DNA of 64,000 bases from Halobacterium litoreum (GCF_021233415.1 NZ_CP089466.1:186001-250000); one strand, 5' to 3'. Counted from the first letter of the stretch, positions 1-64,000 are shown. Translations and numbers: made by a program. The notes: generated from the sequence alone by a model not told the origin.

Positions 1-45
1 ACGACGAACAGGTTCCAGCGCGACGGGCTGTCAGTGGCGTACTGA
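1..45 (+). CDS. possible C-terminal end of a truncated upstream gene
   Basis: Frame 1 is open from the left edge and stops with TGA at 43-45, giving about 14 residues. It would be convergent with the lrp stop at 65. There is too little sequence to identify a product, and the reading could be chance. Confidence 0.2.
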   Translation, partial: TTNRFQRDGLSVAY

Positions 46-64
46 CGCTCGCGCCGCGGGAGCG

Positions 65-526
65 TCACTCGTCGCCGGCGTCGAGTTCGAACTGCTCGTT
101 CTCGGCGGCGGCGTTGAGGACGACGCTCGTGGAGGACTCCTTGATGTCGGCGTCCGATAGCAGTTCCTTGATGAGCGCGTTCATGTCGTCGGTGTCGGTG
201 AACTTCCCGACGGCGACCACGTCGTAGTCGCCGGTGACCTCGTACACCGAGACCATCTGTTTGTGGCCGCGGAGGCGGTCGGTGATGTCGGGGAGGGCGC
301 CGCCCTCGACTTTGAGTTGGAGGATGGCGGTGACGTCGTAGCCGAGTTCGTCGTAGTTCACGACGGGCGTGTACCCCTCGATGACGCCCTGGTCTTCGAG
401 CGTCTGGAGGTGATTCGAGACGGTGGTGACCGAGACGTCGAGGTCGTCGGCGAGGCTACGGAGGCTGGCGCGACCGTCGCCGAGCAGTTCGTTCACGAGG
501 CGGACGTCGAGGTGCTCGTAGGTCAT
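65..526 (-). CDS. lrp: Lrp/AsnC family transcriptional regulator
   Basis: A 153-residue DNA-binding regulator. An N-terminal winged HTH (about residues 10-55, [17 protein letters not shown]) precedes an AsnC/RAM ligand-binding domain containing the GDYDVV segment. I chose the ATG at 526 (MTYEHLDV) because an in-frame GTG at 547 lies inside the likely TATA element (about 547-557). A TATA there would place the transcript start at or next to ATG 526. The gene is divergent from glnA, an arrangement known in haloarchaea, so control of glutamine synthetase or nitrogen metabolism is a reasonable inference. Family assignment is firm; the target is inferred. Confidence 0.93.
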
Positions 527-544
527 ACACTCCGCTACCGACTC

Positions 545-640
545 CACGATATAGAAGTTTACGAATGTCCAATTCTACCGCGGACAGGGATACTTACCCC
601 AAGCGATACTGCTTTATTGGTGGCTGTAGTCGTACTCTCT
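545..640. promoter_or_regulatory. divergent lrp/glnA promoter region
   Basis: For lrp, reading the minus strand, a TATA-like element (CTTCTATATC) lies about 26 nt before ATG 526, consistent with a leaderless transcript. For glnA, GCTTTATTGG at about 612-621 would place transcription a few nt before ATG 651. The interval is only about 120 bp, so one bound Lrp dimer could affect both promoters. Elements were read by eye. Confidence 0.6.
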
Positions 641-650
641 GTCCAGAGAG

Positions 651-2006
651 ATGACGAACGGAAACCCAGAACTCACCGAACGCGAGCAGGACGTACTCGA
701 GGAAATCGAGGCCCAGAACATCGACTTCCTCCGCCTCCAGTTCACGGACATCCTCGGCACCGTGAAGAACGTCTCCATCCCCGCCCACCAAGCGGAGAAG
801 GCGTTCACGGAGGGCATCTACTTCGACGGCTCCTCCATCGAGGGGTTCGTCCGGATTCAGGAGTCCGACATGCGCCTCGACCCCGACCCCGAGACGTTCG
901 CCGTGCTCCCGTGGCGCGACAACGGCGAGGGCGGGAGCGCCCGCCTCATCTGTGACGTCGTCGACCGCGAGGGCCGCGCGTTCGCCGGCGGCCCCCGGCA
1001 GGTCCTGAAGAACGTCCTCTCGCGCGCCGAGGACATGGGCTACACCGTGAGCATCGGCCCGGAACCCGAGTTCTTCCTGTTCGAGAAAGACGACGACGGG
1101 AAGGCCACGACCGTCCCCCACGACACGGGCGGCTACTTCGACCTCGCGCCGAAGGACCTCGCGTCGGACATCCGCCGCGAAATCATCTTCACGCTCGAGA
1201 AGATGGGCTTCGAAATCGAAGCCAGCCACCACGAGGTCGCCGACGGCCAACACGAGATCAACTTCAAGTACGACGACGCGCTCACCGCCGCGGACAACAT
1301 CGCGACGTTCCGCGCCGTCGTGCGCGCTGTCGCCGAGCAGAACGACGTCCACGCGACGTTCATGCCCAAGCCCATCGGCGAAATCAACGGGTCGGGCATG
1401 CACAGCCACATCTCGCTGTTCGACGAGGACGGCAACAACGCGTTCGCCGACGACGACGACGAGTTCAACCTCTCCGAGACGGCCTACGCGTTCATGGGCG
1501 GCGTGCTCGACCACGCGCCCGCCTTTACCGCCGTCACGAACCCGACGGTGAACTCCTACAAGCGCCTCGTCCCCGGCTACGAGGCCCCCGTCTACATCGC
1601 GTGGAGCGACGTGAACCGCTCCGCGCTCATCCGCGTCCCGGACGCCGCGGGCGTCTCCGCGCGCTTCGAGATTCGGTCGCCGGACCCGTCGTGTAACCCC
1701 TACCTCGCGCTCGCCGCGGTCATCGCGTCGGGCCTCGACGGCATGGAGAACGGCGCCGACCCGGGCGACGCGGTCCGCGAGGACATCTACGAGTTCGACG
1801 AGGAGAAACGCGACGAGTACGGCATCACCACGCTCCCCGGCAACCTCGGGCAGGCTGTCACGGCGCTCGAAGACGACGAGGTCGTCGCCGAGGCGCTCGG
1901 CCCGCACGTCACCGAGAAGTTCGTGGAAGCGAAACGCGAGGAGTTCGCGGAGTACAAGGCCTCGGTCTCCGGCTGGGAGAAAGACCGCTACCTCGAGACG
2001 TTCTGA
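651..2006 (+). CDS. glnA: glutamine synthetase (type I)
   Basis: Converts glutamate, ammonia and ATP to glutamine in the cytoplasm; the main ammonium-assimilation enzyme. The 451-residue length is normal for GSI. Visible motifs are the N-terminal beta-grasp with FDGSSIEGF, the active-site GPEPEFFLF, the ATP-binding NGSGMHSH segment, [17 protein letters not shown], and [16 protein letters not shown] near the C-terminus. I see no bacterial-type adenylylation tyrosine motif. It is divergent from lrp. Its stop overlaps the end of the convergent PAP2 gene by 19 bp. Confidence 0.97.
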
Positions 2007-2815
2007 ACCGCCGGCAGCGCGACGAACGCCACGCCCGCAAGGGCGTGTGCGCCGACGATTACCGGCGCCGCGGCCTCCATTTTCAGCGTGAGCGCGGCCG
2101 ACCCGCCGAGCACCGCCACCGCCGCGAGCGCGGGCGCGGTGCGGACGGGCGCGTCGAGCGCGTTCCGCGAGTCGACGACCAGCCACCCGGCGAGCGCGCC
2201 GACCGTCCCGCCGAGCGCGGCGACGGCGTCCTCGGTTGGGCCGAGCAGGCCGACAGCGGCGACGGCGAGCGCGACGGCGAGCGCGAAGCCGTACGCGACG
2301 CGGCGCCGCGTCAGCGCGAGCGCGACGCCGACGAACGCGAGGCCGAGTGCCGTCCCCGCGACCACGTCCACGAGGTAGTGGACGCCGAGCGCGAGGCGCG
2401 TGAACGCGACGAACACGACGAAGCCGCCCGCGGCGAGCGCGCGTCGCGCCCGAGAGCCGACGCCGAGGAGCGCGGCGACGGCGCCGTAGAACGCCGCCGC
2501 GCCGGTGGCGTGGCCGCTCGGGAAGCCGTTGCCGTCCTCGGCTATCAGCATCACCGTCTCCGGCGGGCGCGGCTCCGCGAACGCGCCCTTCGTGAGGACG
2601 ACGAGCGCGAGCGCGCCGATGCTCACCGCGAGCAGGCGCGCGCCGTTCCGGCGGGAGAGCCACGAGCGCCGCGGCCCGAACAGGTAGAGCGCGGGGCCGA
2701 CGGTCGTGATGAACCACGTGCTCCCGAGGAACGTCAGCGCGACGAGCGCGGGGACGAGGGCGTCGGGGACGCTCCCGGCGATAGCGTCCGTGACGCCGAC
2801 ACCGCGTCCGGTCAT
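1988..2815 (-). CDS. PAP2 superfamily membrane phosphatase
   Basis: A 275-residue integral membrane protein with about six hydrophobic segments and the three PAP2 signature blocks: [17 protein letters not shown] and [12 protein letters not shown]. Members dephosphorylate lipid phosphates or prenyl pyrophosphates at the membrane; the substrate here is unknown. The ATG at 2815 overlaps the stop of the upstream brkB-like gene (ATGA, 2812-2815), implying translational coupling. A GTG nine bases further upstream is also in frame but less likely. It overlaps the glnA 3' end convergently. Confidence 0.85.
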
Positions 2816-3978
2816 GAGCGCCACGACCGTACGCGGTCAGCGACTCGCCCTGGCAGTCCGAACGCGCTCGCGGTGACGCCGAACAACACCATCAGCGTGT
2901 AGAGACCGAGCGTCGAGAGCCACACGACGACCATCGCGAGTATCGCCCACCCGCCGGAGAGGTAGGCGAACGCGCCGACGGTCATCGCGGTGCCGTACAG
3001 CAACACGAGGTACGGCCCCCAGCCTCGCGCCTTCCCGCGGCGGAGTCGGGTGCGGACGTACTGTTTCAGGTCCGTCTCCAACTCCGATTTGCTCACGGTC
3101 TTGGCGTCGAGTTCCTCGCGGAGCGCCTCGACTTCCGCGCCGAGTTCCGCGACGTCCGGCGCCTCGTCGGGCGGTTCGCGCTCGACCTCGGCCTCGTCGT
3201 CAGTTCGTCCCGACAGCACGGCGTTGAGTACCGCCCCGACCGTGATAACGATGCCGCCGAAGTACAGCAGGGTGACGAACAACAGCGCCGCGCCGAGCAG
3301 GCCGTACACTTCGAGGCTGACGACGCTCGCGTACACGCGGAACGCCTCCGCGAGCACCGTCCAGCCGAACGCCGCGAACGCCGCGCCGGGGAGCGCGTCG
3401 CCCGCGGTCATCGGGACGTCCGGGAACACGTAGTACGCCGGCAGGAACAGCAGGGTCAGGGAGAGGAACAGCGTCACGCTCGCGGTGGCGTTGACGTAGG
3501 GGACCATCCCGAGCGAGGGCGCGAGCACGCCGATGGCGACCGACGCGGCGACCGCGAGCGGAATCGTGAGCAGGACGACGAGCGCGTCGAACAGCTGTTT
3601 CGGGAGCGGTTCGACGAAGTCGGAGCCGTAAATCTGGGAGAACGCCACGTCCAGTCCGCGGAACAGTTTCAGGCCCGACCACGTCAGCAACGCGACGCTC
3701 ACGACGGTCGCGCCGGTGCGCCCGCGGGCGTTCGTGAGCGCGTCCCGCACGGCGTCCTGCCCGGTCTCGGAGAGGAACTGTTCGAGGCCGTCGACGACCA
3801 CGTCGACGAGTTGTTCGCCGCCGAACGCCGTCCCCACTGCAATGCCCAACAACAACAGGGGGATGACGGAGACGAACGCGTAGTACGCGACGGCGGCCGC
3901 GAGGAACGTCACCTGCTCGTCGCGGGCCGCCGCGAGCGTCCGTTTGGCGACGCCGACGGCGCGTCCGATTCGAGTCAC
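2812..3978 (-). CDS. YihY/BrkB family inner-membrane protein
   Basis: 388 residues. The N-terminal half has about six membrane spans, including the typical FLAAAVAYYAFVSVIPLLLL start and the segment around GVLAPSLG. A charged region with several glutamates (about residues 260-310) follows, then two more hydrophobic segments. The family is widespread but its biochemical role is unsettled. It heads a two-gene operon with the PAP2 phosphatase. A TATA-like TTTTATATTT at about 3998-4008 suggests a leaderless or very short-leader transcript. Confidence 0.85.
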   Translation of the reverse strand: MTRIGRAVGVAKRTLAAARDEQVTFLAAAVAYYAFVSVIPLLLLGIAVGTAFGGEQLVDVVVDGLEQFLSETGQDAVRDALTNARGRTGATVVSVALLTWSGLKLFRGLDVAFSQIYGSDFVEPLPKQLFDALVVLLTIPLAVAASVAIGVLAPSLGMVPYVNATASVTLFLSLTLLFLPAYYVFPDVPMTAGDALPGAAFAAFGWTVLAEAFRVYASVVSLEVYGLLGAALLFVTLLYFGGIVITVGAVLNAVLSGRTDDEAEVEREPPDEAPDVAELGAEVEALREELDAKTVSKSELETDLKQYVRTRLRRGKARGWGPYLVLLYGTAMTVGAFAYLSGGWAILAMVVVWLSTLGLYTLMVLFGVTASAFGLPGRVADRVRSWRS

Positions 3979-4026
3979 GTCACCGACTTCGACGGCCCGA
4001 AATATAAAACGGGTTACTGACGCGCC

Positions 4027-5142
4027 TCAGAGAATCGCGGCTTCGACGTCCGCGAGCGTTCCGTCGGTCTTGAACGTCGTGCCGCCGAAGTGCGTGCGGG
4101 AGGCGTCGAGGCCGGCGTCCCGCAACTGGTCGAGGAACTCGTCCATCCCAATTGCGGGTTCCGACCACCGGCCGTAGAGGCGGTGCTGGTCGAAGTGCGT
4201 CGGCTCGTGGAGTTCGCCCTCGATGGTCGTCAGGAGTTTCGACGCGCGCTCGGCCTTCCCCATGTCCTCAGTGAGGTGTTCGCGCACGCGAGCGACGAAC
4301 GCTTCCTCGTGGGCCGGGCCGAGCCACACCGGGCCGGCGGTCAACACCTGTTCGCCGCCGCAGTGCGCACACTCGTCGCGGGGGTCCGAGAGCAGGCCGA
4401 ACTCGTGCTCGCGGTGGAGACACTGCTGGCAGTGGTAGACGTAACCGAGTTCGTCGAGCGTCTCGTTGGCGTCCGTCGCGCGATGGGAGAGGTCGAGGTA
4501 CGTGCGCACGTAGTGGTCGCTGACGTGGCTCAGGATGGGCGTGACGCCCACGTCGTAGCGCGCCGCCGTGCGCGCGAGCGCGGACAACAACACGCGGAGC
4601 CCCATCTCGGCGTGGTACTCGGTGTTCCGCGGGACGGCGGAGTACTTCCGGACGCCGGACTCGAAGTGCGCGCCACACAGCGGCGCGGTGTCGGTCGCGG
4701 TGACGCAGACGAGGTTCCGGGCGTTCGCGAACGTCGCGTCCGCGAACGGAATCGGCGACCCGAACGGGTCGACGTCCACCACGTCGAACACGCGCTCTTG
4801 GTCGTGGAGGAGGCTGTTGACGTTCCGCTGGACGACCTCGCCGTCGAGGTCGTTGCGCGCGAGATTCTCCCGGGCGAGTTCGACGGCGTCCGGATCGAGG
4901 TCGGCGAGCGTCGCGTCCCAGTCGTTCGCGGCGGCGCGCACGCCCCGGATGCCGCTCGCGGTCATCGCGTCGAGGTAGGACGCGGCGCGCGGTTCGCGGT
5001 CGCGGTACGCCGACAGTGTCGCCACCGTCAGGTCGCGGTTGAGTTCCTGCGTCTCGTTGAAGAACACGTCGTCGGCGGCGCCGTCGCCGCCGCCCGACGC
5101 CGTCGGAACCTCCACGGTGACGCCTCCCTCCTCGACGAGCAT
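4027..5142 (-). CDS. trm1: tRNA (guanine26-N2)-dimethyltransferase
   Basis: SAM-dependent enzyme that methylates G26 of tRNA. The 371 residues match archaeal Trm1. Features are the N-terminal [13 protein letters not shown] motif, the SAM site [16 protein letters not shown], the [12 protein letters not shown] catalytic segment, and a C-terminal zinc-ribbon-like group (CQQC and CAHC). It starts at ATG 5142. It lies downstream of aceB on the same strand but across a gap of about 70 bp, so it is probably a separate unit. Confidence 0.95.
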
Positions 5143-5215
5143 ACCGCTACTCGGCGGCGTCGGGAAAAAAGGACGACGGTTGGCGGGCGCGGCGCGGTCG
5201 CGGCGAGCGCACCCG

Positions 5216-6526
5216 CTATCCGAGTTCGGTCGCGCGCTCCACGACCTCGCGTCCGTACCGGTCGGCGAGCGCGTCGTGCTGGTCGGGGCGGTGCTCGTAG
5301 ACGTCCTGGAAGAGGTCGATTGGCGTCTTCGCGGCCTGATACGTGGCCTCGTCCCACATTCGGTCGGCCTCGATGTCCACCGGGACGCCGTCGATTTCGA
5401 CGGTCGCCGCGCGCGTCATCGCGATGGCGCCCTTCCCGGCCTCCTTCGCGGCCTCGAACTCCGCCATCGAGTCCACCATGTCGGCCATGCTCGGGACGTA
5501 CGCCGCGCGCCTGAGCAGTTCCTCGCGAAGGTCGTCGGCGTTGAGTTCCTGCTCGCGCCCGTCGACGCGAAGGACGTAGCCGTCGCCCGTCTCTTCGAGG
5601 CCGAGGGCGTCCCCGTCGTACACCCAGCGTTCGTCTTCCGCGCGGAGTTCGCCTTCGCCCTCGCCGTCGTCGAGGAGCCAGTAGCCCGACGCGGGCGGCA
5701 GGGGTTCCGTGTTCGCCTCCACGACCTGTCCCGGCGTCAGCGACCAGATGCCGGTCATTCCCTTCGCGCGGTTCTCGGTCATGCGCTCGCGGTAGCCCGC
5801 GACGTCCCGGATGTCGTCGAACGGGCCGTCGACCGCGATGAGGCCGGCGGCGCTCGCGCCCCGCGAGGTGTTGTGGCGCAGTTCGGGCCACGGCGGGAGT
5901 TCGCCGGTCGGCGTCATCCCGCGCATGTCCTTCGTGTAGTCGACCTCGCCGTCCACGAGCAGGAACAGGCGTTCGAGGTTGTTCGAGGGCTTCCCGGCCT
6001 CCTCGCGGATGTCGCCCATCGCGAGTTCGGCCTCCCCGCTCTCGATGATGACGGACATCGAGAGGCTCCCCGGGTCGAGGCCGTGCTCGGTTTCGACTCT
6101 CGTGAGCGCCTCGTCGGCTTTCTTCCAGTCGTCGATGTCGCCCACCTCGGGAATCACGAAGCCGTCGAGGTGGTCGACGGCGCCCCCGTCGGGGTCGGCC
6201 ATCGCGAGCATCTGCCGGAACCCCGCGTACCGGGTCGCGGGGTCGTCGCGGTGCCAGACGACCCGCGGGTGAATCTCGCCGGGGAAGTCGGCGCCGTGCT
6301 CGCTGACGACCTCGACGACGTTCTCGACGCCCTGCTCGCGCATCGACGGCGCGGTGGCGTCCTCGTTGTCCGGCACCCAGACGTCCGGCGCCTCCATCCC
6401 CCGGAGTCGGGCGGCGCTCCGGAGCATCTTCGCGGAGTCGTCGCCGCCCTCCACGGCCGTCGGGGACGTGAAGAACGTCCGCACGAACTCGCGGTCGTAG
6501 TGGCGCGCGGTCGGGTCAGTCGTCAT
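5216..6526 (-). CDS. aceB: malate synthase, haloarchaeal type
   Basis: Condenses glyoxylate and acetyl-CoA to malate, the second step of the glyoxylate bypass. At 436 residues it is much shorter than bacterial malate synthases A (about 530) and G (about 720). It matches the haloarchaeal short type, a CitE-like TIM barrel. Visible blocks are [42 protein letters not shown] and [15 protein letters not shown]. The start overlaps the end of aceA by 11 bp, showing co-translation. The neighbour supports the call strongly. Confidence 0.93.
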
Positions 6527-7562
6527 CGGACTCCGCGGCCGCGTCCTCGGCCGTGATGGGGTCGGACTCGTCCTCGCTGTACCCCTCGGACTGCTCGATG
6601 CGGCGCTTGGCCTCCGGGTCGAACTCCGTCTCGATGTCCTGGTACCGGGAGACCAGCGAGAGGTCGTGGTGGCTCTCCGTCTCGTGGCCGAGGTAGCGGT
6701 CTTCGAGGTCGAACTGCGCCTGCTCGGCGTTCTCCTCGATGTTCACCATGTCCTCGTAGACGGCGTGCGCACCGGAGTGCAGGCCGAAGAGGGTGATGAA
6801 GATGTACTTGTAGCCGAGGTCGCCGAGTTCCTCGAACGTGAGGGGGTCGTCCTGCTCGCTCCACGCGAACGACGACGAGTAGTTGAACGCCAAATCGAGG
6901 TCCGGGTGGGTCTCGTGGATGGTCTCGGCGTACTCCACGGCGTCCTCCCGACTCGGGTCGGGCATCTCCGGCCACACGAGATCGACGCCCGCGTCCGCGT
7001 AGATGCGGCCGCGTTCGAGGTGTTCCTCCCAGTCGCCGTTCGCGGAGCCGTAGGCGTCGGTGCGCGCGATAATCACCGTGTCGTCGCTCTGCTTCGCGTC
7101 GACGGCGGCCTCGAAGCGCGCGCGAGCCTTCTCCCGGGAGACGATCTGCTTGCCCGCGATGTGGCCACAGCGCTTCGGCGTCGTCTGGTCCTCGATGTGG
7201 ATGGCGGCGACGCCCGCCTTCTCGTACTCGCGGACGGCGCGCCGGACGTTGTGGACGCCGCCGTAGCCGGTGTCGCAGTCCGCGACCACCGGCAGGGAGG
7301 TGGCGTCGACGATTCGCTTGGCGTTCTCGACCATCTCGGTCATCGACACCATCTCGAGGTCGGGGTAGCCGAACTGCCCGAGAACGGTGGAGTAGCCGCT
7401 CATGTAGACTGCGTCGTGGCCGGCGCGCTCGGCGAGCCGAGCGTCGAGGGCGTGGTAGAGGCCGGGCGCGAACACGTACTGGTCGTCCAGCAGGTCGCGG
7501 AACTCGCGGGCCGCGGGGTTGTCGATGTCTCGTCGCGTGTAGTCGGGGTACTCGTCAGTCAT
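6516..7562 (-). CDS. aceA: isocitrate lyase
   Basis: Cleaves isocitrate to glyoxylate and succinate, the first step of the glyoxylate bypass, allowing growth on acetate or fatty-acid-derived acetyl-CoA. 348 residues. Visible are the metal-binding [10 protein letters not shown] region, the catalytic [14 protein letters not shown] block with its cysteine, and [11 protein letters not shown]-like core strands. The acidic C-terminal tail is typical of halophiles. Its ATG overlaps the stop of the small upstream ORF by 8 bp, and aceB follows with overlap, so the three form one transcription unit. Confidence 0.96.
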
Positions 7563-7707
7563 CGGTTGGGTCGGTGGGGTCGGCGGTCGGTTCGTCGAGG
7601 CGGTGGCTGCGGACGGTCTCGTCGAGCCACGTCTCGCGGTCGTAGTCGGTTCGCATGTCGGGGACGACTGGGGCGCCCGTGTTCTCTATGTCAGTGTAGG
7701 TTGGCAT
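7555..7707 (-). CDS. 50-residue conserved-looking ORF at the head of the aceA-aceB operon
   Basis: A small ORF starting at ATG 7707 ([19 protein letters not shown]) and ending in TGA overlapping the aceA start by 8 bp. It is strongly acidic and proline/threonine/aspartate rich near its C-terminus, with no membrane segment or cysteines. Codon use matches its neighbours. I do not recognise a family. The tight overlap suggests a real translated peptide that couples translation to aceA, possibly with a regulatory or partner role. Confidence 0.55.
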
Positions 7708-7807
7708 CGGCGTTCTCTGGGGGTCTGCGGTCGGGTGGCGGTGCGCGTCTGGGTGTGTGTCGGACCGTGGTGGCCTGCTACGGACATTGCGACCTGTGAG
7801 GCGCGGA

Positions 7808-7875
7808 CCACACGAATAAAGTTAATGATTAATCATGTATATTGCTGTGGGTACAATGAATAATCATTAAGAAAT
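7808..7875. promoter_or_regulatory. glyoxylate operon promoter with two related 12-bp palindromic boxes
   Basis: An AT-rich island in an otherwise GC-rich genome. ATGATTAATCAT at 7825-7836 is a perfect palindrome. ATGAATAATCAT at 7856-7867 differs at one position. Centres are 31 bp apart, about three helical turns. Reading the minus strand, a TATA-like CTTTATTCG lies just downstream of the first box (about 7813-7821), so both boxes sit immediately upstream of the core promoter of the aceA operon. This is typical of an activator or repressor site; the protein is unknown. Confidence 0.6.
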
Positions 7876-7961
7876 CAGATTGACACGTGTGAACGCACCA
7901 CACGACTCGCCGCCCTCGCCCAACCGAACCTGCTAAACCGCGCCCCACCCAACGAACGCCC

Positions 7962-8300
7962 GTGTCTGAGGTCGACGACTGGCGGACCGCACTCGCCGAC
8001 ACCGGCGAACTCACCGCCCCGATTACGGAACGCCTCCTCGCCGACCACGGCGACCGCGGCCAACGCGCCATCCAAGCCGCCAGCGAAGGCCGCGTCAAAC
8101 AGTACAACGACTTCACCGTCGTCGTCGGCCACGAAGACGAATACATCGTCGAAGACGGCTCCTGCAACTGCCACGACGCCCAGTACAACCTCGCCCCCGA
8201 CGAATCCTGCTGGCACGCCATCGCCGTCGACATCGCCGAACGCGTCGGCGAAGTCGACCACCACGACATGTTCTACAGCGAAGTCCGGGACTTCCTCTGA
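7962..8300 (+). CDS. SWIM zinc-finger protein
   Basis: 112 residues, starting at GTG 7962. The C-terminal half carries a SWIM-type zinc-binding signature: CNC, then a spacer, then CWH followed by AIAVDIA. SWIM domains bind DNA or protein, and in archaea they are often small stand-alone proteins. The N-terminal half (TERLLADHGDRGQRAIQAA) is helical and resembles many haloarchaeal SWIM proteins. It is divergent from the aceA operon and shares its promoter region. Target and role are unknown. Confidence 0.8.
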   Translation: MSEVDDWRTALADTGELTAPITERLLADHGDRGQRAIQAASEGRVKQYNDFTVVVGHEDEYIVEDGSCNCHDAQYNLAPDESCWHAIAVDIAERVGEVDHHDMFYSEVRDFL

Positions 8301-8317
8301 GACGCACTTTTTGCTGC

Positions 8318-8490
8318 GCTTGGGCGCGCAGAGCGCGCCCTGCGCTGGCAAAAACTTGCGGAAAAAGCACTCCTCACTCCAGCGCGCCTTCGGCGCTTAG
8401 TCGCTCGTCGGCCGCTGCTCCCTCGCGCTGCTCGGTCGCAGAGTGGACCGCGACCCTTCCGGGGTCTTCGACCCGCTCGGGTCGCGGATG
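8318..8490. repeat. GC-rich hairpins between the SWIM gene and the GNAT gene
   Basis: Perfect inverted repeat GGGCGCGC / GCGCGCCC at 8322-8329 and 8333-8340 with a 3-nt loop, just after a T-run (CTTTTTG) following the SWIM gene. A second pair, CCGCGACCC / GGGTCGCGG, lies at 8448-8456 and 8479-8487. No gene is visible in this interval of about 200 bp. It is probably the bidirectional termination zone of two convergent genes. Confidence 0.5.
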
Positions 8491-8509
8491 CTCGCTGTCG
8501 GCTGTGTCG

Positions 8510-8962
8510 TCAGGCGCTCTGCTCGTCCTCGTCGTCACGTCGCCGATGCACCATCCACGACAGCGGTTCCGGGTCGCCGTCCGGGTGTTCGATGGCCTCG
8601 TCCATCACCTCGAAGCCACAGGCCTCGTAGAAGGGGACGAGGCCCTCGCGGGCGAGCAGCGACGGCGCGACGTCCTGTAGCCGGGGGTGTTCTCGGACGG
8701 CGGCCATCACCTCGCGGCCGACGCCCTCGCCGCGGTCGTCGGCGGCGACGATGACGTCGTACACCATCGCGTAGTAGACGTAGTCGGTGAGGATTCGGGC
8801 GGCGCCGACCGGGTCGCCCGCCTCGTCGCGGACGAGCACCGTCTCGTCGGTGTTCTGGAGCGCGCGGCGCACGCTCTCGGGGTCGCGGTCGGCCCACCAG
8901 CCGTACTCGCGGTACAGCGAACACAACTCCTCGGCGGTCGCACCGTACTCCACGGCGGTCAT
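8510..8962 (-). CDS. GNAT family N-acetyltransferase
   Basis: 150 residues with the GNAT acetyl-CoA fold. Core strands are followed by the pyrophosphate-binding loop DDRGEGVGREVMAAV (motif A), and a later VPFYEACGFEVMDEAI segment matches motif B. I chose ATG 8962 (MTAVEYG); the longer open frame upstream lacks family similarity. The substrate cannot be deduced. It is convergent with the SWIM gene and lies downstream of hisH on the same strand. Confidence 0.85.
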   Translation of the reverse strand: MTAVEYGATAEELCSLYREYGWWADRDPESVRRALQNTDETVLVRDEAGDPVGAARILTDYVYYAMVYDVIVAADDRGEGVGREVMAAVREHPRLQDVAPSLLAREGLVPFYEACGFEVMDEAIEHPDGDPEPLSWMVHRRRDDEDEQSA

Positions 8963-9021
8963 ACGTCGACTCTCTCGGAGACGGACAAAAGCGTTCGTCG
9001 GGTGTGCGATGGCGTGCCGGG

Positions 9022-9678
9022 CTACTGGTCGGCGCAGATGTCCACGAAGTTCCGGAGGATTCGCAGGCCGGTCTCTCCGGACTTCTCGGGGTGGAACTGC
9101 GTCCCGAAGACGTTGCCCTCGTCGTTCGCCACGATGGACGGGAACGTCGTCCCGTAGTCGGTCTCCGCGACGACGTGGTTCTCGCTCTCGACGGTGGCGT
9201 AGTAGGAGTGGACGAAGTACGCGTACTGGCCGTCGACGCCCTCCACGAGCGGGTGGTCCCGAACCACGTCGAGTTCGTTCCACCCCATGTGGGGGACCTT
9301 CACGTCGCCGGTGAACCGGACGTTCCGGCCCGGAATCAAGTCGAGGCCCGTGGCGTCGCCCTGTCCCGCGCGCTCGGCCTCCTCGCTGGAGGTCAACAGC
9401 ATCTGCATCCCCAGACAGATGCCGAACAGCGGGCGGCCGTCGTCGGCTGCGTCCGCGAGCGCGTCCCGGAACGGGCCTGCGTTCTCCATACCGTCGCCGA
9501 ACGCGCCGACGCCCGGCAGGACGATGCCGTCCGCGTCGTCGAGCGCGCCCGGGTCGTCGGAGACGGTCACGGCGGCGTTCGCGCGCTCGAGACCGCGCGT
9601 GACGCTCCGGAGGTTCCCGAGTCCGTAGTCAACGACGACGACGGACGCCGTCGTCTGGTCGGTGGCCGTCGTACTCAT
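9022..9678 (-). CDS. hisH: imidazole glycerol phosphate synthase, glutaminase subunit
   Basis: Class I glutamine amidotransferase that supplies ammonia to HisF for histidine biosynthesis. 218 residues from ATG 9678 (MSTTATDQ). It begins the family core with VVVVDYGLGNLRSV. The nucleophile elbow GICLGMQMLL holds the catalytic cysteine, and the TQFHPEKSG block carries the histidine and glutamate of the triad. It is a solitary gene, with no other his genes nearby, as is common in haloarchaea. Confidence 0.96.
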   Translation of the reverse strand: MSTTATDQTTASVVVVDYGLGNLRSVTRGLERANAAVTVSDDPGALDDADGIVLPGVGAFGDGMENAGPFRDALADAADDGRPLFGICLGMQMLLTSSEEAERAGQGDATGLDLIPGRNVRFTGDVKVPHMGWNELDVVRDHPLVEGVDGQYAYFVHSYYATVESENHVVAETDYGTTFPSIVANDEGNVFGTQFHPEKSGETGLRILRNFVDICADQ

Positions 9679-9769
9679 GGCTCCGTCTACGCACACCGCG
9701 CGCAAGTCCCTTTCCCATCGGTGATTTCTGCCTCCTCTCGGTAGGTCTATGTATTACTTCACATTCGAG

Positions 9770-9835
9770 TTGTGGGTGCTGTACACGTCTGTGGATAGTT
9801 TAGAAAACTTTTTCAGTATTCTACAGAATCTCTAC
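9770..9835 (+). promoter_or_regulatory. phn operon promoter region with short inverted repeats
   Basis: AT-rich segment directly before phnD. AGTTT / AAACT form an inverted repeat at 9797-9801 and 9805-9809, and ATTCT / AGAAT another at 9818-9829. A TATA-like TTTAGAAAAC overlaps the first repeat and would start transcription about 15-20 nt before ATG 9848. Phosphate-responsive control is plausible for this operon but not shown. Confidence 0.45.
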
Positions 9836-9847
9836 CCGTATCCCCCC

Positions 9848-10837
9848 ATGGACCGACGTGACTTCCTGAAGACGGCGGGTGCGGCATCGACCCTCGGAAT
9901 CACCGGACTGAGCGGCTGCCTGGGCATCGGCGGCGGCGGTAGCGGATCGGCCTCGATGACCTTCGGCGGCGACAGCCAGGTCAACTTCGGCATCTCGCCG
10001 TCCGTCCCCCAGGAGGACCTCAACGCCCAGTACTCCCCGCTCCTCGACCACATCGGGAGCCACCTCCGGGAGAACCACGACGTCCCGGAGGGCCTCAAGG
10101 TCGACGGCACCATCGGCAGCAACTACAGCGCCGTCATCCAGTCGCTCGGCCAAGGTACGATGGACGTCGCCGAAACCGGGCCGTTCGCGGCCGCGCTCGG
10201 CGTGAAGTCCGAGAACTCCGAAATCATCCTCCAGCGCTACGGCTACGGCGGCTGGACGTACAAGAGCATCATCGCGGTCCCGAACGACAGCGACATCACC
10301 GAACTCTCGGACCTCGCCGGGAAGACAGTCGCGTTCTCCGACCGACTGTCCACCAGCGGCGCGCTGTACCCGCTGTACAGCATCTCCTCGGAAGGCGGCC
10401 TCGACGTGGGCGACCTCCCCGAAGGAAACGGCTCGCAGGCCGAGTTCGACGCGCGGTTCGCCGGCGGCCACGTCGGCTCGTACACGCTCCTCGAACAGGG
10501 GAAAGTCGACGCCGCCGCGATGGGCGGGTTCGTCCGCGACACGAAGACCGGCCCGGCCCCCGAGGAGTGGCAGAGCGTCGCGACGACGCTCCACGAGGAC
10601 TCCGGTCTCCCGCGTGCCCCCATCGTCGTCTCCCCGGAACTCAGCGACGACGCCAAGACGGCCATCCAGAAGGCGTTCACCGAAGGCCCGGATAGCATCT
10701 ACTACGGCGCCGACGGCGAGGAAGGAACCGACGACGACCTCTGGTTCGGCGACGTCCGGGAAGCGACGAGAGACGACTACCAGTCGGTCATCGACGTCGC
10801 GAACGAACTCGGCGTCGGCCAGGAGATCTTCGAGTAG
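9848..10837 (+). CDS. phnD: phosphonate/phosphate-type ABC transporter, substrate-binding lipoprotein
   Basis: Extracellular solute-binding component of a PhnCDE importer. From ATG 9848 the 329-residue protein has a Tat-type signal (MDRRDFLKTAG) and a lipobox with cysteine at residue 24 (LSGCLG), so it is exported folded and lipid-anchored. The PhnD core is visible: FGISPSVPQEDLNAQYSPLL near the start, then AETGPFAAALG and LAGKTVAFSDR. The longer open frame upstream of 9848 lacks a sensible signal and was rejected. The exact substrate (phosphonate, phosphite or phosphate ester) cannot be told. Confidence 0.92.
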   Translation: MDRRDFLKTAGAASTLGITGLSGCLGIGGGGSGSASMTFGGDSQVNFGISPSVPQEDLNAQYSPLLDHIGSHLRENHDVPEGLKVDGTIGSNYSAVIQSLGQGTMDVAETGPFAAALGVKSENSEIILQRYGYGGWTYKSIIAVPNDSDITELSDLAGKTVAFSDRLSTSGALYPLYSISSEGGLDVGDLPEGNGSQAEFDARFAGGHVGSYTLLEQGKVDAAAMGGFVRDTKTGPAPEEWQSVATTLHEDSGLPRAPIVVSPELSDDAKTAIQKAFTEGPDSIYYGADGEEGTDDDLWFGDVREATRDDYQSVIDVANELGVGQEIFE

Positions 10838-10917
10838 CGATTTAGCCAGCTGTCAGTCACGCTAGTTCGGGTCGTTTTTCCCGCGGCCCCACAATTTGCC
10901 GGTCAAGAGGTTATCAG

Positions 10918-11727
10918 ATGCCCACCATCGAATTCGACAACGTAACAAAGATATACGACGGTGACACCGTCGCTCTCGACGACATCTCCTTCACCCTGGA
11001 GGAAGGCGAGTTCGTAATCCTCCTCGGTCCGTCGGGCGCGGGGAAATCCACGATGCTCCGCGTGCTGAACGGCATCACCGAACCGACCGAAGGCGCAGTT
11101 CGGGTCGGCGGCGAGGAAATCGGGAACAACCGCAGCGAAGTCGGGATGGTCTTCCAGGAACACTACCTCATCGAGAGCAAGAGCGCGTTCGGGAACGCCC
11201 TCACCGGCGCGCTCGCCCGGAACGGGCTCCTGGGGAGCGCGCTCGGCCTCCAGTCGGACGACGACAAAGTTCGCGCGCTCGAAGCGCTCCAGACCGTTGG
11301 CCTGCTCGACGAGGCCGGCCAACGCGCCGAATCGATGAGCGGCGGGCAGAAACAGCGCGTCGGCATCGCACGCGCACTCGTTCAGCAACCCGAGATTCTG
11401 CTCGCGGACGAACCGGTCGCCAGCCTCGACCCGAAGGCCGCCCGCGACGTGATGCGCTACCTGAAGAAGGCGGCGCTCGAACAGGACCTCACGACGGTCA
11501 CGAGCCTCCACCAGGTGAACATCGCCCGGGAGTTCGGCGACCGCTTCCTCGGTATCCGCGACGGCGAAGTCGTCTTCGACGGCGACACCGACGACCTCAC
11601 GATGGACGAGATGGAACGCATCTACTACGAGGACGACGACGAGGGCAGCCTCGTCGCACCGGGCGCTGAGAGCGGTGACAGCGCGACCGGTCAGGAGTCG
11701 GCGGCCGACGGAGGTGAACACGCGTGA
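10918..11727 (+). CDS. phnC: phosphonate-type ABC transporter, ATP-binding protein
   Basis: ATPase subunit of the PhnCDE importer, 269 residues. Walker A is GPSGAGKST, the signature is MSGGQKQRVGIARAL, Walker B is ILLADEPVASLDP, and the switch histidine is in TSLHQVNIA. It starts 80 bp after phnD. Its stop overlaps the GTG start of phnE by 4 bp. The C-terminal 40 residues are a low-complexity acidic tail beyond the usual PhnC length. Confidence 0.94.
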   Translation: MPTIEFDNVTKIYDGDTVALDDISFTLEEGEFVILLGPSGAGKSTMLRVLNGITEPTEGAVRVGGEEIGNNRSEVGMVFQEHYLIESKSAFGNALTGALARNGLLGSALGLQSDDDKVRALEALQTVGLLDEAGQRAESMSGGQKQRVGIARALVQQPEILLADEPVASLDPKAARDVMRYLKKAALEQDLTTVTSLHQVNIAREFGDRFLGIRDGEVVFDGDTDDLTMDEMERIYYEDDDEGSLVAPGAESGDSATGQESAADGGEHA

Positions 11728-12743
11728 GTTCCGAATCCGCCGACACCGTGATTCGAGAGAAACTCCAGGGACTCGACCGCCTCCGCCGCCTCCGCTACGT
11801 GCTGTGGTTTGTGGTGGTCGCCGCGGTTCTCGGTATCACGTACTGGGGGATGGGCTTCGTCGGCTTCCAGGCCTACGTCGTCGCCGACCGGTTCCCGCAG
11901 ATGTACGACTTCATCGCACAGGGGTTCTTCCCGCCGGACTTCCAGAGTTTCACCGTCTACACGAAAGAACGGGAGATTACCGGCCTCCGCGCGATTGCGG
12001 CGAGCTTCCGCGACGGCGGCGCGCCCATCATCGATAGCCTGCAGTCGTCGCGGCTCTCGCTGGTGAAAGCCAGCCTGGTGACGCTGCTGTTGGGCTTCAT
12101 GGGGACCGTCATCGCGTTCCCGTTCGCGCTCATCCTCGGCGTGCTCGGTAGCGAGCGCGTCACGCCGTTCCCGTTCAACTTCCTCTTCCGCGGGACGCTC
12201 AGCGCCATCCGCGCGATTCCCGCTATCGTCTGGATCTTCCTCTACATCCCCATCGGCGCACCCAGTCAGATGACCGCGGTGCTCGCCATCGGGACCGACA
12301 GCATCGGGAACCTCGGTCGACTGTTCACCGACGACCTCGAGGAAATCGACGAAGGTCCGATCGAGGCCATCCGGTCTACCGGGGCGTCCAGCACGCAGAC
12401 CGTGAGCTTCGGGATGCTCAGTCAGGTCTCCCGGTCGTTCATCGCGTGGACGCTGTACATCCTCGAAATCAACACCCGAATCGCCATCAGCCTCGGCGTC
12501 GTCGGCGCCGGCGGCCTCGGGCTGATGATCAAGAACAGCCAGAATCTCTTCCAGTTCCAGCAGACCGCGGCGGGCCTCATCATGGTGTTCGTCGTGGTGC
12601 TCGGCATCGAACTCATCTCCTCGCGCATCCGCGCACGGCTCCGCCCCGGCGAGCACTCCGGGAAGAGCCTCGTCGAAGCCGTCCGGGACCTCTTCGACCC
12701 CGGCAAGTGGCTCGGCGTCGGCAACCGCTCGAAGAACGACTAG
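11724..12743 (+). CDS. phnE: phosphonate-type ABC transporter, permease
   Basis: Membrane subunit, 339 residues from GTG 11724 inside a GTGA overlap with phnC. Five to six spans: one near residues 25-45, the rest from about 105 to 300. The EAA-like coupling loop is EAIRSTGASSTQTVSFGML. The region EINTRIAISLGVVGAGGLG is typical of PhnE. Only one permease gene is present. Its end overlaps the convergent UDG gene by 4 bp. Confidence 0.92.
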   Translation: MSSESADTVIREKLQGLDRLRRLRYVLWFVVVAAVLGITYWGMGFVGFQAYVVADRFPQMYDFIAQGFFPPDFQSFTVYTKEREITGLRAIAASFRDGGAPIIDSLQSSRLSLVKASLVTLLLGFMGTVIAFPFALILGVLGSERVTPFPFNFLFRGTLSAIRAIPAIVWIFLYIPIGAPSQMTAVLAIGTDSIGNLGRLFTDDLEEIDEGPIEAIRSTGASSTQTVSFGMLSQVSRSFIAWTLYILEINTRIAISLGVVGAGGLGLMIKNSQNLFQFQQTAAGLIMVFVVVLGIELISSRIRARLRPGEHSGKSLVEAVRDLFDPGKWLGVGNRSKND

Positions 12744-13327
12744 TAGTCCCCTAACCGGGACTGCCCGCCCTCCGCGCCCGCCATCGTCGCCGCTTTCGCT
12801 ATCGTCTCCCTGAACGTCTCCTTCTGACTCGCGTCGTACAGCGTCGCCGCCGGGTGGAGACAGACCAGCACGTCGCGGGCTTGGCCGCCGAGTTCGACGC
12901 GCTCGACGGTGCCGGCCTCGTTCGTGACCGCGAGGTCGCGTCCGAGTAAGTGTTCGCCCGGAACTTTCCCGAGTGTCACGACGACTTCGGGGTCGACGAG
13001 GTCGATTTCGCGTTCGAGGTACGGCCGGCAGTTCGCGAGTTCCTCGCTGCGCGGGTCGCGGTTGTCCGGGGGGCGACACCGAACGCAGTTCGTGATGCGA
13101 ATCGCGTCCCGGGAGAGCCCGGCGTCCGCGAGTTCGACGTCGAGCACGTCCCCCGAGCGCCCGACGAACGGCACGCCCTCCTCGTCCTCGTTCGCGCCCG
13201 GCGCCTCGCCGACGAACAACACGTCCGCGTCCTCGGGGCCGTCGCCGTTGACGATGCGACTCCGGGACTCCACGAGGTCCGCGCACTTCGTACACGCGAC
13301 CACGTCGAGCCCGTCCATCTCGTCCAT
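12740..13327 (-). CDS. uracil-DNA glycosylase, family 4 (Fe-S type)
   Basis: Removes uracil from DNA as the first step of base-excision repair. 195 residues from ATG 13327. The CTKCADLV pair plus CVRCRPP and ANCRPYL supply the four cysteines of the 4Fe-4S cluster expected for family 4. GEAPGANEDEEGVPFVGRSG is motif 1, and LHPAA is the C-terminal motif. A TATA-like CGCTTAACAC about 25 nt upstream supports leaderless translation from 13327 rather than the in-frame GTG at 13342. Confidence 0.93.
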   Translation of the reverse strand: MDEMDGLDVVACTKCADLVESRSRIVNGDGPEDADVLFVGEAPGANEDEEGVPFVGRSGDVLDVELADAGLSRDAIRITNCVRCRPPDNRDPRSEELANCRPYLEREIDLVDPEVVVTLGKVPGEHLLGRDLAVTNEAGTVERVELGGQARDVLVCLHPAATLYDASQKETFRETIAKAATMAGAEGGQSRLGDY

Positions 13328-13418
13328 GCTCCCAACTCTCACTCACGTCGTGTTAAGCGTTCCATCGAGTTGCGCGCGTGTGACGAGACCGTTTCGGCGC
13401 CGACTCGAAAGCCCCGGC

Positions 13419-13997
13419 TCACGGCTCCCGTCGGTCGCCGCTCGCTCCCATCGCCGCCTCGCGTTTGTCGGCGGCGCGCGCCGCCAGCCGCGCCACCCGC
13501 AGCGGCTCGGGTCTGCCGCCCTCGGGCGTGAACGCGCGCACGACCTCCGCCGGGTTCTCGCAGCCGACGCTCCGAACGAACACGCGCTGGTCGTTCACGT
13601 CGACGGGCGCGCGCTCGGGCTGGGCGTCGTACACCGAGAGCCGGCGGTCGCGCTCCTCGCCCGAGAACTCGCGCTCGATGGCGTCCCGGAGGCCGTCGCT
13701 CGCTTCGAAGGAGACCGAAAGCACGGGGCGCTCAGTGGCCTCGTGGACGGCGTGCAGGTCGACGACGTTGAACCACGCCGGCGCGACGCCCGCGACGAGG
13801 ACGTACCGCACGTCCTCGCGGTCCAGTTTCTGGTAGCAGTCCACGACGGCGTCGGTGCTGTCGGTTCCGCCGACGGTACACGAAGCGAAGGAGAAGCCGT
13901 CCACGACGCGGGACGCGCGAACGACGACGCCGCCGAGCGTCGACTGGCTACCGCTGTAGGACTCGGCGACGCCGAGCGCGCGCGTCCCGGACTTCAC
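13419..13997 (-). CDS. DUF99 (UPF0215) family protein, endonuclease V-like fold
   Basis: 192 residues. The opening RALGVAESYSG, then VVVRASRVVDGF and DAVVDCYQKL, match the archaeal DUF99 family, which is structurally related to endonuclease V. Its function is not established; a nuclease or RNA-processing role is an inference. The gene abuts the small DUF5786-like gene upstream on the same strand with a gap of only 7 bp, so they are probably co-transcribed. Confidence 0.85.
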   Translation of the reverse strand: MKSGTRALGVAESYSGSQSTLGGVVVRASRVVDGFSFASCTVGGTDSTDAVVDCYQKLDREDVRYVLVAGVAPAWFNVVDLHAVHEATERPVLSVSFEASDGLRDAIEREFSGEERDRRLSVYDAQPERAPVDVNDQRVFVRSVGCENPAEVVRAFTPEGGRPEPLRVARLAARAADKREAAMGASGDRREP

Positions 13998-14004
13998 GGC
14001 GCTA

Positions 14005-14181
14005 CTACTCTTTGATGTCCTGTAGCCGGTCGAGCAGTTCGTCGTTGGACGCGCCGATTTCGTAGTCCACGCCCCCGTCGTGTTCGTGCTCGGACGTGTC
14101 CAGGCCCTCGTCCGGGTCGACGTCTTCGGAGTCGAGAGACTGGGCGTCCTGTTCGGATTCGTCGTAGCTCCCGAAACCCAT
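14005..14181 (-). CDS. small acidic haloarchaeal protein (DUF5786-like)
   Basis: 58 residues from ATG 14181: MGFGSYDESEQ at the start and ASNDELLDRLQDIKE at the end, which I recognise as a short conserved haloarchaeal family. An upstream in-frame ATG at 14211 adds MTECPICECT, a tempting cysteine motif. However, the likely TATA (about 14215-14222 on the minus strand) lies too close to it and fits a start near 14181. Function is unknown. Confidence 0.7.
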   Translation of the reverse strand: MGFGSYDESEQDAQSLDSEDVDPDEGLDTSEHEHDGGVDYEIGASNDELLDRLQDIKE

Positions 14182-14258
14182 GGTACACTCGCAGATAGGA
14201 CACTCAGTCACTAAAGTTTCCCGCCGGCTTTAGGATGCGAGCGCGCGTTCCGTGACGC

Positions 14259-14867
14259 ATGGACGTACGACACGTCACGGAGGCCGCCGAGACGTTCACG
14301 TGCAACGCCTACCTCGCGCCCGGAGACGCCACGACGCTCGTGGACGCGGGCGCCTACGACGGCGTCGTCGACGAGATTCGCAGCCACGTCGACGACGTGG
14401 ACCGCGTCGTGCTCACTCACCAGCACGGCGACCACGTCCAGCAGTTGGACGCCGTCGTGGACGCCTTCGACCCGGACGTGTACGCGTTCGCCGACCACAC
14501 CCTGCGAACGCACGAACTCGCCGACGGCGATACGGTCCGAATCGGCGACGACGACTTCGACGTGGTGTTCACGCCCGGACACGCCCCCGACCACGTCTCG
14601 CTCGTCTCCGAGACGGCGCTGTTCTCCGGGGACGTGGTCGTCCACGACGACGGCGCGTTCGACGACGGCAGTTTCGGGCGCACCGACATGCCCGGCCAGT
14701 CCCGCGAGCGACTCATCGGGAGCGTCCGCGAACTGCTCGCGCGGTTGCCCGACTCCGTCTCCGAGATGTACTCGGGGCACGGCGGCGTCTTCGAGGGCGA
14801 CGTTCGGGGGGTCGTCGAGCGCGCGCTCGAACGCGCCGAGCGCCGCGAACCGAAGTACGACGACTAG
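14259..14867 (+). CDS. metallo-beta-lactamase fold hydrolase (glyoxalase II-like)
   Basis: 202 residues. The metal motif THQHGDHV corresponds to HxHxDH, followed by TPGHAPDH and FSGDVVVHDDG for the remaining ligands. The short length and single domain match the glyoxalase II-like MBL group; the substrate is unknown. CTTTAGG about 28 nt upstream of ATG 14259 suggests leaderless expression. The promoter is shared divergently with the DUF5786-like gene. Confidence 0.88.
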   Translation: MDVRHVTEAAETFTCNAYLAPGDATTLVDAGAYDGVVDEIRSHVDDVDRVVLTHQHGDHVQQLDAVVDAFDPDVYAFADHTLRTHELADGDTVRIGDDDFDVVFTPGHAPDHVSLVSETALFSGDVVVHDDGAFDDGSFGRTDMPGQSRERLIGSVRELLARLPDSVSEMYSGHGGVFEGDVRGVVERALERAERREPKYDD

Positions 14868-14923
14868 CCAACGACTGACAGACGACGGGAAGCCTTTTTC
14901 GGGGGCTCCGCGTTCGCTCTGGT

Positions 14924-15460
14924 ATGCCCGGCCCTACGTTCATTTCCGGCGACAGCGTCGACCTCTGTGCGGTCGACGAGGAGGACGTCGAGTTCCTCCA
15001 GCGAACCGTCAACAGCCCCGCCGTCTGGTCGAACATCGGCGCGCGCAAACCGCTCACCGAAAAACAGGAACGAGAGTGGTACGAGGAGCGCGCGAGCGCC
15101 GACAACGGCAGCGTCGACTTCGTCATTGCCGTCGACGGGGACGCCGTCGGGAGCGTCGGCTTGGAGGGCGTCGACGACCCGAACGGGAGCGTGGAAATCG
15201 GCATCTTCGTCGCCGAAGAGCACTGGGGCGAGGGGTACGGCACCGAGGCCGCCGAACTCGTGACGGACTACGCGTTCGACCAGCACCGCCGCCACCGCGT
15301 CGTCGCGCGCGTCTTCGAGTTCAACGACGCCTCGGCCGCGGTCTGGGAGAAACTCGGTTTCGAGTTGGAGGGCACGCACCGTGACGAGATGTACCTCGAC
15401 GGCGACTACCACGACGTGCGGTACTACGGCGTCCTCGAAGACGAGTGGCGCGCCGAGTAG
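14924..15460 (+). CDS. GNAT acetyltransferase, RimJ/RimL type
   Basis: 178 residues. It has the RimJ/RimL organisation: an early LCAVDEEDVEFLQR, then GSVGLEGVD, motif A with EEHWGEGYGTEAAELV, and the VWEKLGFELEGTHRDEMYLDG block typical of the family. It probably acetylates a protein N-terminus or a small amine; the target is unknown. It is monocistronic, 56 bp after the MBL gene. Confidence 0.9.
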   Translation: MPGPTFISGDSVDLCAVDEEDVEFLQRTVNSPAVWSNIGARKPLTEKQEREWYEERASADNGSVDFVIAVDGDAVGSVGLEGVDDPNGSVEIGIFVAEEHWGEGYGTEAAELVTDYAFDQHRRHRVVARVFEFNDASAAVWEKLGFELEGTHRDEMYLDGDYHDVRYYGVLEDEWRAE

Positions 15461-15511
15461 GACCGACGCGTCGCTGCTCGGTCGTGAACGACCGCGAGAA
15501 AGCCGAATCGG

Positions 15512-15655
15512 TTACGCGGAGCGCGTCTCCTTGGCCTTCGGGCGGAGTCGCTTGTAGCCGCACTTCCGGCACTGCTCGGCTTCCTTGGCGTTGCGCGCGT
15601 TACACCGCATGCAGATCTGCTTGCCCAGCAGACGGTCCTCGATGGTCTCGCTCAT
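15512..15655 (-). CDS. rpl40e: 50S ribosomal protein L40e
   Basis: A 47-residue zinc-finger ribosomal protein. It starts at ATG 15655 ([13 protein letters not shown]) and has the four-cysteine knuckle CMRC...CRKCG, then the basic tail [15 protein letters not shown]. Length and order match archaeal L40e exactly. It is one of the few basic proteins in this window. Confidence 0.95.
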
Positions 15656-15701
15656 GCACCGGGGTTCGCTCGCGGCGCGTTTAAGCGGTTCGGAACGCGC
15701 G

Positions 15702-16097
15702 TCACGGCGCGGGCGGCGCCGGCTCCCGCCAGTGGACCGCCACGTTCCCGATTGCGAACTCGTCGTGGGACTCCGGGTCTCGCACGACGGCGAGCGTGTT
15801 CTCGCCTTCCTGGAGGGTCGCGCCCGTCACCGCGTCCATCCACGTCTGCCAGCCGTTCGACGGCGGCACGTCGAACCCCGTCAGGGGCTCGTCGTTCAAC
15901 ACGAGTTCGTGGCCGTACACGCCGATGTCGTAGGCCTGCAGGCGGACGTAGGCGTCCGTCGGGTCGTCGGTCTCCACGTCGAAGGTGAACTCCGCTCGGC
16001 GCCCCGCGAACTCCGCCCAGTCGATTCGCAGTGCGTCCTTATCGCGGCCGAGGTGCGCCCCGAGGAAGTGGAGCGCGTAGTTCGCGCGTCGCGGCAT
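15702..16097 (-). CDS. conserved haloarchaeal hypothetical protein, predicted beta-sandwich
   Basis: 131 residues. No signal peptide, no membrane segment, no cysteines. Alternating hydrophobic strands with aromatic residues ([21 protein letters not shown], then [15 protein letters not shown]) and the segment [14 protein letters not shown] resemble the jelly-roll/discoidin-like folds of carbohydrate-binding modules. That is a fold inference only. It sits between rpl40e and tsr3 on the same strand. Function is unknown. Confidence 0.7.
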
Positions 16098-16151
16098 ACA
16101 CCACCTACGACGCCTTCCGAGAAAGAACTACGCCGCGCTCGGCCCCCTCGC

Positions 16152-16646
16152 TCACTCGTCGTCCGCGAGGTAGTCCTCCTGCACCGCGACGACGTCCGCG
16201 GAGTCCTCGCACTCGCTGTACCGCCGGAGTGGCTCCTCGTTCAGTTCGAGGAACGTGCGCCCCCACGAGAAGTGCGACAGCACGGCCTCCGCGCGCTCCC
16301 AGTAACCGAGGATGGCGAGCGCGCCCGCGAACGCCTCGACCGTGTTCAACTGGAACGGCTGCCCGTAGTTCACGGGATTGGCGGCCACGAGGAACGGGAG
16401 CGCGCGGTGTTCGCCGTCCATCTCGAACATCGCGCGCTCGGCCGTCTCCCACGAGCAGTCCAGCGCGACCAGCGTTCCGGTGTCGTCGGCCGGCGACAGC
16501 GCTTGCTCGGCGTGCGGATTCAACACCACGCCGTACGGCGTCTCGCGCGCCGACCGGTGGAGCGTCGCCTCGTCGAACTTCGCGAGGCGGCGCGCCGTAC
16601 ACTTCTCGGGGTCGTCGTCCCCCTCGTACCGGACGTGTAAGTCCAC
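16152..16646 (-). CDS. tsr3: 16S rRNA aminocarboxypropyltransferase (Tsr3, DUF367)
   Basis: Transfers the 3-amino-3-carboxypropyl group from SAM to a hypermodified nucleotide of small-subunit rRNA. 164 residues. Family blocks: [57 protein letters not shown] and [15 protein letters not shown]. The length is that of archaeal Tsr3. Starts at ATG 16646. Confidence 0.93.
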
Positions 16647-16762
16647 GATTCTACGTTCGCTTGGTCGCCGTACTGGAAAAGCGACTCGCTCGCCGGCACG
16701 CCCTCGCGTCGCTCAACCATCGGCCCCTCGGTTTCTTGTCGCCCCGCCGCCTCCCTCCGGAC

Positions 16763-17086
16763 ATGGACGACGACGCCCTCGTGCAGGCGTACTACGACGC
16801 CATCGACGACGGCGACTACGACGCCCTCCGGGACGTGCTCGCCGCGGACTTCGTGCAGGTGCGCCCCGACCTCACTCACGAGGGCCGGGACGCGTTCGTC
16901 GCGTTCATGCGCGACGACCGCCCCCGCACCGACACCCAGCACGTCCTCGACGCGGTGTACGACGGCGCCGGCGGCGTCGCGGCCCGAGGGCGACTGGTCG
17001 CGACGGACGGCCCGATGTTCTCGTTCGTGGACGTCTTCGAGACAGCGGACGGCAGAATACAGAAACTGCGAACGTACGTGGACTAA
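16763..17086 (+). CDS. SnoaL-like / NTF2 fold protein
   Basis: 107 residues from ATG 16763. The pattern DALVQAYYDAIDDGDYDALRDVLAADFVQVRPD, then FVAFMRDDRP and FSFVDVFETADGRIQKLRTYVD, is typical of SnoaL/NTF2-like small alpha+beta proteins. These serve as cyclases, isomerases or simple binding folds. No catalytic assignment is possible. Divergent from tsr3. Confidence 0.8.
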   Translation: MDDDALVQAYYDAIDDGDYDALRDVLAADFVQVRPDLTHEGRDAFVAFMRDDRPRTDTQHVLDAVYDGAGGVAARGRLVATDGPMFSFVDVFETADGRIQKLRTYVD

Positions 17087-17102
17087 TCGCGAGACGGTCG
17101 TA

Positions 17103-17213
17103 TTCCGCGGTTCTCGCTCGCTGCGCTCGCTCCCACTCTCGCGCCCGCGTCGCTCACGGCTCACTTCGTTCACCGTTCGCGTTTCCGTGGTTCTCGCTCG
17201 CTGCGCTCGCTCC
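17103..17213. repeat. pair of 31-bp direct repeats before serS 3' end
   Basis: A 31-bp unit at 17103-17133 recurs at 17183-17213 with a single mismatch; its core is CTCGCTCGCTGCGCTCGC. Related strings (CGCTTCGCTC) occur at 17260, 27886-27895 and 50505-50514, mainly in intergenic DNA. The interval 17087-17277 has no credible gene and probably contains termination signals for the convergent genes. Confidence 0.7.
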
Positions 17214-17277
17214 GAACCACGCTACTCGCGGTTCCGCTACGCTCCACCGCTCGCGCATTCCGAGGCGTTCGCTTCGC

Positions 17278-18660
17278 TCACGCCTCGCGCTCCCCGTCCC
17301 CGAGTGCGCTCTCGCCGACCTTCCGGGTGCCCTCGATGACTTCCTGCCCGTTCATGTACGGCTGGAGCGGTTCGGGCACGTCGACGGTGCCGTCGTCGTT
17401 CTGATAGTATTCCAGAATCGCGACCATCACGCGCGGGATGGCGAGCCCCGACCCGTTCAGGGTGTGGAGGTACTCCGCCGACTCGTGGCGCTCGGGCCGG
17501 TACCGGATGCCGGCGCGGCGCGCCTGGAAGTCCTCGAAGTTCGACACCGACGAGACCTCGAGCCATCGCCCGCCCTCCTCGGGGCCGTCCTCCATGTCGT
17601 CGCCGGGCGCCCACACCTCGATGTCGTACTTCTTCGCCTGCGTGAAGCCCAAATCGCCGGTACACATCTCCAGAATCCGGTACGGGAGGTCGAGGCGGCG
17701 CAGGACCTCCTCGGCCTCGTCGACGAGGCCCTCGAAGCGCTCGTAGGACTCGTCGGGTTCGACGAAGTTCACCATCTCCACCTTGTTGAACTGGTGGACG
17801 CGCACGATACCTCGCGTCTCCGTGCCGTGTTCGCCGGCCTCCCGGCGGAAGTTCGGCGAGTACGCCTGGTGTTTGAGCGGGAGGTCGTCGCTGAGCAGAA
17901 TCTCGTCCCGGTACATGTTCGTCACCGGGACCTCCGCCGTGGGGAGGAGCCAGAGGTCGTCGTCCTCGTAGTCGGCCTCGTTCACGTCGCCGATGCGGTA
18001 GGCGTCCTCCACGAACTTCGGGAACTGGCCGGTGCCCTCCATCGACTTCGAGTTCACGGGAATCGGCGGGAACACGTCCACGTACTCCTGCTCGCGGTGG
18101 AGGTCGAGCATGAACTGGACGAGGGCGTGTTCGAGGCGCGCGCCGGCGCCCTTCGAGAAGTAGAAGCCGCCGCCCGAGACCTTCGCGCCGCGCTCGAAGT
18201 CCAGCACGTCGAGTTCCTCGCCGAGGTCGTAGTGCGGGACCACCTCGTCGGGCAACTCGCGCAGGTCGTCGAACCCCTCGCGGCGGCGCTCGACGTTCTC
18301 GTCCTCGGTAGCGCCGACGGGCACGTCCTCGTGGGGCACCATCGGGAGCGTGAGCAGGCGGCGCTCCAGTTCCGTTTCGAGTTCGTCCGCGCGCGCCTCC
18401 ACGTCCTCCAGTTCGTCCTTGAGTTCGCCCGAGCGCTCGATGGCCTCCTGGGCTTTCTCCTCTTTGCCCTCCTGCTTGAGTTGGCCGATTTTCGAGGAGA
18501 CCTCGTTTCGCTCGTGGCGGAGTTCGTCGCCGCGGGCCTTGAGTTCGCGCCACTCCTCGTCGATTTCCAGAATTCGGTCGAGGTCCGCGTCCACGCCCTT
18601 CTTCTCGAGGGCGTCCCGCACGGTGTCGGGGTTCTCGCGGACGAACTGTCTGCTCAGCAT
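17278..18660 (-). CDS. serS: seryl-tRNA synthetase
   Basis: Class II aminoacyl-tRNA synthetase charging tRNA-Ser. 460 residues from ATG 18660 (MLSRQFVREN). The N-terminal antiparallel coiled-coil arm covers about residues 25-110 (ELKARGDELRHERNEVSSKIGQ). Motif 2 lies around FRREAGEHGTETRGIVR and motif 3 is GSGLAIPRVMVAILE. A 43-residue upstream extension of the open frame lacks conservation and runs into the divergent promoter, so it was left out. Confidence 0.97.
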   Translation of the reverse strand: MLSRQFVRENPDTVRDALEKKGVDADLDRILEIDEEWRELKARGDELRHERNEVSSKIGQLKQEGKEEKAQEAIERSGELKDELEDVEARADELETELERRLLTLPMVPHEDVPVGATEDENVERRREGFDDLRELPDEVVPHYDLGEELDVLDFERGAKVSGGGFYFSKGAGARLEHALVQFMLDLHREQEYVDVFPPIPVNSKSMEGTGQFPKFVEDAYRIGDVNEADYEDDDLWLLPTAEVPVTNMYRDEILLSDDLPLKHQAYSPNFRREAGEHGTETRGIVRVHQFNKVEMVNFVEPDESYERFEGLVDEAEEVLRRLDLPYRILEMCTGDLGFTQAKKYDIEVWAPGDDMEDGPEEGGRWLEVSSVSNFEDFQARRAGIRYRPERHESAEYLHTLNGSGLAIPRVMVAILEYYQNDDGTVDVPEPLQPYMNGQEVIEGTRKVGESALGDGEREA

Positions 18661-18769
18661 TTGCACGTCGGTTCGCCGGGCCGCGGCAAGAACGTATCGC
18701 ATCCCTGTGAGGCCTTCGCGGGGCGCCGCGACGCGAACGCTTTTCCTCGCGGCCCTCCCGCTTGGACGT

Positions 18770-19681
18770 ATGACTCCCGGCGACGTCACCGACGTCGAAC
18801 AGTGTCCCGGCGTCTCCTACGTGGACACCGGCATGTACGACACCGCCGAGTACGGCTCCGTCTACGTCATCGACGCGGACCGGCCCGCGATAGTGGACAC
18901 CGGCATCGGCACGAACTACGAGCGCATCCTGCACGCGCTCGACGAGCAGGGAATCGCGCCCGACGACCTCGAAGCGATTCTCGTCACGCACGTCCACCTC
19001 GACCACACGGGCGGCGCGGGGTTCCTCGCGGCCGAGTGCCCGAACGCGGACGTGTACGTCCACGAAATCGGCGCACGCCACCTCGTGGACCCCGAGCGCC
19101 TCGTCGCGGGGACGAAGGAGGCTGTCGGCGACCAGTGGCAGTACTACACCGAGCCGAAGCCCGTCCCCGAGGACCGCATCGTGGAACTGGAAGGCGGCGA
19201 CGCGATAGACCTCGGGAGTCGCGAACTGACGGCCCACCACGCGCCCGGCCACGCTCCCCACCAGGTCGTCTTCGAGGACCACTCGTGTGACGCCGTGTTC
19301 ACCGCGGACGCGGCGGGCATCTGGGTGCCGTCGCAGGACCGCGTTCGGGAGACGAGCCCGCCGCCAAACTTCGACCTCGAACAGTGCATCGACGACGTGG
19401 AGCTGATTCGACGCCTCGACCCCGACGTCCTGCTGTACGCGCACTTCGGTCCCGGCCCCGACGACACCGACGCCGTGCTCAAGCAGTACGAGCAAGTGCT
19501 CAGAGACTGGGTGGATGCGGTGAAGTACGAAGTCGTCGAACGGGGCGGCGAGGAAGCCGCTATCGACCACTTCGCGGCGTCTACGGAGGTCGCGGAGGTC
19601 TGGGGCGACCACAAGGCGAGTGCGGAAACTGCAATGAACGTCCGTGGGGTTCTGCGATACCTTAAGACCCAGGAGGAATAG
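18770..19681 (+). CDS. metallo-beta-lactamase fold hydrolase
   Basis: 303 residues from ATG 18770. Metal site VTHVHLDHTGGAGFL (HxHxDH), then HHAPGHAPHQ and FTADAAG for the remaining ligands. The C-terminal helical extension of about 90 residues is longer than in plain glyoxalase II-like proteins. Only 8 bp separate it from the acyl-CoA ligase downstream, so they are probably an operon; a thioester substrate is a guess. I took ATG 18770 because the upstream open frame is antisense to serS. Confidence 0.88.
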   Translation: MTPGDVTDVEQCPGVSYVDTGMYDTAEYGSVYVIDADRPAIVDTGIGTNYERILHALDEQGIAPDDLEAILVTHVHLDHTGGAGFLAAECPNADVYVHEIGARHLVDPERLVAGTKEAVGDQWQYYTEPKPVPEDRIVELEGGDAIDLGSRELTAHHAPGHAPHQVVFEDHSCDAVFTADAAGIWVPSQDRVRETSPPPNFDLEQCIDDVELIRRLDPDVLLYAHFGPGPDDTDAVLKQYEQVLRDWVDAVKYEVVERGGEEAAIDHFAASTEVAEVWGDHKASAETAMNVRGVLRYLKTQEE

Positions 19682-19689
19682 TTGGGGCC

Positions 19690-21627
19690 ATGAACTTCCG
19701 CGAGGCGGAACGCGAGTACGAGGACGACACCATCGCACGGGAGACACTCCCTCGCACGTTCGAGGCGGCCGCCGCGCGCCACACGGACCGCCCCGCCCAG
19801 GGGTACAAGGGCGGCGTCTACGACCGCACGCTCACGCCGGACGTACTTCCGCCGGCGCCCGACGGCGACTTCGAGGACGTGACCTACGGCGAGATGCGGG
19901 ACATCGTGCGGAACCTCGCGGCGGGGTTCCGCGACCTCGGCGTCGAAGCCGGCGACCGCGTCGGGATGTTCGCCCACACGCGCATGGAGTGGGCGCAGTG
20001 TGACTTCGGCGTGCTCGCCGCGGGCGGCGCCGTCACCACCGTCTACGCCAGTTCCAGCCCCCGGCAGGTCAAACACTTGCTCGGGGACAGCGGCGCGGTC
20101 GGCGTCGTCGTGGAGAACGAGGAACTGCTCGCCCGCGTCCGCGAGGTCGAGGACGACCTCGACCTGGAGTTCGTCGTCACCATGGACCACGTCGCCGACG
20201 GCGACGCCATCCCGCTCTCGGAGGTGTACGAGCGCGGCCGCGAGACCTACGACCGCGAGACCTACGAGTCGTGGGTGGACGCCACCGAGTACGACGACCT
20301 CGCGAGCCTCATCTACACGTCGGGCACCACCGGCCAACCGAAGGGCGTCGCGCTCACCCACGAGAACTTCCGGGAGAACGTCAACCAGTGCCGGAAGCGC
20401 TTCGGGCCGCGACCCGACAAGCAGGGTCTGCCCGCGATTACGCCCGACGACCGACACGTCTCCTTCCTCCCGCTCGCGCACGTCTTCGAGCGCCTCTCCG
20501 GCCACTACCTGATGTTCACCACCGGCGCGCACGTCTGTTACGCCGAGTCGCCGGACACCCTCCAGGAGGACTTCGGGCTGTTCGAACCGACGACGGGGAC
20601 GAGCGTCCCGCGCGTCTACGAGAAACTGTACGACGCCGTCCGCGACCAGGCCACCGAGTCCCCGACGAAAGAACGCATCTTCGAGTGGGCGACCGACGTC
20701 GGCCGCGAGTACCACGAGACCGACGACCCCGGCCTGCTCCTGCGCGGGAAGCGCGCCGTCGCGGACAAACTCGTCTTCCAGAAGGTCCGGAACGCGCTCG
20801 GCGGCGAAATCGAGTTCTTCATCTCCGGCGGCGGGTCGCTGTCCGCCGACCTCTGTGCGCTCTACCACGGCATGGGCCTCCCGATTCTGGAGGGGTACGG
20901 TCTCACCGAGACGAGTCCAGTCATCAGCGTGAACCCGCCCGAGCGCCCGCAGGTCGGCACCATCGGCCCGCCGCTCCCCGAAACCGAAATCGCGGTCGAC
21001 TCGTCGGTCGCCAGCCCCGAACAGCGCGACCGCTACGACGGCCGCGTCGGCGAACTGATCGTGCGCGGCCCGCAGGTGTTCGACGGCTACTGGAACCTCC
21101 CCGAAGCCAGCGACGAGGCGTTCGTCGAGAAGGACGGAAGCGAGTGGTTCCGCACCGGCGACGTCGTCGAGGTGCGGGAGGACGACTACGTCCGCTTCCT
21201 CGAACGCGCGAAACAACTGCTCACGCTGTCGACGGGGAAGAACGTCGCCCCCGGCCCCATCGAGGACGCGTTCGCCGCCAGCCCGCTCGTCGAACAGTGC
21301 ATGGTCGTCGGTGACGGCCACAAGTTCGTCTCCGCGCTCATCGTCCCGAACGTCGACGGCATCCGCAAGTGGGCCGACGCCGAAGGAATCGAATTGCCCG
21401 AGGAGAGGCAGGCGCTCTGTCGCGACGACCGCGTGAAAGAGCGCATCCAGCGCGAGGTCGACGACGTGAACGGGAACTTCGAGTCCTACGAGCAGATCAA
21501 GCAGTTCCGCCTCGTCGGCACGGAGTTCACCGAGGACAACGACATGCTCACGCCGACGATGAAGAAGAAACGCCGGAACATCCTCGACCGGTTCGCCGAC
21601 GACATCGGCGACATCTACGCCGAGTAA
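19690..21627 (+). CDS. long-chain fatty-acid-CoA ligase / AMP-forming synthetase
   Basis: Activates a carboxylic acid to its CoA thioester via an acyl-adenylate. 645 residues, the usual size of FadD15/ACSL-type enzymes. Motifs: the P-loop YTSGTTGQPKGVALTH, the adenylate-binding GYGLTETSPV, GELIVRGPQVFDGYWN, FRTGDVVE, and the lysine region LSTGKNVAPGPIE. Together with the thiolase and enoyl-CoA hydratase elsewhere in the window it fits fatty-acid degradation feeding the glyoxylate bypass. Confidence 0.93.
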   Translation: MNFREAEREYEDDTIARETLPRTFEAAAARHTDRPAQGYKGGVYDRTLTPDVLPPAPDGDFEDVTYGEMRDIVRNLAAGFRDLGVEAGDRVGMFAHTRMEWAQCDFGVLAAGGAVTTVYASSSPRQVKHLLGDSGAVGVVVENEELLARVREVEDDLDLEFVVTMDHVADGDAIPLSEVYERGRETYDRETYESWVDATEYDDLASLIYTSGTTGQPKGVALTHENFRENVNQCRKRFGPRPDKQGLPAITPDDRHVSFLPLAHVFERLSGHYLMFTTGAHVCYAESPDTLQEDFGLFEPTTGTSVPRVYEKLYDAVRDQATESPTKERIFEWATDVGREYHETDDPGLLLRGKRAVADKLVFQKVRNALGGEIEFFISGGGSLSADLCALYHGMGLPILEGYGLTETSPVISVNPPERPQVGTIGPPLPETEIAVDSSVASPEQRDRYDGRVGELIVRGPQVFDGYWNLPEASDEAFVEKDGSEWFRTGDVVEVREDDYVRFLERAKQLLTLSTGKNVAPGPIEDAFAASPLVEQCMVVGDGHKFVSALIVPNVDGIRKWADAEGIELPEERQALCRDDRVKERIQREVDDVNGNFESYEQIKQFRLVGTEFTEDNDMLTPTMKKKRRNILDRFADDIGDIYAE

Positions 21628-21653
21628 CGGGGTCGGCACCCCTCGCCGCAACC

Positions 21654-21717
21654 CGGCTCTTTTATACGGGCAGGCGGCAAAATCGGTCACGATGCCGAAT
21701 TCGGAGGGAGACTGGTG
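21654..21717 (+). promoter_or_regulatory. antiporter promoter and overlapping 8-codon leader ORF
   Basis: TTTTATA at 21659-21665 is a good TATA box, about 27 nt before ATG 21692. That ATG opens a mini-ORF of eight codons (MPNSEGDW) whose TGA overlaps the antiporter GTG in GGTGA. A Shine-Dalgarno-like GGAGG lies inside the mini-ORF, about 8 nt before GTG 21715. The layout suggests coupled re-initiation; it could also be fortuitous. Confidence 0.45.
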
Positions 21718-23580
21718 AGTTCGTCGATAATCCCACTGGTCGCCACCATCATCGCACTCGGCGTCGCCGCACAGGTCGTCGCCGACAGACTCCAAGTGCC
21801 CAGCGTGCTGTTTCTCATCCTCGCTGGCATCGCCGTCGGCCCCGAGGTGCTCGGTGTCGTCACGCTCGAGTCCTTCGGCGGCATCGGGTCGCTGTCGGGC
21901 ATCGTCGGGCTGTCGGTCGCCATCATCGTCTTCGAGGGCGCGTTCCACCTGAAACTCTCGAAGTTGCGGGAGGCACCCGGCGCGACGCTCCGCCTCGTCA
22001 CGCTCGGCGCCGGCATCGCGCTCGTCGGGACCGCGATTGCGGTCCGCTTCCTGCTCGGCGCCGCGTGGGACATGTCGTTCCTCGTCGGGAGCCTCCTCGT
22101 CGCCACCGGCCCGACGGTCATCACGCCGATTCTCGAAGTCGTCCCGGTCAGAGACCGCGTCGAGGCCGCACTGGAGACCGAGGGCGTCGTCAACGACGTG
22201 ACCGCGGCCATCCTCGCCATCGTCGTCTTCGAGGTGGTCGTCAACCCCGACCTCTCCAGTACCGCCATCGTCAACGAGTTCGCCGCACGCCTCGGCATCG
22301 GCGTTCTCATCGGACTGGTCGTCGCGGGCGTCGTCTGGTACCTCCTCCGACACGTCGACCTCTCCCGAGGGAACGCCCCCCAGAACGCCCGCCTCATCGT
22401 GCTCGCCGGGGCGCTCGTCGCGTACGGCGCGGCGGACTTCCTGCGCGGCGAAGCCGGCATCGCGGCCGTCGCGACCGCCGGCATGATTCTCGGGAATGCG
22501 GACCTCCCCTACGAGGAGGAGATAGAGTCGTTCAAGGGCGACGTGACGCTCGTCGTCCTCTCGTTCGTGTTCATCGCGCTCGCCGCGTTGCTCTCCTTCG
22601 ACACCCTCCTCGACCTCGGCGTCGGCGGCCTCGCGGTCGCCGCGCTGGTCGCTATCGTCATCCGACCGGTCGCCGTGTTCGCCTCCACCGGCAGCGACCG
22701 CTACGAGACCGCCGAACGCGCGTTCATGAGCGCGGTCGGCCCCCGCGGCATCATCCCGGCGTCCGTCGCGACGCTGTTCGCCGCGGAACTCCGAGCCGTC
22801 GGCATGGAGGACGCCGCGAACCTCCTCGTCGGCACGGTCTTCCTCACGATTCTGCTGACGGTCGTCTTCGAGGGAGGGTTCGCCAGACACATCGCGGAAG
22901 CCTTAGACGTCATACCAATGCGTGTCATCATCGTCGGCGGCGGCACCGTCGGTCGAGCGCTCGCCGAGCGCCTCGAAGACCGCGGTGAGAACGTCGTCAT
23001 CGTCGAGCAGGACGAACAGATGGTCGAACGAACCAGAAACGAGGGGTTCTCCGTCCACAAGGGCGACGGCACCGACACCGACGAACTGAGTGCCGCCGGC
23101 GCGGAGAACGCCCGCATCCTCGTCGCCGCCACCGGCGACGACGACGCGAACCTGCTGGTCGCCCAGCTCGCGGAATCGAAGTTCGAGGTCGAAACCATCA
23201 TCGCTCGCGCGAACAACCCCGACAACGTCGACGCCTTCGAGGACCTCGGCGTGCGCACCGTCTCCTCGTCGCTCGCCACCGCGTGGGGCATCGACAACAT
23301 CATCGAGCGCCCCGCGCTCGCCAACTGGATGACCGAAATCGGGCGCTCGGGCGACGTCCAGGAGGTCGAAGTGACCTCCGACGAGCTCGTCGGCTACACC
23401 ATCGACGAACTCGACGCCGACCTCCCGAACGGCGTCATCATCGCGCTCGTCGGGCGCGACGGCGAGAACCAGGTGCCGGACGGCGACTTCACGCTCCAGC
23501 GCGGCGACCACTTGACGTTCCTCGGGCGGAAGGACGCGGTGCGGGACGCCCTCGACTGGTGTAATCCGCGCTCGAACTGA
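21715..23580 (+). CDS. CPA1-type Na+/H+ (cation/proton) antiporter with RCK domains
   Basis: 621 residues from GTG 21715. About 12 membrane helices fill residues 1-395, with the family segments VGPEVLGVV, LEVVPVRDRVEAALETEGVVNDVT and AVGPRGIIPASVATLFA. A TrkA-N (RCK) domain starts around residue 402 (MRVIIVGGGTVGRALAERL, a nucleotide-binding GxGxxG). A TrkA-C domain follows (DELVGYTIDELDADLP to the end). The soluble domains probably gate transport in response to a nucleotide or ion. Such exchangers are central to ion balance in halophiles. Confidence 0.93.
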   Translation: MSSSIIPLVATIIALGVAAQVVADRLQVPSVLFLILAGIAVGPEVLGVVTLESFGGIGSLSGIVGLSVAIIVFEGAFHLKLSKLREAPGATLRLVTLGAGIALVGTAIAVRFLLGAAWDMSFLVGSLLVATGPTVITPILEVVPVRDRVEAALETEGVVNDVTAAILAIVVFEVVVNPDLSSTAIVNEFAARLGIGVLIGLVVAGVVWYLLRHVDLSRGNAPQNARLIVLAGALVAYGAADFLRGEAGIAAVATAGMILGNADLPYEEEIESFKGDVTLVVLSFVFIALAALLSFDTLLDLGVGGLAVAALVAIVIRPVAVFASTGSDRYETAERAFMSAVGPRGIIPASVATLFAAELRAVGMEDAANLLVGTVFLTILLTVVFEGGFARHIAEALDVIPMRVIIVGGGTVGRALAERLEDRGENVVIVEQDEQMVERTRNEGFSVHKGDGTDTDELSAAGAENARILVAATGDDDANLLVAQLAESKFEVETIIARANNPDNVDAFEDLGVRTVSSSLATAWGIDNIIERPALANWMTEIGRSGDVQEVEVTSDELVGYTIDELDADLPNGVIIALVGRDGENQVPDGDFTLQRGDHLTFLGRKDAVRDALDWCNPRSN

Positions 23581-23639
23581 GTTCGGTTCCTGCGAATCGC
23601 CGTGGCGCATTTCCGTCTCGCGCCGCCAAACGCCCGCCC

Positions 23640-24206
23640 ATGGACGCTGGGACGTTCCGGGCGCTCCACCGATACGGCGCGGTCGCGTCGGTCGCCGGAA
23701 TCATCGCCGCCGCAGTCGCGTTCGCGGTCGGGGGCGCGGACAGCGCCGTCGGCCTCTACCTCGGACTGTTCTGCCCGCTGGGCGCGTTCTACTTCGTCGG
23801 CGCGGACCTCGCCGACGGGTCGACGTACCGCGTCCTCGGCGAGGAACTCCTGCGCGGCGTCGCGTGGTACTTCCTCGCGCTCGTCGGGTGGTCGTCGGTC
23901 GTCGCGGACGCCGAGGGCGTGGCGGCGTCGCCGCTGACGGTCGTCGGTCTGCCCGCGTTCACGGCGCTCGGAGTGGCGCTCCTGTTGTTCGCGGTCCGTC
24001 GCGTGACCGGCCTCGACCTCCGCGTCGCGTCGGACGGCGGCCGGCTGCTGGTCGCGCTCACTGGCGCGCTCGTCGGCGCGTTCGCCGTCGCGTACCTCGT
24101 GCTCGCCGAGGGCCGGACGGTGCTCCTCGCGCCGGCGTACGCGCTCATCGCGGCGCTCTCGCTGGCGGTCTGGTGGCGGCGACGAGCGTCCTCGGACGCG
24201 TCGTAG
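23640..24206 (+). CDS. six-helix integral membrane protein of unknown function
   Basis: 188 residues with about six hydrophobic helices, near residues 14-32, 37-55, 74-90, 98-118, 134-156 and 160-180. Loops are short, and the C-terminus is basic (WWRRRASSD). No signature of a transporter or enzyme is visible. It starts at ATG 23640, 59 bp after the antiporter, and could be transcribed with it. It is convergent with the gtrA-like gene. Confidence 0.65.
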   Translation: MDAGTFRALHRYGAVASVAGIIAAAVAFAVGGADSAVGLYLGLFCPLGAFYFVGADLADGSTYRVLGEELLRGVAWYFLALVGWSSVVADAEGVAASPLTVVGLPAFTALGVALLLFAVRRVTGLDLRVASDGGRLLVALTGALVGAFAVAYLVLAEGRTVLLAPAYALIAALSLAVWWRRRASSDAS

Positions 24207-24209
24207 CCG

Positions 24210-24671
24210 CTACGCGTCGTGGACGCGCCACGTGAACAGGCTCTCGAAGACGTAGTTCACGAGCATCGCGGCCGCGATGGCGACGGGGCTCGCCGCGAGG
24301 AACCAGAGGTCGGTCCCCGCCACCACCAGCGTCACCGCGAGTCGCTGCGTGAGCAGCCAGTAGACGGCCAACTGGACGGCGACGCCGCCCGAGCGCACGA
24401 CGTGAGAGCGCGCGAGGCGGCGCGCGAACGGCCACCGGCCGTCGTCGCCGTGGTCGGCGAACGTCCAGTGTTCGTTCACGAGGAACATCACGAGAATCGC
24501 CGTCTCGACGCCCGCTGCCTTCGCCCACATCTCGGGAGTGCCGGCGCCGAGACGGAGCGCCGCGAGAACGGCGTTGTCCGAGATTGCGCCGACGACGCCG
24601 ACCGAGACGAACTGCCCGAAGCGCGCGCCAGAAGCGAGGGACGCGAACCGCTCGGGGAGTAACTTACTCAT
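24210..24671 (-). CDS. GtrA family membrane protein
   Basis: 153 residues with four helices and the GtrA start FGQFVSVGVVGAISDNAVL. GtrA proteins are thought to help move lipid-linked sugars across the membrane. The ATG at 24671 overlaps the end of the glycosyltransferase gene by 8 bp. Pairing of GtrA with a dolichyl-phosphate-type glycosyltransferase is common and supports a joint role in cell-surface glycosylation. Confidence 0.88.
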   Translation of the reverse strand: MSKLLPERFASLASGARFGQFVSVGVVGAISDNAVLAALRLGAGTPEMWAKAAGVETAILVMFLVNEHWTFADHGDDGRWPFARRLARSHVVRSGGVAVQLAVYWLLTQRLAVTLVVAGTDLWFLAASPVAIAAAMLVNYVFESLFTWRVHDA

Positions 24672-25464
24672 GCTTCGAGCCTCGGCGGTCGTCGCTCAGC
24701 GACCCGACGTAGTCGACGAGCGCCGGCGGGTCGTCGCGTCGCTGCGCGATGGCGGCGTGCAGGCGGCTGTCCCGCAGGCGCTTCGCGCGGTGTCGCGCGG
24801 ACACCAGCGACCGGAACAACGAGAACGGCGTGCGCACCGGGGAGACGGTCGAGTTCGGGCGGTCCTCCCACTCGATGGGGACTTCGGCGACGCGCAGGCC
24901 GTGGGCGCCGGCGATGGCGACCAGTTCCACGTCCCACGCGAAGCCGGGTTCGTAGAGGTGGTCACGAACGCGCTCCCACGACTCGGCCGTCAGCGCCTTC
25001 GCGCCACACTGGTAGTCGTGCAAATCCACGGACAACAGGCCACTCGCGAGCCACGCGAACCCGTCGCCGAGGAACCGTCGGACGACGGTCTGGTGGCTCT
25101 GGACGTCGGCCTCGGGGTGCCGGCGCGACCCGACCGCGAGGTCCGCGCCGTCCTCGCGGACGCACTCGACCACGTCCGCGAACGATTCGGCGGGCGTCGA
25201 CCCGTCCGCGTCGGCGAACGCGAGGACGTCCGTGTCGAGCCGCTCGAACCCCGCGGTGACCGCGGCGCCCTTCCCGCGGCGCGCCGCCGCGTCGTTGACG
25301 GTCGCCCCTGCCTGTTCGATTGCCGCGACCGTCTCGGGGTCGCCGTCGTCCAACTCGACGTGGACGCGAGCGGGCCGGATGACCGACTGGAGGGCGTCGA
25401 GGTAGTCCGCGAGCACCTCGACGTCGGGGTCGTAGGCGGGGACCACGATGCCGACAGAGCGCAT
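24664..25464 (-). CDS. family 2 glycosyltransferase (dolichyl-phosphate sugar synthase-like)
   Basis: 266 residues. GT-A fold: VGIVVPAYDPD at the N-terminus, RRGKGAAVTAGF, the metal-binding DADGS, then GSRRHPEADVQ, and YQCGAKALTAESWERV, which is typical of Dpm1-like enzymes. There is no C-terminal membrane domain; the linked GtrA protein probably supplies that function. It likely transfers a sugar from a nucleotide donor to dolichyl phosphate for protein or lipid glycosylation. The sugar is unknown. Confidence 0.88.
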   Translation of the reverse strand: MRSVGIVVPAYDPDVEVLADYLDALQSVIRPARVHVELDDGDPETVAAIEQAGATVNDAAARRGKGAAVTAGFERLDTDVLAFADADGSTPAESFADVVECVREDGADLAVGSRRHPEADVQSHQTVVRRFLGDGFAWLASGLLSVDLHDYQCGAKALTAESWERVRDHLYEPGFAWDVELVAIAGAHGLRVAEVPIEWEDRPNSTVSPVRTPFSLFRSLVSARHRAKRLRDSRLHAAIAQRRDDPPALVDYVGSLSDDRRGSKHE

Positions 25465-25591
25465 TGGCTCGAAGCAATCGGGCGAACGGTATGAGTTTCG
25501 TGGTTCAAACTGACACCTTCGAAACCGAGAAAATGCGGATAGTGGCCGCGCTGCGTGCGATTACTGGCCGAATCGCGCCGCGGTGGAACCG

Positions 25592-25608
25592 GTCGCCGAA
25601 GCGGCGAC
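25592..25608 (-). terminator. possible terminator hairpin after the thiolase gene
   Basis: Perfect 6-bp inverted repeat GTCGCC / GGCGAC with a 5-nt loop, 10 bp beyond the thiolase stop. No clear T-run follows, so it is only a candidate. The rest of 25465-25618 shows no gene. Confidence 0.25.
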
Positions 25609-25618
25609 GGCGACTGGC

Positions 25619-26761
25619 TTACCGCTCGAACGTAATCGCCGCGCCCTGCCCGAAGCCGACACAGAGCGTCGCGAGGCCCTTGTCGGCGTCGCGTTTTTGC
25701 ATCTCGTGGATGAGCGTGACGGGGAGCCGGGCGCCGCTCGCGCCGAGCGGGTGGCCGATGGCGATGGCGCCGCCGTTCACGTTGAACTTCTCGTTGTCCA
25801 CGCCGAGTTCGTCCCGCGAGTAGACAGTCTGGGAGGCGAACGCCTCGTTCAGCTCCACGAGGTCGAAGTCGTCGATGTCCTGTCCCGTGCGCTCCAGCAG
25901 GCCCTTCGTCGCCGGCACCGGGCCGATGCCCATCACTTCGGGGTCGACGCCCGCGACGTTGTGGTCGCCGACGCGCGCCAGCACGTCGAGGCCGTGGTCC
26001 TGCGCGAACTCCTCGCTCGTGACGAGCGTCGCCGCGGCGCCGTCGGAAATCTGGCTGGCGTTCCCGGGCGTCACCGTCCCGTCGCTCTTGAACACCGTCG
26101 GCAGGCCCTGAAGGGCCTCTTTCGTGGTGCCGCGGCGGATGCCCTCGTCTTCCTCCACGAGACCGTCGTCGGTCTCGATGGGGACGAGTTCGTCGTCGAA
26201 GCGCCCTGAGTCGGTCGCCTCGGCGGCGCGCTGCTGACTCTGGAGCGCGTACTCGTCTTGCATCTCGCGGGTGATGTCGTGTCGCTCCGCGACCTCCTCA
26301 GCGGTCATCCCCATCTGCAACTGGGGGACGTTGTACAGTTCGCCGAGTTTCGGGTGGAGGTGGGCGTAGGAGTCGCCGTCCATCGGCACGCGGCTCATGT
26401 TCTCGACGCCGCCCGCGATGATGGCGTCGCGCTGCCCGGCGCTGATGGAGTCCGCGGCGCGCATGATGGCTTCCATCGAGGACGCACACCAGCGGTTGAT
26501 GGACGCCGCCGGCACGTCCTCGCCGAGTTCCGAGAGGAGCGCGATGACGCGCGCGACGTTGTTGTCCTGTTCCTTGCGCTGCTGGGCGACGCCCCACTGC
26601 AGGTCGTCGACGTGGTCGCTCGTCAGGCCGTGCTCGTCGAGGATGTGGTCGATGAGCGGGACCGAGAGGTCTTCGCTGCGGGTGTCGGCGTACACGCCGT
26701 CGTCTTTCCCTTGGGGCGTTCGGTACGCCGCCGCGATGACCGGAGTGGTGTCGCTTCCCAT
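25619..26761 (-). CDS. acetyl-CoA acyltransferase (thiolase)
   Basis: 380 residues from ATG 26761 (MGSDTTPVIAAAYRTP). The nucleophile cysteine is in NRWCASSMEAI. The second half has LNEAFASQ, GGAIAIGHPLGASGAR with the catalytic histidine, and CVGFGQGAAITFER with the second cysteine. It catalyses thiolytic cleavage of 3-ketoacyl-CoA or the reverse condensation. The three complete motifs argue for a true thiolase rather than an archaeal SCP-like homologue. A 38-codon upstream extension of the frame was rejected. Confidence 0.93.
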   Translation of the reverse strand: MGSDTTPVIAAAYRTPQGKDDGVYADTRSEDLSVPLIDHILDEHGLTSDHVDDLQWGVAQQRKEQDNNVARVIALLSELGEDVPAASINRWCASSMEAIMRAADSISAGQRDAIIAGGVENMSRVPMDGDSYAHLHPKLGELYNVPQLQMGMTAEEVAERHDITREMQDEYALQSQQRAAEATDSGRFDDELVPIETDDGLVEEDEGIRRGTTKEALQGLPTVFKSDGTVTPGNASQISDGAAATLVTSEEFAQDHGLDVLARVGDHNVAGVDPEVMGIGPVPATKGLLERTGQDIDDFDLVELNEAFASQTVYSRDELGVDNEKFNVNGGAIAIGHPLGASGARLPVTLIHEMQKRDADKGLATLCVGFGQGAAITFER

Positions 26762-26823
26762 ACCGCCACGTGGCGCACGCCGAACCATAAACCTCCCACA
26801 ACGGGGCGCACGCCGCTCGCTGT

Positions 26824-27684
26824 TTACTCGCCCGCGCCCGTCGCGGCCGTCCGATTCAGCGCGGTGTCGTACCACCCGGGGCGCTCCACGGGGTCACCGC
26901 CGGTTCGCTCGAAGCGAACCGTCCGCTCGACGGTTGCGCCGTCCTGCTCGTAGGTCATCTCCAGGGACTCCACGAGGCCCTCCGGCGTGACCGTCGCCGC
27001 GAACGCCACGTCGGTCACCTGCTCGCGGTCGACGGCCATCTCGGCGACTGTCCCGCGAACTCGAATCGCCGACTCGTTGGCGCGCTCGACGGTCACGTCG
27101 GCGTTCCCGAACAGCGAGTAGACGAGGTCGCGCTCGTACAGCGCCGACGGGAACACCTGCGCGGGCGGTATCGGCTCGGAACCGCCGTCTACCGAGATGG
27201 AGCGCACGCCGTAGGTCGCGTTCTCGCGGGCCGGCGATTCGAGTCGCCACACCACCTGCTCGCCGTCGGCGTACTGGACGAACGTGCCGTTCGATGTCCC
27301 GAGCGCGAGGGGCGTCCCGTCCGTCGTCACGCGCCACCGCCAGTGCGACTCGCTCGCGGCGACCATCGTCGACTCCCGGGACACCGTCGCGCTGTCGTTC
27401 GTGCGCTCGACGCGCGACTGTCTCGTGAACGAGTGGTTTCGCACCGCGTCGCGGTGCGCGTCCGCGAGCGCCGCCGCGTCCACCACCCCGTCCCGCGTCA
27501 GTCCGGGCGCGAGACGCTCGGCGGACGTCTCGGTCGGTTCGCTCGTCGTTTCCGTGGTCGGGGACGGCTCCGTGGTCGTTGCGTCTGTCGTGGTCCCGCC
27601 GTCAGACCCCACGAGACCGGCACAGCCGGCGCTCACGACGAGGAGGGCACACGCCACCGCGGCGACCGAAGGGCGAGTCGGCAT
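26824..27684 (-). CDS. secreted lipoprotein, haloarchaeal DUF7537-like
   Basis: 286 residues. Signal peptide with lipobox VVSAGCAGL (cysteine about residue 21), then a Thr/Glu/Pro-rich linker (TTTDATTTEPSPTTETTSEP) likely to be O-glycosylated. The globular domain of about 220 residues is beta-rich, with several Asn-x-Ser/Thr sequons. It resembles a common haloarchaeal lipoprotein family of unknown function. A TATA-like GTTTTATACG at about 27707-27716 precedes ATG 27684 closely. Confidence 0.78.
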   Translation of the reverse strand: MPTRPSVAAVACALLVVSAGCAGLVGSDGGTTTDATTTEPSPTTETTSEPTETSAERLAPGLTRDGVVDAAALADAHRDAVRNHSFTRQSRVERTNDSATVSRESTMVAASESHWRWRVTTDGTPLALGTSNGTFVQYADGEQVVWRLESPARENATYGVRSISVDGGSEPIPPAQVFPSALYERDLVYSLFGNADVTVERANESAIRVRGTVAEMAVDREQVTDVAFAATVTPEGLVESLEMTYEQDGATVERTVRFERTGGDPVERPGWYDTALNRTAATGAGE

Positions 27685-27875
27685 ATCCGACCGTTCTTCT
27701 CTCTGACGTATAAAACTCTGGTAGGATATCGGGCCGTGCGAAACCGCGTTGTGGCGACGAGTCCATCGTCACACCTCGCGGCTCGCGGTTTCGTTTCGCT
27801 TGCGCGTCGTGTCGTGTCCACTCGAATCGAAGACGCCAGCGACTCGCGGCTCCCTCCGGTCGCCGCTCGCGATTT

Positions 27876-27904
27876 CGAGAGTCCTCGCTTCGCTCGGACT
27901 CTCG
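27876..27904. repeat. intergenic hairpin upstream of the Agl23-like gene
   Basis: Perfect 9-bp arms CGAGAGTCC / GGACTCTCG at 27876-27884 and 27896-27904 around TCGCTTCGCTC. It ends about 12 nt before the TATA-like GCGTTTATCG of the following gene. The interval 27685-27946 contains several related GC-rich repeats and no credible gene. Confidence 0.5.
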
Positions 27905-27946
27905 CACTCCGGAAAGCGTTTATCGCATCCCTCGCTAACGCGGAGT

Positions 27947-29659
27947 ATGCCTCGGCCCCGCGACGACTCGTCGCGAACCCGCGTCGCCGTCGCCCTCCTC
28001 GCGGTCGCCGCGCTCGCGCTCGTCGCCCGCGTCTGGGCGCTCGGGTGGCGGGTCGCCCACCAGGACGAAGCGCGCGTCGCCCACTGGGTGCTCAACTACA
28101 TGGAACTCGGCGGCTGGGAGTACCGCGCCATCATCCACGGGCCGTTCCTCCCGCACGTCAACGGCGTCGTGTTCAGCGTGCTCGGGCCGTCGGACTTCAC
28201 GATGCGCCTCGTCGTCGCCGTCGTCGGCGGACTGCTCCCGCTGGCCGCGTGGCTCTACCGCGACTACCTCTCGGACGCCGAAGTCGTCGCCGTCGGCGCG
28301 TTCTTCGCGCTGAACCCCGTCCTGCTGTACTACTCGCGGTTCATGCGCAACGACCTCCTGCTCGCCGCGTTCATGTTCGCCGCGCTCGGGTTCTTCCTGC
28401 GCGCGCTCTCCACGGGGAAGGCGCGGTACCTCTACCTCGGCGCGCTCCCGTTCGCGCTCGCGTTCACCACGAAGGAGAACAGCCTCCTCTACCCCGTCTG
28501 CTGGCTCGGCGCGCTCGTCCTCGTGTTCGACGGTCGCCTCGTGCTCGCCGGCGCGAGCGACGACGCCACCCGCCTCGGCACCGCCCGCGACCGCCTCCGC
28601 GAAGCGCTCCGGGCGGCGTGGCGGTACAAACTCCACCTCTCGCTCGCCGCGCTCGAAACCGCCGTCGTGGTCGTCGCGTTCTACGCGCCGAAACCCGAGT
28701 TCTACCGCATCCCGCAGAACCCCGGCCTCCTCCCGGAGGTCGTGGGCGCCGCCACGCTCGGGACGTTCGAGGAGTTCACGAAGCGGTGGACGGCGACGGA
28801 CACCCACGCCCACTCCTACATCGAGTTCCTGAAACACGACCTCACGGTGCTCTCGGTGGGCGCCGCGGCGCTCGTCGCGTTCGCCCTCCTCGGCTTCTTC
28901 TACGAGCGATACGGCCGCGAACGACCGCGCGCAATCGTCCCGTTCTGCTTCTACTGGGGCGTCTTCTCGCTGTTCGGCTACCCCGCCGTCACCGACATCA
29001 CCGCCGGCTGGACCGCCGTGAACGCGGTCGTTCCCCTCGCCGTGCCCGCGGGCGTCGGCGTCGGCCTCGTCTTCGAGTACGGCCGGAGCGCCGTCGCCAC
29101 CGGGAATCTCGCCCGCGCTCGCGTCGCCGTCGTCGTGTTGCTCGTCGCCACCGCCGGCACCGGCGCGGTCGCCGCACAGACCTCGTACGTCAACGCCCAG
29201 GGCCCCGGCAACCCCCTCATCCAGTACGCGCAGTCCTCCGGGAACATGCAGCCGACCCTGAATGAAATCGAGGAGATCTCGGCCGAACACGACGGCGTCG
29301 ACGTGATGTTCTACGGCGATTCGTTCTACGCGCCGAACGACTTCGACCGCGACCTGCAACTGCAGATAGACGACTACGACGACCCGAACGACGTCGGCGG
29401 CGGCTACCAGAGCTGGTTCGACCGCCTGCCGCTCCCGTGGTACTTCGAGCAGTACGACACGAACGTCTCCAGTACGCTCCAGACCGAGACGCTCCTCGAA
29501 CACGAACCGCCCGTCGTCGTCGTGGCGGAGGGCGACGAGGACAACCTGGAGGCGGACCTCACGGAGCGCGGCTACGACCGCCGCGTGTTCCCGCGCTACC
29601 AGTTCGCCCAGGACCCCGGCCCGCTCGTCTTCTACGTCAGCGAGAACGCGACGTTGTGA
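27947..29659 (+). CDS. Agl23-like (TIGR03663) flippase-associated membrane protein
   Basis: 570 residues from ATG 27947. Multi-spanning N-terminal region of about 11-12 helices with a GT-C/PMT-like pattern: an acidic motif in HQDEARVAHW in the first loop, the segment FALNPVLLYYSRFMRNDLLL, and TKENSLLYP. A soluble extracytoplasmic domain of about 150 residues ends the protein. Known members are linked to N-glycosylation in haloarchaea. A TATA-like GCGTTTATCG about 25 nt upstream fits leaderless expression. I rejected the 66-codon upstream extension. Confidence 0.85.
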   Translation: MPRPRDDSSRTRVAVALLAVAALALVARVWALGWRVAHQDEARVAHWVLNYMELGGWEYRAIIHGPFLPHVNGVVFSVLGPSDFTMRLVVAVVGGLLPLAAWLYRDYLSDAEVVAVGAFFALNPVLLYYSRFMRNDLLLAAFMFAALGFFLRALSTGKARYLYLGALPFALAFTTKENSLLYPVCWLGALVLVFDGRLVLAGASDDATRLGTARDRLREALRAAWRYKLHLSLAALETAVVVVAFYAPKPEFYRIPQNPGLLPEVVGAATLGTFEEFTKRWTATDTHAHSYIEFLKHDLTVLSVGAAALVAFALLGFFYERYGRERPRAIVPFCFYWGVFSLFGYPAVTDITAGWTAVNAVVPLAVPAGVGVGLVFEYGRSAVATGNLARARVAVVVLLVATAGTGAVAAQTSYVNAQGPGNPLIQYAQSSGNMQPTLNEIEEISAEHDGVDVMFYGDSFYAPNDFDRDLQLQIDDYDDPNDVGGGYQSWFDRLPLPWYFEQYDTNVSSTLQTETLLEHEPPVVVVAEGDEDNLEADLTERGYDRRVFPRYQFAQDPGPLVFYVSENATL

Positions 29660-29715
29660 CAGCGCTGGCCGGACTGCGACGGCCTTAAGCGCCCCCGGTG
29701 GGTAGTCCGTGGGTA

Positions 29716-31041
29716 GTGACCGAGGCGCTCGACGTCGTCGAATTCCTGCTCACGGCCCGCGTCTACGACCGCCACCAGGAACTCGACGAGAACGACTTAC
29801 CGCCCGCGCACCGCAGCGCACTCTGGGCCGAGGACGGCGTCCCCCGGCCGCCGCAAGTGACCGAGACCGCCGTCCGCGACGCCACCGGCGTCGACGACCC
29901 GTGGGACGCCGTCTCCGAGTTGATGTTCACCGACCGCGACGCGTTCGCGGGGAACATCTCGCTCGTGGACGACGACATGGCCGTCGACTGGTTCGTCGAC
30001 CGCGCGGACGCCGACCGCGTGTTCGACAACCCCGCGCTCGCCTTCGTGCTGGACGACGAGTTCGGCGTGGACTACGAGGCGTCCCGCGACGAGAACCGCC
30101 CGGTGCAGGCGGACCCGCAGTGGATAGACGGCCTGCTCGCGGAGTACTTCGACGAGGACGACGAGGAGATGCTCGACCTCGTGGAGGTCCGGTCGCCCGC
30201 CGAAATCGAGGTGACCCTCGACGACATCGTCCTCACCGAGGAACAAGAGGAGGAGATGTCGAAGGTGGCGAAGGCCATCGAGCACCGCGACTACCTCGCG
30301 ACCATCGGCCTCAGCGAAATCGGGAAACTCCTCTTCGTCGGGCCGCCGGGGACGGGGAAGACCTCGACCGCGCGCGGTCTCGCCCACCAACTCGACCTGC
30401 CGTTCGTCGAGGTCAAACTCTCGATGATCACGAGCCAGTATCTCGGCGAGACGGCGAAGAACGTCGAGAAGGTCTTCGAGGTGGCGAAGCGACTGTCGCC
30501 CTGTATCCTGTTCATGGACGAGTTCGACTTCGTCGCGACGACGCGGACGGGCGACGAGCACAACGCCATCAAGCGCGCCGTCAACACGCTCCTCAAGAGC
30601 ATCGACGAGGTGAGCCTCGTCAACGACGACGTGTTGCTCATCGGCGCGACGAACCACCCAGACGAACTCGACGCCGCGGCGTGGCGGCGCTTCGACGAGA
30701 TTCTCTCCTTCCCGCGGCCGGACGAGCAGATGCGCGCCGACATCCTCGAACTCGTCGTGCGGGAACTCGAAATCGCCTCCTTCGACCCGCAGGAACTCGC
30801 TGCCGAGACGGAGGGCCTCACGGGGAGCGACCTCCGCCTCGTGCTCCGCGAGGCCGTCCTCGACGCGCTCGTGGAGGACCGCCGCGAACTCACTCAGGAA
30901 GACCTCCTCGACGCCGTCGAGGACTTCGAGGACCGCGACCACCTCCGGAATCTGGACACCTTGGAGGACGCTCTCGACGGCGACGACGACGACCACAGCC
31001 ACGACCACGACGCGGAGGCGGCCGACCACAGCCACGAATGA
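29716..31041 (+). CDS. AAA+ ATPase (CDC48/proteasome-regulator-like single AAA domain)
   Basis: 441 residues from GTG 29716. An upstream GTG at 29698 is also in frame, but CTTAAG near 29687 favours 29716. The N-terminal 170 residues form a unique acidic domain. The AAA domain has Walker A GPPGTGKTS, Walker B CILFMDEFDFV, sensor GATNHPDELDAAAWRRFDE and LTGSDLRLVLREA. The last 25 residues are Asp/His-rich (DDDDHSHDHD), possibly metal-binding. It probably acts as an unfoldase or remodeller; the partner is unknown. Its stop overlaps the next start in ATGA. Confidence 0.85.
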   Translation: MTEALDVVEFLLTARVYDRHQELDENDLPPAHRSALWAEDGVPRPPQVTETAVRDATGVDDPWDAVSELMFTDRDAFAGNISLVDDDMAVDWFVDRADADRVFDNPALAFVLDDEFGVDYEASRDENRPVQADPQWIDGLLAEYFDEDDEEMLDLVEVRSPAEIEVTLDDIVLTEEQEEEMSKVAKAIEHRDYLATIGLSEIGKLLFVGPPGTGKTSTARGLAHQLDLPFVEVKLSMITSQYLGETAKNVEKVFEVAKRLSPCILFMDEFDFVATTRTGDEHNAIKRAVNTLLKSIDEVSLVNDDVLLIGATNHPDELDAAAWRRFDEILSFPRPDEQMRADILELVVRELEIASFDPQELAAETEGLTGSDLRLVLREAVLDALVEDRRELTQEDLLDAVEDFEDRDHLRNLDTLEDALDGDDDDHSHDHDAEAADHSHE

Positions 31042-31856
31042 AGGTGACGCTGCTCGGCACGGGCGACACCACGGGCACCCCGACGCCGGGGTGTGACTGT
31101 GACACCTGCCGAGCGGCCGACGAGCACGGCGTGGAGCGCACGCGCTTTTCCGTCCACGTCGAACACGAACCCTCGGGGGACTCCCTGCTCGTGGACTTCA
31201 GCCCGGACTTCCGCTACCAGTTCCTCCGCGAGGACGTTCCCCTCCCCGACGCCGGTATCGTCACCCACCAGCACTTCGACCACCTCGACGGCCTCGGGAA
31301 CGCGTACCGGCTGTTCGAGGAGTTGCCCGTGTACGCCGCCGACGAGACCGACCCCGAGACCGGCGAGTCCGTCGCGGAGACCGTCGCGTCGAAGTTCGAT
31401 TACCTCCGGCCGCTCGACGCCCGCGCCGTCACGCCCTTCGAGTCGTTCGACGCCGCCGGCTTCGAGGTCACGCTCGTCCCCGTCGACCACCCGCCCCTGC
31501 TCTGCTACGGGGTCGTGATAGAGCGCGACGGGGCGAAACTCTCGCTGTCGGGCGACACCACCTACGACATCCCGGAGGAGAGTCGCGAGGCGATGTGCGA
31601 CCCGGACCTCCTGCTCGCGGACGGCATCGTCCCCGCGCACCTCTCGCATCACCACCCGCGGGGCGGCCGCCACGAGGACAGCGAGGGCGTCCCGCGCACG
31701 TTCGGCACGAAACACATGACACTGGAGGGCGCGCTCGCGCTCGGCGACGACCTGAACGCGAGCGAGACCCGGGTCGTCCACGTCTCCCACTTCTTCCCCG
31801 CCGACGAGGCGTTCGCCGACGAACTCGCGGTGGACGGCGAGACGTTCCGTCTCTGA
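31038..31856 (+). CDS. metallo-beta-lactamase fold hydrolase, PhnP-like
   Basis: 272 residues starting in the ATGA overlap with the ATPase. The N-terminal GCDCDTCRAA cysteine motif and metal site VTHQHFDHLDGLGNAY are those of PhnP/RNase Z-like phosphodiesterases, followed by SLSGDTTYD and a C-terminal HVSHFFP histidine. The PhnP group cleaves cyclic ribose phosphates. This gene is not linked to the phn operon at 9.8 kb, so a different cyclic phosphodiester substrate is possible. Confidence 0.88.
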   Translation: MKVTLLGTGDTTGTPTPGCDCDTCRAADEHGVERTRFSVHVEHEPSGDSLLVDFSPDFRYQFLREDVPLPDAGIVTHQHFDHLDGLGNAYRLFEELPVYAADETDPETGESVAETVASKFDYLRPLDARAVTPFESFDAAGFEVTLVPVDHPPLLCYGVVIERDGAKLSLSGDTTYDIPEESREAMCDPDLLLADGIVPAHLSHHHPRGGRHEDSEGVPRTFGTKHMTLEGALALGDDLNASETRVVHVSHFFPADEAFADELAVDGETFRL

Positions 31857-31866
31857 CTGTCGACAC

Positions 31867-32190
31867 TCACTCCGCGTCGCGAGCGTACGACGCGCCGGCC
31901 GCGAACCCGAAGTAGAGCAGTCCGAGCGCCAGCACCACGACGCCCGAGGAGACGTCGGCGCCGACGAGTCCGAGCATCCCGACGGCCGAGGCGCCCGCGA
32001 CGACGCCGCCGTTTTGCTGGCCCTCGCGGCCCCACAGCAGGTCCGGGTGGTCGGCGGTGAGGTACGCGGCGGTGGCGTAGACGACGCCGGTGGCGACGAC
32101 GACAGTCGCGTGCGCTTCGAGCGCGAGGGCGAGGGCGAACGCCGCGACGCCGACGGCGACCGTGAGGACGTATCGACGTTCCGGGGACAC
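31867..32190 (-). CDS. small membrane protein, three to four helices
   Basis: 107 residues from GTG 32190, preceded by a Shine-Dalgarno-like GGGGAG. Hydrophobic segments: LTVAVGVAAFALALALE, a short second segment around VVVATGVVYATAAYL, VVAGASAVGMLGLVG, and VVVLALGLLYFGFAAGASY. No recognised family. It lies convergent to the PhnP-like gene and downstream of the DUF5787 gene on the same strand. A much longer open frame through this region is a shadow. Confidence 0.6.
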   Translation of the reverse strand: MSPERRYVLTVAVGVAAFALALALEAHATVVVATGVVYATAAYLTADHPDLLWGREGQQNGGVVAGASAVGMLGLVGADVSSGVVVLALGLLYFGFAAGASYARDAE

Positions 32191-32252
32191 GCGCTCCCCT
32201 TCGGCGTCTCGGGATTTCAGTGTTCGCCGGCCGTTGCAGTGACTGCGAACGC

Positions 32253-33233
32253 TCAGAACTGGTCGAGGCCGGACTGCCGCCGGCGTCCTCCCGCGTCCGA
32301 CCGCCACGGCGTCCGGCGCTCGCGCTCGGCGTCGAGGTCCGCGTCCGGCGCGTCGGCCGCCTCGAAGCCGGGGCAGTCCGGCCCGCATTCGGATGCGGGG
32401 TCGACGACGCGCTCGAAGTGCGCGCAGTGGGGGACTGTTGCGTCCCCGTCGCCCGTCGAGGCGTTCGCACACGCCGGGAAGTCGAACGTCCGCCAGCCCT
32501 TGCCGTACGCGCGCTCCGCGACGCGGCGGCGCTGGCGCGCCTTCGCGTCGGCGGTGACGGGACGCACCTCGGTCCGGGCGGTGTGTTCCGCGAGGACTTC
32601 CAGTCCCGGTCCCGCGGAATCGAGTTGCTCCGGCGCTCGCACCACCTCGATGGGGTTCTCGCGCTCGAAGTCCACGCGCCACACGCCCACCGCGTCGGGG
32701 AGGCGATTCAGGTGGGCGCGCGTCACGTGGCTCTCGGTCGCCACGACGGCGTAATCGAGCACGCCGAGGCTGGCGTCGTGACGCGTCTGGAACGCGAGGT
32801 CGCCCGGCCGCCCGAGGTCCGGCTTGTTCTCCACGCCGACGAGACCGCCGACCCAGTCCGGGTACCGCGTGGTCTGCCTGACGACCTGCTGGCCGCCCCG
32901 CCGCGTCACGTCCAGGAAGCCGGTGTCGGCGCCGCGCTCGGCGAGCGAGCGCGCACGCTCCGGCGGCCCGTCGAAGACGCGCGTCACGCGCTCGTACTCG
33001 CCGACCGGCACGTCGGCGTCGAGGACGGCGGGCGGAATCGTGTCGCTCGCGAGTTCGGTTCGGGCGTCGAACTCCGGCCCCGGAAGCACGCAGACCGTGT
33101 CGACGATGCGCCCGCCGGCGGCGTGGACGCTCGTCCCGAGTTGCCGGGAGACGACGCCCGCGTCTCCGATTCCGGGGATGCCGCCGGCTTCCAGACGGGC
33201 GCACAACCGGAGTTCGAACCCGTACTCTCGCAC
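32253..33233 (-). CDS. DUF5787-like haloarchaeal protein, possible nuclease-like fold
   Basis: 326 residues from GTG 33233. The N-terminal part (MREYGFELRLCARLEA and VVSRQLGTSV) and the block GLVGVENKPDLGRPGDLAFQ are highly characteristic. GLVGVENKPD followed by YAVVATESH resembles the PD-(D/E)xK nuclease core (acidic residue, then ExK). Four C-terminal cysteines (ACANAS, HCAHF, ECGPDCPGF) could bind zinc. A TATA-like GTATTTAACC 25-30 nt upstream supports leaderless initiation at GTG. Function is unknown; nuclease is my inference. Confidence 0.72.
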   Translation of the reverse strand: MREYGFELRLCARLEAGGIPGIGDAGVVSRQLGTSVHAAGGRIVDTVCVLPGPEFDARTELASDTIPPAVLDADVPVGEYERVTRVFDGPPERARSLAERGADTGFLDVTRRGGQQVVRQTTRYPDWVGGLVGVENKPDLGRPGDLAFQTRHDASLGVLDYAVVATESHVTRAHLNRLPDAVGVWRVDFERENPIEVVRAPEQLDSAGPGLEVLAEHTARTEVRPVTADAKARQRRRVAERAYGKGWRTFDFPACANASTGDGDATVPHCAHFERVVDPASECGPDCPGFEAADAPDADLDAERERRTPWRSDAGGRRRQSGLDQF

Positions 33234-33402
33234 ACCGGCGCGTACGCGACTCTCTCGGTTAAATACCGCGTCTCCGCCAACTCCTTCGGTTCCGGCCCGC
33301 GAGGGTCGCGTCTGCCGGCGCGAAGCGCCGTCTCCGTCGCCTCCGTAACAGTAGGTTTATCAGTCGTTCGGGGCGAAATTCACGCAAGATTACTCTGTGA
33401 AC

Positions 33403-34641
33403 ATGGCAGACAACCACCGACAACCGGAGGTGAACATCGGACTGGTCGGCCACGTAGACCACGGCAAGACCACGCTCGTCCGCGCGCTCAGCGGCGAGTG
33501 GACCGACCAGCACTCCGAGGAGATGAAGCGAGGAATCTCCATCCGACTCGGGTACGCCGACGCGACGCTGCGCCGGTGTCCCGACTGCGACGAACCGGAG
33601 TGTTACACGGTCGCCGAACAGTGCCCCGAACACGGAACCGAGACGGAGATTCTGCGCACGGTGTCGTTCGTGGACGCGCCCGGCCACGAGACGCTGATGG
33701 CGACGATGCTCTCCGGGGCGTCCCTGATGGACGGCGCGGTGCTCGTCGTCAGCGCGAACGAACCGGTGCCCCAGCCCCAGACCGAGGAGCACCTGATGGC
33801 GCTGGACATCATCGGCATCGACAACATCGTCATCGCGCAGAACAAGGTCGACCTCGTCGACGCCGACGAGGCCCGCGAGAACTACGAGCAGATCAAGGAG
33901 TTCGTCGAGGGCACCGTCGCCGAGGACGCGCCCATCGTCCCCGTGTCGGCCGAACAGGAGATCAACGTCGACCTCGTCATCGACGCGCTCGAACGCGAGA
34001 TTCCGACGCCCGACCGCGACCCGGACGCCGACCCCCGGATGTACGTCGCGCGCTCGTTCGACATCAACCGTCCCGGCACGACGTGGGACGGCCTGCTCGG
34101 CGGCGTGCTCGGCGGCAGTCTCGTGCAGGGCGAACTCGACGTCGACGACGAAATCGAGTTGCGCCCCGGCCGCGAGGTCGACGAGGGCGGACAGACCGAG
34201 TGGCGGTCCGTCTCCACGGACGTCCGGAGCCTGCAGGCGGGCGGCGAGTCCGTCGACACGGTCTCCCCCGGTGGCCTGCTCGGCGTCGGCACGGGGCTCG
34301 ACCCGAGCCTGACGAAGGGCGACGCGCTCGCGGGACAGGTCGCCGGGCCGCCCGGTAGCCTGCCGCCGACGTGGGACTCCTTCGAGATGGACGTGGAACT
34401 CCTCGAGCGCCTCGTCGGCGCCGAGGAGGGCGACGAAATCGAGGACATCTCCACGGGCGAACCGCTGATGCTCACCGTCGGCACCGCGACCACGGTCGGC
34501 TCGGTGACGAGCGCGCGCGACGGCGAGTGCGAGGTCGCGCTCAAACGCCCCGTCTGTGCGCCGGCGGGCGCGAAAATCGCCATCAACCGCCGCGTCGGCG
34601 CGCGGTGGCGGCTCATCGGCGTCGGAACGCTCACGGAGTGA
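33403..34641 (+). CDS. eif2g: translation initiation factor aIF2 subunit gamma
   Basis: GTPase subunit that carries initiator tRNA to the small ribosomal subunit. 412 residues from ATG 33403; an in-frame GTG lies two codons upstream. G1 GHVDHGKTT, switch I with [12 protein letters not shown], a zinc knuckle CPDCDEPEC...CPEHG, G3 DAPGHE, G4 NKVD. Domains 2 and 3 are beta-barrels. It heads an archaeal information-processing cluster; its stop overlaps the PIN gene in TGATG. Confidence 0.97.
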
Positions 34642-35018
34642 TGCGAATCGCCATGGACGCCAACGCGCTGATGATGCCGGCCGGGGTCGGAGTTCGCGTC
34701 TTCGACGAACTCGACTCCCTGCTCGGCGACTACGACGCGGTCGTTCCCGAATCCGTCCGCGCCGAGTTGTCGAAACTCGGCGACAGCGGCGGCGAACAGG
34801 GAACGGCGGCCAGCGTGGCGGCGGACCTGGCGGAGCGCTGTGACACCGTGGCGACGGAGGAATCGTACGCCGACGACGCGCTCTGTGCGCTCGCCGCCGA
34901 CGGCGAGGTGGACGCGGTCGTGACGAACGACGCCCCCCTGAAGGAACGCCTGCTCGACGCGGGCGTGCCGGTAATTCATTTAAGGGGCCGGAATCAACTG
35001 ACTATCACTCAACCATAG
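34641..35018 (+). CDS. PIN domain protein (FCF1/UTP23-like)
   Basis: 125 residues. PIN fold acids are visible: MDANALMMP near the N-terminus, ESVRAEL in the middle, YADDALCALA and VVTNDAPLKERLLDAGV toward the end. Its fixed place between aIF2-gamma and rpo7, overlapping the former by 1 bp and abutting the latter, points to rRNA processing rather than a toxin; this neighbourhood is widespread in archaea. Substrate unproven. Confidence 0.85.
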   Translation: MRIAMDANALMMPAGVGVRVFDELDSLLGDYDAVVPESVRAELSKLGDSGGEQGTAASVAADLAERCDTVATEESYADDALCALAADGEVDAVVTNDAPLKERLLDAGVPVIHLRGRNQLTITQP

Positions 35019-35588
35019 ATGTACAAGCGAGCACGGCTGAAGGACACGGTAGAGGTTCCGCCCGAGCACCTCGGGGACGTGAGTCCGGACCTCGTGAAGC
35101 GACTGCTACAGGACAAACTCGAGGGTCGAATGGACGAGGACGTGGGGAGCATCGTCACCGTCACCGAGGTCCACGACCTCGGCGAGGGCGCGGTGTTGCC
35201 GAACCGTCCGGGCGTCTACTACGAGGCCGAGTTCGACGCGGTCACGTTCGACCCCGAGATGCAGGAGGTCGTGGACGGCGAAATCGTCGAAGTGGTGAGT
35301 TTCGGCGCGTTCGTCGGCATCGGCCCGGTGGACGGACTGCTCCACGTCTCCCAGATTAGCGACGAGTACCTCGCGTTCGACGAGGAGAACCAGCAACTGG
35401 CGTCCCGCGAGTCGAACAGCGTCATCGGCACCGGGGACGCGGTGCGGGCGCGCATCGTCACGAAGAGCATCGACGAGCGCAACCCCCGCGAGTCCAAGAT
35501 CGGGCTCACGGCCAAACAGCCCGGCCTCGGGAAGCACGGCTGGCTCCGCGAGGCGCGAGAGCAAGAGCAGGCGGCGGGTGAGGACTAG
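35019..35588 (+). CDS. rpoE1: DNA-directed RNA polymerase subunit Rpo7 (E')
   Basis: 189 residues. The N-terminal Rpo7 tip domain (MYKRARLKDTVEVPPE, LQDKLEGRMDE) is followed by an S1-type OB fold (VVSFGAFVGIGPVDGLLHVSQI). It forms the polymerase stalk with Rpo4 and guides nascent RNA. It starts immediately after the PIN stop. A TATA-like ATTTAAGG around 34978 may give an additional internal promoter. Confidence 0.97.
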   Translation: MYKRARLKDTVEVPPEHLGDVSPDLVKRLLQDKLEGRMDEDVGSIVTVTEVHDLGEGAVLPNRPGVYYEAEFDAVTFDPEMQEVVDGEIVEVVSFGAFVGIGPVDGLLHVSQISDEYLAFDEENQQLASRESNSVIGTGDAVRARIVTKSIDERNPRESKIGLTAKQPGLGKHGWLREAREQEQAAGED

Positions 35589-35786
35589 ATGGCGTCGAAC
35601 CGACTGGCGTGTCACGACTGCCACCGCATCGTCGAGCCGGACGAGGAGATGTGTCCGTACTGCTCGTCGACGAGCCTGACCGAGGACTGGGCGGGCTACG
35701 TGGTCATCACGCACCCCGAGGAGTCCGAGATCGCGGAGAAGATGGAGGTCCGCGAGGCGGGCGAGTACGCGCTGAAGGTCAGATAG
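35589..35786 (+). CDS. spt4: transcription elongation factor Spt4 (formerly RpoE'')
   Basis: 65 residues. Zinc motif CHDC...CPYC and the core LTEDWAGYVVITHPEESEIAEKM are classic Spt4. Partner of Spt5 in processive transcription. It abuts rpo7 with no gap, and the next gene begins one base after its stop. Confidence 0.96.
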   Translation: MASNRLACHDCHRIVEPDEEMCPYCSSTSLTEDWAGYVVITHPEESEIAEKMEVREAGEYALKVR

Positions 35787-35787
35787 C

Positions 35788-36321
35788 GTGGTCGACCCGG
35801 TGGCGACGCTCCCGGCGGACGCCCGCGAGGCGTTCAAGGAGCCACTCGGCCCCGTCTACACGGACACGCAGCGACTGCTCGCGGACGCCGGCGACCCCGT
35901 GGTGGCGGTCGGCGACGTGGTGACCTACCACCTCGTCGAGGCGGGGGCGCCGCCGAAGGTCGCCGTGGTGGACGGGAAGACCGAGCGCGAGGAGGTGAGC
36001 GACGAGGTCCGCGGCGGCGTGCCGGACGCCGACCGCGAGGTGGAAGTCGAGAGCGAGCCGGCGACCGTCTCGGCGGCACTACTGGACGCGCTGGTCGCGG
36101 CCGTCGAATTCGAGGGTTCGACCGTCATTTCGGTGGTCGGCGAGGAGGACCTCGCGACGGTGCCGGCGGTGCTCGCGGTGCCCGACGGCGGGAGCGTCGT
36201 CTACGGCCAACCCGGGGAGGGGATGGTGCTGGCGAACGTCACCCCCGACCTGCGCGAGCGCGTGGTCGAACTCGCGGAGTTGCTGGAGACGACCGAGGCG
36301 TTCTGGACGACGCTGGAGTGA
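35788..36321 (+). CDS. GTP-dependent dephospho-CoA kinase (DUF359)
   Basis: Phosphorylates dephospho-CoA, the last step of CoA synthesis in archaea. 177 residues from GTG 35788. Family blocks: VAVGDVVTYHLVEAG, VAVVDGKTERE, GSTVISVVGEEDLATVPAV and VVYGQPGEGMVLANV. It lies in the rpo7-spt4 run, as in many archaea. Confidence 0.93.
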   Translation: MVDPVATLPADAREAFKEPLGPVYTDTQRLLADAGDPVVAVGDVVTYHLVEAGAPPKVAVVDGKTEREEVSDEVRGGVPDADREVEVESEPATVSAALLDALVAAVEFEGSTVISVVGEEDLATVPAVLAVPDGGSVVYGQPGEGMVLANVTPDLRERVVELAELLETTEAFWTTLE

Positions 36322-36384
36322 CGCGCCGTACCGGTCGTTCGAAATGCTTTTACAGATTTCGCGCTCATGTACGGACAACTGACC

Positions 36385-36696
36385 ATGGAAATCGAGATTC
36401 TGGAGCAGGAGGACAACCCCCTGCTCCACCGGACTGAGGTCACGTTCGAGATCGAACACGAGGACGCGACGCCGTCGCGACTCTCCGTTCGCGACAGTCT
36501 CGCGGCGAAACTCGACAAGGACTCCGAGGAGGTCGTCGTCCACGAACTCGACACGAAGTTCGGGATGCGGAAGACCGCGGGCCGCGCGAAGGTCTACGAC
36601 TCGCCCGACGAGGCCGCGGAGGTCGAACACGAGCACATGCTCGAGCGGAACAAGATCGGCGAGGACGCCGAGGCCGACGCGGAGGAGGCCGAATAA
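36385..36696 (+). CDS. rps24e: 30S ribosomal protein S24e
   Basis: 103 residues from ATG 36385 ([16 protein letters not shown]). The core pattern [17 protein letters not shown], then [19 protein letters not shown], is diagnostic. The C-terminal tail is acidic and rich in Asp/Ala. An upstream in-frame ATG (36367) adds six residues and is less likely. TTTTACAGATT at about 36349 is a weak promoter candidate. It overlaps S27ae by 1 bp. Confidence 0.95.
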
Positions 36697-36830
36697 TGCC
36701 CCGAGGCGACTACTACGAGGACGACGGGTCCACGGAGAAAGAGCAGTGTCCGCGCTGTGGCGACACGTTCCTCGCGGACCACGGTGACCGCCAGCACTGC
36801 GGGAAGTGCGGCTACACCGAGTGGAACTGA
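36696..36830 (+). CDS. rps27ae: 30S ribosomal protein S27ae
   Basis: A 44-residue zinc-ribbon ribosomal protein. [17 protein letters not shown], then CPRCGDTF and [10 protein letters not shown] with four cysteines. It starts in the TAATG overlap with S24e and is followed 8 bp later by the Kae1-Bud32 gene. Ribosomal S27ae beside Kae1-Bud32 is a conserved archaeal arrangement. Confidence 0.95.
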
Positions 36831-36838
36831 CGCGGTAG

Positions 36839-38482
36839 ATGCGGGTTCTCGGAATCGAGGGCACTGCGTGGTGTGCGAGCGCGGCGCTGTACGATTCCGA
36901 GACTGATTCTGTCGTCATCGAGTCAGACGCGTACCAACCGGAGAGCGGCGGCATCCACCCGCGCGAGGCTGCCGAGCACATGCGGCAGGCGATTCCCTCG
37001 GTCGTCGGGACGGTGCTGGACGAGGCCGACGGCGACATCGACGCCGACGAACGAGGTTCGTCGAGCAGACAGGCGGCGCCTGTCGACGCAGTAGCCTTCT
37101 CTCGCGGCCCGGGCCTCGGTCCGTGTTTGCGCATCGTCGGGTCGGCGGCGCGAGCGCTCGCCCAGACCCTCGACGTGCCGCTCGTCGGCGTGAACCACAT
37201 GGTCGCGCACCTCGAAATCGGCCGCCACCGTTCGGGCTTTTCTGCGCCAGTCTGCCTGAACGCGAGCGGTGCGAACGCCCACATCCTCGCGTACCGGAAC
37301 GGCCGGTACCGCGTGCTCGGCGAGACGATGGACACCGGGGTCGGGAACGCGCTGGACAAGTTCACGCGCCACGTCGGGTGGAGCCACCCCGGCGGCCCGA
37401 AGGTCGAGTCCCACGCGAAGGAGGGCGAGTACACCGACCTGCCGTACGTCGTGAAGGGGATGGATTTCTCCTTCTCGGGCATCATGAGCGCCGCGAAGCA
37501 GGCTGTCGACGACGGCGAGCCGGTGGAGAACGTCTGTCGCGGCCTCGAGGAGAACGTCTTCGCGATGCTGACCGAGGTCGCGGAGCGCGCGCTCTCGCTG
37601 ACGGGCCGCGACGAACTCGTGTTGGGGGGCGGCGTCGGGCAGAACGACCGCCTGCGGGGGATGCTCGCGGAGATGTGCGACCAGCGCGGCGCCGACTTCT
37701 ACGCGCCCGAACCCCGATTCCTTCGGGACAACGCGGGGATGATTGCCGTCCTCGGCGCGAAGATGGCCGAGGCGGGCGACACGCTCGCAGTCGAGGAGTC
37801 GGGCATCGATTCGAACTTCCGGCCGGACGAGGTGCCGGTGACGTGGCGGACGCCCGAGTCGCCGCCGGCGCGCGACGGCGACGTGATTCGGGGCGCCGAA
37901 GCGACGGTCACCTTCGAGGACGACCGCGTGGTGAAGTCCCGCGCGCCGAAGACCTACCGGCACGCCGAACTGGACGCGCGCCTGCGCCGCGACCGCACCG
38001 TCCTCGAAGCCCGGTTGACGAGCGACGCGCGCTCGGCGGGCGTGCCGACGCCGCTCGTCTGGGACGTGGACGTGCCCGAGTCGACGCTCGTCTTCCAGTT
38101 CGTCGGCGACAGCGACCTCCGGGACGCACTCACCGAGTCGCGAGTGCGCGACGTGGGCCGCCACCTCGCCGCGATTCACGACGCCGGGTTCGTCCACGGC
38201 GACCCGACGACGCGGAACGTGCGGGTGAGCGACGCGTCCCGCGAGCGCGGCGACGACCGCACGTTCCTCATCGATTTCGGGCTCGGCTACTACACGGACG
38301 ACGTGGAGGACTACGCGATGGACTGCCACGTCTTCGAGCAGAGCCTCGCGGGCACCGCCGACGACGCGGCGGGCCTCGCGGCGGCGTTCGAGGACGCCTA
38401 CCGCGACGTTGGCGACCCCGACGTGCTCGACCAACTGCGCGAAATCGAGGGGCGGGGCCGGTACCAGGGCGACGACGCGTAG
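36839..38482 (+). CDS. KEOPS complex Kae1-Bud32 fusion protein
   Basis: Makes the threonylcarbamoyl-adenosine (t6A) modification at position 37 of ANN-decoding tRNAs. 547 residues. Kae1, about residues 1-325: metal ligands in NHMVAHLEIGR, ASGANAHILAYR, LVLGGGVGQNDRL. Bud32 kinase, about 345-547: RAPKTYRHAELD, the catalytic HGDPTTRNVRV and LIDFGLGYY. The two-domain fusion is normal in Halobacteria and Methanococcales. A tRNA-Thr gene, whose product is a t6A substrate class, lies about 9 kb away. Confidence 0.96.
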   Translation: MRVLGIEGTAWCASAALYDSETDSVVIESDAYQPESGGIHPREAAEHMRQAIPSVVGTVLDEADGDIDADERGSSSRQAAPVDAVAFSRGPGLGPCLRIVGSAARALAQTLDVPLVGVNHMVAHLEIGRHRSGFSAPVCLNASGANAHILAYRNGRYRVLGETMDTGVGNALDKFTRHVGWSHPGGPKVESHAKEGEYTDLPYVVKGMDFSFSGIMSAAKQAVDDGEPVENVCRGLEENVFAMLTEVAERALSLTGRDELVLGGGVGQNDRLRGMLAEMCDQRGADFYAPEPRFLRDNAGMIAVLGAKMAEAGDTLAVEESGIDSNFRPDEVPVTWRTPESPPARDGDVIRGAEATVTFEDDRVVKSRAPKTYRHAELDARLRRDRTVLEARLTSDARSAGVPTPLVWDVDVPESTLVFQFVGDSDLRDALTESRVRDVGRHLAAIHDAGFVHGDPTTRNVRVSDASRERGDDRTFLIDFGLGYYTDDVEDYAMDCHVFEQSLAGTADDAAGLAAAFEDAYRDVGDPDVLDQLREIEGRGRYQGDDA

Positions 38483-38530
38483 CCGCGGGCCGCCCAAAGT
38501 GATTTGACGAGTCCCGACCAACGACGTACC

Positions 38531-38803
38531 ATGGCCGAGAAACCGACGAGTGGCGAACTGTTCGGGGTGCCGTACAACTTCGAGCGCCCGAAACTCAGCC
38601 GGATGCTCTCCTCGTACTGGCAGCCGGGCGAGGGGATGCTCGTGGAGAAGCCCTTCGGCATCGGGTACACGCTGAATCTGGCGAACTGGCGGTCGTGGAT
38701 CGTGCTCGCGGTCGCGGGCGTCCTGCTCTGGCAACAGCAGGGCAGCGGCGACGGCGACGAGAGCGCGGTCGACGAGGCCGTGGAAGTCGTCGTCGACGAC
38801 TAG
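38531..38803 (+). CDS. small haloarchaeal protein (DUF5808-like), one membrane segment
   Basis: 90 residues from ATG 38531. The block PFGIGYTLNLANWRSW marks a small haloarchaeal family I associate with DUF5808. A single hydrophobic helix follows (WIVLAVAGVLLW) and the tail is acidic. Membrane protein of unknown function, lying between the KEOPS gene and the HAM1 gene on the same strand. Confidence 0.75.
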   Translation: MAEKPTSGELFGVPYNFERPKLSRMLSSYWQPGEGMLVEKPFGIGYTLNLANWRSWIVLAVAGVLLWQQQGSGDGDESAVDEAVEVVVDD

Positions 38804-38842
38804 ACCGACGCACCCTTCTCTCTGGACTCGCTCGCTTCTCGC

Positions 38843-39394
38843 ATGGAGACGCTCCGGTTCGTGACGACGAATCCCGGGAAGGTGCGGGAGGCAGAGGACT
38901 ACCTCGCGGCCCGCTACGCGGTCGAGCAGTTCGACTACGACTACGCGGAGATACAGAGCGACGACCTCGCCGCCATCGCGGCGCGCGGCGCCGAGGAGGC
39001 CTACGACGCCCAGGACGACGGCGCGCCCGTCATCGTGGACGACGCGGGGCTGTTCGTTCGCGCGCTCGACGGCTTCCCGGGGCCGTACTCGTCGTACGTC
39101 GAGGACACGCTCGGCATCGAACGCGTCTGGAACGTCGCGGAGGACCTAGACGACCGGCGTGCGGCCTTCCGGTGTACGGTCGCGTTCACCGACGGCGAGA
39201 CGACCGAGACGTTCTCGGGCGCGGTGCAGGGCCGTCTCGTCGCGCCGCGGGGCGACGGCGGGTTCGGCTACGACCCCATCTTCGAGCACGACGGCGAGAC
39301 GTTCGCGGAGATGGACACCGCGGAGAAGAACGCGTTGAGCCACCGGGGTCGCGCGCTCGCGAAACTCGCTGACTGGCTCGCCGAGCGCGAGTAG
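38843..39394 (+). CDS. XTP/dITP pyrophosphatase (HAM1/RdgB family)
   Basis: Hydrolyses non-canonical purine NTPs (ITP, dITP, XTP) to stop their incorporation in nucleic acids. 183 residues: the start LRFVTTNPGKVREAEDYL, then APVIVDDAGLFVRALDGFPGPYSSYV, DGGFGYDPIFEHDGETFAEM, and NALSHRGRALAKL. All standard motifs are intact. Convergent with the PIN-like gene, with no bases between stops. Confidence 0.95.
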   Translation: METLRFVTTNPGKVREAEDYLAARYAVEQFDYDYAEIQSDDLAAIAARGAEEAYDAQDDGAPVIVDDAGLFVRALDGFPGPYSSYVEDTLGIERVWNVAEDLDDRRAAFRCTVAFTDGETTETFSGAVQGRLVAPRGDGGFGYDPIFEHDGETFAEMDTAEKNALSHRGRALAKLADWLAERE

Positions 39395-39865
39395 TTACGC
39401 GCGCGGGTCGCGGTCGGGACCGGGGTAGTCGCCGCCGACGACTTCCGGGTAGAGGCGTTCGGGGTCGAACAGGCGCGCGAACGCGTCCGGCGCCTTCACG
39501 CTGAGGTCGACGCGCTTCTTGAGTTCGACGCCGGCCTTCGCCGAGCGCAGGCGCTCGTCGTAGGTGAGCACGTGCGCGGCGTCGCCGTGGTAGGCGGCGG
39601 CGAGCGCCGGGTGGTCGCCCGCGGGGTGGTCGACCAGCGTCGCCAGTCCCTCGATTTTCTCCCGCCAGTCCGCGGCCAGACCGTCGTCACCGAGGTCGGC
39701 GACGACGGCTTCCGCGTCGTCCAACAGGGGGTCGCTCGCGACCAGTTCGACCCACGAGTGCGAGCGCACGTGGTCGAGCGCGTCGCGCGCGTCGCCGTCC
39801 ACGAACAGGTCGGCGGCGAGCACGTCGGCGTCGGCGGCGACCCGCGCGGGGTTCGGGTCACTCAT
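39395..39865 (-). CDS. PIN-like domain protein (haloarchaeal)
   Basis: 156 residues. RVAADADVLAADLFVDGDARDALD at the N-terminus, an acid-rich middle, and AAHVLTYDERLRSAKAGVELKKR look like a PIN-type nuclease with conserved aspartates. It overlaps a 30-codon ORF upstream by 8 bp, which in turn overlaps the lipoprotein gene, so three genes are translationally linked. It may be an RNase; a toxin role is not supported by a typical antitoxin. Confidence 0.7.
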   Translation of the reverse strand: MSDPNPARVAADADVLAADLFVDGDARDALDHVRSHSWVELVASDPLLDDAEAVVADLGDDGLAADWREKIEGLATLVDHPAGDHPALAAAYHGDAAHVLTYDERLRSAKAGVELKKRVDLSVKAPDAFARLFDPERLYPEVVGGDYPGPDRDPRA

Positions 39866-39950
39866 CGCGGCGCTCTCGGAGTGCGTCCCGCACCGCTTCG
39901 ACGTCCACGCCGCGGTCGCTCGCGCGGTCGAACAACTCCCGCCAGGTCAT
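39858..39950 (-). CDS. 30-residue coupled ORF between lipoprotein and PIN-like gene
   Basis: ATG 39950 lies in an ATGA overlap with the lipoprotein stop, and the stop at 39858 overlaps the PIN-like start by 8 bp. The peptide (MTWRELFDRASDRGVDVEAV and onward) is charged and predicted to be one or two helices, ending RERRDE. The double overlap and normal codon use argue it is translated. No family recognised. Confidence 0.5.
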   Translation of the reverse strand: MTWRELFDRASDRGVDVEAVRDALRERRDE

Positions 39951-40714
39951 CTCGTGCCGGCGATGAGGCTCCGAACTTCCTCGCGGTACTGTTCGGGCGT
40001 CAGCCCGAGGTCGACGTCGACGGTGACGGTGATGGCCTCGGAGAGTTGCTTCTCGGTGGTCTTGGCGTAGTTCTCGGCGGGGTACGCGCCGCCCGCGACG
40101 ACCACGTAGTCGCCCTCGTTCCACACCGCGAGGTCGCCCGCCACCTCGATGGAGCCGACGTCGATGTCGAAGGACTCGCCGCTCGTCTCGTAGGTGAGCG
40201 TGCCGACAGGGAACTCGGCGGAGAATGTCGTCAGCCCCGGCGTCTTCCCGGAGTCGGTCTCGAACGCGACCTCGCCGGTCTGGGCGACGTTCTCCAGGCC
40301 CTCGTCTTTCATGCGCTGCTCGAACTGGTCGCGGGCCTGCTTTTTCGTCTGCTGGAGGACTTCCTCGCGCCCGACGGCCGCCGGGAGGTTGTTGAGGTCC
40401 GGAGAGAAGTTGATGTGGGAGGCCGCGTACAGCGCGAGCGTCCCGTCGATTCGACCGAGCGTCTTGTCGGTCACGCTCGCCGCGAGTTCCTCGTCGCTGA
40501 ACGTCAGCGTCGTGGACTTCGCGGTGATGTCCACGGGGCCGTAGGACTCCTGGAAGACCGTCTCCTCGGTGCGGTCGGTTCGCGTCCATCCGCCGTCGTC
40601 GAGGTCGCCCTGTGGGACTTCCGGCGGGGCGACGGTTCCGATGGCGTTCATGCAGCCGGCGAGCGCGCCGACGCCGGCGACACCCGCGCTCCCGAGGAAC
40701 GTGCGGCGTTTCAT
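39947..40714 (-). CDS. Tat-exported lipoprotein, DUF6517-like
   Basis: 255 residues. Signal MKRRTFLGSAGVAGVGALAGC has a twin arginine at residues 3-4 and a lipobox cysteine at 21. The mature domain (SYGPVDITAKSTTLTFSDEELAAS and onward) matches a widespread haloarchaeal lipoprotein family of unknown function. It is upstream of the tiny ORF and the PIN-like gene, with ATGA coupling. The wtpC-like gene ends 23 bp before its start on the same strand. Confidence 0.8.
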   Translation of the reverse strand: MKRRTFLGSAGVAGVGALAGCMNAIGTVAPPEVPQGDLDDGGWTRTDRTEETVFQESYGPVDITAKSTTLTFSDEELAASVTDKTLGRIDGTLALYAASHINFSPDLNNLPAAVGREEVLQQTKKQARDQFEQRMKDEGLENVAQTGEVAFETDSGKTPGLTTFSAEFPVGTLTYETSGESFDIDVGSIEVAGDLAVWNEGDYVVVAGGAYPAENYAKTTEKQLSEAITVTVDVDLGLTPEQYREEVRSLIAGTR

Positions 40715-40737
40715 GCTCGGAAGCCGGCACTCCGAGA

Positions 40738-41685
40738 CTATGTGTCTTCCGGCGCGTGACACGCCGCGGCCGGGAACGCGACGCCGACGCGCTCGCCGGT
40801 CGGCGGGTCGTCGGTGAACGCGTCCACGGTGGCGTCGCCGACGCGGACGGTGACGCGGTAGACGGCGTCCTCGCGGGCGACGCGCTCGACGCTCCCGACG
40901 GCGTCGGGGTCGTCGGGGTCGAGGCCGACGCGTTCCGGGCGAATCGCCACCACGTCGGCCGGCAGCGACACGCCGAGTTCGCGCTCTCGGAGGACGTTCG
41001 CGCCCGTGAACGCGGCGACGAACGCGGTGGCGGGCCGGTCGAAGACGGCCTCGGTCGGTCCCACCTGCTCGATGCGGCCGTCGCGGACGACGCCGACTCG
41101 GTCTGCGAGCGCGCGCGCCGTGGTGCGGTCGTGGGTGACGTAGACCGCGGTCTCGTCGGCGAGGACGTCCGCGAGGTCGGCGCGGAGCGCGGCGCGCGTC
41201 GGCGCGTCGAGCGCCGAGAGCGGTTCGTCCAGCAGGAACGCTCGGGGCCGGACGGCGAGCGCGCGGGCGAGCGCGACGCGCTGTTTCTCGCCGCCGGACA
41301 GCGTCGGGGGTTCGCGCTCCGCGAGGTCCGGGATGCCGAGCGCGTCGAGCAGGTCGTCGGGGTCGCGGACGTCGTCGTGGTAGCGCTCGCCGAACGCGAC
41401 GTTCTCGCGGACGGTGAGGTGCTCGAACAGCGCGTGGTCCTGGAACACGAACCCCAGGTCGCGGTCCTCGGGGGGCGAACCGGTGAGGTCGTCGCCGTCG
41501 AGCGAAACCTCGCCGTCGTGGTCGTGGAAGCCTGCGAGCGTCTCCAACAGCAGCGTCTTCCCGGAGCCACTCGGCCCGAGGAGGACGAGCGTCTCGCCGT
41601 CCGCGACCGTGAGGTCGGCGGCTACGTCGAACGTCTCGCCGTTGTTCGCGTCGAAGGCCGCCGCCACGTCGAACGCGAGGGTCAC
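40738..41685 (-). CDS. wtpC: tungstate/molybdate-type ABC transporter, ATP-binding protein
   Basis: 315 residues from GTG 41685. Walker A GPSGSGKT, signature LSGGEKQRVALARAL, Walker B FLLDEPLSALDAPT, switch VTHDRT. The C-terminal part (residues 230-315) has a regulatory MOBE/TOBE-like domain starting around LPADVVAIRPERV, seen in ModC/WtpC. Coupled to the permease by a GTGA overlap. Choice between tungstate and molybdate cannot be made from sequence. Confidence 0.82.
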   Translation of the reverse strand: MTLAFDVAAAFDANNGETFDVAADLTVADGETLVLLGPSGSGKTLLLETLAGFHDHDGEVSLDGDDLTGSPPEDRDLGFVFQDHALFEHLTVRENVAFGERYHDDVRDPDDLLDALGIPDLAEREPPTLSGGEKQRVALARALAVRPRAFLLDEPLSALDAPTRAALRADLADVLADETAVYVTHDRTTARALADRVGVVRDGRIEQVGPTEAVFDRPATAFVAAFTGANVLRERELGVSLPADVVAIRPERVGLDPDDPDAVGSVERVAREDAVYRVTVRVGDATVDAFTDDPPTGERVGVAFPAAACHAPEDT

Positions 41686-42629
41686 GGCCACCCCTCCCCG
41701 TCGTAGGCGTACGTTCGCACCGCGAGGAAGACGCTCGCACAGAGCGCGAGCAACAGCGTCGCGACCGCCCCGCTTCCGTCGATGCCGCTCGTCGTGAACG
41801 TCCGGTAGATGAGGACGGGCGCGTGACTCGCGGTGACCGCGTCGCCCGCCGGCGGGTAGAAGAACTCGACGTTGTACGCGACGATGGCGACGGCGCCGAA
41901 CTCGGAGACGGCGCGCGCCCACGACAGCACGCCCCCGGTGAGGATGCCGCGCGCGGCGAGCGGGCCGGTGACGCGCTTGAACGTCTCCCAGCGCGAGGCC
42001 CCGAGCGAGCGCGCGGCGCGCTCGGCGTCCCGGTCGACGGCTTCGAAGGCCTCGCGGGCGGCGTTGACGGCGAACGGCGCGCTCACGAACGCCATCGCGA
42101 GCACGAGGCCGGCCATCGTCTCGGTGACGGAGACGCCGGGGAACAGGCCGTCGCGCCCGAACCCGTAGACGACGGCGATGCCGGCGACGCTGTGCGGGAC
42201 GACCAGCGGGAGGTCGACGAGGCTCTCGACGACCGCGTGCCCCGGGAAGCCCCGGGAGAGCAGGTAGGCGAGTGGAACCCCGAGTCCGACCGCGAGGCCG
42301 GCGGCGAGCAGGGGGCCGTAGACGGAGAGGTACAGCGAGCGCTGGACGGCGGGGTCGAGCGCGCGCGCCGCGAGGTCGCCGGGGTGCTGGTTGGCGACGA
42401 GGAGCGCGAGCGGCAGCCCGAGCACGAGCAGGAGGCCGGTGGCGAGGACGGCGGCGACCGTCTCGAAGCCGCCGCGGGCGCTCCCGTAGCCGAGGGCGGC
42501 GGCGCTCGCGAGCGCGAAAGCGGCGTACGCGGTCGGGTAGCCGAGCGCGACGCAGACCGCGAACGCCACCAGTTGGACCGCGAGAACGGCGAAGACGACG
42601 GTCGCACCGGGTCGCTGGCCGAGGTTCAC
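41682..42629 (-). CDS. wtpB: tungstate/molybdate-type ABC transporter, permease
   Basis: 315 residues with about eight hydrophobic segments. The EAA coupling motif is DAERAARSLGASRWETFKRV. The segments VVESLVDLPLVVPHSVAG and SWARAVSEFGAVAIVAYN are typical of ModB/WtpB/CysU permeases. It starts at 42629, about 95 bp from the divergent TOBE regulator. No binding-protein gene is adjacent, which is unusual for this importer type. Confidence 0.85.
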   Translation of the reverse strand: MNLGQRPGATVVFAVLAVQLVAFAVCVALGYPTAYAAFALASAAALGYGSARGGFETVAAVLATGLLLVLGLPLALLVANQHPGDLAARALDPAVQRSLYLSVYGPLLAAGLAVGLGVPLAYLLSRGFPGHAVVESLVDLPLVVPHSVAGIAVVYGFGRDGLFPGVSVTETMAGLVLAMAFVSAPFAVNAAREAFEAVDRDAERAARSLGASRWETFKRVTGPLAARGILTGGVLSWARAVSEFGAVAIVAYNVEFFYPPAGDAVTASHAPVLIYRTFTTSGIDGSGAVATLLLALCASVFLAVRTYAYDGEGWP

Positions 42630-42647
42630 GGCGACCGCCCCATCGAC

Positions 42648-42671
42648 CGATGTGTTCGCATGGACACATCG
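42648..42671. promoter_or_regulatory. palindromic candidate operator between wtpB and the TOBE regulator
   Basis: Perfect 8-bp inverted repeat CGATGTGT / ACACATCG at 42648-42655 and 42664-42671 with an 8-bp spacer; centre-to-centre distance of 16 bp fits a dimeric HTH protein. It lies 19 bp upstream of the wtpB start and just before the TATA-like ACATAATCA (about 42690-42698) of the regulator. The likely binder is the regulator itself. Confidence 0.6.
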
Positions 42672-42724
42672 AACTGGCGGGCGACGGCGACATAATCATT
42701 GTGCCGGGGCGCGCGAGAGAGCGT

Positions 42725-43417
42725 GTGGAATCGGAACCCGAGGCCGGATTCGACGCGACGCTCGTCGCGGACGGCGTGGTGTTCGACGCGCGGGACGCCG
42801 CCCTCCTGCGCGCAGTCGACCGCGAGGGGTCGCTGAGCGGCGGCGCCGAGTCGCTCGGCCGGTCGTACTCGCGGGCCCACCGCCGCCTCGGCGACCTCGA
42901 AGCGGCGTTCGGCGCCCTCGTCGCCCGCGAGCGCGGCGGCGCGGACGGCGGCGGGAGCGAACTCACGGACCGCGCTCGCGCGCTCCTCGACCGGTTCGCA
43001 CGCCTCCGCGCGGGCTACGAGGGCGTCGCGGCGGCAGCGGAGACCGTCTTCGACGGCGAGGTGCGCTCCCGCGAGGGCGAACTCGGCACCGTGGAGACAG
43101 ATGTGGGTCGCCTGCGCGCGCTCGTGCCACCCGACGCCGACGGCGTGGCGGTGCCGGTGCGCGCCGACGCGGTGACGCTCCACGCGCCCGCCGACGCGCC
43201 CGACGCTGGCGGCACGAGCGCGCGGAACCGCCTCGACGGCGAGGTAGCAGGGGTGGAGCGCGGGGACGCGGTCGCTCGCGTGAGCGTGGACGTCGGGGGC
43301 GACGACGCGCTGGCGGCGCTGGTGACGGTGGACAGCGTCGACAGACTCGGCCTCGAAGCCGGGAGTCGGGTCGTGGCGACGTGGAAGGCGACGGCGACGC
43401 GGGCGGTCGAGCGCTAA
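42725..43417 (+). CDS. ModE-like regulator with TOBE domain
   Basis: 230 residues from GTG 42725, about 28 nt after a TATA-like element, so leaderless. The N-terminal winged helix (DAALLRAVDREGSLSGGAESLGRSYSRAHRRLGDLE) is the ModE/LysR-type HTH. The C-terminal half contains a molybdate/tungstate-binding TOBE (Mop-like) domain: SARNRLDGEVAGVERGDAVARVSVD, then DRLGLEAGSRVVATWKATATR. Divergent from the wtp genes, it is expected to repress them when oxyanion is plentiful. Confidence 0.85.
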   Translation: MESEPEAGFDATLVADGVVFDARDAALLRAVDREGSLSGGAESLGRSYSRAHRRLGDLEAAFGALVARERGGADGGGSELTDRARALLDRFARLRAGYEGVAAAAETVFDGEVRSREGELGTVETDVGRLRALVPPDADGVAVPVRADAVTLHAPADAPDAGGTSARNRLDGEVAGVERGDAVARVSVDVGGDDALAALVTVDSVDRLGLEAGSRVVATWKATATRAVER

Positions 43418-44283
43418 ATCGTGTCCTCGACGAGCGCCGCGAGGTCGGCGGCGACCGCCTCGGGGACGGGGCGGTGAGGCGAGCGCACGGCGCCTGCGGG
43501 CGCGCCCCGTGAGCGCATCGCGGCTTTCAGGCCGGGAACGCCGTGGCCGGCGGTGACGGCGTGGTTCAGTTCTACGAGGTCGCGGTTGACGGCGCGCGCC
43601 CGTTCGTCGTCGCCCGCGGCGTGGGCGTCCCAGATTTCGCTCGCGCGCTCCGGCGCGGCGTTCGCGAGCGCGAGGACGCCGCCGTCGGCGCCCGCGTCGA
43701 GGGCGGGCGCGAACACGCTCCCGCTCCCGACGAGCAGGTCGAAGTCGGCGTCGGCGGTGCGCTCGCGGAGGCGCTGGAAGCCGCCGAGGTCGCCGGTCGA
43801 GTCCTTCATCCCGGCGACGTTCGGGTGGTCCGCGAGCGCCGCGACCGTCGACGGCGCGAGCGCGTGGCCGGTGTACTTCGGGACGCTGTAGAGGTAGACC
43901 GGGAGCGGCGAGGCGTCCGCGACCTCCCGGTAGTAGGCTTCCACGTCCGCGTCGTCGTGGTCGTAGTAGAACGGCGTGACGACGAGCGCCGCGTCCGCGC
44001 CCGCGTCGGCGGCGCGCTCGGTCGCGTCGAGGGTCTCGCGGAGTCCGGGACTACCGGTGCCGGCGAGCACGGGGACGCCGTCCGGCGCGGCGTCCGCCAC
44101 CGTCTCGACGACGGCGGCGCGCTCCTCGGCGGTGAGCAGTTCGGCCTCGCTGTTCGAGCCACAGGGCACGAGGAAGTCGACGCCGCGGTCGGTCACCCAC
44201 GCCGTCAGGTCCGCGAGCGCGCCGTGGTCTACGTCGCCAGCGTCGTCGAAGGGGGTCGCCAGGGGAACGCCGAGTCCGTTCAT
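43414..44283 (-). CDS. DapA/KDG-aldolase family lyase
   Basis: 289-residue TIM-barrel class I aldolase. The Schiff-base lysine is in NVAGMKDSTGD and the catalytic tyrosine in VYLYSVPKY. FLVPCGSNSEAEL replaces the GTTGE motif of classical dihydrodipicolinate synthases. This CGSNSE variant is what I recall from haloarchaeal 2-keto-3-deoxy-(phospho)gluconate aldolases (KdgA) of the semi-phosphorylated Entner-Doudoroff pathway. I favour KdgA over DapA, with moderate confidence. Convergent with the TOBE gene (4-bp overlap). Confidence 0.85.
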   Translation of the reverse strand: MNGLGVPLATPFDDAGDVDHGALADLTAWVTDRGVDFLVPCGSNSEAELLTAEERAAVVETVADAAPDGVPVLAGTGSPGLRETLDATERAADAGADAALVVTPFYYDHDDADVEAYYREVADASPLPVYLYSVPKYTGHALAPSTVAALADHPNVAGMKDSTGDLGGFQRLRERTADADFDLLVGSGSVFAPALDAGADGGVLALANAAPERASEIWDAHAAGDDERARAVNRDLVELNHAVTAGHGVPGLKAAMRSRGAPAGAVRSPHRPVPEAVAADLAALVEDTI

Positions 44284-44304
44284 GTGGGGGGCCACACAGC
44301 CCCG

Positions 44305-44360
44305 CGCATTGTCGGTTCCGGTGGGGGTGTCCGTCTGACGAACTTTTAAGTGACAATGCG
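44305..44360. promoter_or_regulatory. kdgA-like promoter bracketed by a 9-bp inverted repeat
   Basis: CGCATTGTC at 44305-44313 and its exact complement GACAATGCG at 44352-44360 bracket the TATA-like CTTAAAAG (minus strand, about 44343-44350) and the likely start site. A dimer or two bound proteins looping over the core promoter would block transcription. No regulator gene is adjacent. Confidence 0.45.
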
Positions 44361-44512
44361 GGAATCTGCCGACTGGACGCGCACTCCCATCCCCCCGCGC
44401 GTCCGGCACTCCCCACTCCCCTTTCCCGCATTCGCGGCGCTCGGACCGCGCCGCACCCCACTCGTCTCGGTAGCCACAGATTTAACACCCTAACGCGCCC
44501 CTAATCGGTACA

Positions 44513-46045
44513 ATGGCCGCATCGGGACCAACGGACGACCGCCGCATCTCGACGACCGAGTTGGACGCGCTCGTTCAGGACACCGAGTTCTTCCGGTCGC
44601 TCGTCGAGAACGGCTCCGACGCCATCGTCTCCATCGACGAGGACAGCACCATCCTCTACGCGAACCGGTCCGTCGAGCGCGTCTTCGGCTACGAACCGGA
44701 GGAGATGGTCGGCGAGAAACTCACGATGATAATGCCCGAGCGGTTCCGGAGCGCGCACTTCGGCGCCATCGACCGCTACCTCGACACGGGCGAACGCGAA
44801 CTCGACTGGAACGCCATCGAGCTCCCCGCCGAACACAAGGACGGCCACGAGGTCCCGCTCTCGATTACCTTCGAGGAGCACGCCTACGAGGGCGAGCGCG
44901 TGTTCTCCGGCATCATGCGGGACATCTCCGAACGGAAAGCCTACGAGGACACGCTGGAGACGCTGCAGGGCGCCGCCCGCGACCTGATGCAGGCGCCGGA
45001 CCCGGAAGCCATCGGCGAACGCGTCGTCGCCGCCGTCGAGGACAGCATCGGCTTCCCCGTCTCCTCGCTGTACGTCTACGACGACGCCGCCGACGTCCTC
45101 CGACCCGTCGCGCACACCGACGCCGTCGACGACCTCGTCGCCGACCCGCCGACGTTCGACGAGGGGACACTCGCGTGGGCGGCCTTCGAGGACGGCGAAC
45201 CGCGCGTCTACCAGGCCGACGAGGACGCCGGCGACGAGGACGTCCCGCTCCACCGGCCCGACGGCGACGTCGCATCCGAGTACGTCGTCCCGATGGGCGA
45301 CCGCGGCTGTCTCCTCGTCTCCGACACGGAAGCCGTCACCTTCGACGAGCAGAGCCGGAACCTCGTCCGGATTCTCGCCGCGAACGCCGAAGCCGCGCTC
45401 GAACGCGCCGAGCGCGAAGCCGAACGCGAGCGACAGAACGAGCGCCTCGAACGGTTCGCGAGCATCGTCAGCCACGACATCCGCGACCCCCTGCAGTCGG
45501 CGCGCGCCACCGCCGCCGTCGCGAAGGCCGGCGACGAGTCCGCACTCGACGACTTAGACGACATCTTCGACCGCATGGAGGAACTCGTCGAGGACGTCCT
45601 CACGCTCGCGAAACAGGGCCAGACCGTCGGTGAGACCGAACCTGTCGCGCTCGAATCGGTCGCCGACGACGCGTGGTGCACGACCGAAGTCGAGGGCGCC
45701 ACGCTCGTCGTGGACGACGACCTCCCGACCCTGCAGGCCGACGGCGAACGCCTCCGGTCGCTGCTGGAGAACCTCTTCCGGAACGCTGTGACCCACGGCG
45801 GCGACGCCGTCACCGTTCGCATCGGCGCGCTCGGCGACGACGCCGGCTTCTACGTCGAAGACGACGGCCCCGGATTCGGCGACGCCGACACCGACCAACT
45901 GTTCGAGTACGGCTACACGACCGACACCGACGGCACCGGTTTCGGCCTCAGCATCGTGCGCGACATCGTCACCGCACACGGCTGGACGGTCGACGCGACC
46001 GAGAGCGACGACGGCGGCGCGCGCTTCGAGATAGACACGAGGTGA
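44513..46045 (+). CDS. PAS-GAF sensor histidine kinase
   Basis: 510 residues, soluble. PAS domain about residues 20-135 (FRSLVENGSDAIVSIDEDSTILYANRSVERVFGY). GAF domain about 145-290 (ESDTEAVTFDE-type strands). HisKA with RFASIVSHDIRDPLQ (phospho-accepting histidine) near 325. HATPase with NLFRNAVTHGG, DDGPGF and GFGLSIVRDI. No membrane segment, so it senses an internal or diffusible cue. The response regulator starts 6 bp after its stop; they form a two-component pair. Confidence 0.93.
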   Translation: MAASGPTDDRRISTTELDALVQDTEFFRSLVENGSDAIVSIDEDSTILYANRSVERVFGYEPEEMVGEKLTMIMPERFRSAHFGAIDRYLDTGERELDWNAIELPAEHKDGHEVPLSITFEEHAYEGERVFSGIMRDISERKAYEDTLETLQGAARDLMQAPDPEAIGERVVAAVEDSIGFPVSSLYVYDDAADVLRPVAHTDAVDDLVADPPTFDEGTLAWAAFEDGEPRVYQADEDAGDEDVPLHRPDGDVASEYVVPMGDRGCLLVSDTEAVTFDEQSRNLVRILAANAEAALERAEREAERERQNERLERFASIVSHDIRDPLQSARATAAVAKAGDESALDDLDDIFDRMEELVEDVLTLAKQGQTVGETEPVALESVADDAWCTTEVEGATLVVDDDLPTLQADGERLRSLLENLFRNAVTHGGDAVTVRIGALGDDAGFYVEDDGPGFGDADTDQLFEYGYTTDTDGTGFGLSIVRDIVTAHGWTVDATESDDGGARFEIDTR

Positions 46046-46051
46046 CCCACG

Positions 46052-46618
46052 ATGGACACGACAACCCCCGACGGCGACGACCGCCCGGTCGTCCTCGCAG
46101 TAGACGACGAGAAACGAGTCGTACAGGCGTTTTCCCTCTGGCTCGAGGACTACGACGTCCGCACCGCCACCGGCGGCGAGGACGCACTCGACGCCATCGA
46201 CGACGACGTCGACGTGGTGTTGCTCGACCGCCACATGCCCCACATGTCCGGCGACGAAGTGCTCGAGGAAATCCGCGAGCGCGGCTACGACTGCCGCGTC
46301 GCGATGGTGACCGGCGTCGACCCGGACTTCGACATCGTCGACATGCCCTTCGAGGAGTACGTCCAGAAGCCGGTCGACCAAGCCGAACTCACCGAACTCA
46401 TCGACCGGCTCGCCGACCTCGAACGCTACGACGAACGCATCGACGACCTCTACAGCGTCGTCCAGAAGCGCGTCACGCTCGAAGCCGAACTCCCCGAGAG
46501 CGAACTCGAAGACAGCGACCGCTACCAGCGCCTGCTCGAACGCGAACGCGAACTCGAAGCCGAGACCGACGACGTCATCGAGTCGATGGACGACGACGGC
46601 TTCGAACAACTGTTCTGA
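46052..46618 (+). CDS. HalX-type response regulator
   Basis: 188 residues. The receiver domain has acidic pocket DDEK near residue 19, the phospho-acceptor aspartate in VVLLDRHMPHMSG, a threonine in MVTGVD and the lysine in VQKPVD. The C-terminal about 65 residues are the HalX domain (helical, YDERIDDLYSVVQKRVTLEAEL), found mainly in haloarchaea, with no DNA-binding helix. Its output is therefore likely protein interaction. Partner of the kinase upstream. Confidence 0.93.
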   Translation: MDTTTPDGDDRPVVLAVDDEKRVVQAFSLWLEDYDVRTATGGEDALDAIDDDVDVVLLDRHMPHMSGDEVLEEIRERGYDCRVAMVTGVDPDFDIVDMPFEEYVQKPVDQAELTELIDRLADLERYDERIDDLYSVVQKRVTLEAELPESELEDSDRYQRLLERERELEAETDDVIESMDDDGFEQLF

Positions 46619-46625
46619 CGCCCGG

Positions 46626-47582
46626 TCACTCCTCTGCGAGGCGTGCGAGCGCGTCGAATCGCTCCCGCAGCGCCGCCGAGACGCCGTCCGTCAGCACGTC
46701 GTCCGGCGTCACTCCGTCCGGTACGTCGTTCCGCTGGCTCTCGACGGCCTCGGCGACGCGTTCGGCGGCCGCCGCCGACTCGAACTCGACGTCCAGTTCC
46801 GCGTGCTCGACTTCGAGTTCCCTGCCGTCGCCGTCCGCGAACCCGAACTCGAACTCCGCCTCGCTCCCCTCCACGTCGACTTCCAGCACGTGCGCCAGCG
46901 GGATGGACGCGGTTCGCTCGCCGCCCTCGACGTCGAGTTCGCGGTCGAAGACGGCGACCTCCACGTCCCCGCCGCGGGCCGCCGCAATCGGTTCGTCGGC
47001 CTCGGGCCGCCACACGGGCGTCTCGACGTCGAAGTTCGGGAGGTCGTACACCAACCCCCGCGACCGCTCCGCTTCGATTACGTCCTCACGGTCGGCGCGC
47101 TCGGCGACGTACTCGGCGGCCTCGCGAACCTCGCTCACGGGGACCTCCCCGTCGATTTCGAACTCGAAGCCCACGCCGCCCGCGACGAACCCGAGTTCGC
47201 GCTCCGCGAGCCCGTCTTTCTCCCCGACGACCGTCTCGGGGTCGACGACGCCGTACGGAACCACCTCGCCGACGTCCCCGTCCTCACCCCCGGCCAGCAC
47301 CAGCAGTCGCTGGTCGGTCGCCACCAACACCTGCCAGTACCCAGTCTCCGAATCCACCGTCTCGTCCCCGAACTCCACGTCGTACACCGTGTTGAACAGC
47401 GCGTAGTGTGGCTGCTCGTCCTCGCGGAGGAACGCCGCCAACGCGTGGTTCTCGAACGTCCCCGTCCCGAGCACCTTCGACCCGGTGCGCGTGAGTTTCG
47501 TCTCCGTCACCGAGTCGCCGCGCGCCCCCTCGACCAACGCCTCGATCCGCTCGTCGCCCGAGCCACCGTCGAACAGTCCCAT
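46626..47582 (-). CDS. haloarchaeal hypothetical protein, two PH-like lobes predicted
   Basis: 318 residues from ATG 47582 (MGLFDGGSGDERIEAL). Residues about 20-145 (VLGTGTFENHALAAFLREDEQPHYALFNTVYDV, later YWQVLVATDQRLLVLAGG) look like a bacterial PH-type domain, and residues 190-290 may be a second one. There is a helical acidic C-terminus and no cysteines or membrane segments. It may bind membrane or peptide; this is inferred from fold pattern only. Convergent with the response regulator, 7 bp between stops. Confidence 0.65.
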   Translation of the reverse strand: MGLFDGGSGDERIEALVEGARGDSVTETKLTRTGSKVLGTGTFENHALAAFLREDEQPHYALFNTVYDVEFGDETVDSETGYWQVLVATDQRLLVLAGGEDGDVGEVVPYGVVDPETVVGEKDGLAERELGFVAGGVGFEFEIDGEVPVSEVREAAEYVAERADREDVIEAERSRGLVYDLPNFDVETPVWRPEADEPIAAARGGDVEVAVFDRELDVEGGERTASIPLAHVLEVDVEGSEAEFEFGFADGDGRELEVEHAELDVEFESAAAAERVAEAVESQRNDVPDGVTPDDVLTDGVSAALRERFDALARLAEE

Positions 47583-47756
47583 GCCGTCGCCGTCTCGGAC
47601 CACCGACGTGAAACCTCCGGGTCCGACGGAGCCCCGGCTACGTAGCGTCGAAACGGTGGATGGATGCGTCGGCTCGCAGGGATGCAAATCCCGGTCGGCG
47701 TACACCGTCGCTCGGTACCCGCGGAGATGAAACTCCGCGGTTGGTCGCTTCGTAGA

Positions 47757-47840
47757 AAGCCTAGGCCGGAATTTGAACGGTGTCAGACGGTCGCTCCCTA
47801 CGGTCGCGCTGCGACTGACAGGCTCAAATTCCGGACCGGC
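47757..47840. repeat. direct and inverted copies of the tRNA-Thr 3' end forming a hairpin
   Basis: The 21-bp sequence AAGCCTAGGCCGGAATTTGAA at 47757-47777 exactly repeats 47870-47890, which is the 3' end (T-arm and acceptor strand) of tRNA-Thr, 113 bp away. TCAAATTCCGG at 47823-47833 is an inverted copy. With the internal pair TGTCAG / CTGACA the two copies form a long hairpin. The interval 47583-47870 has no gene. Confidence 0.8.
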
Positions 47841-47870
47841 TTCTGCTCGTCACGTTCGTTCCTCGCAAGA

Positions 47871-47942
47871 AGCCTAGGCCGGAATTTGAATCCGGGGTCT
47901 CGTCCTTACCAAGGACGCGCTTTACCGCTAAGCTACCCAGGC
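47871..47942 (-). tRNA. tRNA-Thr (GGT anticodon)
   Basis: 72 nt on the minus strand. The acceptor stem GCCTGGG pairs with CCTAGGC (one G-U pair), with T as discriminator. D-arm GCTTAGCGGTAAAGC; anticodon stem CGTCC/GGACG with loop TTGGTAA, so anticodon GGT. T-arm CCGGATTCAAATTCCGG. No intron and no encoded CCA, as is normal for haloarchaea. Its 3' end is duplicated downstream. Confidence 0.95.
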
Positions 47943-47985
47943 ACGCATTCGTACGAAGGCCCCGCGACTTCTTTAGGCGTTTCGA

Positions 47986-48651
47986 TTATCGGTCGCCGAC
48001 CGACGTGGTGCCGACGCGCTCGTCGCCCGACGGGCGGCCGACGCGCGCCATCACGTCCTCGATGCCGTCGGGGAGCGCGTCGGCCGCGGGCGGGAGCGGC
48101 GGGGCGCCGTGGTTGTCCGCGAGGCCGACGACGTACTGGCGGAGCGCGACCGGCGTCTCGCCGCCGGCGGCCGTCCCCCCAGCGATGGCCGCCAACTCGA
48201 AGACGTTCGCCTCCAGCGTGCGGGCCGTCGACGTCCGGCCCTCCTGTACGTCGGTCTGCTCGTGGCCGAACTCGCGGACGGTCTGGACCGCGTGACCCGC
48301 GGCCTCGGTGCGCGCGAGCAACCGGAAGCCGCGTGCGACCAGCACGTCCGCCGCCAGCACGTCCAGGTCGTCGTCCGGGTCCGGGTCGTCGGTGTACGCC
48401 CACGGCTCGTCGGCGACGAGGTCGCGAGTGACGCGCAGCCCCTCGTAGATGAGTTGCACGCCCGCGGCGCGCCGCGAGACGGCGCCGGGGTCGACGGAGC
48501 CGTCGACGACGCGCGCGCTCAACACGGTGAGAACACCCGGCAGCATCGAAGACGACGCGACGTGGTCGTCGATGACCGCGCGGAGCCCGTCGGGCTCGAT
48601 GTCCTCGACGGCCTCGAGGGCGGCGACGCGTGCCTGCTCGGCCTCCTCCAT
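47986..48651 (-). CDS. conserved haloarchaeal helical protein of unknown function
   Basis: 221 residues, almost entirely helical and acidic, opening MEEAEQARVAALEAVEDIEPDG. The segment DLDVLAADVLVARGFRLLARTEAAGHAVQTVREFG recalls the helical folds of polyprenyl synthetase-like proteins but lacks the DDxxD metal motifs. It has no cysteines or signal peptide. Divergent from the enoyl-CoA hydratase gene with about 60 bp between starts. Confidence 0.65.
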   Translation of the reverse strand: MEEAEQARVAALEAVEDIEPDGLRAVIDDHVASSSMLPGVLTVLSARVVDGSVDPGAVSRRAAGVQLIYEGLRVTRDLVADEPWAYTDDPDPDDDLDVLAADVLVARGFRLLARTEAAGHAVQTVREFGHEQTDVQEGRTSTARTLEANVFELAAIAGGTAAGGETPVALRQYVVGLADNHGAPPLPPAADALPDGIEDVMARVGRPSGDERVGTTSVGDR

Positions 48652-48710
48652 CGGCCGGAGATTGCGGTGCGAACGGCAAAGACCTTTGGAAACCCCCTCG
48701 TCCCTCCGCC

Positions 48711-49388
48711 ATGCTCGACGTCACCGACACCGACGCCGTCCGGGTGGTCGCGCTCGACCGACCCGCCCGTCGGAACGCGCTCACGCCCGCCGGCCTCGAC
48801 GCGCTCCGGGACGCCGTCGCGGACGCCAGCCAGCCGGTCGTCTACGTCCACGGTGCAGGCGACGCGTTCTGTGCTGGCGCCGACCTCGACACCGTCCGCG
48901 GCCTCGACGGCGACTCCGGAAGCGAGTTCGCGCGCCGCGGGCAGCGCACGATGAACGCCATCGAAGACGCCGACAGCGTCGTCGTCGCGGGTGTCGACGG
49001 TGCGGCCCGCGGGGGCGGCGTCGAACTCGCGCTCGCCTGTGACCTCCGCGTCTGCACGCCCGACGCCTCGTTCGCGGAGACCGGCGTCACGCTCGGCCTG
49101 TTCGGCGCGTGGGGCGGCACGCGGCGCCTCCGCGAAGCCGTGGGTGCGACTCACGCTGCCGACCTCTCGCTGTCCGGGCGCACCGTCGACGCCGCGGACG
49201 CTCGCGAGACGGGACTCGTCTCCCGTGTCGTCGACGACCCGCGCGCCGTTGCCGACGAAATCGCGGGAAACGACGCCGCGGCGCTCCGAGAACTGAAACC
49301 CCTCCTCAGCGTGGACGCCGACCGCGAGGAGACCGACAGGAGGGAGGCCGACGCGTTCGGTCGCCTGCTCGCCGACGACCCGTTCTAG
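48711..49388 (+). CDS. enoyl-CoA hydratase/isomerase family protein
   Basis: 225 residues from ATG 48711, shorter than the usual 255-265 because the C-terminal helices are trimmed. The oxyanion-hole segments are GDAFCAGADLDTV and ARGGGVELALACD; the glutamate in FAETGVTLG lies at the usual second catalytic position. It hydrates 2-enoyl-CoA or catalyses a related crotonase reaction. Stop overlaps convergent nadE by 4 bp. Confidence 0.88.
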   Translation: MLDVTDTDAVRVVALDRPARRNALTPAGLDALRDAVADASQPVVYVHGAGDAFCAGADLDTVRGLDGDSGSEFARRGQRTMNAIEDADSVVVAGVDGAARGGGVELALACDLRVCTPDASFAETGVTLGLFGAWGGTRRLREAVGATHAADLSLSGRTVDAADARETGLVSRVVDDPRAVADEIAGNDAAALRELKPLLSVDADREETDRREADAFGRLLADDPF

Positions 49389-50191
49389 GGCGCCGGCGGC
49401 ATCGAGCGCTTGTGCGTGCTCTGCTCGTGTAACTCGACGACCGTCTCGACGACCGACTCGGGGACGTCGAGGTGGGCAGCCGTCGCGCTCGCGGGCGCGC
49501 CGCCGTGGACGTGCAACGCGAGCACCGCGTCGATGGTGTCGTAGCCCACGCCAAGTTCGCCCTCGTCGGTCTGGTCCGGCCACAACCCCGCCGTCGGCGT
49601 CTTCGTCACGAGGCCTTCGGGCACCCCGAGGTCGCGGGCCAGTTGGCGCACCTGCATCTTGTAGAGGTTCCCGATGGGGTTGCAGTCGACCGCCTGGTCG
49701 CCGTACTTCGTGAAGTAGCCGGTCGCCGCCTCCGTGCGGTTCCCGGTGCCGAGCACGACGCCGTTCTCGTGGTTCGCGACGAAGTAGTTCAGGACGGCTC
49801 GCGTCCGCGCTCTCGCGTTCCCGACCGCGAGTTGGTCGTCGCCCGCCTCGGGATAGAGGTCCGTGAGCCGGTCGACGAACGGGTCGATTTCGATTACGTC
49901 GTACTCGATGCCGAGGTCCTCGGCGACGCGCTCCGCGTCGCTCATGTTCTCCTCGTCGGACGCCGCCGCCGGCATCACGAGGCCGTGCAGCGCGTCCGCG
50001 CCGAGTTCGTCGACGGTGAGGTACGCGACGGTCGTCGAGTCGATGCCTCCCGAGAGCCCGAGGACACAGCGCTCCGCGCCAGCCGCCTCCACCGTCTCCC
50101 GGAGAAACGACTGGATGCGGTCGCGTCGCTCGGTCAACTCCGCCTCGGAGAACCGCACGTCGAGTGGCTCGATAACGTCTGGGCCGGTCAT
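49385..50191 (-). CDS. nadE: NAD+ synthetase (ammonia-dependent)
   Basis: Amidates nicotinic acid adenine dinucleotide to NAD+. 268 residues from ATG 50191. The ATP-pyrophosphatase P-loop is LGLSGGIDSTTVAYL. Later motifs are VLGTGNRTEAATGYFTKYGDQAVDCNPIGNLYK and PTAGLWPDQTDEGELG. There is no glutaminase domain. The open frame extends 78 codons further upstream but without similarity. Confidence 0.95.
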   Translation of the reverse strand: MTGPDVIEPLDVRFSEAELTERRDRIQSFLRETVEAAGAERCVLGLSGGIDSTTVAYLTVDELGADALHGLVMPAAASDEENMSDAERVAEDLGIEYDVIEIDPFVDRLTDLYPEAGDDQLAVGNARARTRAVLNYFVANHENGVVLGTGNRTEAATGYFTKYGDQAVDCNPIGNLYKMQVRQLARDLGVPEGLVTKTPTAGLWPDQTDEGELGVGYDTIDAVLALHVHGGAPASATAAHLDVPESVVETVVELHEQSTHKRSMPPAP

Positions 50192-50323
50192 CGTCCCGCG
50201 ATTCGGCGCACGCCGACTAAAACCCACTCGCCCGCCCCGCGTTCGTGGACGTTCGTCCACTTTCCGAAACGCTACGTTCAAGTGCGGGCGCAGACAAGCA
50301 GGAGTCGAAGCCACTCCGCGTAA

Positions 50324-50382
50324 GCGCTGGTGGTGAGCAAACCCCTCGGGTTTGCGAGCCTCAGCGCGGGCGCGGAGCGCCC
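50324..50382. repeat. hairpins and a copy of the tRNA-Gly 5' end upstream of tRNA-Gly
   Basis: GCGCTGGTGGT at 50324-50334 copies the first 11 nt of tRNA-Gly (50383-50393). It is followed by a perfect hairpin GCAAACCC / GGGTTTGC (50337-50344, 50348-50355). A second perfect hairpin has 10-bp arms GCGCGGGCGC / GCGCCCGCGC (50364-50373, 50377-50386), whose 3' arm runs 4 nt into the mature tRNA. Confidence 0.8.
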
Positions 50383-50453
50383 GCGCTGGTGGTCTAGTGG
50401 TAGGACATGAGCTTCCCAAGCTCATAGCCCGGGTTCAATTCCCGGCCAGCGCA
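50383..50453 (+). tRNA. tRNA-Gly (CCC anticodon)
   Basis: 71 nt. The acceptor GCGCTGG pairs perfectly with CCAGCGC; discriminator A at 50453. D-arm with TCTAGTGGTAGGA, anticodon stem TGAGC/GCTCA with loop TTCCCAA giving CCC, T-arm CCGGGTTCAATTCCCGG. No intron, no encoded CCA. Flanked by partial copies of its own ends on both sides. Confidence 0.96.
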
Positions 50454-50482
50454 CTTCGCAGTCTCACTTCGTTCGACAGCTC

Positions 50483-50535
50483 GTGCGCTGGCCGTCCTCA
50501 CGCTCGCTTCGCTCGCGTGAGTCCCCGGCCAGCGC
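50483..50535 (+). repeat. inverted then direct copy of the tRNA-Gly 3' end, forming a hairpin
   Basis: GTGCGCTGGCCG at 50483-50494 is the exact reverse complement of 50443-50454, the tRNA end plus one base. CCCGGCCAGCGC at 50524-50535 is a direct copy of 50441-50452. The two pair as a 9-10-bp stem, extended inside by CTCACGC / GCGTGAG. This is the same order (inverted, then direct) as downstream of tRNA-Thr. Confidence 0.8.
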
Positions 50536-50603
50536 CCCTTTGTTGGTGTTACTGGCGATACCCGTCCAGAACCCTCTTTGCCGCGCTCCGTCCACGTCGG
50601 GGC

Positions 50604-51008
50604 GTGCAACTGGACGCGACGGCGGCCCGCGAGTGCGTCGAGACCGAGTACGCCGACGTGGTGACTGCCGTCGGAGCGTGCGCGGACGCGGTGGCGGCGT
50701 CGTGGGGCGGCGACGCGACCGAGGACGCGAGCGCCGTCGCCGACCGACTGGAATCGTGTCTCGCGGAGCGCGGCGTGCTCGACGCGCTCCCGGGGGTGCT
50801 CGCGGATGCCGTGAACGCGGCCGGCGGGACGATGCAGGCGTCGCCGGTCGCCGCACCGCCCTACGTCGTCGTGACGAGCAGAGGACCGGTCTTGCGCGCG
50901 ACGCTGGACGGCGGGCGGCTGGTCGTCACCGTCGCGGTGTTTCGCGTGACCGGCGACCGTAGGTACGAGCGCGCCGGCGGCGCGCCGGTGACGGCGGAAC
51001 TGCGGTAG
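50604..51008 (+). CDS. haloarchaeal hypothetical protein
   Basis: 134 residues from GTG 50604. The helical N-terminal half (RECVETEYADVVTAVGACADAVAAS, with two cysteines) is followed by a beta-rich C-terminal half (PPYVVVTSRGPVLRATLDGGRLVVTVAVFRV). No signal peptide and no known motif. Its stop directly abuts that of the convergent glutaredoxin-like gene. Confidence 0.6.
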   Translation: MQLDATAARECVETEYADVVTAVGACADAVAASWGGDATEDASAVADRLESCLAERGVLDALPGVLADAVNAAGGTMQASPVAAPPYVVVTSRGPVLRATLDGGRLVVTVAVFRVTGDRRYERAGGAPVTAELR

Positions 51009-51272
51009 TCAGGCGTAGTGCTCGTCGAGGTAGTCGACGATGGCTTCGCTCTCGTAGACGACCTCGCCGCGGTCGGTGTCCACGAGACAGGGAATCTGGT
51101 CGTCGCCGCCGGCGTCGACGAGTTCGCCGTGCGTGAGTTCGTTCGTCACGTCGCCGCCCTCGCTCCCCGGAAGCCGGGGGTTGTGCGCGACGTACGACAC
51201 GCCGAGTTCGGAGAGCCGCTCGCGGACGGTCTGGGAGTGCGGACAGCCCTCGGACTGGTAGAGTTCGAGCAC
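51009..51272 (-). CDS. glutaredoxin / GST N-terminal-like thioredoxin-fold protein
   Basis: 87 residues from GTG 51272. LELYQSEGCPHSQTVRERLSELG has a CPHS redox motif (single N-terminal cysteine, monothiol or GST-like). IPCLVDTDRGEVVYESEAIVDYLDEHY is the cis-proline and SxAI signature of GST N-terminal and glutaredoxin domains. It probably acts in thiol redox chemistry with gamma-glutamylcysteine, the haloarchaeal low-molecular thiol; that is inference. Confidence 0.85.
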   Translation of the reverse strand: MLELYQSEGCPHSQTVRERLSELGVSYVAHNPRLPGSEGGDVTNELTHGELVDAGGDDQIPCLVDTDRGEVVYESEAIVDYLDEHYA

Positions 51273-51304
51273 GCGTCGACGTTCGCCCGGACGCCACGTA
51301 AGGG

Positions 51305-52015
51305 TCAGCGTACCGGCGGATAGGACTCCCGCTGCACCCACTCGCGGAGGCGCGCCGCGCTGTCGTCGTCGTACCGGAGCGGGCGGCGCCACCACGGTCC
51401 CTTCCCCGAGTCCGCCGACCACTCGGTGACCGCGCGGTTGGCGTCGATGCCTCGGCCCTCGCTCAGCGGAACCGCGGTGTCGTAGAGCCGCGAGGCGTCC
51501 GTGCCGGCGAGCAGGACGGCGGCGTCGAACGGGTCGCGTTTCAGGTGCGCGTTCCCCGCGAAGCGCTCGCGTTCGCCCGCCGGCAGGGCGGCGTACTCGT
51601 CGCCGTCTACGGGGTCGCAGGCGAGCACGAACTCCCCGATGAGGTACGCGCCCCAGTCGTCGGCCATCCAGTCCGCGGGGGCGTCGGGCGCGTCGAGCGT
51701 CGCGTAGAAGTAGACGCGGTCGCCCGCCGACAAATCGAGGAGGGGGCGGGCCTTCACGCCGTGCGGGTCGCCGTACGTGTAGCGGTCACAACAGGGGTAC
51801 TCGGCGAACGTCGGGTCGAGGTGGACGGGGCGGTCGGCAGCGCCGTCCGGGAGGTCGACCGCGAGGTCGAGGTCGGCGTACGTCGGCAGCGGCTCGCTCG
51901 TCGGTTCGGACTCCGGGATGGGGACGTACTCGAAGGAGCCGTCCGCGTACAGCGGGCCGCGGACGCCCGGCTCGTTGGTGTTCGCGGCGACGTTGATGGC
52001 GACGGCGCGGGTCAC
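51305..52015 (-). CDS. Nmad3-like protein (nucleotide modification associated domain 3)
   Basis: 236 residues from GTG 52015. The opening AVAINVAANTNEPGVRGPLYADGSFEYVPIPESE, then RPVHLDPTFAEYPCCDRYTYGD, LLDLSAGDRVYFYATL and DWGAYLIGEFVLACD, match what I know of the Nmad3 domain, predicted to act on modified DNA bases. GNAHLKRDPFDAAVLLAGTDASRLYDTAVPLSEGR follows the family order. No other hypermodification genes are nearby. Coupled (GTGA) to the zinc-ribbon membrane protein upstream. Family call is from memory of conserved pattern; activity unproven. Confidence 0.72.
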   Translation of the reverse strand: MTRAVAINVAANTNEPGVRGPLYADGSFEYVPIPESEPTSEPLPTYADLDLAVDLPDGAADRPVHLDPTFAEYPCCDRYTYGDPHGVKARPLLDLSAGDRVYFYATLDAPDAPADWMADDWGAYLIGEFVLACDPVDGDEYAALPAGERERFAGNAHLKRDPFDAAVLLAGTDASRLYDTAVPLSEGRGIDANRAVTEWSADSGKGPWWRRPLRYDDDSAARLREWVQRESYPPVR

Positions 52016-52275
52016 GCGTGGAGCATCCCAACACACTCCCGGCAGAACCTGTAGCCGGTCTCGTTCTCGCTGCCGCACTCGGGGCACAGCGTCACGTCCG
52101 GGTCGGCGGCGGTGCGCTCCTCGTCGTCGGCGGCGGGGACGTCAGCGGGGTAGCCGTGCTCGCGGGACGCCGCGTTCTCGGTGACGCCGACGTCGCCGCT
52201 CTGGAGGCGCCGCCACACCACCAACTGGAGGACGGCGATGAACACCAGCGCGAGGACGAACAGACCCCACTCCAT
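52012..52275 (-). CDS. small membrane-anchored zinc-ribbon protein
   Basis: 87 residues from ATG 52275. One N-terminal helix (GLFVLALVFIAVLQLVVW), an acidic linker, then a C-terminal zinc ribbon CPECGSENETGYRFCREC. The stop overlaps the Nmad3-like GTG start, so the two are co-translated. Similar anchored ribbons are common in haloarchaea; function unknown. Confidence 0.75.
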   Translation of the reverse strand: MEWGLFVLALVFIAVLQLVVWRRLQSGDVGVTENAASREHGYPADVPAADDEERTAADPDVTLCPECGSENETGYRFCRECVGMLHA

Positions 52276-52316
52276 GTGCCTACGTAACACGGCGAGCCTA
52301 TTCAGCCTTGGCACCG

Positions 52317-53228
52317 TCAGGCGTCCGGCGGCGTCAGGTCGCGCTGGAACTCGTCGAACGCGTCGAGGTCCTCGGGCATCTCGCTGTCGAGGCGGCGCTC
52401 GTCCTGCCGGCGCTCGTGGTCGGCTTCGACCGGGTCGGCGACCGACTCCCAGCCCGGCTTCACGCGGACGCTCTTCGCGGGCATCCCGACCGCGACGTGG
52501 TGGTCGGGTACGTCCGCCTGCACGACCGCGCGAGAGCCGACGACCGCGTTCTCGCCGACGCGCACGCCGGCCCTGACGAGCGCGCCCTGGGTCACGCGCG
52601 CGTCCGCCCCGATTTCCGTGCGGAAGTTCGTCACCTCGGTCTGGTCGACGAGGTCGTGGTCGTGCGTGTAGACGTGGGCCGCGTCGCTCACGCTCGCGCG
52701 GTCCCCGATTACGAGTTCGCCGCGGTCGTCGAGGTGGACGTCGTCGTGAACCACGACGTTGTCCCCGAGTTCGATGTTGTGGCCGTACGTCATCGAGATG
52801 CCCTTGAACAGGCGCACGCCCTCGCCGACGTCCGCGAACAGGTGGCCCGCGAGCATCCGCCGGAACCGCAGCGCGAACGCGACGTTGTCCGCCAGCGGCG
52901 TGTTGTCGAACTGCCGCCACAGCCACTGCAGGGGCTTCGAGCGCGCGAACGCGCCCTCGTCTTTCTCGGCGTAGTACTCGGACTCGAGCGTGGCGTTCCG
53001 CGGGTCGAAGTTCGCGAACCGCGCGGCCTCCACGGGGGACGCCGCGTCGTCGTTCTGCCACGACTCGTAGGCGTCCCGCGCGCCGTGCAGGTCCACGAGC
53101 GTCTCCGTGACCGCGTCCGCGAGTTCGTCCGGGTCGCTCGCGGCCGCGAGTCGGTCGTCCACCGCCGAGACGAACCCGCGGAGGGTCGCCTCCGCGTCGT
53201 CCGGCAGGGAGACGTGTCGCTTGGTCAT
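52317..53228 (-). CDS. hexapeptide-repeat acyltransferase-like protein
   Basis: 303 residues from ATG 53228. A helical N-terminal region of about 125 residues precedes a left-handed beta-helix with hexapeptide repeats: NIELGDNVVVHDDVHLDDRGELVIGDRASVSDAAHVYTHDHDL, then IGADARVTQGALVRAGVRVGENAVVGSRAVV, and VAVGMPAKSVRVKPG at the end. This is the pattern of LbH O-acetyltransferases. The catalytic histidine is probably in YTHDHD. Acceptor unknown. Confidence 0.85.
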   Translation of the reverse strand: MTKRHVSLPDDAEATLRGFVSAVDDRLAAASDPDELADAVTETLVDLHGARDAYESWQNDDAASPVEAARFANFDPRNATLESEYYAEKDEGAFARSKPLQWLWRQFDNTPLADNVAFALRFRRMLAGHLFADVGEGVRLFKGISMTYGHNIELGDNVVVHDDVHLDDRGELVIGDRASVSDAAHVYTHDHDLVDQTEVTNFRTEIGADARVTQGALVRAGVRVGENAVVGSRAVVQADVPDHHVAVGMPAKSVRVKPGWESVADPVEADHERRQDERRLDSEMPEDLDAFDEFQRDLTPPDA

Positions 53229-53290
53229 GCCCCGAAGTGGGCCGCCTGCACTGATAGTGGTTTCCGTCCCGACGGGGAGCGCCGGAAGTG

Positions 53291-53386
53291 CTACGATTCG
53301 AGAATCGACAGCGAGGTGCCGAGGACGGCCACGACGGCGAGCAGGACTTCGACGGTGGTGAGACGCGTGCGGAGGGCGTCGTCCAT
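53291..53386 (-). CDS. 31-residue single-helix membrane peptide
   Basis: From ATG 53386 (MDDALRTRLTTVEVLLAVV) with one hydrophobic helix ending LSILES. Not linked to a recognised family. It lies between the hexapeptide gene and the aldo/keto reductase, within 262 bp of otherwise featureless sequence. Codon choice (GTC/CTC, third-position G/C) fits coding DNA, but such a short ORF could be chance. Confidence 0.4.
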   Translation of the reverse strand: MDDALRTRLTTVEVLLAVVAVLGTSLSILES

Positions 53387-53490
53387 ACCGCTCCGGTCGC
53401 CCAGCGAACACATGTTTCGGTCGTTCTCGGCTCGCGGGAGGCCCCACCGGAACCGCACGCGCTAAGTGACAGAGTCACCAAGACTGGCGC

Positions 53491-54546
53491 ATGCAACACC
53501 GCGAACTCGGGGACTCCGGGGTCGAGGTCAGCGAAGTCGGCTTCGGCGCGTGGGTCGTCGGCACCGACTGGTGGGGCGACCGAGACGAGGACGACGCCAT
53601 CGAGATGGTGGAGTACGCGCTCGACGCCGGCATCACGTACTTCGACACCGGCGACGTGTACGGCCACGGCCGCAGCGAGGAACTGCTCGGCGAGGTGCTC
53701 GCCGAGCGCGGCGACGAGATGACCGTCGCCACGAAGGTCGGCTACGACTTCTACAACAACCCGCAGGCCGGCCACGGGGAACTCCCGAAGGAGATGGACG
53801 TCGACTACCTCCGTGACGCCGTCGACAAGTCGATGGACCGCCTCGGCGTCGACCACGTCGACTACCTCCAACTCCACAACCCGGACGTCGGCGAGATGAC
53901 GCCGGACGTGCTCGAATTCCTCGACGAACTCCGAGAGGACGGGCGCGCGGACGCCATCGGCGTCGCGCTCGGTCCCTCCATCGGCTGGCTGGCGGAGGGC
54001 GATTTCGCCATCGAGCAGGAGTTCGACGGCGTGCAGTACGTCGGCAACATGCTCGAACAGGACGTACACAACCACTTCGTGGACACCGTCCGGGAGGAGG
54101 GCGCCGCGACGTCCCTGATTCCGCGCGTCCCGCACTCCTCGGGCCTCCTGAACGAGCAGGTGACGCCTGACACCGAACTCGGCGAGGGCGACCACCGCGG
54201 CTTCCGTCCCGACGAGTGGTACGAGACCGGGTGGGAGAAAATCGAGGAACTGCGCTTCCTCGAACGCGACGGCGAGCGCACGATGGGGCAGGCCGCTATC
54301 CAGTGGCTCCTCTCGTTCGACGAGGTCGCCAGCGTCACGCCGACGTTCCGCTCGAAAGACGACATCGACGAGTGGGCCGCCGCCTCCGAGACGCCCGCGC
54401 TCAGCGAGGACGAGACCGAGCGCGTCGCCGCGCTGTACGCCGACGACTTCGGCGTCGACCGCTTCGATGGCATGGAGAAGGAGGACTACCGCACGAGCGT
54501 CGACGGCGACGACCTCGAAGACGCGGGCTTGCTGTCCGCGGACTGA
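53491..54546 (+). CDS. aldo/keto reductase
   Basis: NAD(P)H-dependent oxidoreductase, 351 residues. It opens MQHRELGDSGVEVSEVGFGAW. The catalytic tetrad is visible: Asp and Tyr in TYFDTGDVYGHGRSEELLG, Lys in VATKVGYDF, His in LQLHNPD. The C-terminus (TPTFRSKDDIDEWAAASE) matches AKR subfamilies acting on small carbonyls. Substrate unknown. TAAGTG at 53464 may belong to its promoter. Confidence 0.92.
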   Translation: MQHRELGDSGVEVSEVGFGAWVVGTDWWGDRDEDDAIEMVEYALDAGITYFDTGDVYGHGRSEELLGEVLAERGDEMTVATKVGYDFYNNPQAGHGELPKEMDVDYLRDAVDKSMDRLGVDHVDYLQLHNPDVGEMTPDVLEFLDELREDGRADAIGVALGPSIGWLAEGDFAIEQEFDGVQYVGNMLEQDVHNHFVDTVREEGAATSLIPRVPHSSGLLNEQVTPDTELGEGDHRGFRPDEWYETGWEKIEELRFLERDGERTMGQAAIQWLLSFDEVASVTPTFRSKDDIDEWAAASETPALSEDETERVAALYADDFGVDRFDGMEKEDYRTSVDGDDLEDAGLLSAD

Positions 54547-54552
54547 GGTAGG

Positions 54553-55047
54553 TTACCCGCTTCCCGTGAGGACTTCGCCGCCGTGGCGGCGCGGGTCGTC
54601 GGTCTTGTTCTCGGGGTGGGTGAGTCGAACGACGGTGGTCTCGTTCACGAAGTAGTTGGTGTGGAGGAACATGTCCGCGACCGCTTCGGCTTCGCCGTGA
54701 CAGGCGGCGTAACTGCCGCCGCCGGAGACGTGAACGACGAACCCGGTATCGGTGCGGTTCACGACCGACGCCTCGGTCGACACGCGGAGGGCGTGGTCGG
54801 CCTCCGGGGCGTTCTCGTTCCAGACCGTGGCGTTCTCGTACGCCGCGGTGAACGAGGCGGCGCGCTCGGCGGTGAGATTCGCCGGCGGGTCGGGGAGCGG
54901 CTTCGGCTCGTAGTCTATCGTCCGGCACGGCTCCTGCGTGGTGGTGTCTGTCGGCGTAGTCGGTTGGTCGGTGCTCGGTGCGGCGGCCGAACAGCCCGCG
55001 AGCAGCAGGCACGCCGCGACCGCGAGGTGCAGGGCATTCGACCGCAT
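54553..55047 (-). CDS. small secreted lipoprotein
   Basis: 164 residues from ATG 55047. Signal peptide and lipobox AACLLLAGCSAAA (cysteine about 19), a Thr-rich linker (TTPTDTTTQEP), then a compact domain of about 120 residues with two cysteines (EPCRTIDYE, YAACHGEAE) that could form a disulfide. Several Asn-x-Ser/Thr sequons. Convergent with the aldo/keto reductase. No known function. Confidence 0.72.
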   Translation of the reverse strand: MRSNALHLAVAACLLLAGCSAAAPSTDQPTTPTDTTTQEPCRTIDYEPKPLPDPPANLTAERAASFTAAYENATVWNENAPEADHALRVSTEASVVNRTDTGFVVHVSGGGSYAACHGEAEAVADMFLHTNYFVNETTVVRLTHPENKTDDPRRHGGEVLTGSG

Positions 55048-55094
55048 CGACTCTCGAAACGCGGGCGGACGGTGAAAGTGTTGGGGCGCGGACG

Positions 55095-55211
55095 TTACGA
55101 GCCTGCCGAACCGCGAACGAACTGCAGGAGGACGCGCGCGACGCCGACGAGGAGGACGACGATTGCGACGAGGATGGCGGCTTCCTGGGGACCGGGGAGG
55201 GCTTCGAACAT
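55095..55211 (-). CDS. 38-residue single-helix membrane peptide
   Basis: From ATG 55211: MFEALPGPQEAAILVAIVVL and onward, one strong hydrophobic helix, then a basic tail (VRGSAGS end). The start matches a pattern seen in haloarchaeal micro-membrane proteins, and third-codon positions are mostly C or G. Located 47 bp upstream of the lipoprotein on the same strand, so possibly co-transcribed. Confidence 0.5.
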   Translation of the reverse strand: MFEALPGPQEAAILVAIVVLLVGVARVLLQFVRGSAGS

Positions 55212-55340
55212 ACCCGTTCTGTCGGCGGACGCGAGCAAGTACTTTCGGGTGTCGCGGACTTAGCAAGCAGTCCCCGAGCGGAGCGAGGGTTTCACCGCGC
55301 GAACGGAGCGAGCGCGGATTTTTATGTTACTTCTTGCGAG

Positions 55341-55371
55341 CGGGGTTCGCTCGCGAACCCCGAGGAAAAAT
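55341..55371 (-). terminator. terminator candidate after the chlorite dismutase-like gene
   Basis: Perfect inverted repeat CGGGGTTCGC / GCGAACCCCG (55341-55350, 55353-55362). In the gene's direction it is preceded by a T-run (AAATTTTTCC) at the stop codon. The T-run is what usually terminates archaeal transcription. Confidence 0.5.
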
Positions 55372-56880
55372 TTACGCTAGGAAGACGTGGCGCGGCCGGT
55401 CGGCGAGCACGTCGCGGCCCCAGTCGACGGTGTCGGCGAAATCGTCGCTCCGGAAGAACGTCATGGCGTCCTCCTTGGAGCGCCACTGACTGGCGATGAA
55501 CATGTCGTTCTCGTCCTCGACGTTCACCATCAGGTCCGTGTCGAAGTGGCCGTCCATGTCGGCGAGGACGCCGCCGACGACGTCGAACTTCTCCACGAAG
55601 TCCTCGCGCTTCTCGGGTTTGACGGTGTAGAACATCCCCATCGTGCCGAAGCCGGACTCCTCGTCGCTCCGGTCGACGATTCCGGGGAGGTCGGCGAGGA
55701 AGCCGGAGGCGGTGTCGGCGGCGCTCGCGGTGTCCCAGATTGAGACGACGGCGCGCCGGTCGGCCTCGCGGCCGTCGTAGACGGCGGTCTTGACGTGCGT
55801 GTCGTAGTGCTCGAAGTTCCCGCGGAGCCCGTCCACTTCCTCGAAGAGGTCGTCGGCGTCCGCCTCGGAGTAGAGGACGGTGGCGTACACGTCCTCGCCG
55901 TGGGGCTGGCCGGCGTACACGTCGAGGTCGTCGAGTTCCTCGCGGAGGCTGTCCACGTCGCCCGCGCGGTCGCCGTCCGGACCGTGGTCGGCGTCGCCGC
56001 CGTCGTCGTCCGAGTCGCTACCGTGGTGACCGCCATCGTCGCCGTGATGGTGGCTCTCCGAGTCACCGTGGTGGCCGTCACCGTGCGGGTGGTCGTCCTC
56101 GGGCGTCGGCACTTCCTCGCCCGCCATGAACGCCGGGAAGTCCTCCGGCGGGAAGCGACGACCGACGTAGAAGGAGCCGAACTCGCCGTACTTCGCGGAC
56201 ACCTCGTCGAAGCGCATTTCGTAGACGATGTCTTTGACGTCCGTGAGGTCGTCGGCGAACAGCGTGACGCCCCACTCCATGTCGTCGAGACCGACGGAGG
56301 ACGCGATGACCTGCTCGATTTTGCCGGCGTACTGCTTGCCGAGGTCGCCGTGGACCTCCATCATCTCGGCGCGCTCCTCGATGTCGAGGTCGTACCAGTT
56401 CTGCCCGGGCTGGCGGCGCTTGCTCATCGGGTAGAACGAGACGTACGTGTCCTCGGGAATCTCCGGCGTGAGCTTGCTCTCGAAGTACTTGCGGAGGCCC
56501 GTGTCGACGGACTCCGGGTCCTCGAAGTAGTCCGGCGCCGTGTACCCCGAGATTTCGACGACAGACACGTAGGAGTCCGCGTGGTCCGTGTAGTCGGCGA
56601 ACGCCGTCTGCTCGAACTGGCGCTCGATGCGGTCGAGTTCGTCCAGAGACTCCCGGAAGTGGACGAACATCAAATCGGCCTCGTGGCCGGTGATCGAGAA
56701 CACCGCCGAATCGCCCTCGTCGGCCTGCGCGAGCGCCTCGCGGTGCGCGACGAACGATTCGACCTCGTCGAGTGCGGCCTCCCGGTCGCGCTCGGGCGCC
56801 GCCCGCCACGCGTCCCAGTCCACGGTGTAGAAGTCGTGGAGCACGAACCAGCCCTCGTCGGTGGGTGGAACCTCTGCCAT
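55372..56880 (-). CDS. pitA: chlorite dismutase-family heme protein fused to an ABM domain (PitA-type)
   Basis: 502 residues from ATG 56880. Cld/HemQ-like domain about residues 1-250: FVLHDFYTVDWDAW, YPMSKRRQPGQNWYDLDIEER, and MEVHGDLGKQY, whose histidine is the expected heme ligand. A linker at about 260-305 is extremely His/Asp-rich (HPHGDGHHG, HHHGDDGGHH). The remaining 200 residues include an antibiotic-biosynthesis-monooxygenase-like domain (residues about 405-502, ending WRSKEDAMTFFRSDDF). Haloarchaeal Cld-ABM fusions are known; heme synthesis (coproheme decarboxylation) or heme handling is the likely role. Confidence 0.88.
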   Translation of the reverse strand: MAEVPPTDEGWFVLHDFYTVDWDAWRAAPERDREAALDEVESFVAHREALAQADEGDSAVFSITGHEADLMFVHFRESLDELDRIERQFEQTAFADYTDHADSYVSVVEISGYTAPDYFEDPESVDTGLRKYFESKLTPEIPEDTYVSFYPMSKRRQPGQNWYDLDIEERAEMMEVHGDLGKQYAGKIEQVIASSVGLDDMEWGVTLFADDLTDVKDIVYEMRFDEVSAKYGEFGSFYVGRRFPPEDFPAFMAGEEVPTPEDDHPHGDGHHGDSESHHHGDDGGHHGSDSDDDGGDADHGPDGDRAGDVDSLREELDDLDVYAGQPHGEDVYATVLYSEADADDLFEEVDGLRGNFEHYDTHVKTAVYDGREADRRAVVSIWDTASAADTASGFLADLPGIVDRSDEESGFGTMGMFYTVKPEKREDFVEKFDVVGGVLADMDGHFDTDLMVNVEDENDMFIASQWRSKEDAMTFFRSDDFADTVDWGRDVLADRPRHVFLA

Positions 56881-57030
56881 GCGCGTGGGTTCGTATTGCG
56901 CGTAGAAGGGCTTTCCCAAACCGACTCGTGGGAACCGCCGCCGGACCGTTCTGGCGGCGGTGCGAGCGCCCGACGCCGCGATGACCGGGACCGAAACCCT
57001 TTCCCGCTGACCTGCGGAACGTCACCCCAG

Positions 57031-57546
57031 ATGCGCAAGAGTGGGCCGCCGAAGGGACTCGTCTCCTACCTCGTTCTCGAACTCTTAGACGAACAGCCCC
57101 GGTACGGCTACGAGATTCTGAAGGAAATCGAGTCGCTGTCCGGCGGCCACTGGGAGCCCTCCTACGGGTCGGTCTACCCCATCCTCTACAAGTTCGAGGA
57201 CGAGGGGTACGCCCAGCGAATCGAGGTCGAAGACGAGCCCGACCGGAAGTACTTCGAAATTACCGACGACGGCCGCGAGAAACTCGCGGAGAAACGCGAC
57301 GAGGTCGGGGACACCGGCGACGACTTCATCGACGTGATTCTCGGCTTCTACCACGTCTTCGCGGTGCTCGGGACCGACGAGCGCTTCGAAATCGAGAACC
57401 CCGACGAGGGCGAGGGATGGCGGTTCGACGAGGCGTTCTCGGCGTGGATCGTCGAACAACTGATTCGCCACCACGAGTACTACTTCGACGACTTCGAGCG
57501 CGTCGAGGACACCCCCGAGGAGTTCGCCGACCGGATGGGCCTCTAG
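57031..57546 (+). CDS. PadR family transcriptional regulator
   Basis: 171 residues from ATG 57031. Winged-helix PadR domain at about 8-90: GLVSYLVLELLDEQPRYGYEILKEIE, then PSYGSVYPILYKFEDEGY. The acidic C-terminal half is helical (dimerisation). Divergent from pitA, with 150 bp between starts, so pitA is a candidate target. Its stop overlaps the convergent site-2 protease gene by 4 bp. Confidence 0.9.
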   Translation: MRKSGPPKGLVSYLVLELLDEQPRYGYEILKEIESLSGGHWEPSYGSVYPILYKFEDEGYAQRIEVEDEPDRKYFEITDDGREKLAEKRDEVGDTGDDFIDVILGFYHVFAVLGTDERFEIENPDEGEGWRFDEAFSAWIVEQLIRHHEYYFDDFERVEDTPEEFADRMGL

Positions 57547-59345
57547 TTCAGGAGCTGCGGGCCGAGTAACATCAGCGCCAGGCTCGCGAGCATCAACAGC
57601 CCGATGCTCGTCGTGATGGCGCGCGTGATGGCGTGTTTGTCGCCGACCGGGAGCCGCGACGTGATGGCTTCGGCGCCCGACCGGAGCAGGTGGCCGCCGT
57701 CCAGCGGGAACGCCGGAATGCAGTTGAAGAACCCGAGGTTGAGGTTCACCCACCCCGTCCACAGCAGGAGGTTCGCGGACAGGAACACGACGCTCTCGGG
57801 GAGCGCGCCGAGCGCGCCGGTGACCACGAAGAAGTTCGTGTTCGTCCCCGCGAAGCCGGGGAAGTTGAAGCCGACGCTGGGGTCAAGCAGGCCGAGCAGC
57901 GGCAGGTAGAGCGCGCCGACGACGGCCTGCAGGAAGCCGGTGACGGGGTTGTTCGCGCCGCCGAAGATGGCCGTGAGGTACGCCGAGTCGTCGGTGTTCC
58001 CGGAGAGCATCGAGAGGAACTCCTGTCCGGGGTAGAGTTCCGCGCCGAACCCGGAGGTCTCGACGCCGCTCACGCCGGGCGCGATGAACGCGCCGAGGTA
58101 CGCCGACCCGTCGGCCTGCTGGCCGAGTTCCACGTCGTAGGTCTCGCGTTCGCCGTCGACGTACGCGACGACGTCGACGCTGTCACCGGGCGACAGGCGG
58201 TCGATGAGGTCGGCGAGGTCGTCGCCGGTGGTCACGCGCTCGCCCGCCATCGACACGACGACCGCGTCGGTCTCGGCGGCCAAGCCGCTGTCGGCGGCCG
58301 GGCCGTCCGGCGAGACGGTGATGAACGCGCCCGCCGGCCCGGTCACCGAGTCGCCGTCGTCGGTTTCGAGCGTGGCTATCGTGCGGTTCTCCAGTTCGCG
58401 CTCCAGGCTCTGCTCCGTGTAGACGGCGGTGCCGTTGACGGTGGTCACCGTGTCGCCCGTGGCGATGCCGGCGAACGGCGACTCGGTGGCGTTCCCGAGG
58501 ACGAACAGCCGCCGGTCGACGGTCACGCTGTCGCCGTTGGCGAGCGTCACCGCGACCGAGCGCTCGTCGGACGCTTCGATTGCGCGCTGGAACTCGGAGT
58601 TGTTCTCGACGGGCGTCCCCGCCACCTCGACGACGCGGTCGCCGCCCGAGATGCCGGCTTCGGCCGCCGGCGAGTCATCGTAGACGGTGCCGACGAGGCC
58701 GCCGTCCGCGACCGCCACCGCGCCTGCGACGGGGCCGAACAGCAGGCCGAACGCCAGCACGACGACCAGGAAGTTGTTCGTGACGCCCGCCGCGAACATG
58801 CGCGCTCGCGCCCCGCGGTCGGCCTGCTGTTCGCTCTCCTGGTCGGGTTCGACGAACGCGCCCATCGGGAGAATCGCGAGCAACGCGAGCCCCATCGACT
58901 TAATTTCGATGTCCTCGACGCGGCACATCAGGCCGTGGCCGAACTCGTGGACGACGATGCCGATGAACAGCCCCGCGACGATTTCGGGGGCGACCGACAG
59001 CGGCAGGAAGTCGTTGACGCCCGGAATCACGAGCGTGTTCCGCGGCTGGTTCACCGCCGTCGGCTCAGGCGGGTTCGCGAGCGTCGCGACCGCCGACAGC
59101 ACCAGCGCGAACAGGACGCCGACGAGGACGACCGCAGTGAGGCCGAGCCCGAAGTTGCCCCACGCGCGCCACGCCCGCTTGGGCTGTGACGCCCACTCGA
59201 TGAACCGGCGCCCGCGCTTCGTGTGGAGGGTCAGTATCGGCCCCGTCGTGGAGACGAACGACGGCAACAGCCCGCTGTTGCGCGCCCACGCCACGCCCGC
59301 CCAGTAGACGGCGAGCGCGACCAAGAGCACCTGCCAGATATCCAT
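57543..59345 (-). CDS. site-2 protease family membrane metalloprotease with PDZ domains
   Basis: 600 residues. N-terminal helix, then a catalytic HExxH in VVHEFGHGLMCR and the later FPLDGGHLL motif that supplies the third zinc ligand. Two PDZ-like domains (about residues 205-290 and 320-400) lie between them. About six to seven helices in total. Archaeal S2P proteins cleave within membranes; the target is unknown. Ends against padR. Confidence 0.9.
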   Translation of the reverse strand: MDIWQVLLVALAVYWAGVAWARNSGLLPSFVSTTGPILTLHTKRGRRFIEWASQPKRAWRAWGNFGLGLTAVVLVGVLFALVLSAVATLANPPEPTAVNQPRNTLVIPGVNDFLPLSVAPEIVAGLFIGIVVHEFGHGLMCRVEDIEIKSMGLALLAILPMGAFVEPDQESEQQADRGARARMFAAGVTNNFLVVVLAFGLLFGPVAGAVAVADGGLVGTVYDDSPAAEAGISGGDRVVEVAGTPVENNSEFQRAIEASDERSVAVTLANGDSVTVDRRLFVLGNATESPFAGIATGDTVTTVNGTAVYTEQSLERELENRTIATLETDDGDSVTGPAGAFITVSPDGPAADSGLAAETDAVVVSMAGERVTTGDDLADLIDRLSPGDSVDVVAYVDGERETYDVELGQQADGSAYLGAFIAPGVSGVETSGFGAELYPGQEFLSMLSGNTDDSAYLTAIFGGANNPVTGFLQAVVGALYLPLLGLLDPSVGFNFPGFAGTNTNFFVVTGALGALPESVVFLSANLLLWTGWVNLNLGFFNCIPAFPLDGGHLLRSGAEAITSRLPVGDKHAITRAITTSIGLLMLASLALMLLGPQLLN

Positions 59346-59396
59346 TGGTGGAACAGTCAGGGACGGCGCGACAAAAGCCGTTCGGGGACGCGACGC

Positions 59397-61037
59397 CTAC
59401 GCTTCGCGGCGGAGGCGCGCGAGCACGAACTCGCGGTCGAGTTTCGCGAGGAACTGCCCGAGTTTCGGGCCCTGGTCCTCGTCGAAGAACAGCCGGTAGC
59501 CCGCCGAGAAGAACGCACCGACGTCGACGTCGTGGCGCTTCGCGGACTCGTACACTTCGCCCTGCAGGGCGTCGCCGTCCGGGTCCTCGCGCTCGACGAA
59601 GTCCGCGAGGTCGTCCAGTGCGGCCTCGGTGGCGGCGTCGAAGTCGTGGTCGGGAATCGCCTGGCGCTTGAGGTCGTAGTTGAACTCGTTGTCCGTGCGT
59701 CGCGCCCACTCGCGGGCGAGTTCGACGCGCGCGAGCGCCGCCTCAACCACGTCGTCGCTGGCGTTGTCGGGGATGTGGCCCTCGCGGCGCGCGATTTCCT
59801 CGCGCAGGTCGGGGTCGTCGGTCATCCCGAGGACGGCCGCGAACGTGAACGGGATGCGCACGCGGTCCGCGTTCGCGTCCTCGACGAGGAACGGATAGAC
59901 GCGCTCGGCGCGCTCGGTCTCGTCCTCGTCGGCGTCCACTTCGCCGAAGTAGACGGCTTCCATCCGGTCGAACTCGTCGACCAGTTGGTCGAGGTGCTCG
60001 ATGGAGAAGTCCCGCGCCTTCCGGGGGTCTTTCGCGAAGAAAAAGCGGACGACCTCGGGTTCGAGCATCCGGAGCACGTCCTGGACGAGAATCACGTGGC
60101 CCGACGAGGAACTGAACGCTTCGCCGTCGAGCGTGAACCACTCGTACACCATCGGCACGGGCGGTTCGTCGCCGAGGACGTTCCGCGCGATGTCCGCTCC
60201 GGAGGGCCACGAGCCCTCGGCGTGGTCCTTGCCGAACGGCTCGAAGTCGACGCCGAGGACGCGCCACTGCGCCGGCCACTCGAAGCGCCACGGGAGTTTG
60301 CCCTCGCGCAGGGTCGCGGTGCCCTCGTGCCCGCAGCCGTCGATGGTCTGGTCGCCGGCCTCCATGTCCGTGCAGACGTAGTCGACGGTGCCGGCGTCCG
60401 TGTCGACTGCCGTCACCGTCTCAGTGACCTTCCCGCACTCCTCGCAGATGGGGTTGAACGGGACGTAGTCCTCGTCGACCTTGTCCTGGTACTCGCCGAG
60501 GACCTCCCGAGCGGTCTCCCGGTTCTCCAGTAGGAACTCCGTCACGTTCTCGAAGTCGCCGTCCTCGTACAGTTCGGTGTTCGACACCATCTCGACGGGC
60601 ACGCCCAGCAGGTCCGCGGAGGACTGGATGAGATTCGAGAAGTGCTCGCCGTAGGAGTCACAGCACCCGAACGGGTCCGGAATCGCGGTGTACGGCGCGC
60701 CGAGGTTCTGACCGAGCGCGCCCGCGTTCACGTCCCCGAGGTCGACGATGTCGCCGTCGAGGTCCGCGAGTTTCCGCGGGAGCTTCCGGAGCGGGTCGCG
60801 GTCGTCGCTCGTGAACACCTGCCGGACCTCGTAGCCGCGCTCTCGGAGGACCTCCGCGACGAAGTAGCCGCGCACGATCTCGTTCATGTTCCCGAGGTGG
60901 GGGACGCCGGAGGGCGAGATGCCGCCCTTCACGACGATCGGCTCCTCGGGGTTTCGCGCGAGAATGCGGTCCGCGGCGGCGTCAGCCCAGAAGACGTGGC
61001 CGTCGTCGTCCGCGTAGGGGTCGTCGTCGGGGTGCAT
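59397..61037 (-). CDS. lysS: lysyl-tRNA synthetase, class I
   Basis: Archaeal class I enzyme. 546 residues. HIGH-type motif in SGVPHLGNMNEIV; the KMSKS position reads SSSSG in AFSSSSGHVIL, a variant seen in haloarchaeal enzymes. Zinc-like pairs CEECGKV and later CTDMEAGDQ. Anticodon-binding helical domain in the last about 170 residues. Abuts pyrH directly upstream on the same strand, so co-transcribed. Confidence 0.96.
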   Translation of the reverse strand: MHPDDDPYADDDGHVFWADAAADRILARNPEEPIVVKGGISPSGVPHLGNMNEIVRGYFVAEVLRERGYEVRQVFTSDDRDPLRKLPRKLADLDGDIVDLGDVNAGALGQNLGAPYTAIPDPFGCCDSYGEHFSNLIQSSADLLGVPVEMVSNTELYEDGDFENVTEFLLENRETAREVLGEYQDKVDEDYVPFNPICEECGKVTETVTAVDTDAGTVDYVCTDMEAGDQTIDGCGHEGTATLREGKLPWRFEWPAQWRVLGVDFEPFGKDHAEGSWPSGADIARNVLGDEPPVPMVYEWFTLDGEAFSSSSGHVILVQDVLRMLEPEVVRFFFAKDPRKARDFSIEHLDQLVDEFDRMEAVYFGEVDADEDETERAERVYPFLVEDANADRVRIPFTFAAVLGMTDDPDLREEIARREGHIPDNASDDVVEAALARVELAREWARRTDNEFNYDLKRQAIPDHDFDAATEAALDDLADFVEREDPDGDALQGEVYESAKRHDVDVGAFFSAGYRLFFDEDQGPKLGQFLAKLDREFVLARLRREA

Positions 61038-61757
61038 CTATCCGTCCGCCCAGTACGTCATCTGGTCGTCGGTGCCCTCCGGGATGACGTCCGTGCCGTC
61101 GTGTTCGCCGCGCAGCACGGCGTCCACGATGCGCTGGGGGTCGGTGCCGTCGAGGACGATGGTGCGGACGCCCGAGCGCTCGATGAGTTTCGCGGCGAGC
61201 AGGTCGACGGGCGCCGACGACCCGGCGTTCATCTCCACGTCCGCGATGATGTCCACGAGTTCGCCGGCGGTCATCTCCTCGAAGTGTTTCGCGTCCTCGT
61301 CCTCGTTCGGGTCCGCGGAGAACACGCCCGGAACGCTCGTCGCGTACAACAGGAGGTCGGCGTCCGTGTACTCCGCGAGCGCGGCGCTCACGGCGTCGGT
61401 CGTCTGCCCCGCGACGACGCCGCCCATCACGGCCACGTCGTCCCGGCGCATCGCCTCCCCGGCGTCCTCGTAGGTCTTCGCGGGACTCGGCGCCGCTCGA
61501 CCGCCGAGCGCGGCGATGAGCAGGCGGGCGTTCAGGCGCGTCACGTCGATGCCGATGTCGTCTAACTCGATCTCGTTGGCACCGAGTTCGCGCGCCGTCC
61601 CGATGTAGTCCCGGGCGACACCCCCACCGCCGACGACGGCACCGATTTCACAGCCGGCGTCGGCGAGTTCTTCGATTGCGTCGGCGTGGCCCTCGACGCG
61701 CTCGTGGGCGAGGTCGGGCGCGAGGACGCTACCGCCGATAGAAACCACGACTCGCAT
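61038..61757 (-). CDS. pyrH: UMP kinase
   Basis: Phosphorylates UMP to UDP in pyrimidine nucleotide synthesis. 239 residues from ATG 61757. Amino-acid-kinase fold: VVVSIGGSVLAP, VVGGGGVARDYI, then DLLLYATSVPGVFSADPNED and MNAGSSAPVDLLAAKLIERSG. Archaeal PyrH size. A much longer open frame upstream of 61757 has no similarity. Confidence 0.95.
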   Translation of the reverse strand: MRVVVSIGGSVLAPDLAHERVEGHADAIEELADAGCEIGAVVGGGGVARDYIGTARELGANEIELDDIGIDVTRLNARLLIAALGGRAAPSPAKTYEDAGEAMRRDDVAVMGGVVAGQTTDAVSAALAEYTDADLLLYATSVPGVFSADPNEDEDAKHFEEMTAGELVDIIADVEMNAGSSAPVDLLAAKLIERSGVRTIVLDGTDPQRIVDAVLRGEHDGTDVIPEGTDDQMTYWADG

Positions 61758-61856
61758 ACTACACCGTGATAGCCGAGATGCGGTCTTAAGGGTTGTCAAC
61801 TCGCGCGCGGCGCGGCTGCGCACAACGCCTAAGCGTCCGCGAATCGACCTGCAGGC

Positions 61857-62135
61857 GTGGTCGCACTCGCCACTCACGTCGTCCTCGCGTCCGCGCTCGT
61901 TCTGGTGGTCGGCTTCGTCGCCGGCTGGCGCGCCCAGTTCGACTCCCTCCCGCCCGTCCGTGCTACCGCCGCGGTCGCACTCGGGTCGCTCGTGGTCGCG
62001 TACAGCGTCGCGTCGCTCCCCGGATTCGCCGCCGAGGCCGGCGACGACCCGGCAGAAAGTGCGGTCGTTGCGGCCGTCGCGGTCTTGCTCGCGTCCGGCC
62101 TCGCCCGTCGCCTGTGGCGTCGCGTCCGGTCGTAG
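61857..62135 (+). CDS. small membrane protein, three helices
   Basis: 92 residues from GTG 61857, so leaderless or SD-less. Hydrophobic segments VVLASALVLVVGFVAGW, ATAAVALGSLVVAYSVA and SAVVAAVAVLLASGLA, ending in a basic RRLWRRVRS. No known family. 40 bp upstream of moaE on the same strand, and divergent from pyrH. Confidence 0.6.
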   Translation: MVALATHVVLASALVLVVGFVAGWRAQFDSLPPVRATAAVALGSLVVAYSVASLPGFAAEAGDDPAESAVVAAVAVLLASGLARRLWRRVRS

Positions 62136-62175
62136 CGGCGACACCTACAAGCGGCGGGCCGCCCCACGTTTCTCC

Positions 62176-62940
62176 ATGCAACTGGTGGGCATCACCGGCC
62201 CGGAGGCCGACGCCGTCGCGGACCGCGTCGCCGAGCGCCTCGCAGACCGCGGGCGCGTCGGCGTCGTCCGCGAGGGCGCGACGGACGCCCCGGACTGGAC
62301 GGCGTACGTCGTCGGCGACGGGTGGACCGGCGTCGGCGGCGACCGCTCGGTGGACGACGTACTCGACGAACTCGCTCGCGACCACGACTACGCGCTCCTC
62401 GTGGACTTCCCCGACGCTCGCGTCCCGCAAATCGCAGTCGGGGACGCCGACGTTGCCGCCCCCGCACTCGAACTCGACCCGGTGAACCCCGACCTCGATT
62501 CGGCGGTCGACGCCGTCGAGGACGCCGAACCGTTCGAGACGCTGTCCTCGCTCGTCGCGGACCTGAAACGCACCTCCGAAGCAGACTACGCGGGCGCCGT
62601 CGCGACGTTCACCGGGCGGGTCCGAGCGCTCGAAGACGAGGACGACGACTGGACGGAGTCGCTGACCTTCGAGAAGTACGACGCCGTCGCCGCGGAGCGC
62701 AGCGAGACGATTCGCGAGGAACTGGAGGCCCGAGACGGCGTGCTCGGCGTGCGTCTGCACCACCGGGTCGGGCGCGTGGACGCCGGCGAGGACATCGTGT
62801 TCGTCGTCGTGCTCGCGGGCCACCGCGAGGAGGCGTTCGCGGCCGTCTCGGACGGCATCGACCGCCTCAAGGCGGAAGTGCCGATTTTCAAGAAGGAGGT
62901 GACGGTCGACGAGGAGTTCTGGGTCCACGACCGGGAGTGA
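62176..62940 (+). CDS. moaE: molybdopterin synthase catalytic subunit MoaE with extra N-terminal domain
   Basis: 254 residues, about 110 more than bacterial MoaE. The MoaE domain (residues about 130-254) has GAVATFTGRVRALEDEDDD, LTFEKYDAVAAE, LHHRVGRVDAGEDIVFVVV, and VPIFKKEVTVDEEFWV with the catalytic lysines. The N-terminal part (MQLVGITGPEADAVADRVAERLADRG) looks like a shortened MobB-type fold lacking a full P-loop. It makes molybdopterin, needed by molybdenum or tungsten enzymes, linking it to the wtp genes. Confidence 0.9.
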   Translation: MQLVGITGPEADAVADRVAERLADRGRVGVVREGATDAPDWTAYVVGDGWTGVGGDRSVDDVLDELARDHDYALLVDFPDARVPQIAVGDADVAAPALELDPVNPDLDSAVDAVEDAEPFETLSSLVADLKRTSEADYAGAVATFTGRVRALEDEDDDWTESLTFEKYDAVAAERSETIREELEARDGVLGVRLHHRVGRVDAGEDIVFVVVLAGHREEAFAAVSDGIDRLKAEVPIFKKEVTVDEEFWVHDRE

Positions 62941-63197
62941 CGGCGCGCCCTCGCCGCGACCCACCCCCGAATCGGCCCGATTTCGGGACTCGACGCGCGT
63001 TCACCACCATTAACTCCATCGCACGTGTCTATAGTGAAAGAAACTCTCAGAGCGCTCGATAAAATGTCTAAGCGAATTTCGAACTGTGGTGAAACGTCCG
63101 ACGGAATCGATTTTCGGGTGAAAACGCGCGAATCTGCCCGAACGTTCACCCCTTTATAACCCCGTCCGGCCAGTAGGGGTGAGCGAGGCCAACGACA
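62941..63197 (+). promoter_or_regulatory. intergenic region with promoter for the DUF7123-like gene
   Basis: About 257 bp without a gene. CTTTATAACC at about 63152-63161 is a clear TATA box, and ATG 63198 follows about 40 nt later with a short leader. Sequence upstream (63000-63130) is unusually AT-rich for the window, with GAAAGAAACTCT and GATAAAATGTC, and may hold activator sites. Confidence 0.5.
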
Positions 63198-63449
63198 ATG
63201 AGCGCAACCCAACAGCCCTCCACTGACGCCGAACCGACGGACAAGGAATCCCGCCTGAAGTCCTACCTCCGCGAGAAGGCCGAAGACGGCGAGCTCTACT
63301 TCAAGAGCAAGTTCATCGCGGACGACGTGGGCATGTCCCCGAAGGAGATCGGCGCGCTCATGGTGAAACTCTCGAACTCCGCGAAGGACCTCGACGTCGA
63401 GAAGTGGTCGTACACGAGCGCGACCACGTGGCGCGTCCAGCCCGCGTAA
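63198..63449 (+). CDS. small haloarchaeal protein (DUF7123-like)
   Basis: 83 residues. Disordered first 15 residues, then a compact helical region with a HTH look: KSYLREKAEDGELYFKSKFIADDVG followed by PKEIGALMVKLSNSAKDLDVEKWSYTSATTWRV. Highly conserved in appearance and preceded by a strong promoter, so probably abundant. A DNA-binding role is inferred from the wing-like WRV ending. Confidence 0.75.
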   Translation: MSATQQPSTDAEPTDKESRLKSYLREKAEDGELYFKSKFIADDVGMSPKEIGALMVKLSNSAKDLDVEKWSYTSATTWRVQPA

Positions 63450-63587
63450 CGCCGGCCTACCGCGCCGACCCGTCGTCGAATCGACCGCTCCCGCACGCGT
63501 CCCCTCGCGTGCCCCACCACTCCCCGCTTTCCTCCCCCACTTCCCCCGACTAAGCGTTTAAACGGCTGTGGCCGCAACGATACCACG

Positions 63588-64000
63588 ATGTCGGCTCAGC
63601 CGCCCGACGACGCGCCCGCCCCGTCGGCGTTCCAGTCGGTCTTCGACGTGTACGAGGTGCGCGAGACCGACGGCGCCGTGCTCTACTTCGGGGACCCGAC
63701 GACCGACCAGCGAACGCTCGAACGCACCGTCTGGCCGGTGTTCCGCGACCACGGCTACGACGTCCAGTTGGCCGAGCGCACGGGCGAACTCGTACTCGTC
63801 GCCCAACCCCACGAAGCGGACTCCGGCGGCGTGCCGTGGAAGAACGCCGCCCTGTTCGTCGCGACGCTGCTCTCGACGCTGTTCGTCGGCGCGCAGTGGT
63901 ACTACGTCGACCCGTTCTCCCCCGAGATTCTGCGCGCGCTCCCGTTCACCGTCGCCGTGATGGGCGTTCTGGGCGTCCACGAGGCCGGCCACTACGTGAT
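63588..64000 (+). CDS. site-2 protease (M50) family protein, 5' part
   Basis: The first 137 residues, cut by the right edge. A soluble N-terminal region of about 85 residues (YEVRETDGAVLYFGDPTTD, then VFRDHGYDVQLAERTGELVLVA) is followed by a membrane helix (AALFVATLLSTLFVGAQW) and the catalytic HExxH in VHEAGHYV. A second S2P relative in this window, with a different N-terminus from the one at 57.5 kb. GTTTAAACGG at about 63555 is a possible promoter element. Confidence 0.88.
   Translation, partial: MSAQPPDDAPAPSAFQSVFDVYEVRETDGAVLYFGDPTTDQRTLERTVWPVFRDHGYDVQLAERTGELVLVAQPHEADSGGVPWKNAALFVATLLSTLFVGAQWYYVDPFSPEILRALPFTVAVMGVLGVHEAGHYV

Follow-up and report, generated by a model that had tools for sequence, protein, structure and literature searches.

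Non-coding hairpin units that copy tRNA 3′ ends downstream of tRNA genes in Halobacterium litoreum and other haloarchaea

The window, a 64,000-nt stretch of the Halobacterium litoreum genome (NZ_CP089466.1:186001-250000), carries genes for tRNA-Thr(ggt) and tRNA-Gly(ccc), each of which is followed by copies of its own 3′ end (Table 1). At both genes an inverted copy is followed by a direct copy, as an earlier note made from the sequence alone had described. The coordinates given there for the tRNA-Gly copies were confirmed, and those at tRNA-Thr needed small corrections. Of the 21 bp reported as a direct copy, 20 nt belong to the tRNA, whereas the 21st base (47757) is the first base of the trailer; the inverted copy is real but lies one base away from 47823-47833, and it extends imperfectly to 47844. 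When the 200-nt flanks were shuffled 2000 times with dinucleotide composition preserved, a direct copy of equal length was never obtained for the tRNA-Thr flank (0/2000) and was rare for the tRNA-Gly flank (P=0.001); corresponding values for the inverted copies were P=0.0005 (Thr) and 0 (Gly).

Table 1. Features of the two tRNA loci in the window; T is the copied tRNA segment, and positions are counted from the first letter of the window.
Feature	Position	Strand	Detail
tRNA-Thr(ggt) gene	47871..47942	-	ARAGORN and Rfam
T, copied tRNA-Thr 3′ segment, nt 54-73	47871..47890	-	
X, trailer hairpin of tRNA-Thr, between tRNA end and I	47845..47870	-	stem GGCTTCT..AGAAGCC
I, imperfect inverted copy of tRNA-Thr 3′ end	47824..47844	-	exact core 47824-47834
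C, conserved core hairpin at tRNA-Thr, GTCGCAGC...GACCGTCT	47778..47823	-	covariance-model match
D, exact 20-nt direct copy of tRNA-Thr 3′ end, ends at nt 73	47758..47777	-	
11-nt copy of tRNA-Gly 5′ end, in upstream hairpin	50324..50334	+	also in congener G002
tRNA-Gly(ccc) gene, N73 at 50453	50383..50453	+	Rfam match
T, copied tRNA-Gly 3′ segment, nt 60-73	50440..50453	+	
X, tRNA-Gly trailer segment ahead of I	50454..50482	+	
I, exact 12-nt inverted copy of tRNA-Gly 3′ end	50483..50494	+	
C, short hairpin at tRNA-Gly, short-copy (nt 60-73) unit type	50495..50522	+	stem TCACGCTCGC..GCGTGA
D, exact 12-nt direct copy of tRNA-Gly 3′ end	50524..50535	+	

The same feature is common elsewhere in the genome. 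Of the 41 tRNA genes detected with Rfam models, a set from which a few genes, e.g., those for Trp, Tyr and Pro, are absent, 17 are followed within 200 nt by an exact copy of their own 3′ end that is 12 nt or longer. No copies of the same length appeared in 200 rounds of dinucleotide shuffling of all flanks, and pairing tRNAs with the flanks of other tRNAs gave approximately 3%. Three congeneric genomes had such copies at 46/126 tRNAs (3.1% for mismatched tRNA/flank pairs), 26 of them with at least 20 nt. The pattern was therefore neither absent from other tRNAs and relatives nor as frequent in shuffled flanks, either of which, according to the earlier note, would speak against it. In this genome-wide statistic the direct copy was much more strongly enriched than the inverted one. 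A mirror pattern at tRNA 5′ ends, such as the copy upstream of tRNA-Gly listed in Table 1, was seen at only 3 of the 126 tRNAs of the three congeneric genomes and is not a general feature.

Comparison of many loci revealed a unit of constant layout: the tRNA end is followed by hairpin X, inverted copy I, hairpin C and direct copy D. Units are non-coding, have a median length of 122 bp, and lie downstream of the preceding tRNA, on its sense strand and in its orientation. The edges of D are sharp. Across 176 tRNAs, D ended at nt 73 (end peak at 0), and its starts fell at the two edges of the T loop, nt 52/53 on the 5′ side and nt 60 on the 3′ side (start peaks at -22/-21 and -14); these boundaries were reproduced in 102 loci from other genomes representing many genera. 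Two classes of D result, a main class of 21-22 nt and a minority class of 14 nt; in the window, the tRNA-Thr unit is of the long-D type and the tRNA-Gly unit of the short-D type. At the variable T-loop positions 57 and 59, D was identical to its own tRNA in 107/109 units each, and I also followed its own tRNA in most units (Fisher p 8.5e-13 and 2.5e-9). A full inverted copy was considered for I and rejected: in an independent set, clear specificity for the own tRNA was limited to the T loop and the neighbouring T-stem positions, and the acceptor part was weak. Single-strand folds of units were far better than those of shuffled sequences, and X regions of other units, which often open with a T-rich run, folded better than their flanks.

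Units occur singly or in tandem. Many loci contain two to five of them, some being exact repeats (including exact 123-bp repeats) and some having exchanged modules, and arrays reach several hundred bases. The D proximal to the tRNA was better kept in 9 cases, equally kept in 25 and worse in 2; this slight difference is only suggestive of an age polarity along arrays. In Haloferax denitrificans, a chimeric unit at tRNA-Gly has X from one type and I-C from another, with the junction at I, which suggests that modules may be exchanged at this point as well. In addition, the units of two tRNA-Ala(cgc) genes of the window's genome have X, I and half of C exactly in common and then diverge, one running into D and the other into two further hairpins and then a short D.

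The C hairpin allowed us to follow the family further. A covariance model, for which 29 units from Halobacterium, Haloferax and Salinigranum served as the training set, matched 185 of the 194 haloarchaeal genomes sampled, representing 59/65 genera, and outside the class it matched one of approximately 240 other members of the phylum, weakly. The window's tRNA-Thr hairpin was matched with 59.8 bits and an E value of 2e-12 (window 47779-47823; G000:C1:233779-233823), this hairpin being one of the 29 training sequences. In the high-scoring set, 34/37 matches lay within 900 bp downstream of a tRNA and in the same orientation. At the 3′ end of aspS (G000:C1:2109715-2109764), a unit has two copies of the end of the gene itself, one inverted and the other direct but degenerate, and the layout is therefore not strictly confined to tRNAs. 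A C hairpin without any tRNA occurs in the purS/purQ spacer of the same genome (G000:C1:309117-309166). Rfam 15 gave only tRNA matches at or above curated scores and contains no family for the units. Viruses and plasmids were considered as carriers and rejected: two pattern scans of viral contigs and the phage records yielded no unit, and the plasmid search gave one weak haloarchaeal match without an annotated tRNA, together with an actinobacterial match taken as chance. We found no earlier description of the units in the open-access literature searched, so priority is not established.

Stems of C show strong covariation. In an alignment not fitted to the structure, 64 cells with double changes were observed versus 19.9 after shuffling, and in a set outside model building, although aligned by the model, the figures were 168 versus 56. 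G-U pairs accounted for 1.5% of stem cells; among departures from Watson-Crick pairing their share was 24%, compared to 88% in the T stems belonging to the same tRNAs; a second control, the acceptor stem, was noisier because some tRNA 5′ ends were misplaced. Strong covariation combined with rare G-U pairs points to a palindrome that would be kept as DNA rather than a selected RNA stem. At one position of the C stem (columns 10 and 54 of alignment A2), units have A-T or else a T-T mismatch, a conserved alternative that is unusual.

Close relatives differ in their units, and orthologous tRNAs of congeners may or may not carry them. In each of three comparisons, one genome had a whole unit (113, 118 or 152 bp) that the other lacked, and the DNA past D at the filled site matched the DNA past the tRNA at the empty site. 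The cleanest pair was at tRNA-Arg(cct), where congener G001 has an extra 118-bp unit and its DNA past D agrees with the DNA past the tRNA in the window's genome at 71/75 positions. The 113-bp difference concerns tRNA-Gly(tcc), and the 152-bp unit, found in locus L042, is lacking at the window's tRNA-Gly, whose X segment recurs in L042 after the D of the extra unit.

Sequences of D evolve together with the adjacent tRNA. Where other alleles of a tRNA were available, D was nearest to the allele of its own tRNA in 111/125 cases and to another allele in 5. At tRNA-His and tRNA-Val(cac), D tracks each species' own tRNA variant; in congener G002, a change at nt 57 of tRNA-His is common to the tRNA and D and missing from I. 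Frequent hopping of units between the tRNAs of one genome was considered and rejected, as C sequences are common mainly to the same tRNA of related species: similarity of C was 0.76 for the same tRNA within a genus versus 0.635 between different tRNAs of one genome. Since C is alike by tRNA rather than by genome, units appear to persist at a tRNA and seldom hop.

The 3′ ends of tRNA genes are classic docking sites of archaeal viruses and plasmids. As the earlier note had stated, an integrase is missing; there is none within the window units or close to them. Units of approximately 120 bp cannot encode one between their repeats, none was found beside the window arrays, and the nearest integrase match in this genome is approximately 105 kb from the window. 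Two loci outside the window link integrases to the same sites. In the window's genome, approximately 28 kb (G000:C1:1326118-1354464) separate tRNA-Lys(ctt) from an array of its 3′ end, an orphan array of two units, with an integrase gene (358 aa) at the far, array end; this is apparently an integrative element inserted between the tRNA and its array. At a tRNA-Tyr of another haloarchaeon (G153; L228:770-2775), the same unit is found on both sides of a 1.8-kb stretch containing a methyltransferase gene and a 69-aa ORF. The ORF had no Pfam or PHROG match, and its likeness to the integrase of the tRNA-Lys element, seen by direct comparison alone, suggests that it may be a truncated integrase; the repeated part of this remnant appears to take in the whole unit. 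These two cases indicate that ordinary integrative elements use the same sites as units.

Taken together, we consider it about an even chance (probability near 0.5) that each window locus is one unit, composed of X, I, C and D, of a haloarchaea-wide non-coding family anchored on tRNA 3′ ends and driven by recombination. Recombination within the stretch that runs from the T loop to nt 73 would cause units to be gained, lost and homogenised. Following the attachment logic usual at tRNA genes, the 3′ end of the tRNA would always stay correct, and D would derive from the end that was displaced or duplicated. The hairpins would most likely be active as folded single-stranded DNA: a recombinase supplied in trans might recognise them as its sites, or they might be foci at which template switching corrects the palindrome and so keeps I matched to D. 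Candidate mechanisms are thus a tyrosine recombinase acting in trans and template switching directed by the palindromes, singly or together; a tyrosine recombinase is the leading candidate for the putative acting enzyme because such integrases use the same site.

Several observations count against this recombination-driven family, namely the lack of an integrase in or near the window units, the lack of frequent hopping between tRNAs, and the failure to find units in viral contigs or phages, with one weak match among plasmids. Moreover, one integrase specificity could not suffice for all tRNAs, and excision and reintegration alone would not homogenise T and D. Archaeal tyrosine-recombinase elements are known to target the T loop and the tRNA 3′ end, with an archaeal preference for the 3′ end (PMC8371274). 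Similar to the attachment-site duplications of these elements, each unit contains a direct copy of the tRNA 3′ end and leaves the tRNA intact; unlike them, the DNA between the repeats is approximately 120 bp long, non-coding, built of hairpins, conserved across the class, arrayed and mostly without an integrase.

An enzyme-free origin by replication slippage and template switching at quasi-palindromes beside tRNA genes is a possibility that we regard as doubtful. Tandem duplication would create D, strand switching I, and palindrome correction the covarying stems, which would suit the exact tandem duplications, the scarcity of G-U pairs, the tracking of D by I and the vertical persistence of units at each tRNA. 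However, slippage by itself leaves unexplained why D has two sharp start positions and stops sharply at nt 73, and why a single conserved C family is found at most tRNA types and in 59/65 genera. It is less likely still that the units are a structured RNA or a processing or termination signal in the tRNA trailer. One of the two explanations offered in the earlier note was a hairpin of this kind, which would imitate the tRNA 3′ end and could engage RNase Z or the CCA-adding enzyme. The position of units on the sense strand downstream of the tRNA, the T-rich run often found at the start of X and the good single-strand folds would agree with it. Mimicry was nevertheless not supported, because pairing of I with D buries the T loop and rebuilds no T arm, because the covariation of C stems is that of Watson-Crick DNA palindromes, with G-U pairs rare among their departures, and because many copies, being members of tandem arrays, are found hundreds of bases past the tRNA. 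The absence of units at orthologous tRNAs in close relatives, arrays several hundred bases long and the lack of an Rfam family match also argue against an RNA.

The other explanation in the earlier note, scars of small elements, fared better in part: units are small, have precise boundaries, occur in some species and not in others, and are located at classical attachment sites, but they form a conserved family rather than random scars, and a mobilising enzyme was not found. That they are decayed scars of ordinary tRNA-integrating proviruses or plasmids, reduced to their ends, is quite improbable; such elements do occupy the same arrays, but units are uniform in length and conserved in structure throughout the class, and no I-C hairpin was seen when the two ends of the 28-kb tRNA-Lys element were inspected. 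Very improbable, finally, is integration by a casposase or Cas1-like enzyme, with D as the target-site duplication of each insertion. The casposase of A. boonei, which recognises TCAAATC as a T-loop motif, produces a 14-15 bp duplication at the tRNA-Pro 3′ end (PMC6614799), the copy in the minority short-D class is 14 nt long, and a duplication of the target would account for D always matching its own tRNA. On the other hand, Cas1 (PF01867) occurs in only 77/194 haloarchaeal genomes and is absent from 117/194, including the window's own, yet it is present in at least 6 of the 9 genomes without units. Units also differ from the casposon (PMC6614799) in that their main D class is longer (approximately 22 nt), they are non-coding, and no casposon-like terminal inverted repeats were seen by eye.

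Integron arrays consist of tandem, non-identical cassettes, and the attC palindrome is conserved in structure more than in sequence. The units are likewise tandem and non-identical, each has at its end a recombination-like site that includes a palindrome, and the palindromic site with covarying stems that characterizes every integron cassette is present in them. Unlike integrons, the units contain no genes and have no integron integrase, and each array is anchored on a different tRNA. A tentative and rather unlikely extension of this comparison is that the units represent an undescribed, class-wide array of integron- or CRISPR-like tiny non-coding cassettes, in which the cassette "repeat" would be the 3′ end of whichever tRNA gene precedes, and which dedicated machinery, working on folded single-stranded DNA, might build; the array would steer virus and plasmid integration at tRNA genes. 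In comparison, the MITEs, PATEs and small mobile repeats of haloarchaea, described in Haloquadratum, are dispersed or target other mobile elements, SMR-A being approximately 110 bp long (PMC3119063). Units are also short, palindromic or inverted-repeat, and gene-free; however, they are tied to the tRNA 3′ ends that they duplicate, and genome-wide dispersal was not observed, given the location of 34/37 high-scoring matches downstream of tRNAs.

For genome annotation, copies of tRNA ends of this kind can pass for integration scars. The units also raise the questions of which enzyme copies tRNA ends, whether the copies serve as decoy or spare attachment sites, and how tRNA and copy evolve in concert, for which Haloferax volcanii and Halobacterium salinarum are suitable model organisms. 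A whole archaeal class carries duplicated, hairpin-capped docking sites with high turnover behind a large share of its tRNA genes, and the ends of tRNA genes are thus far more actively rearranged than seems to have been described so far.
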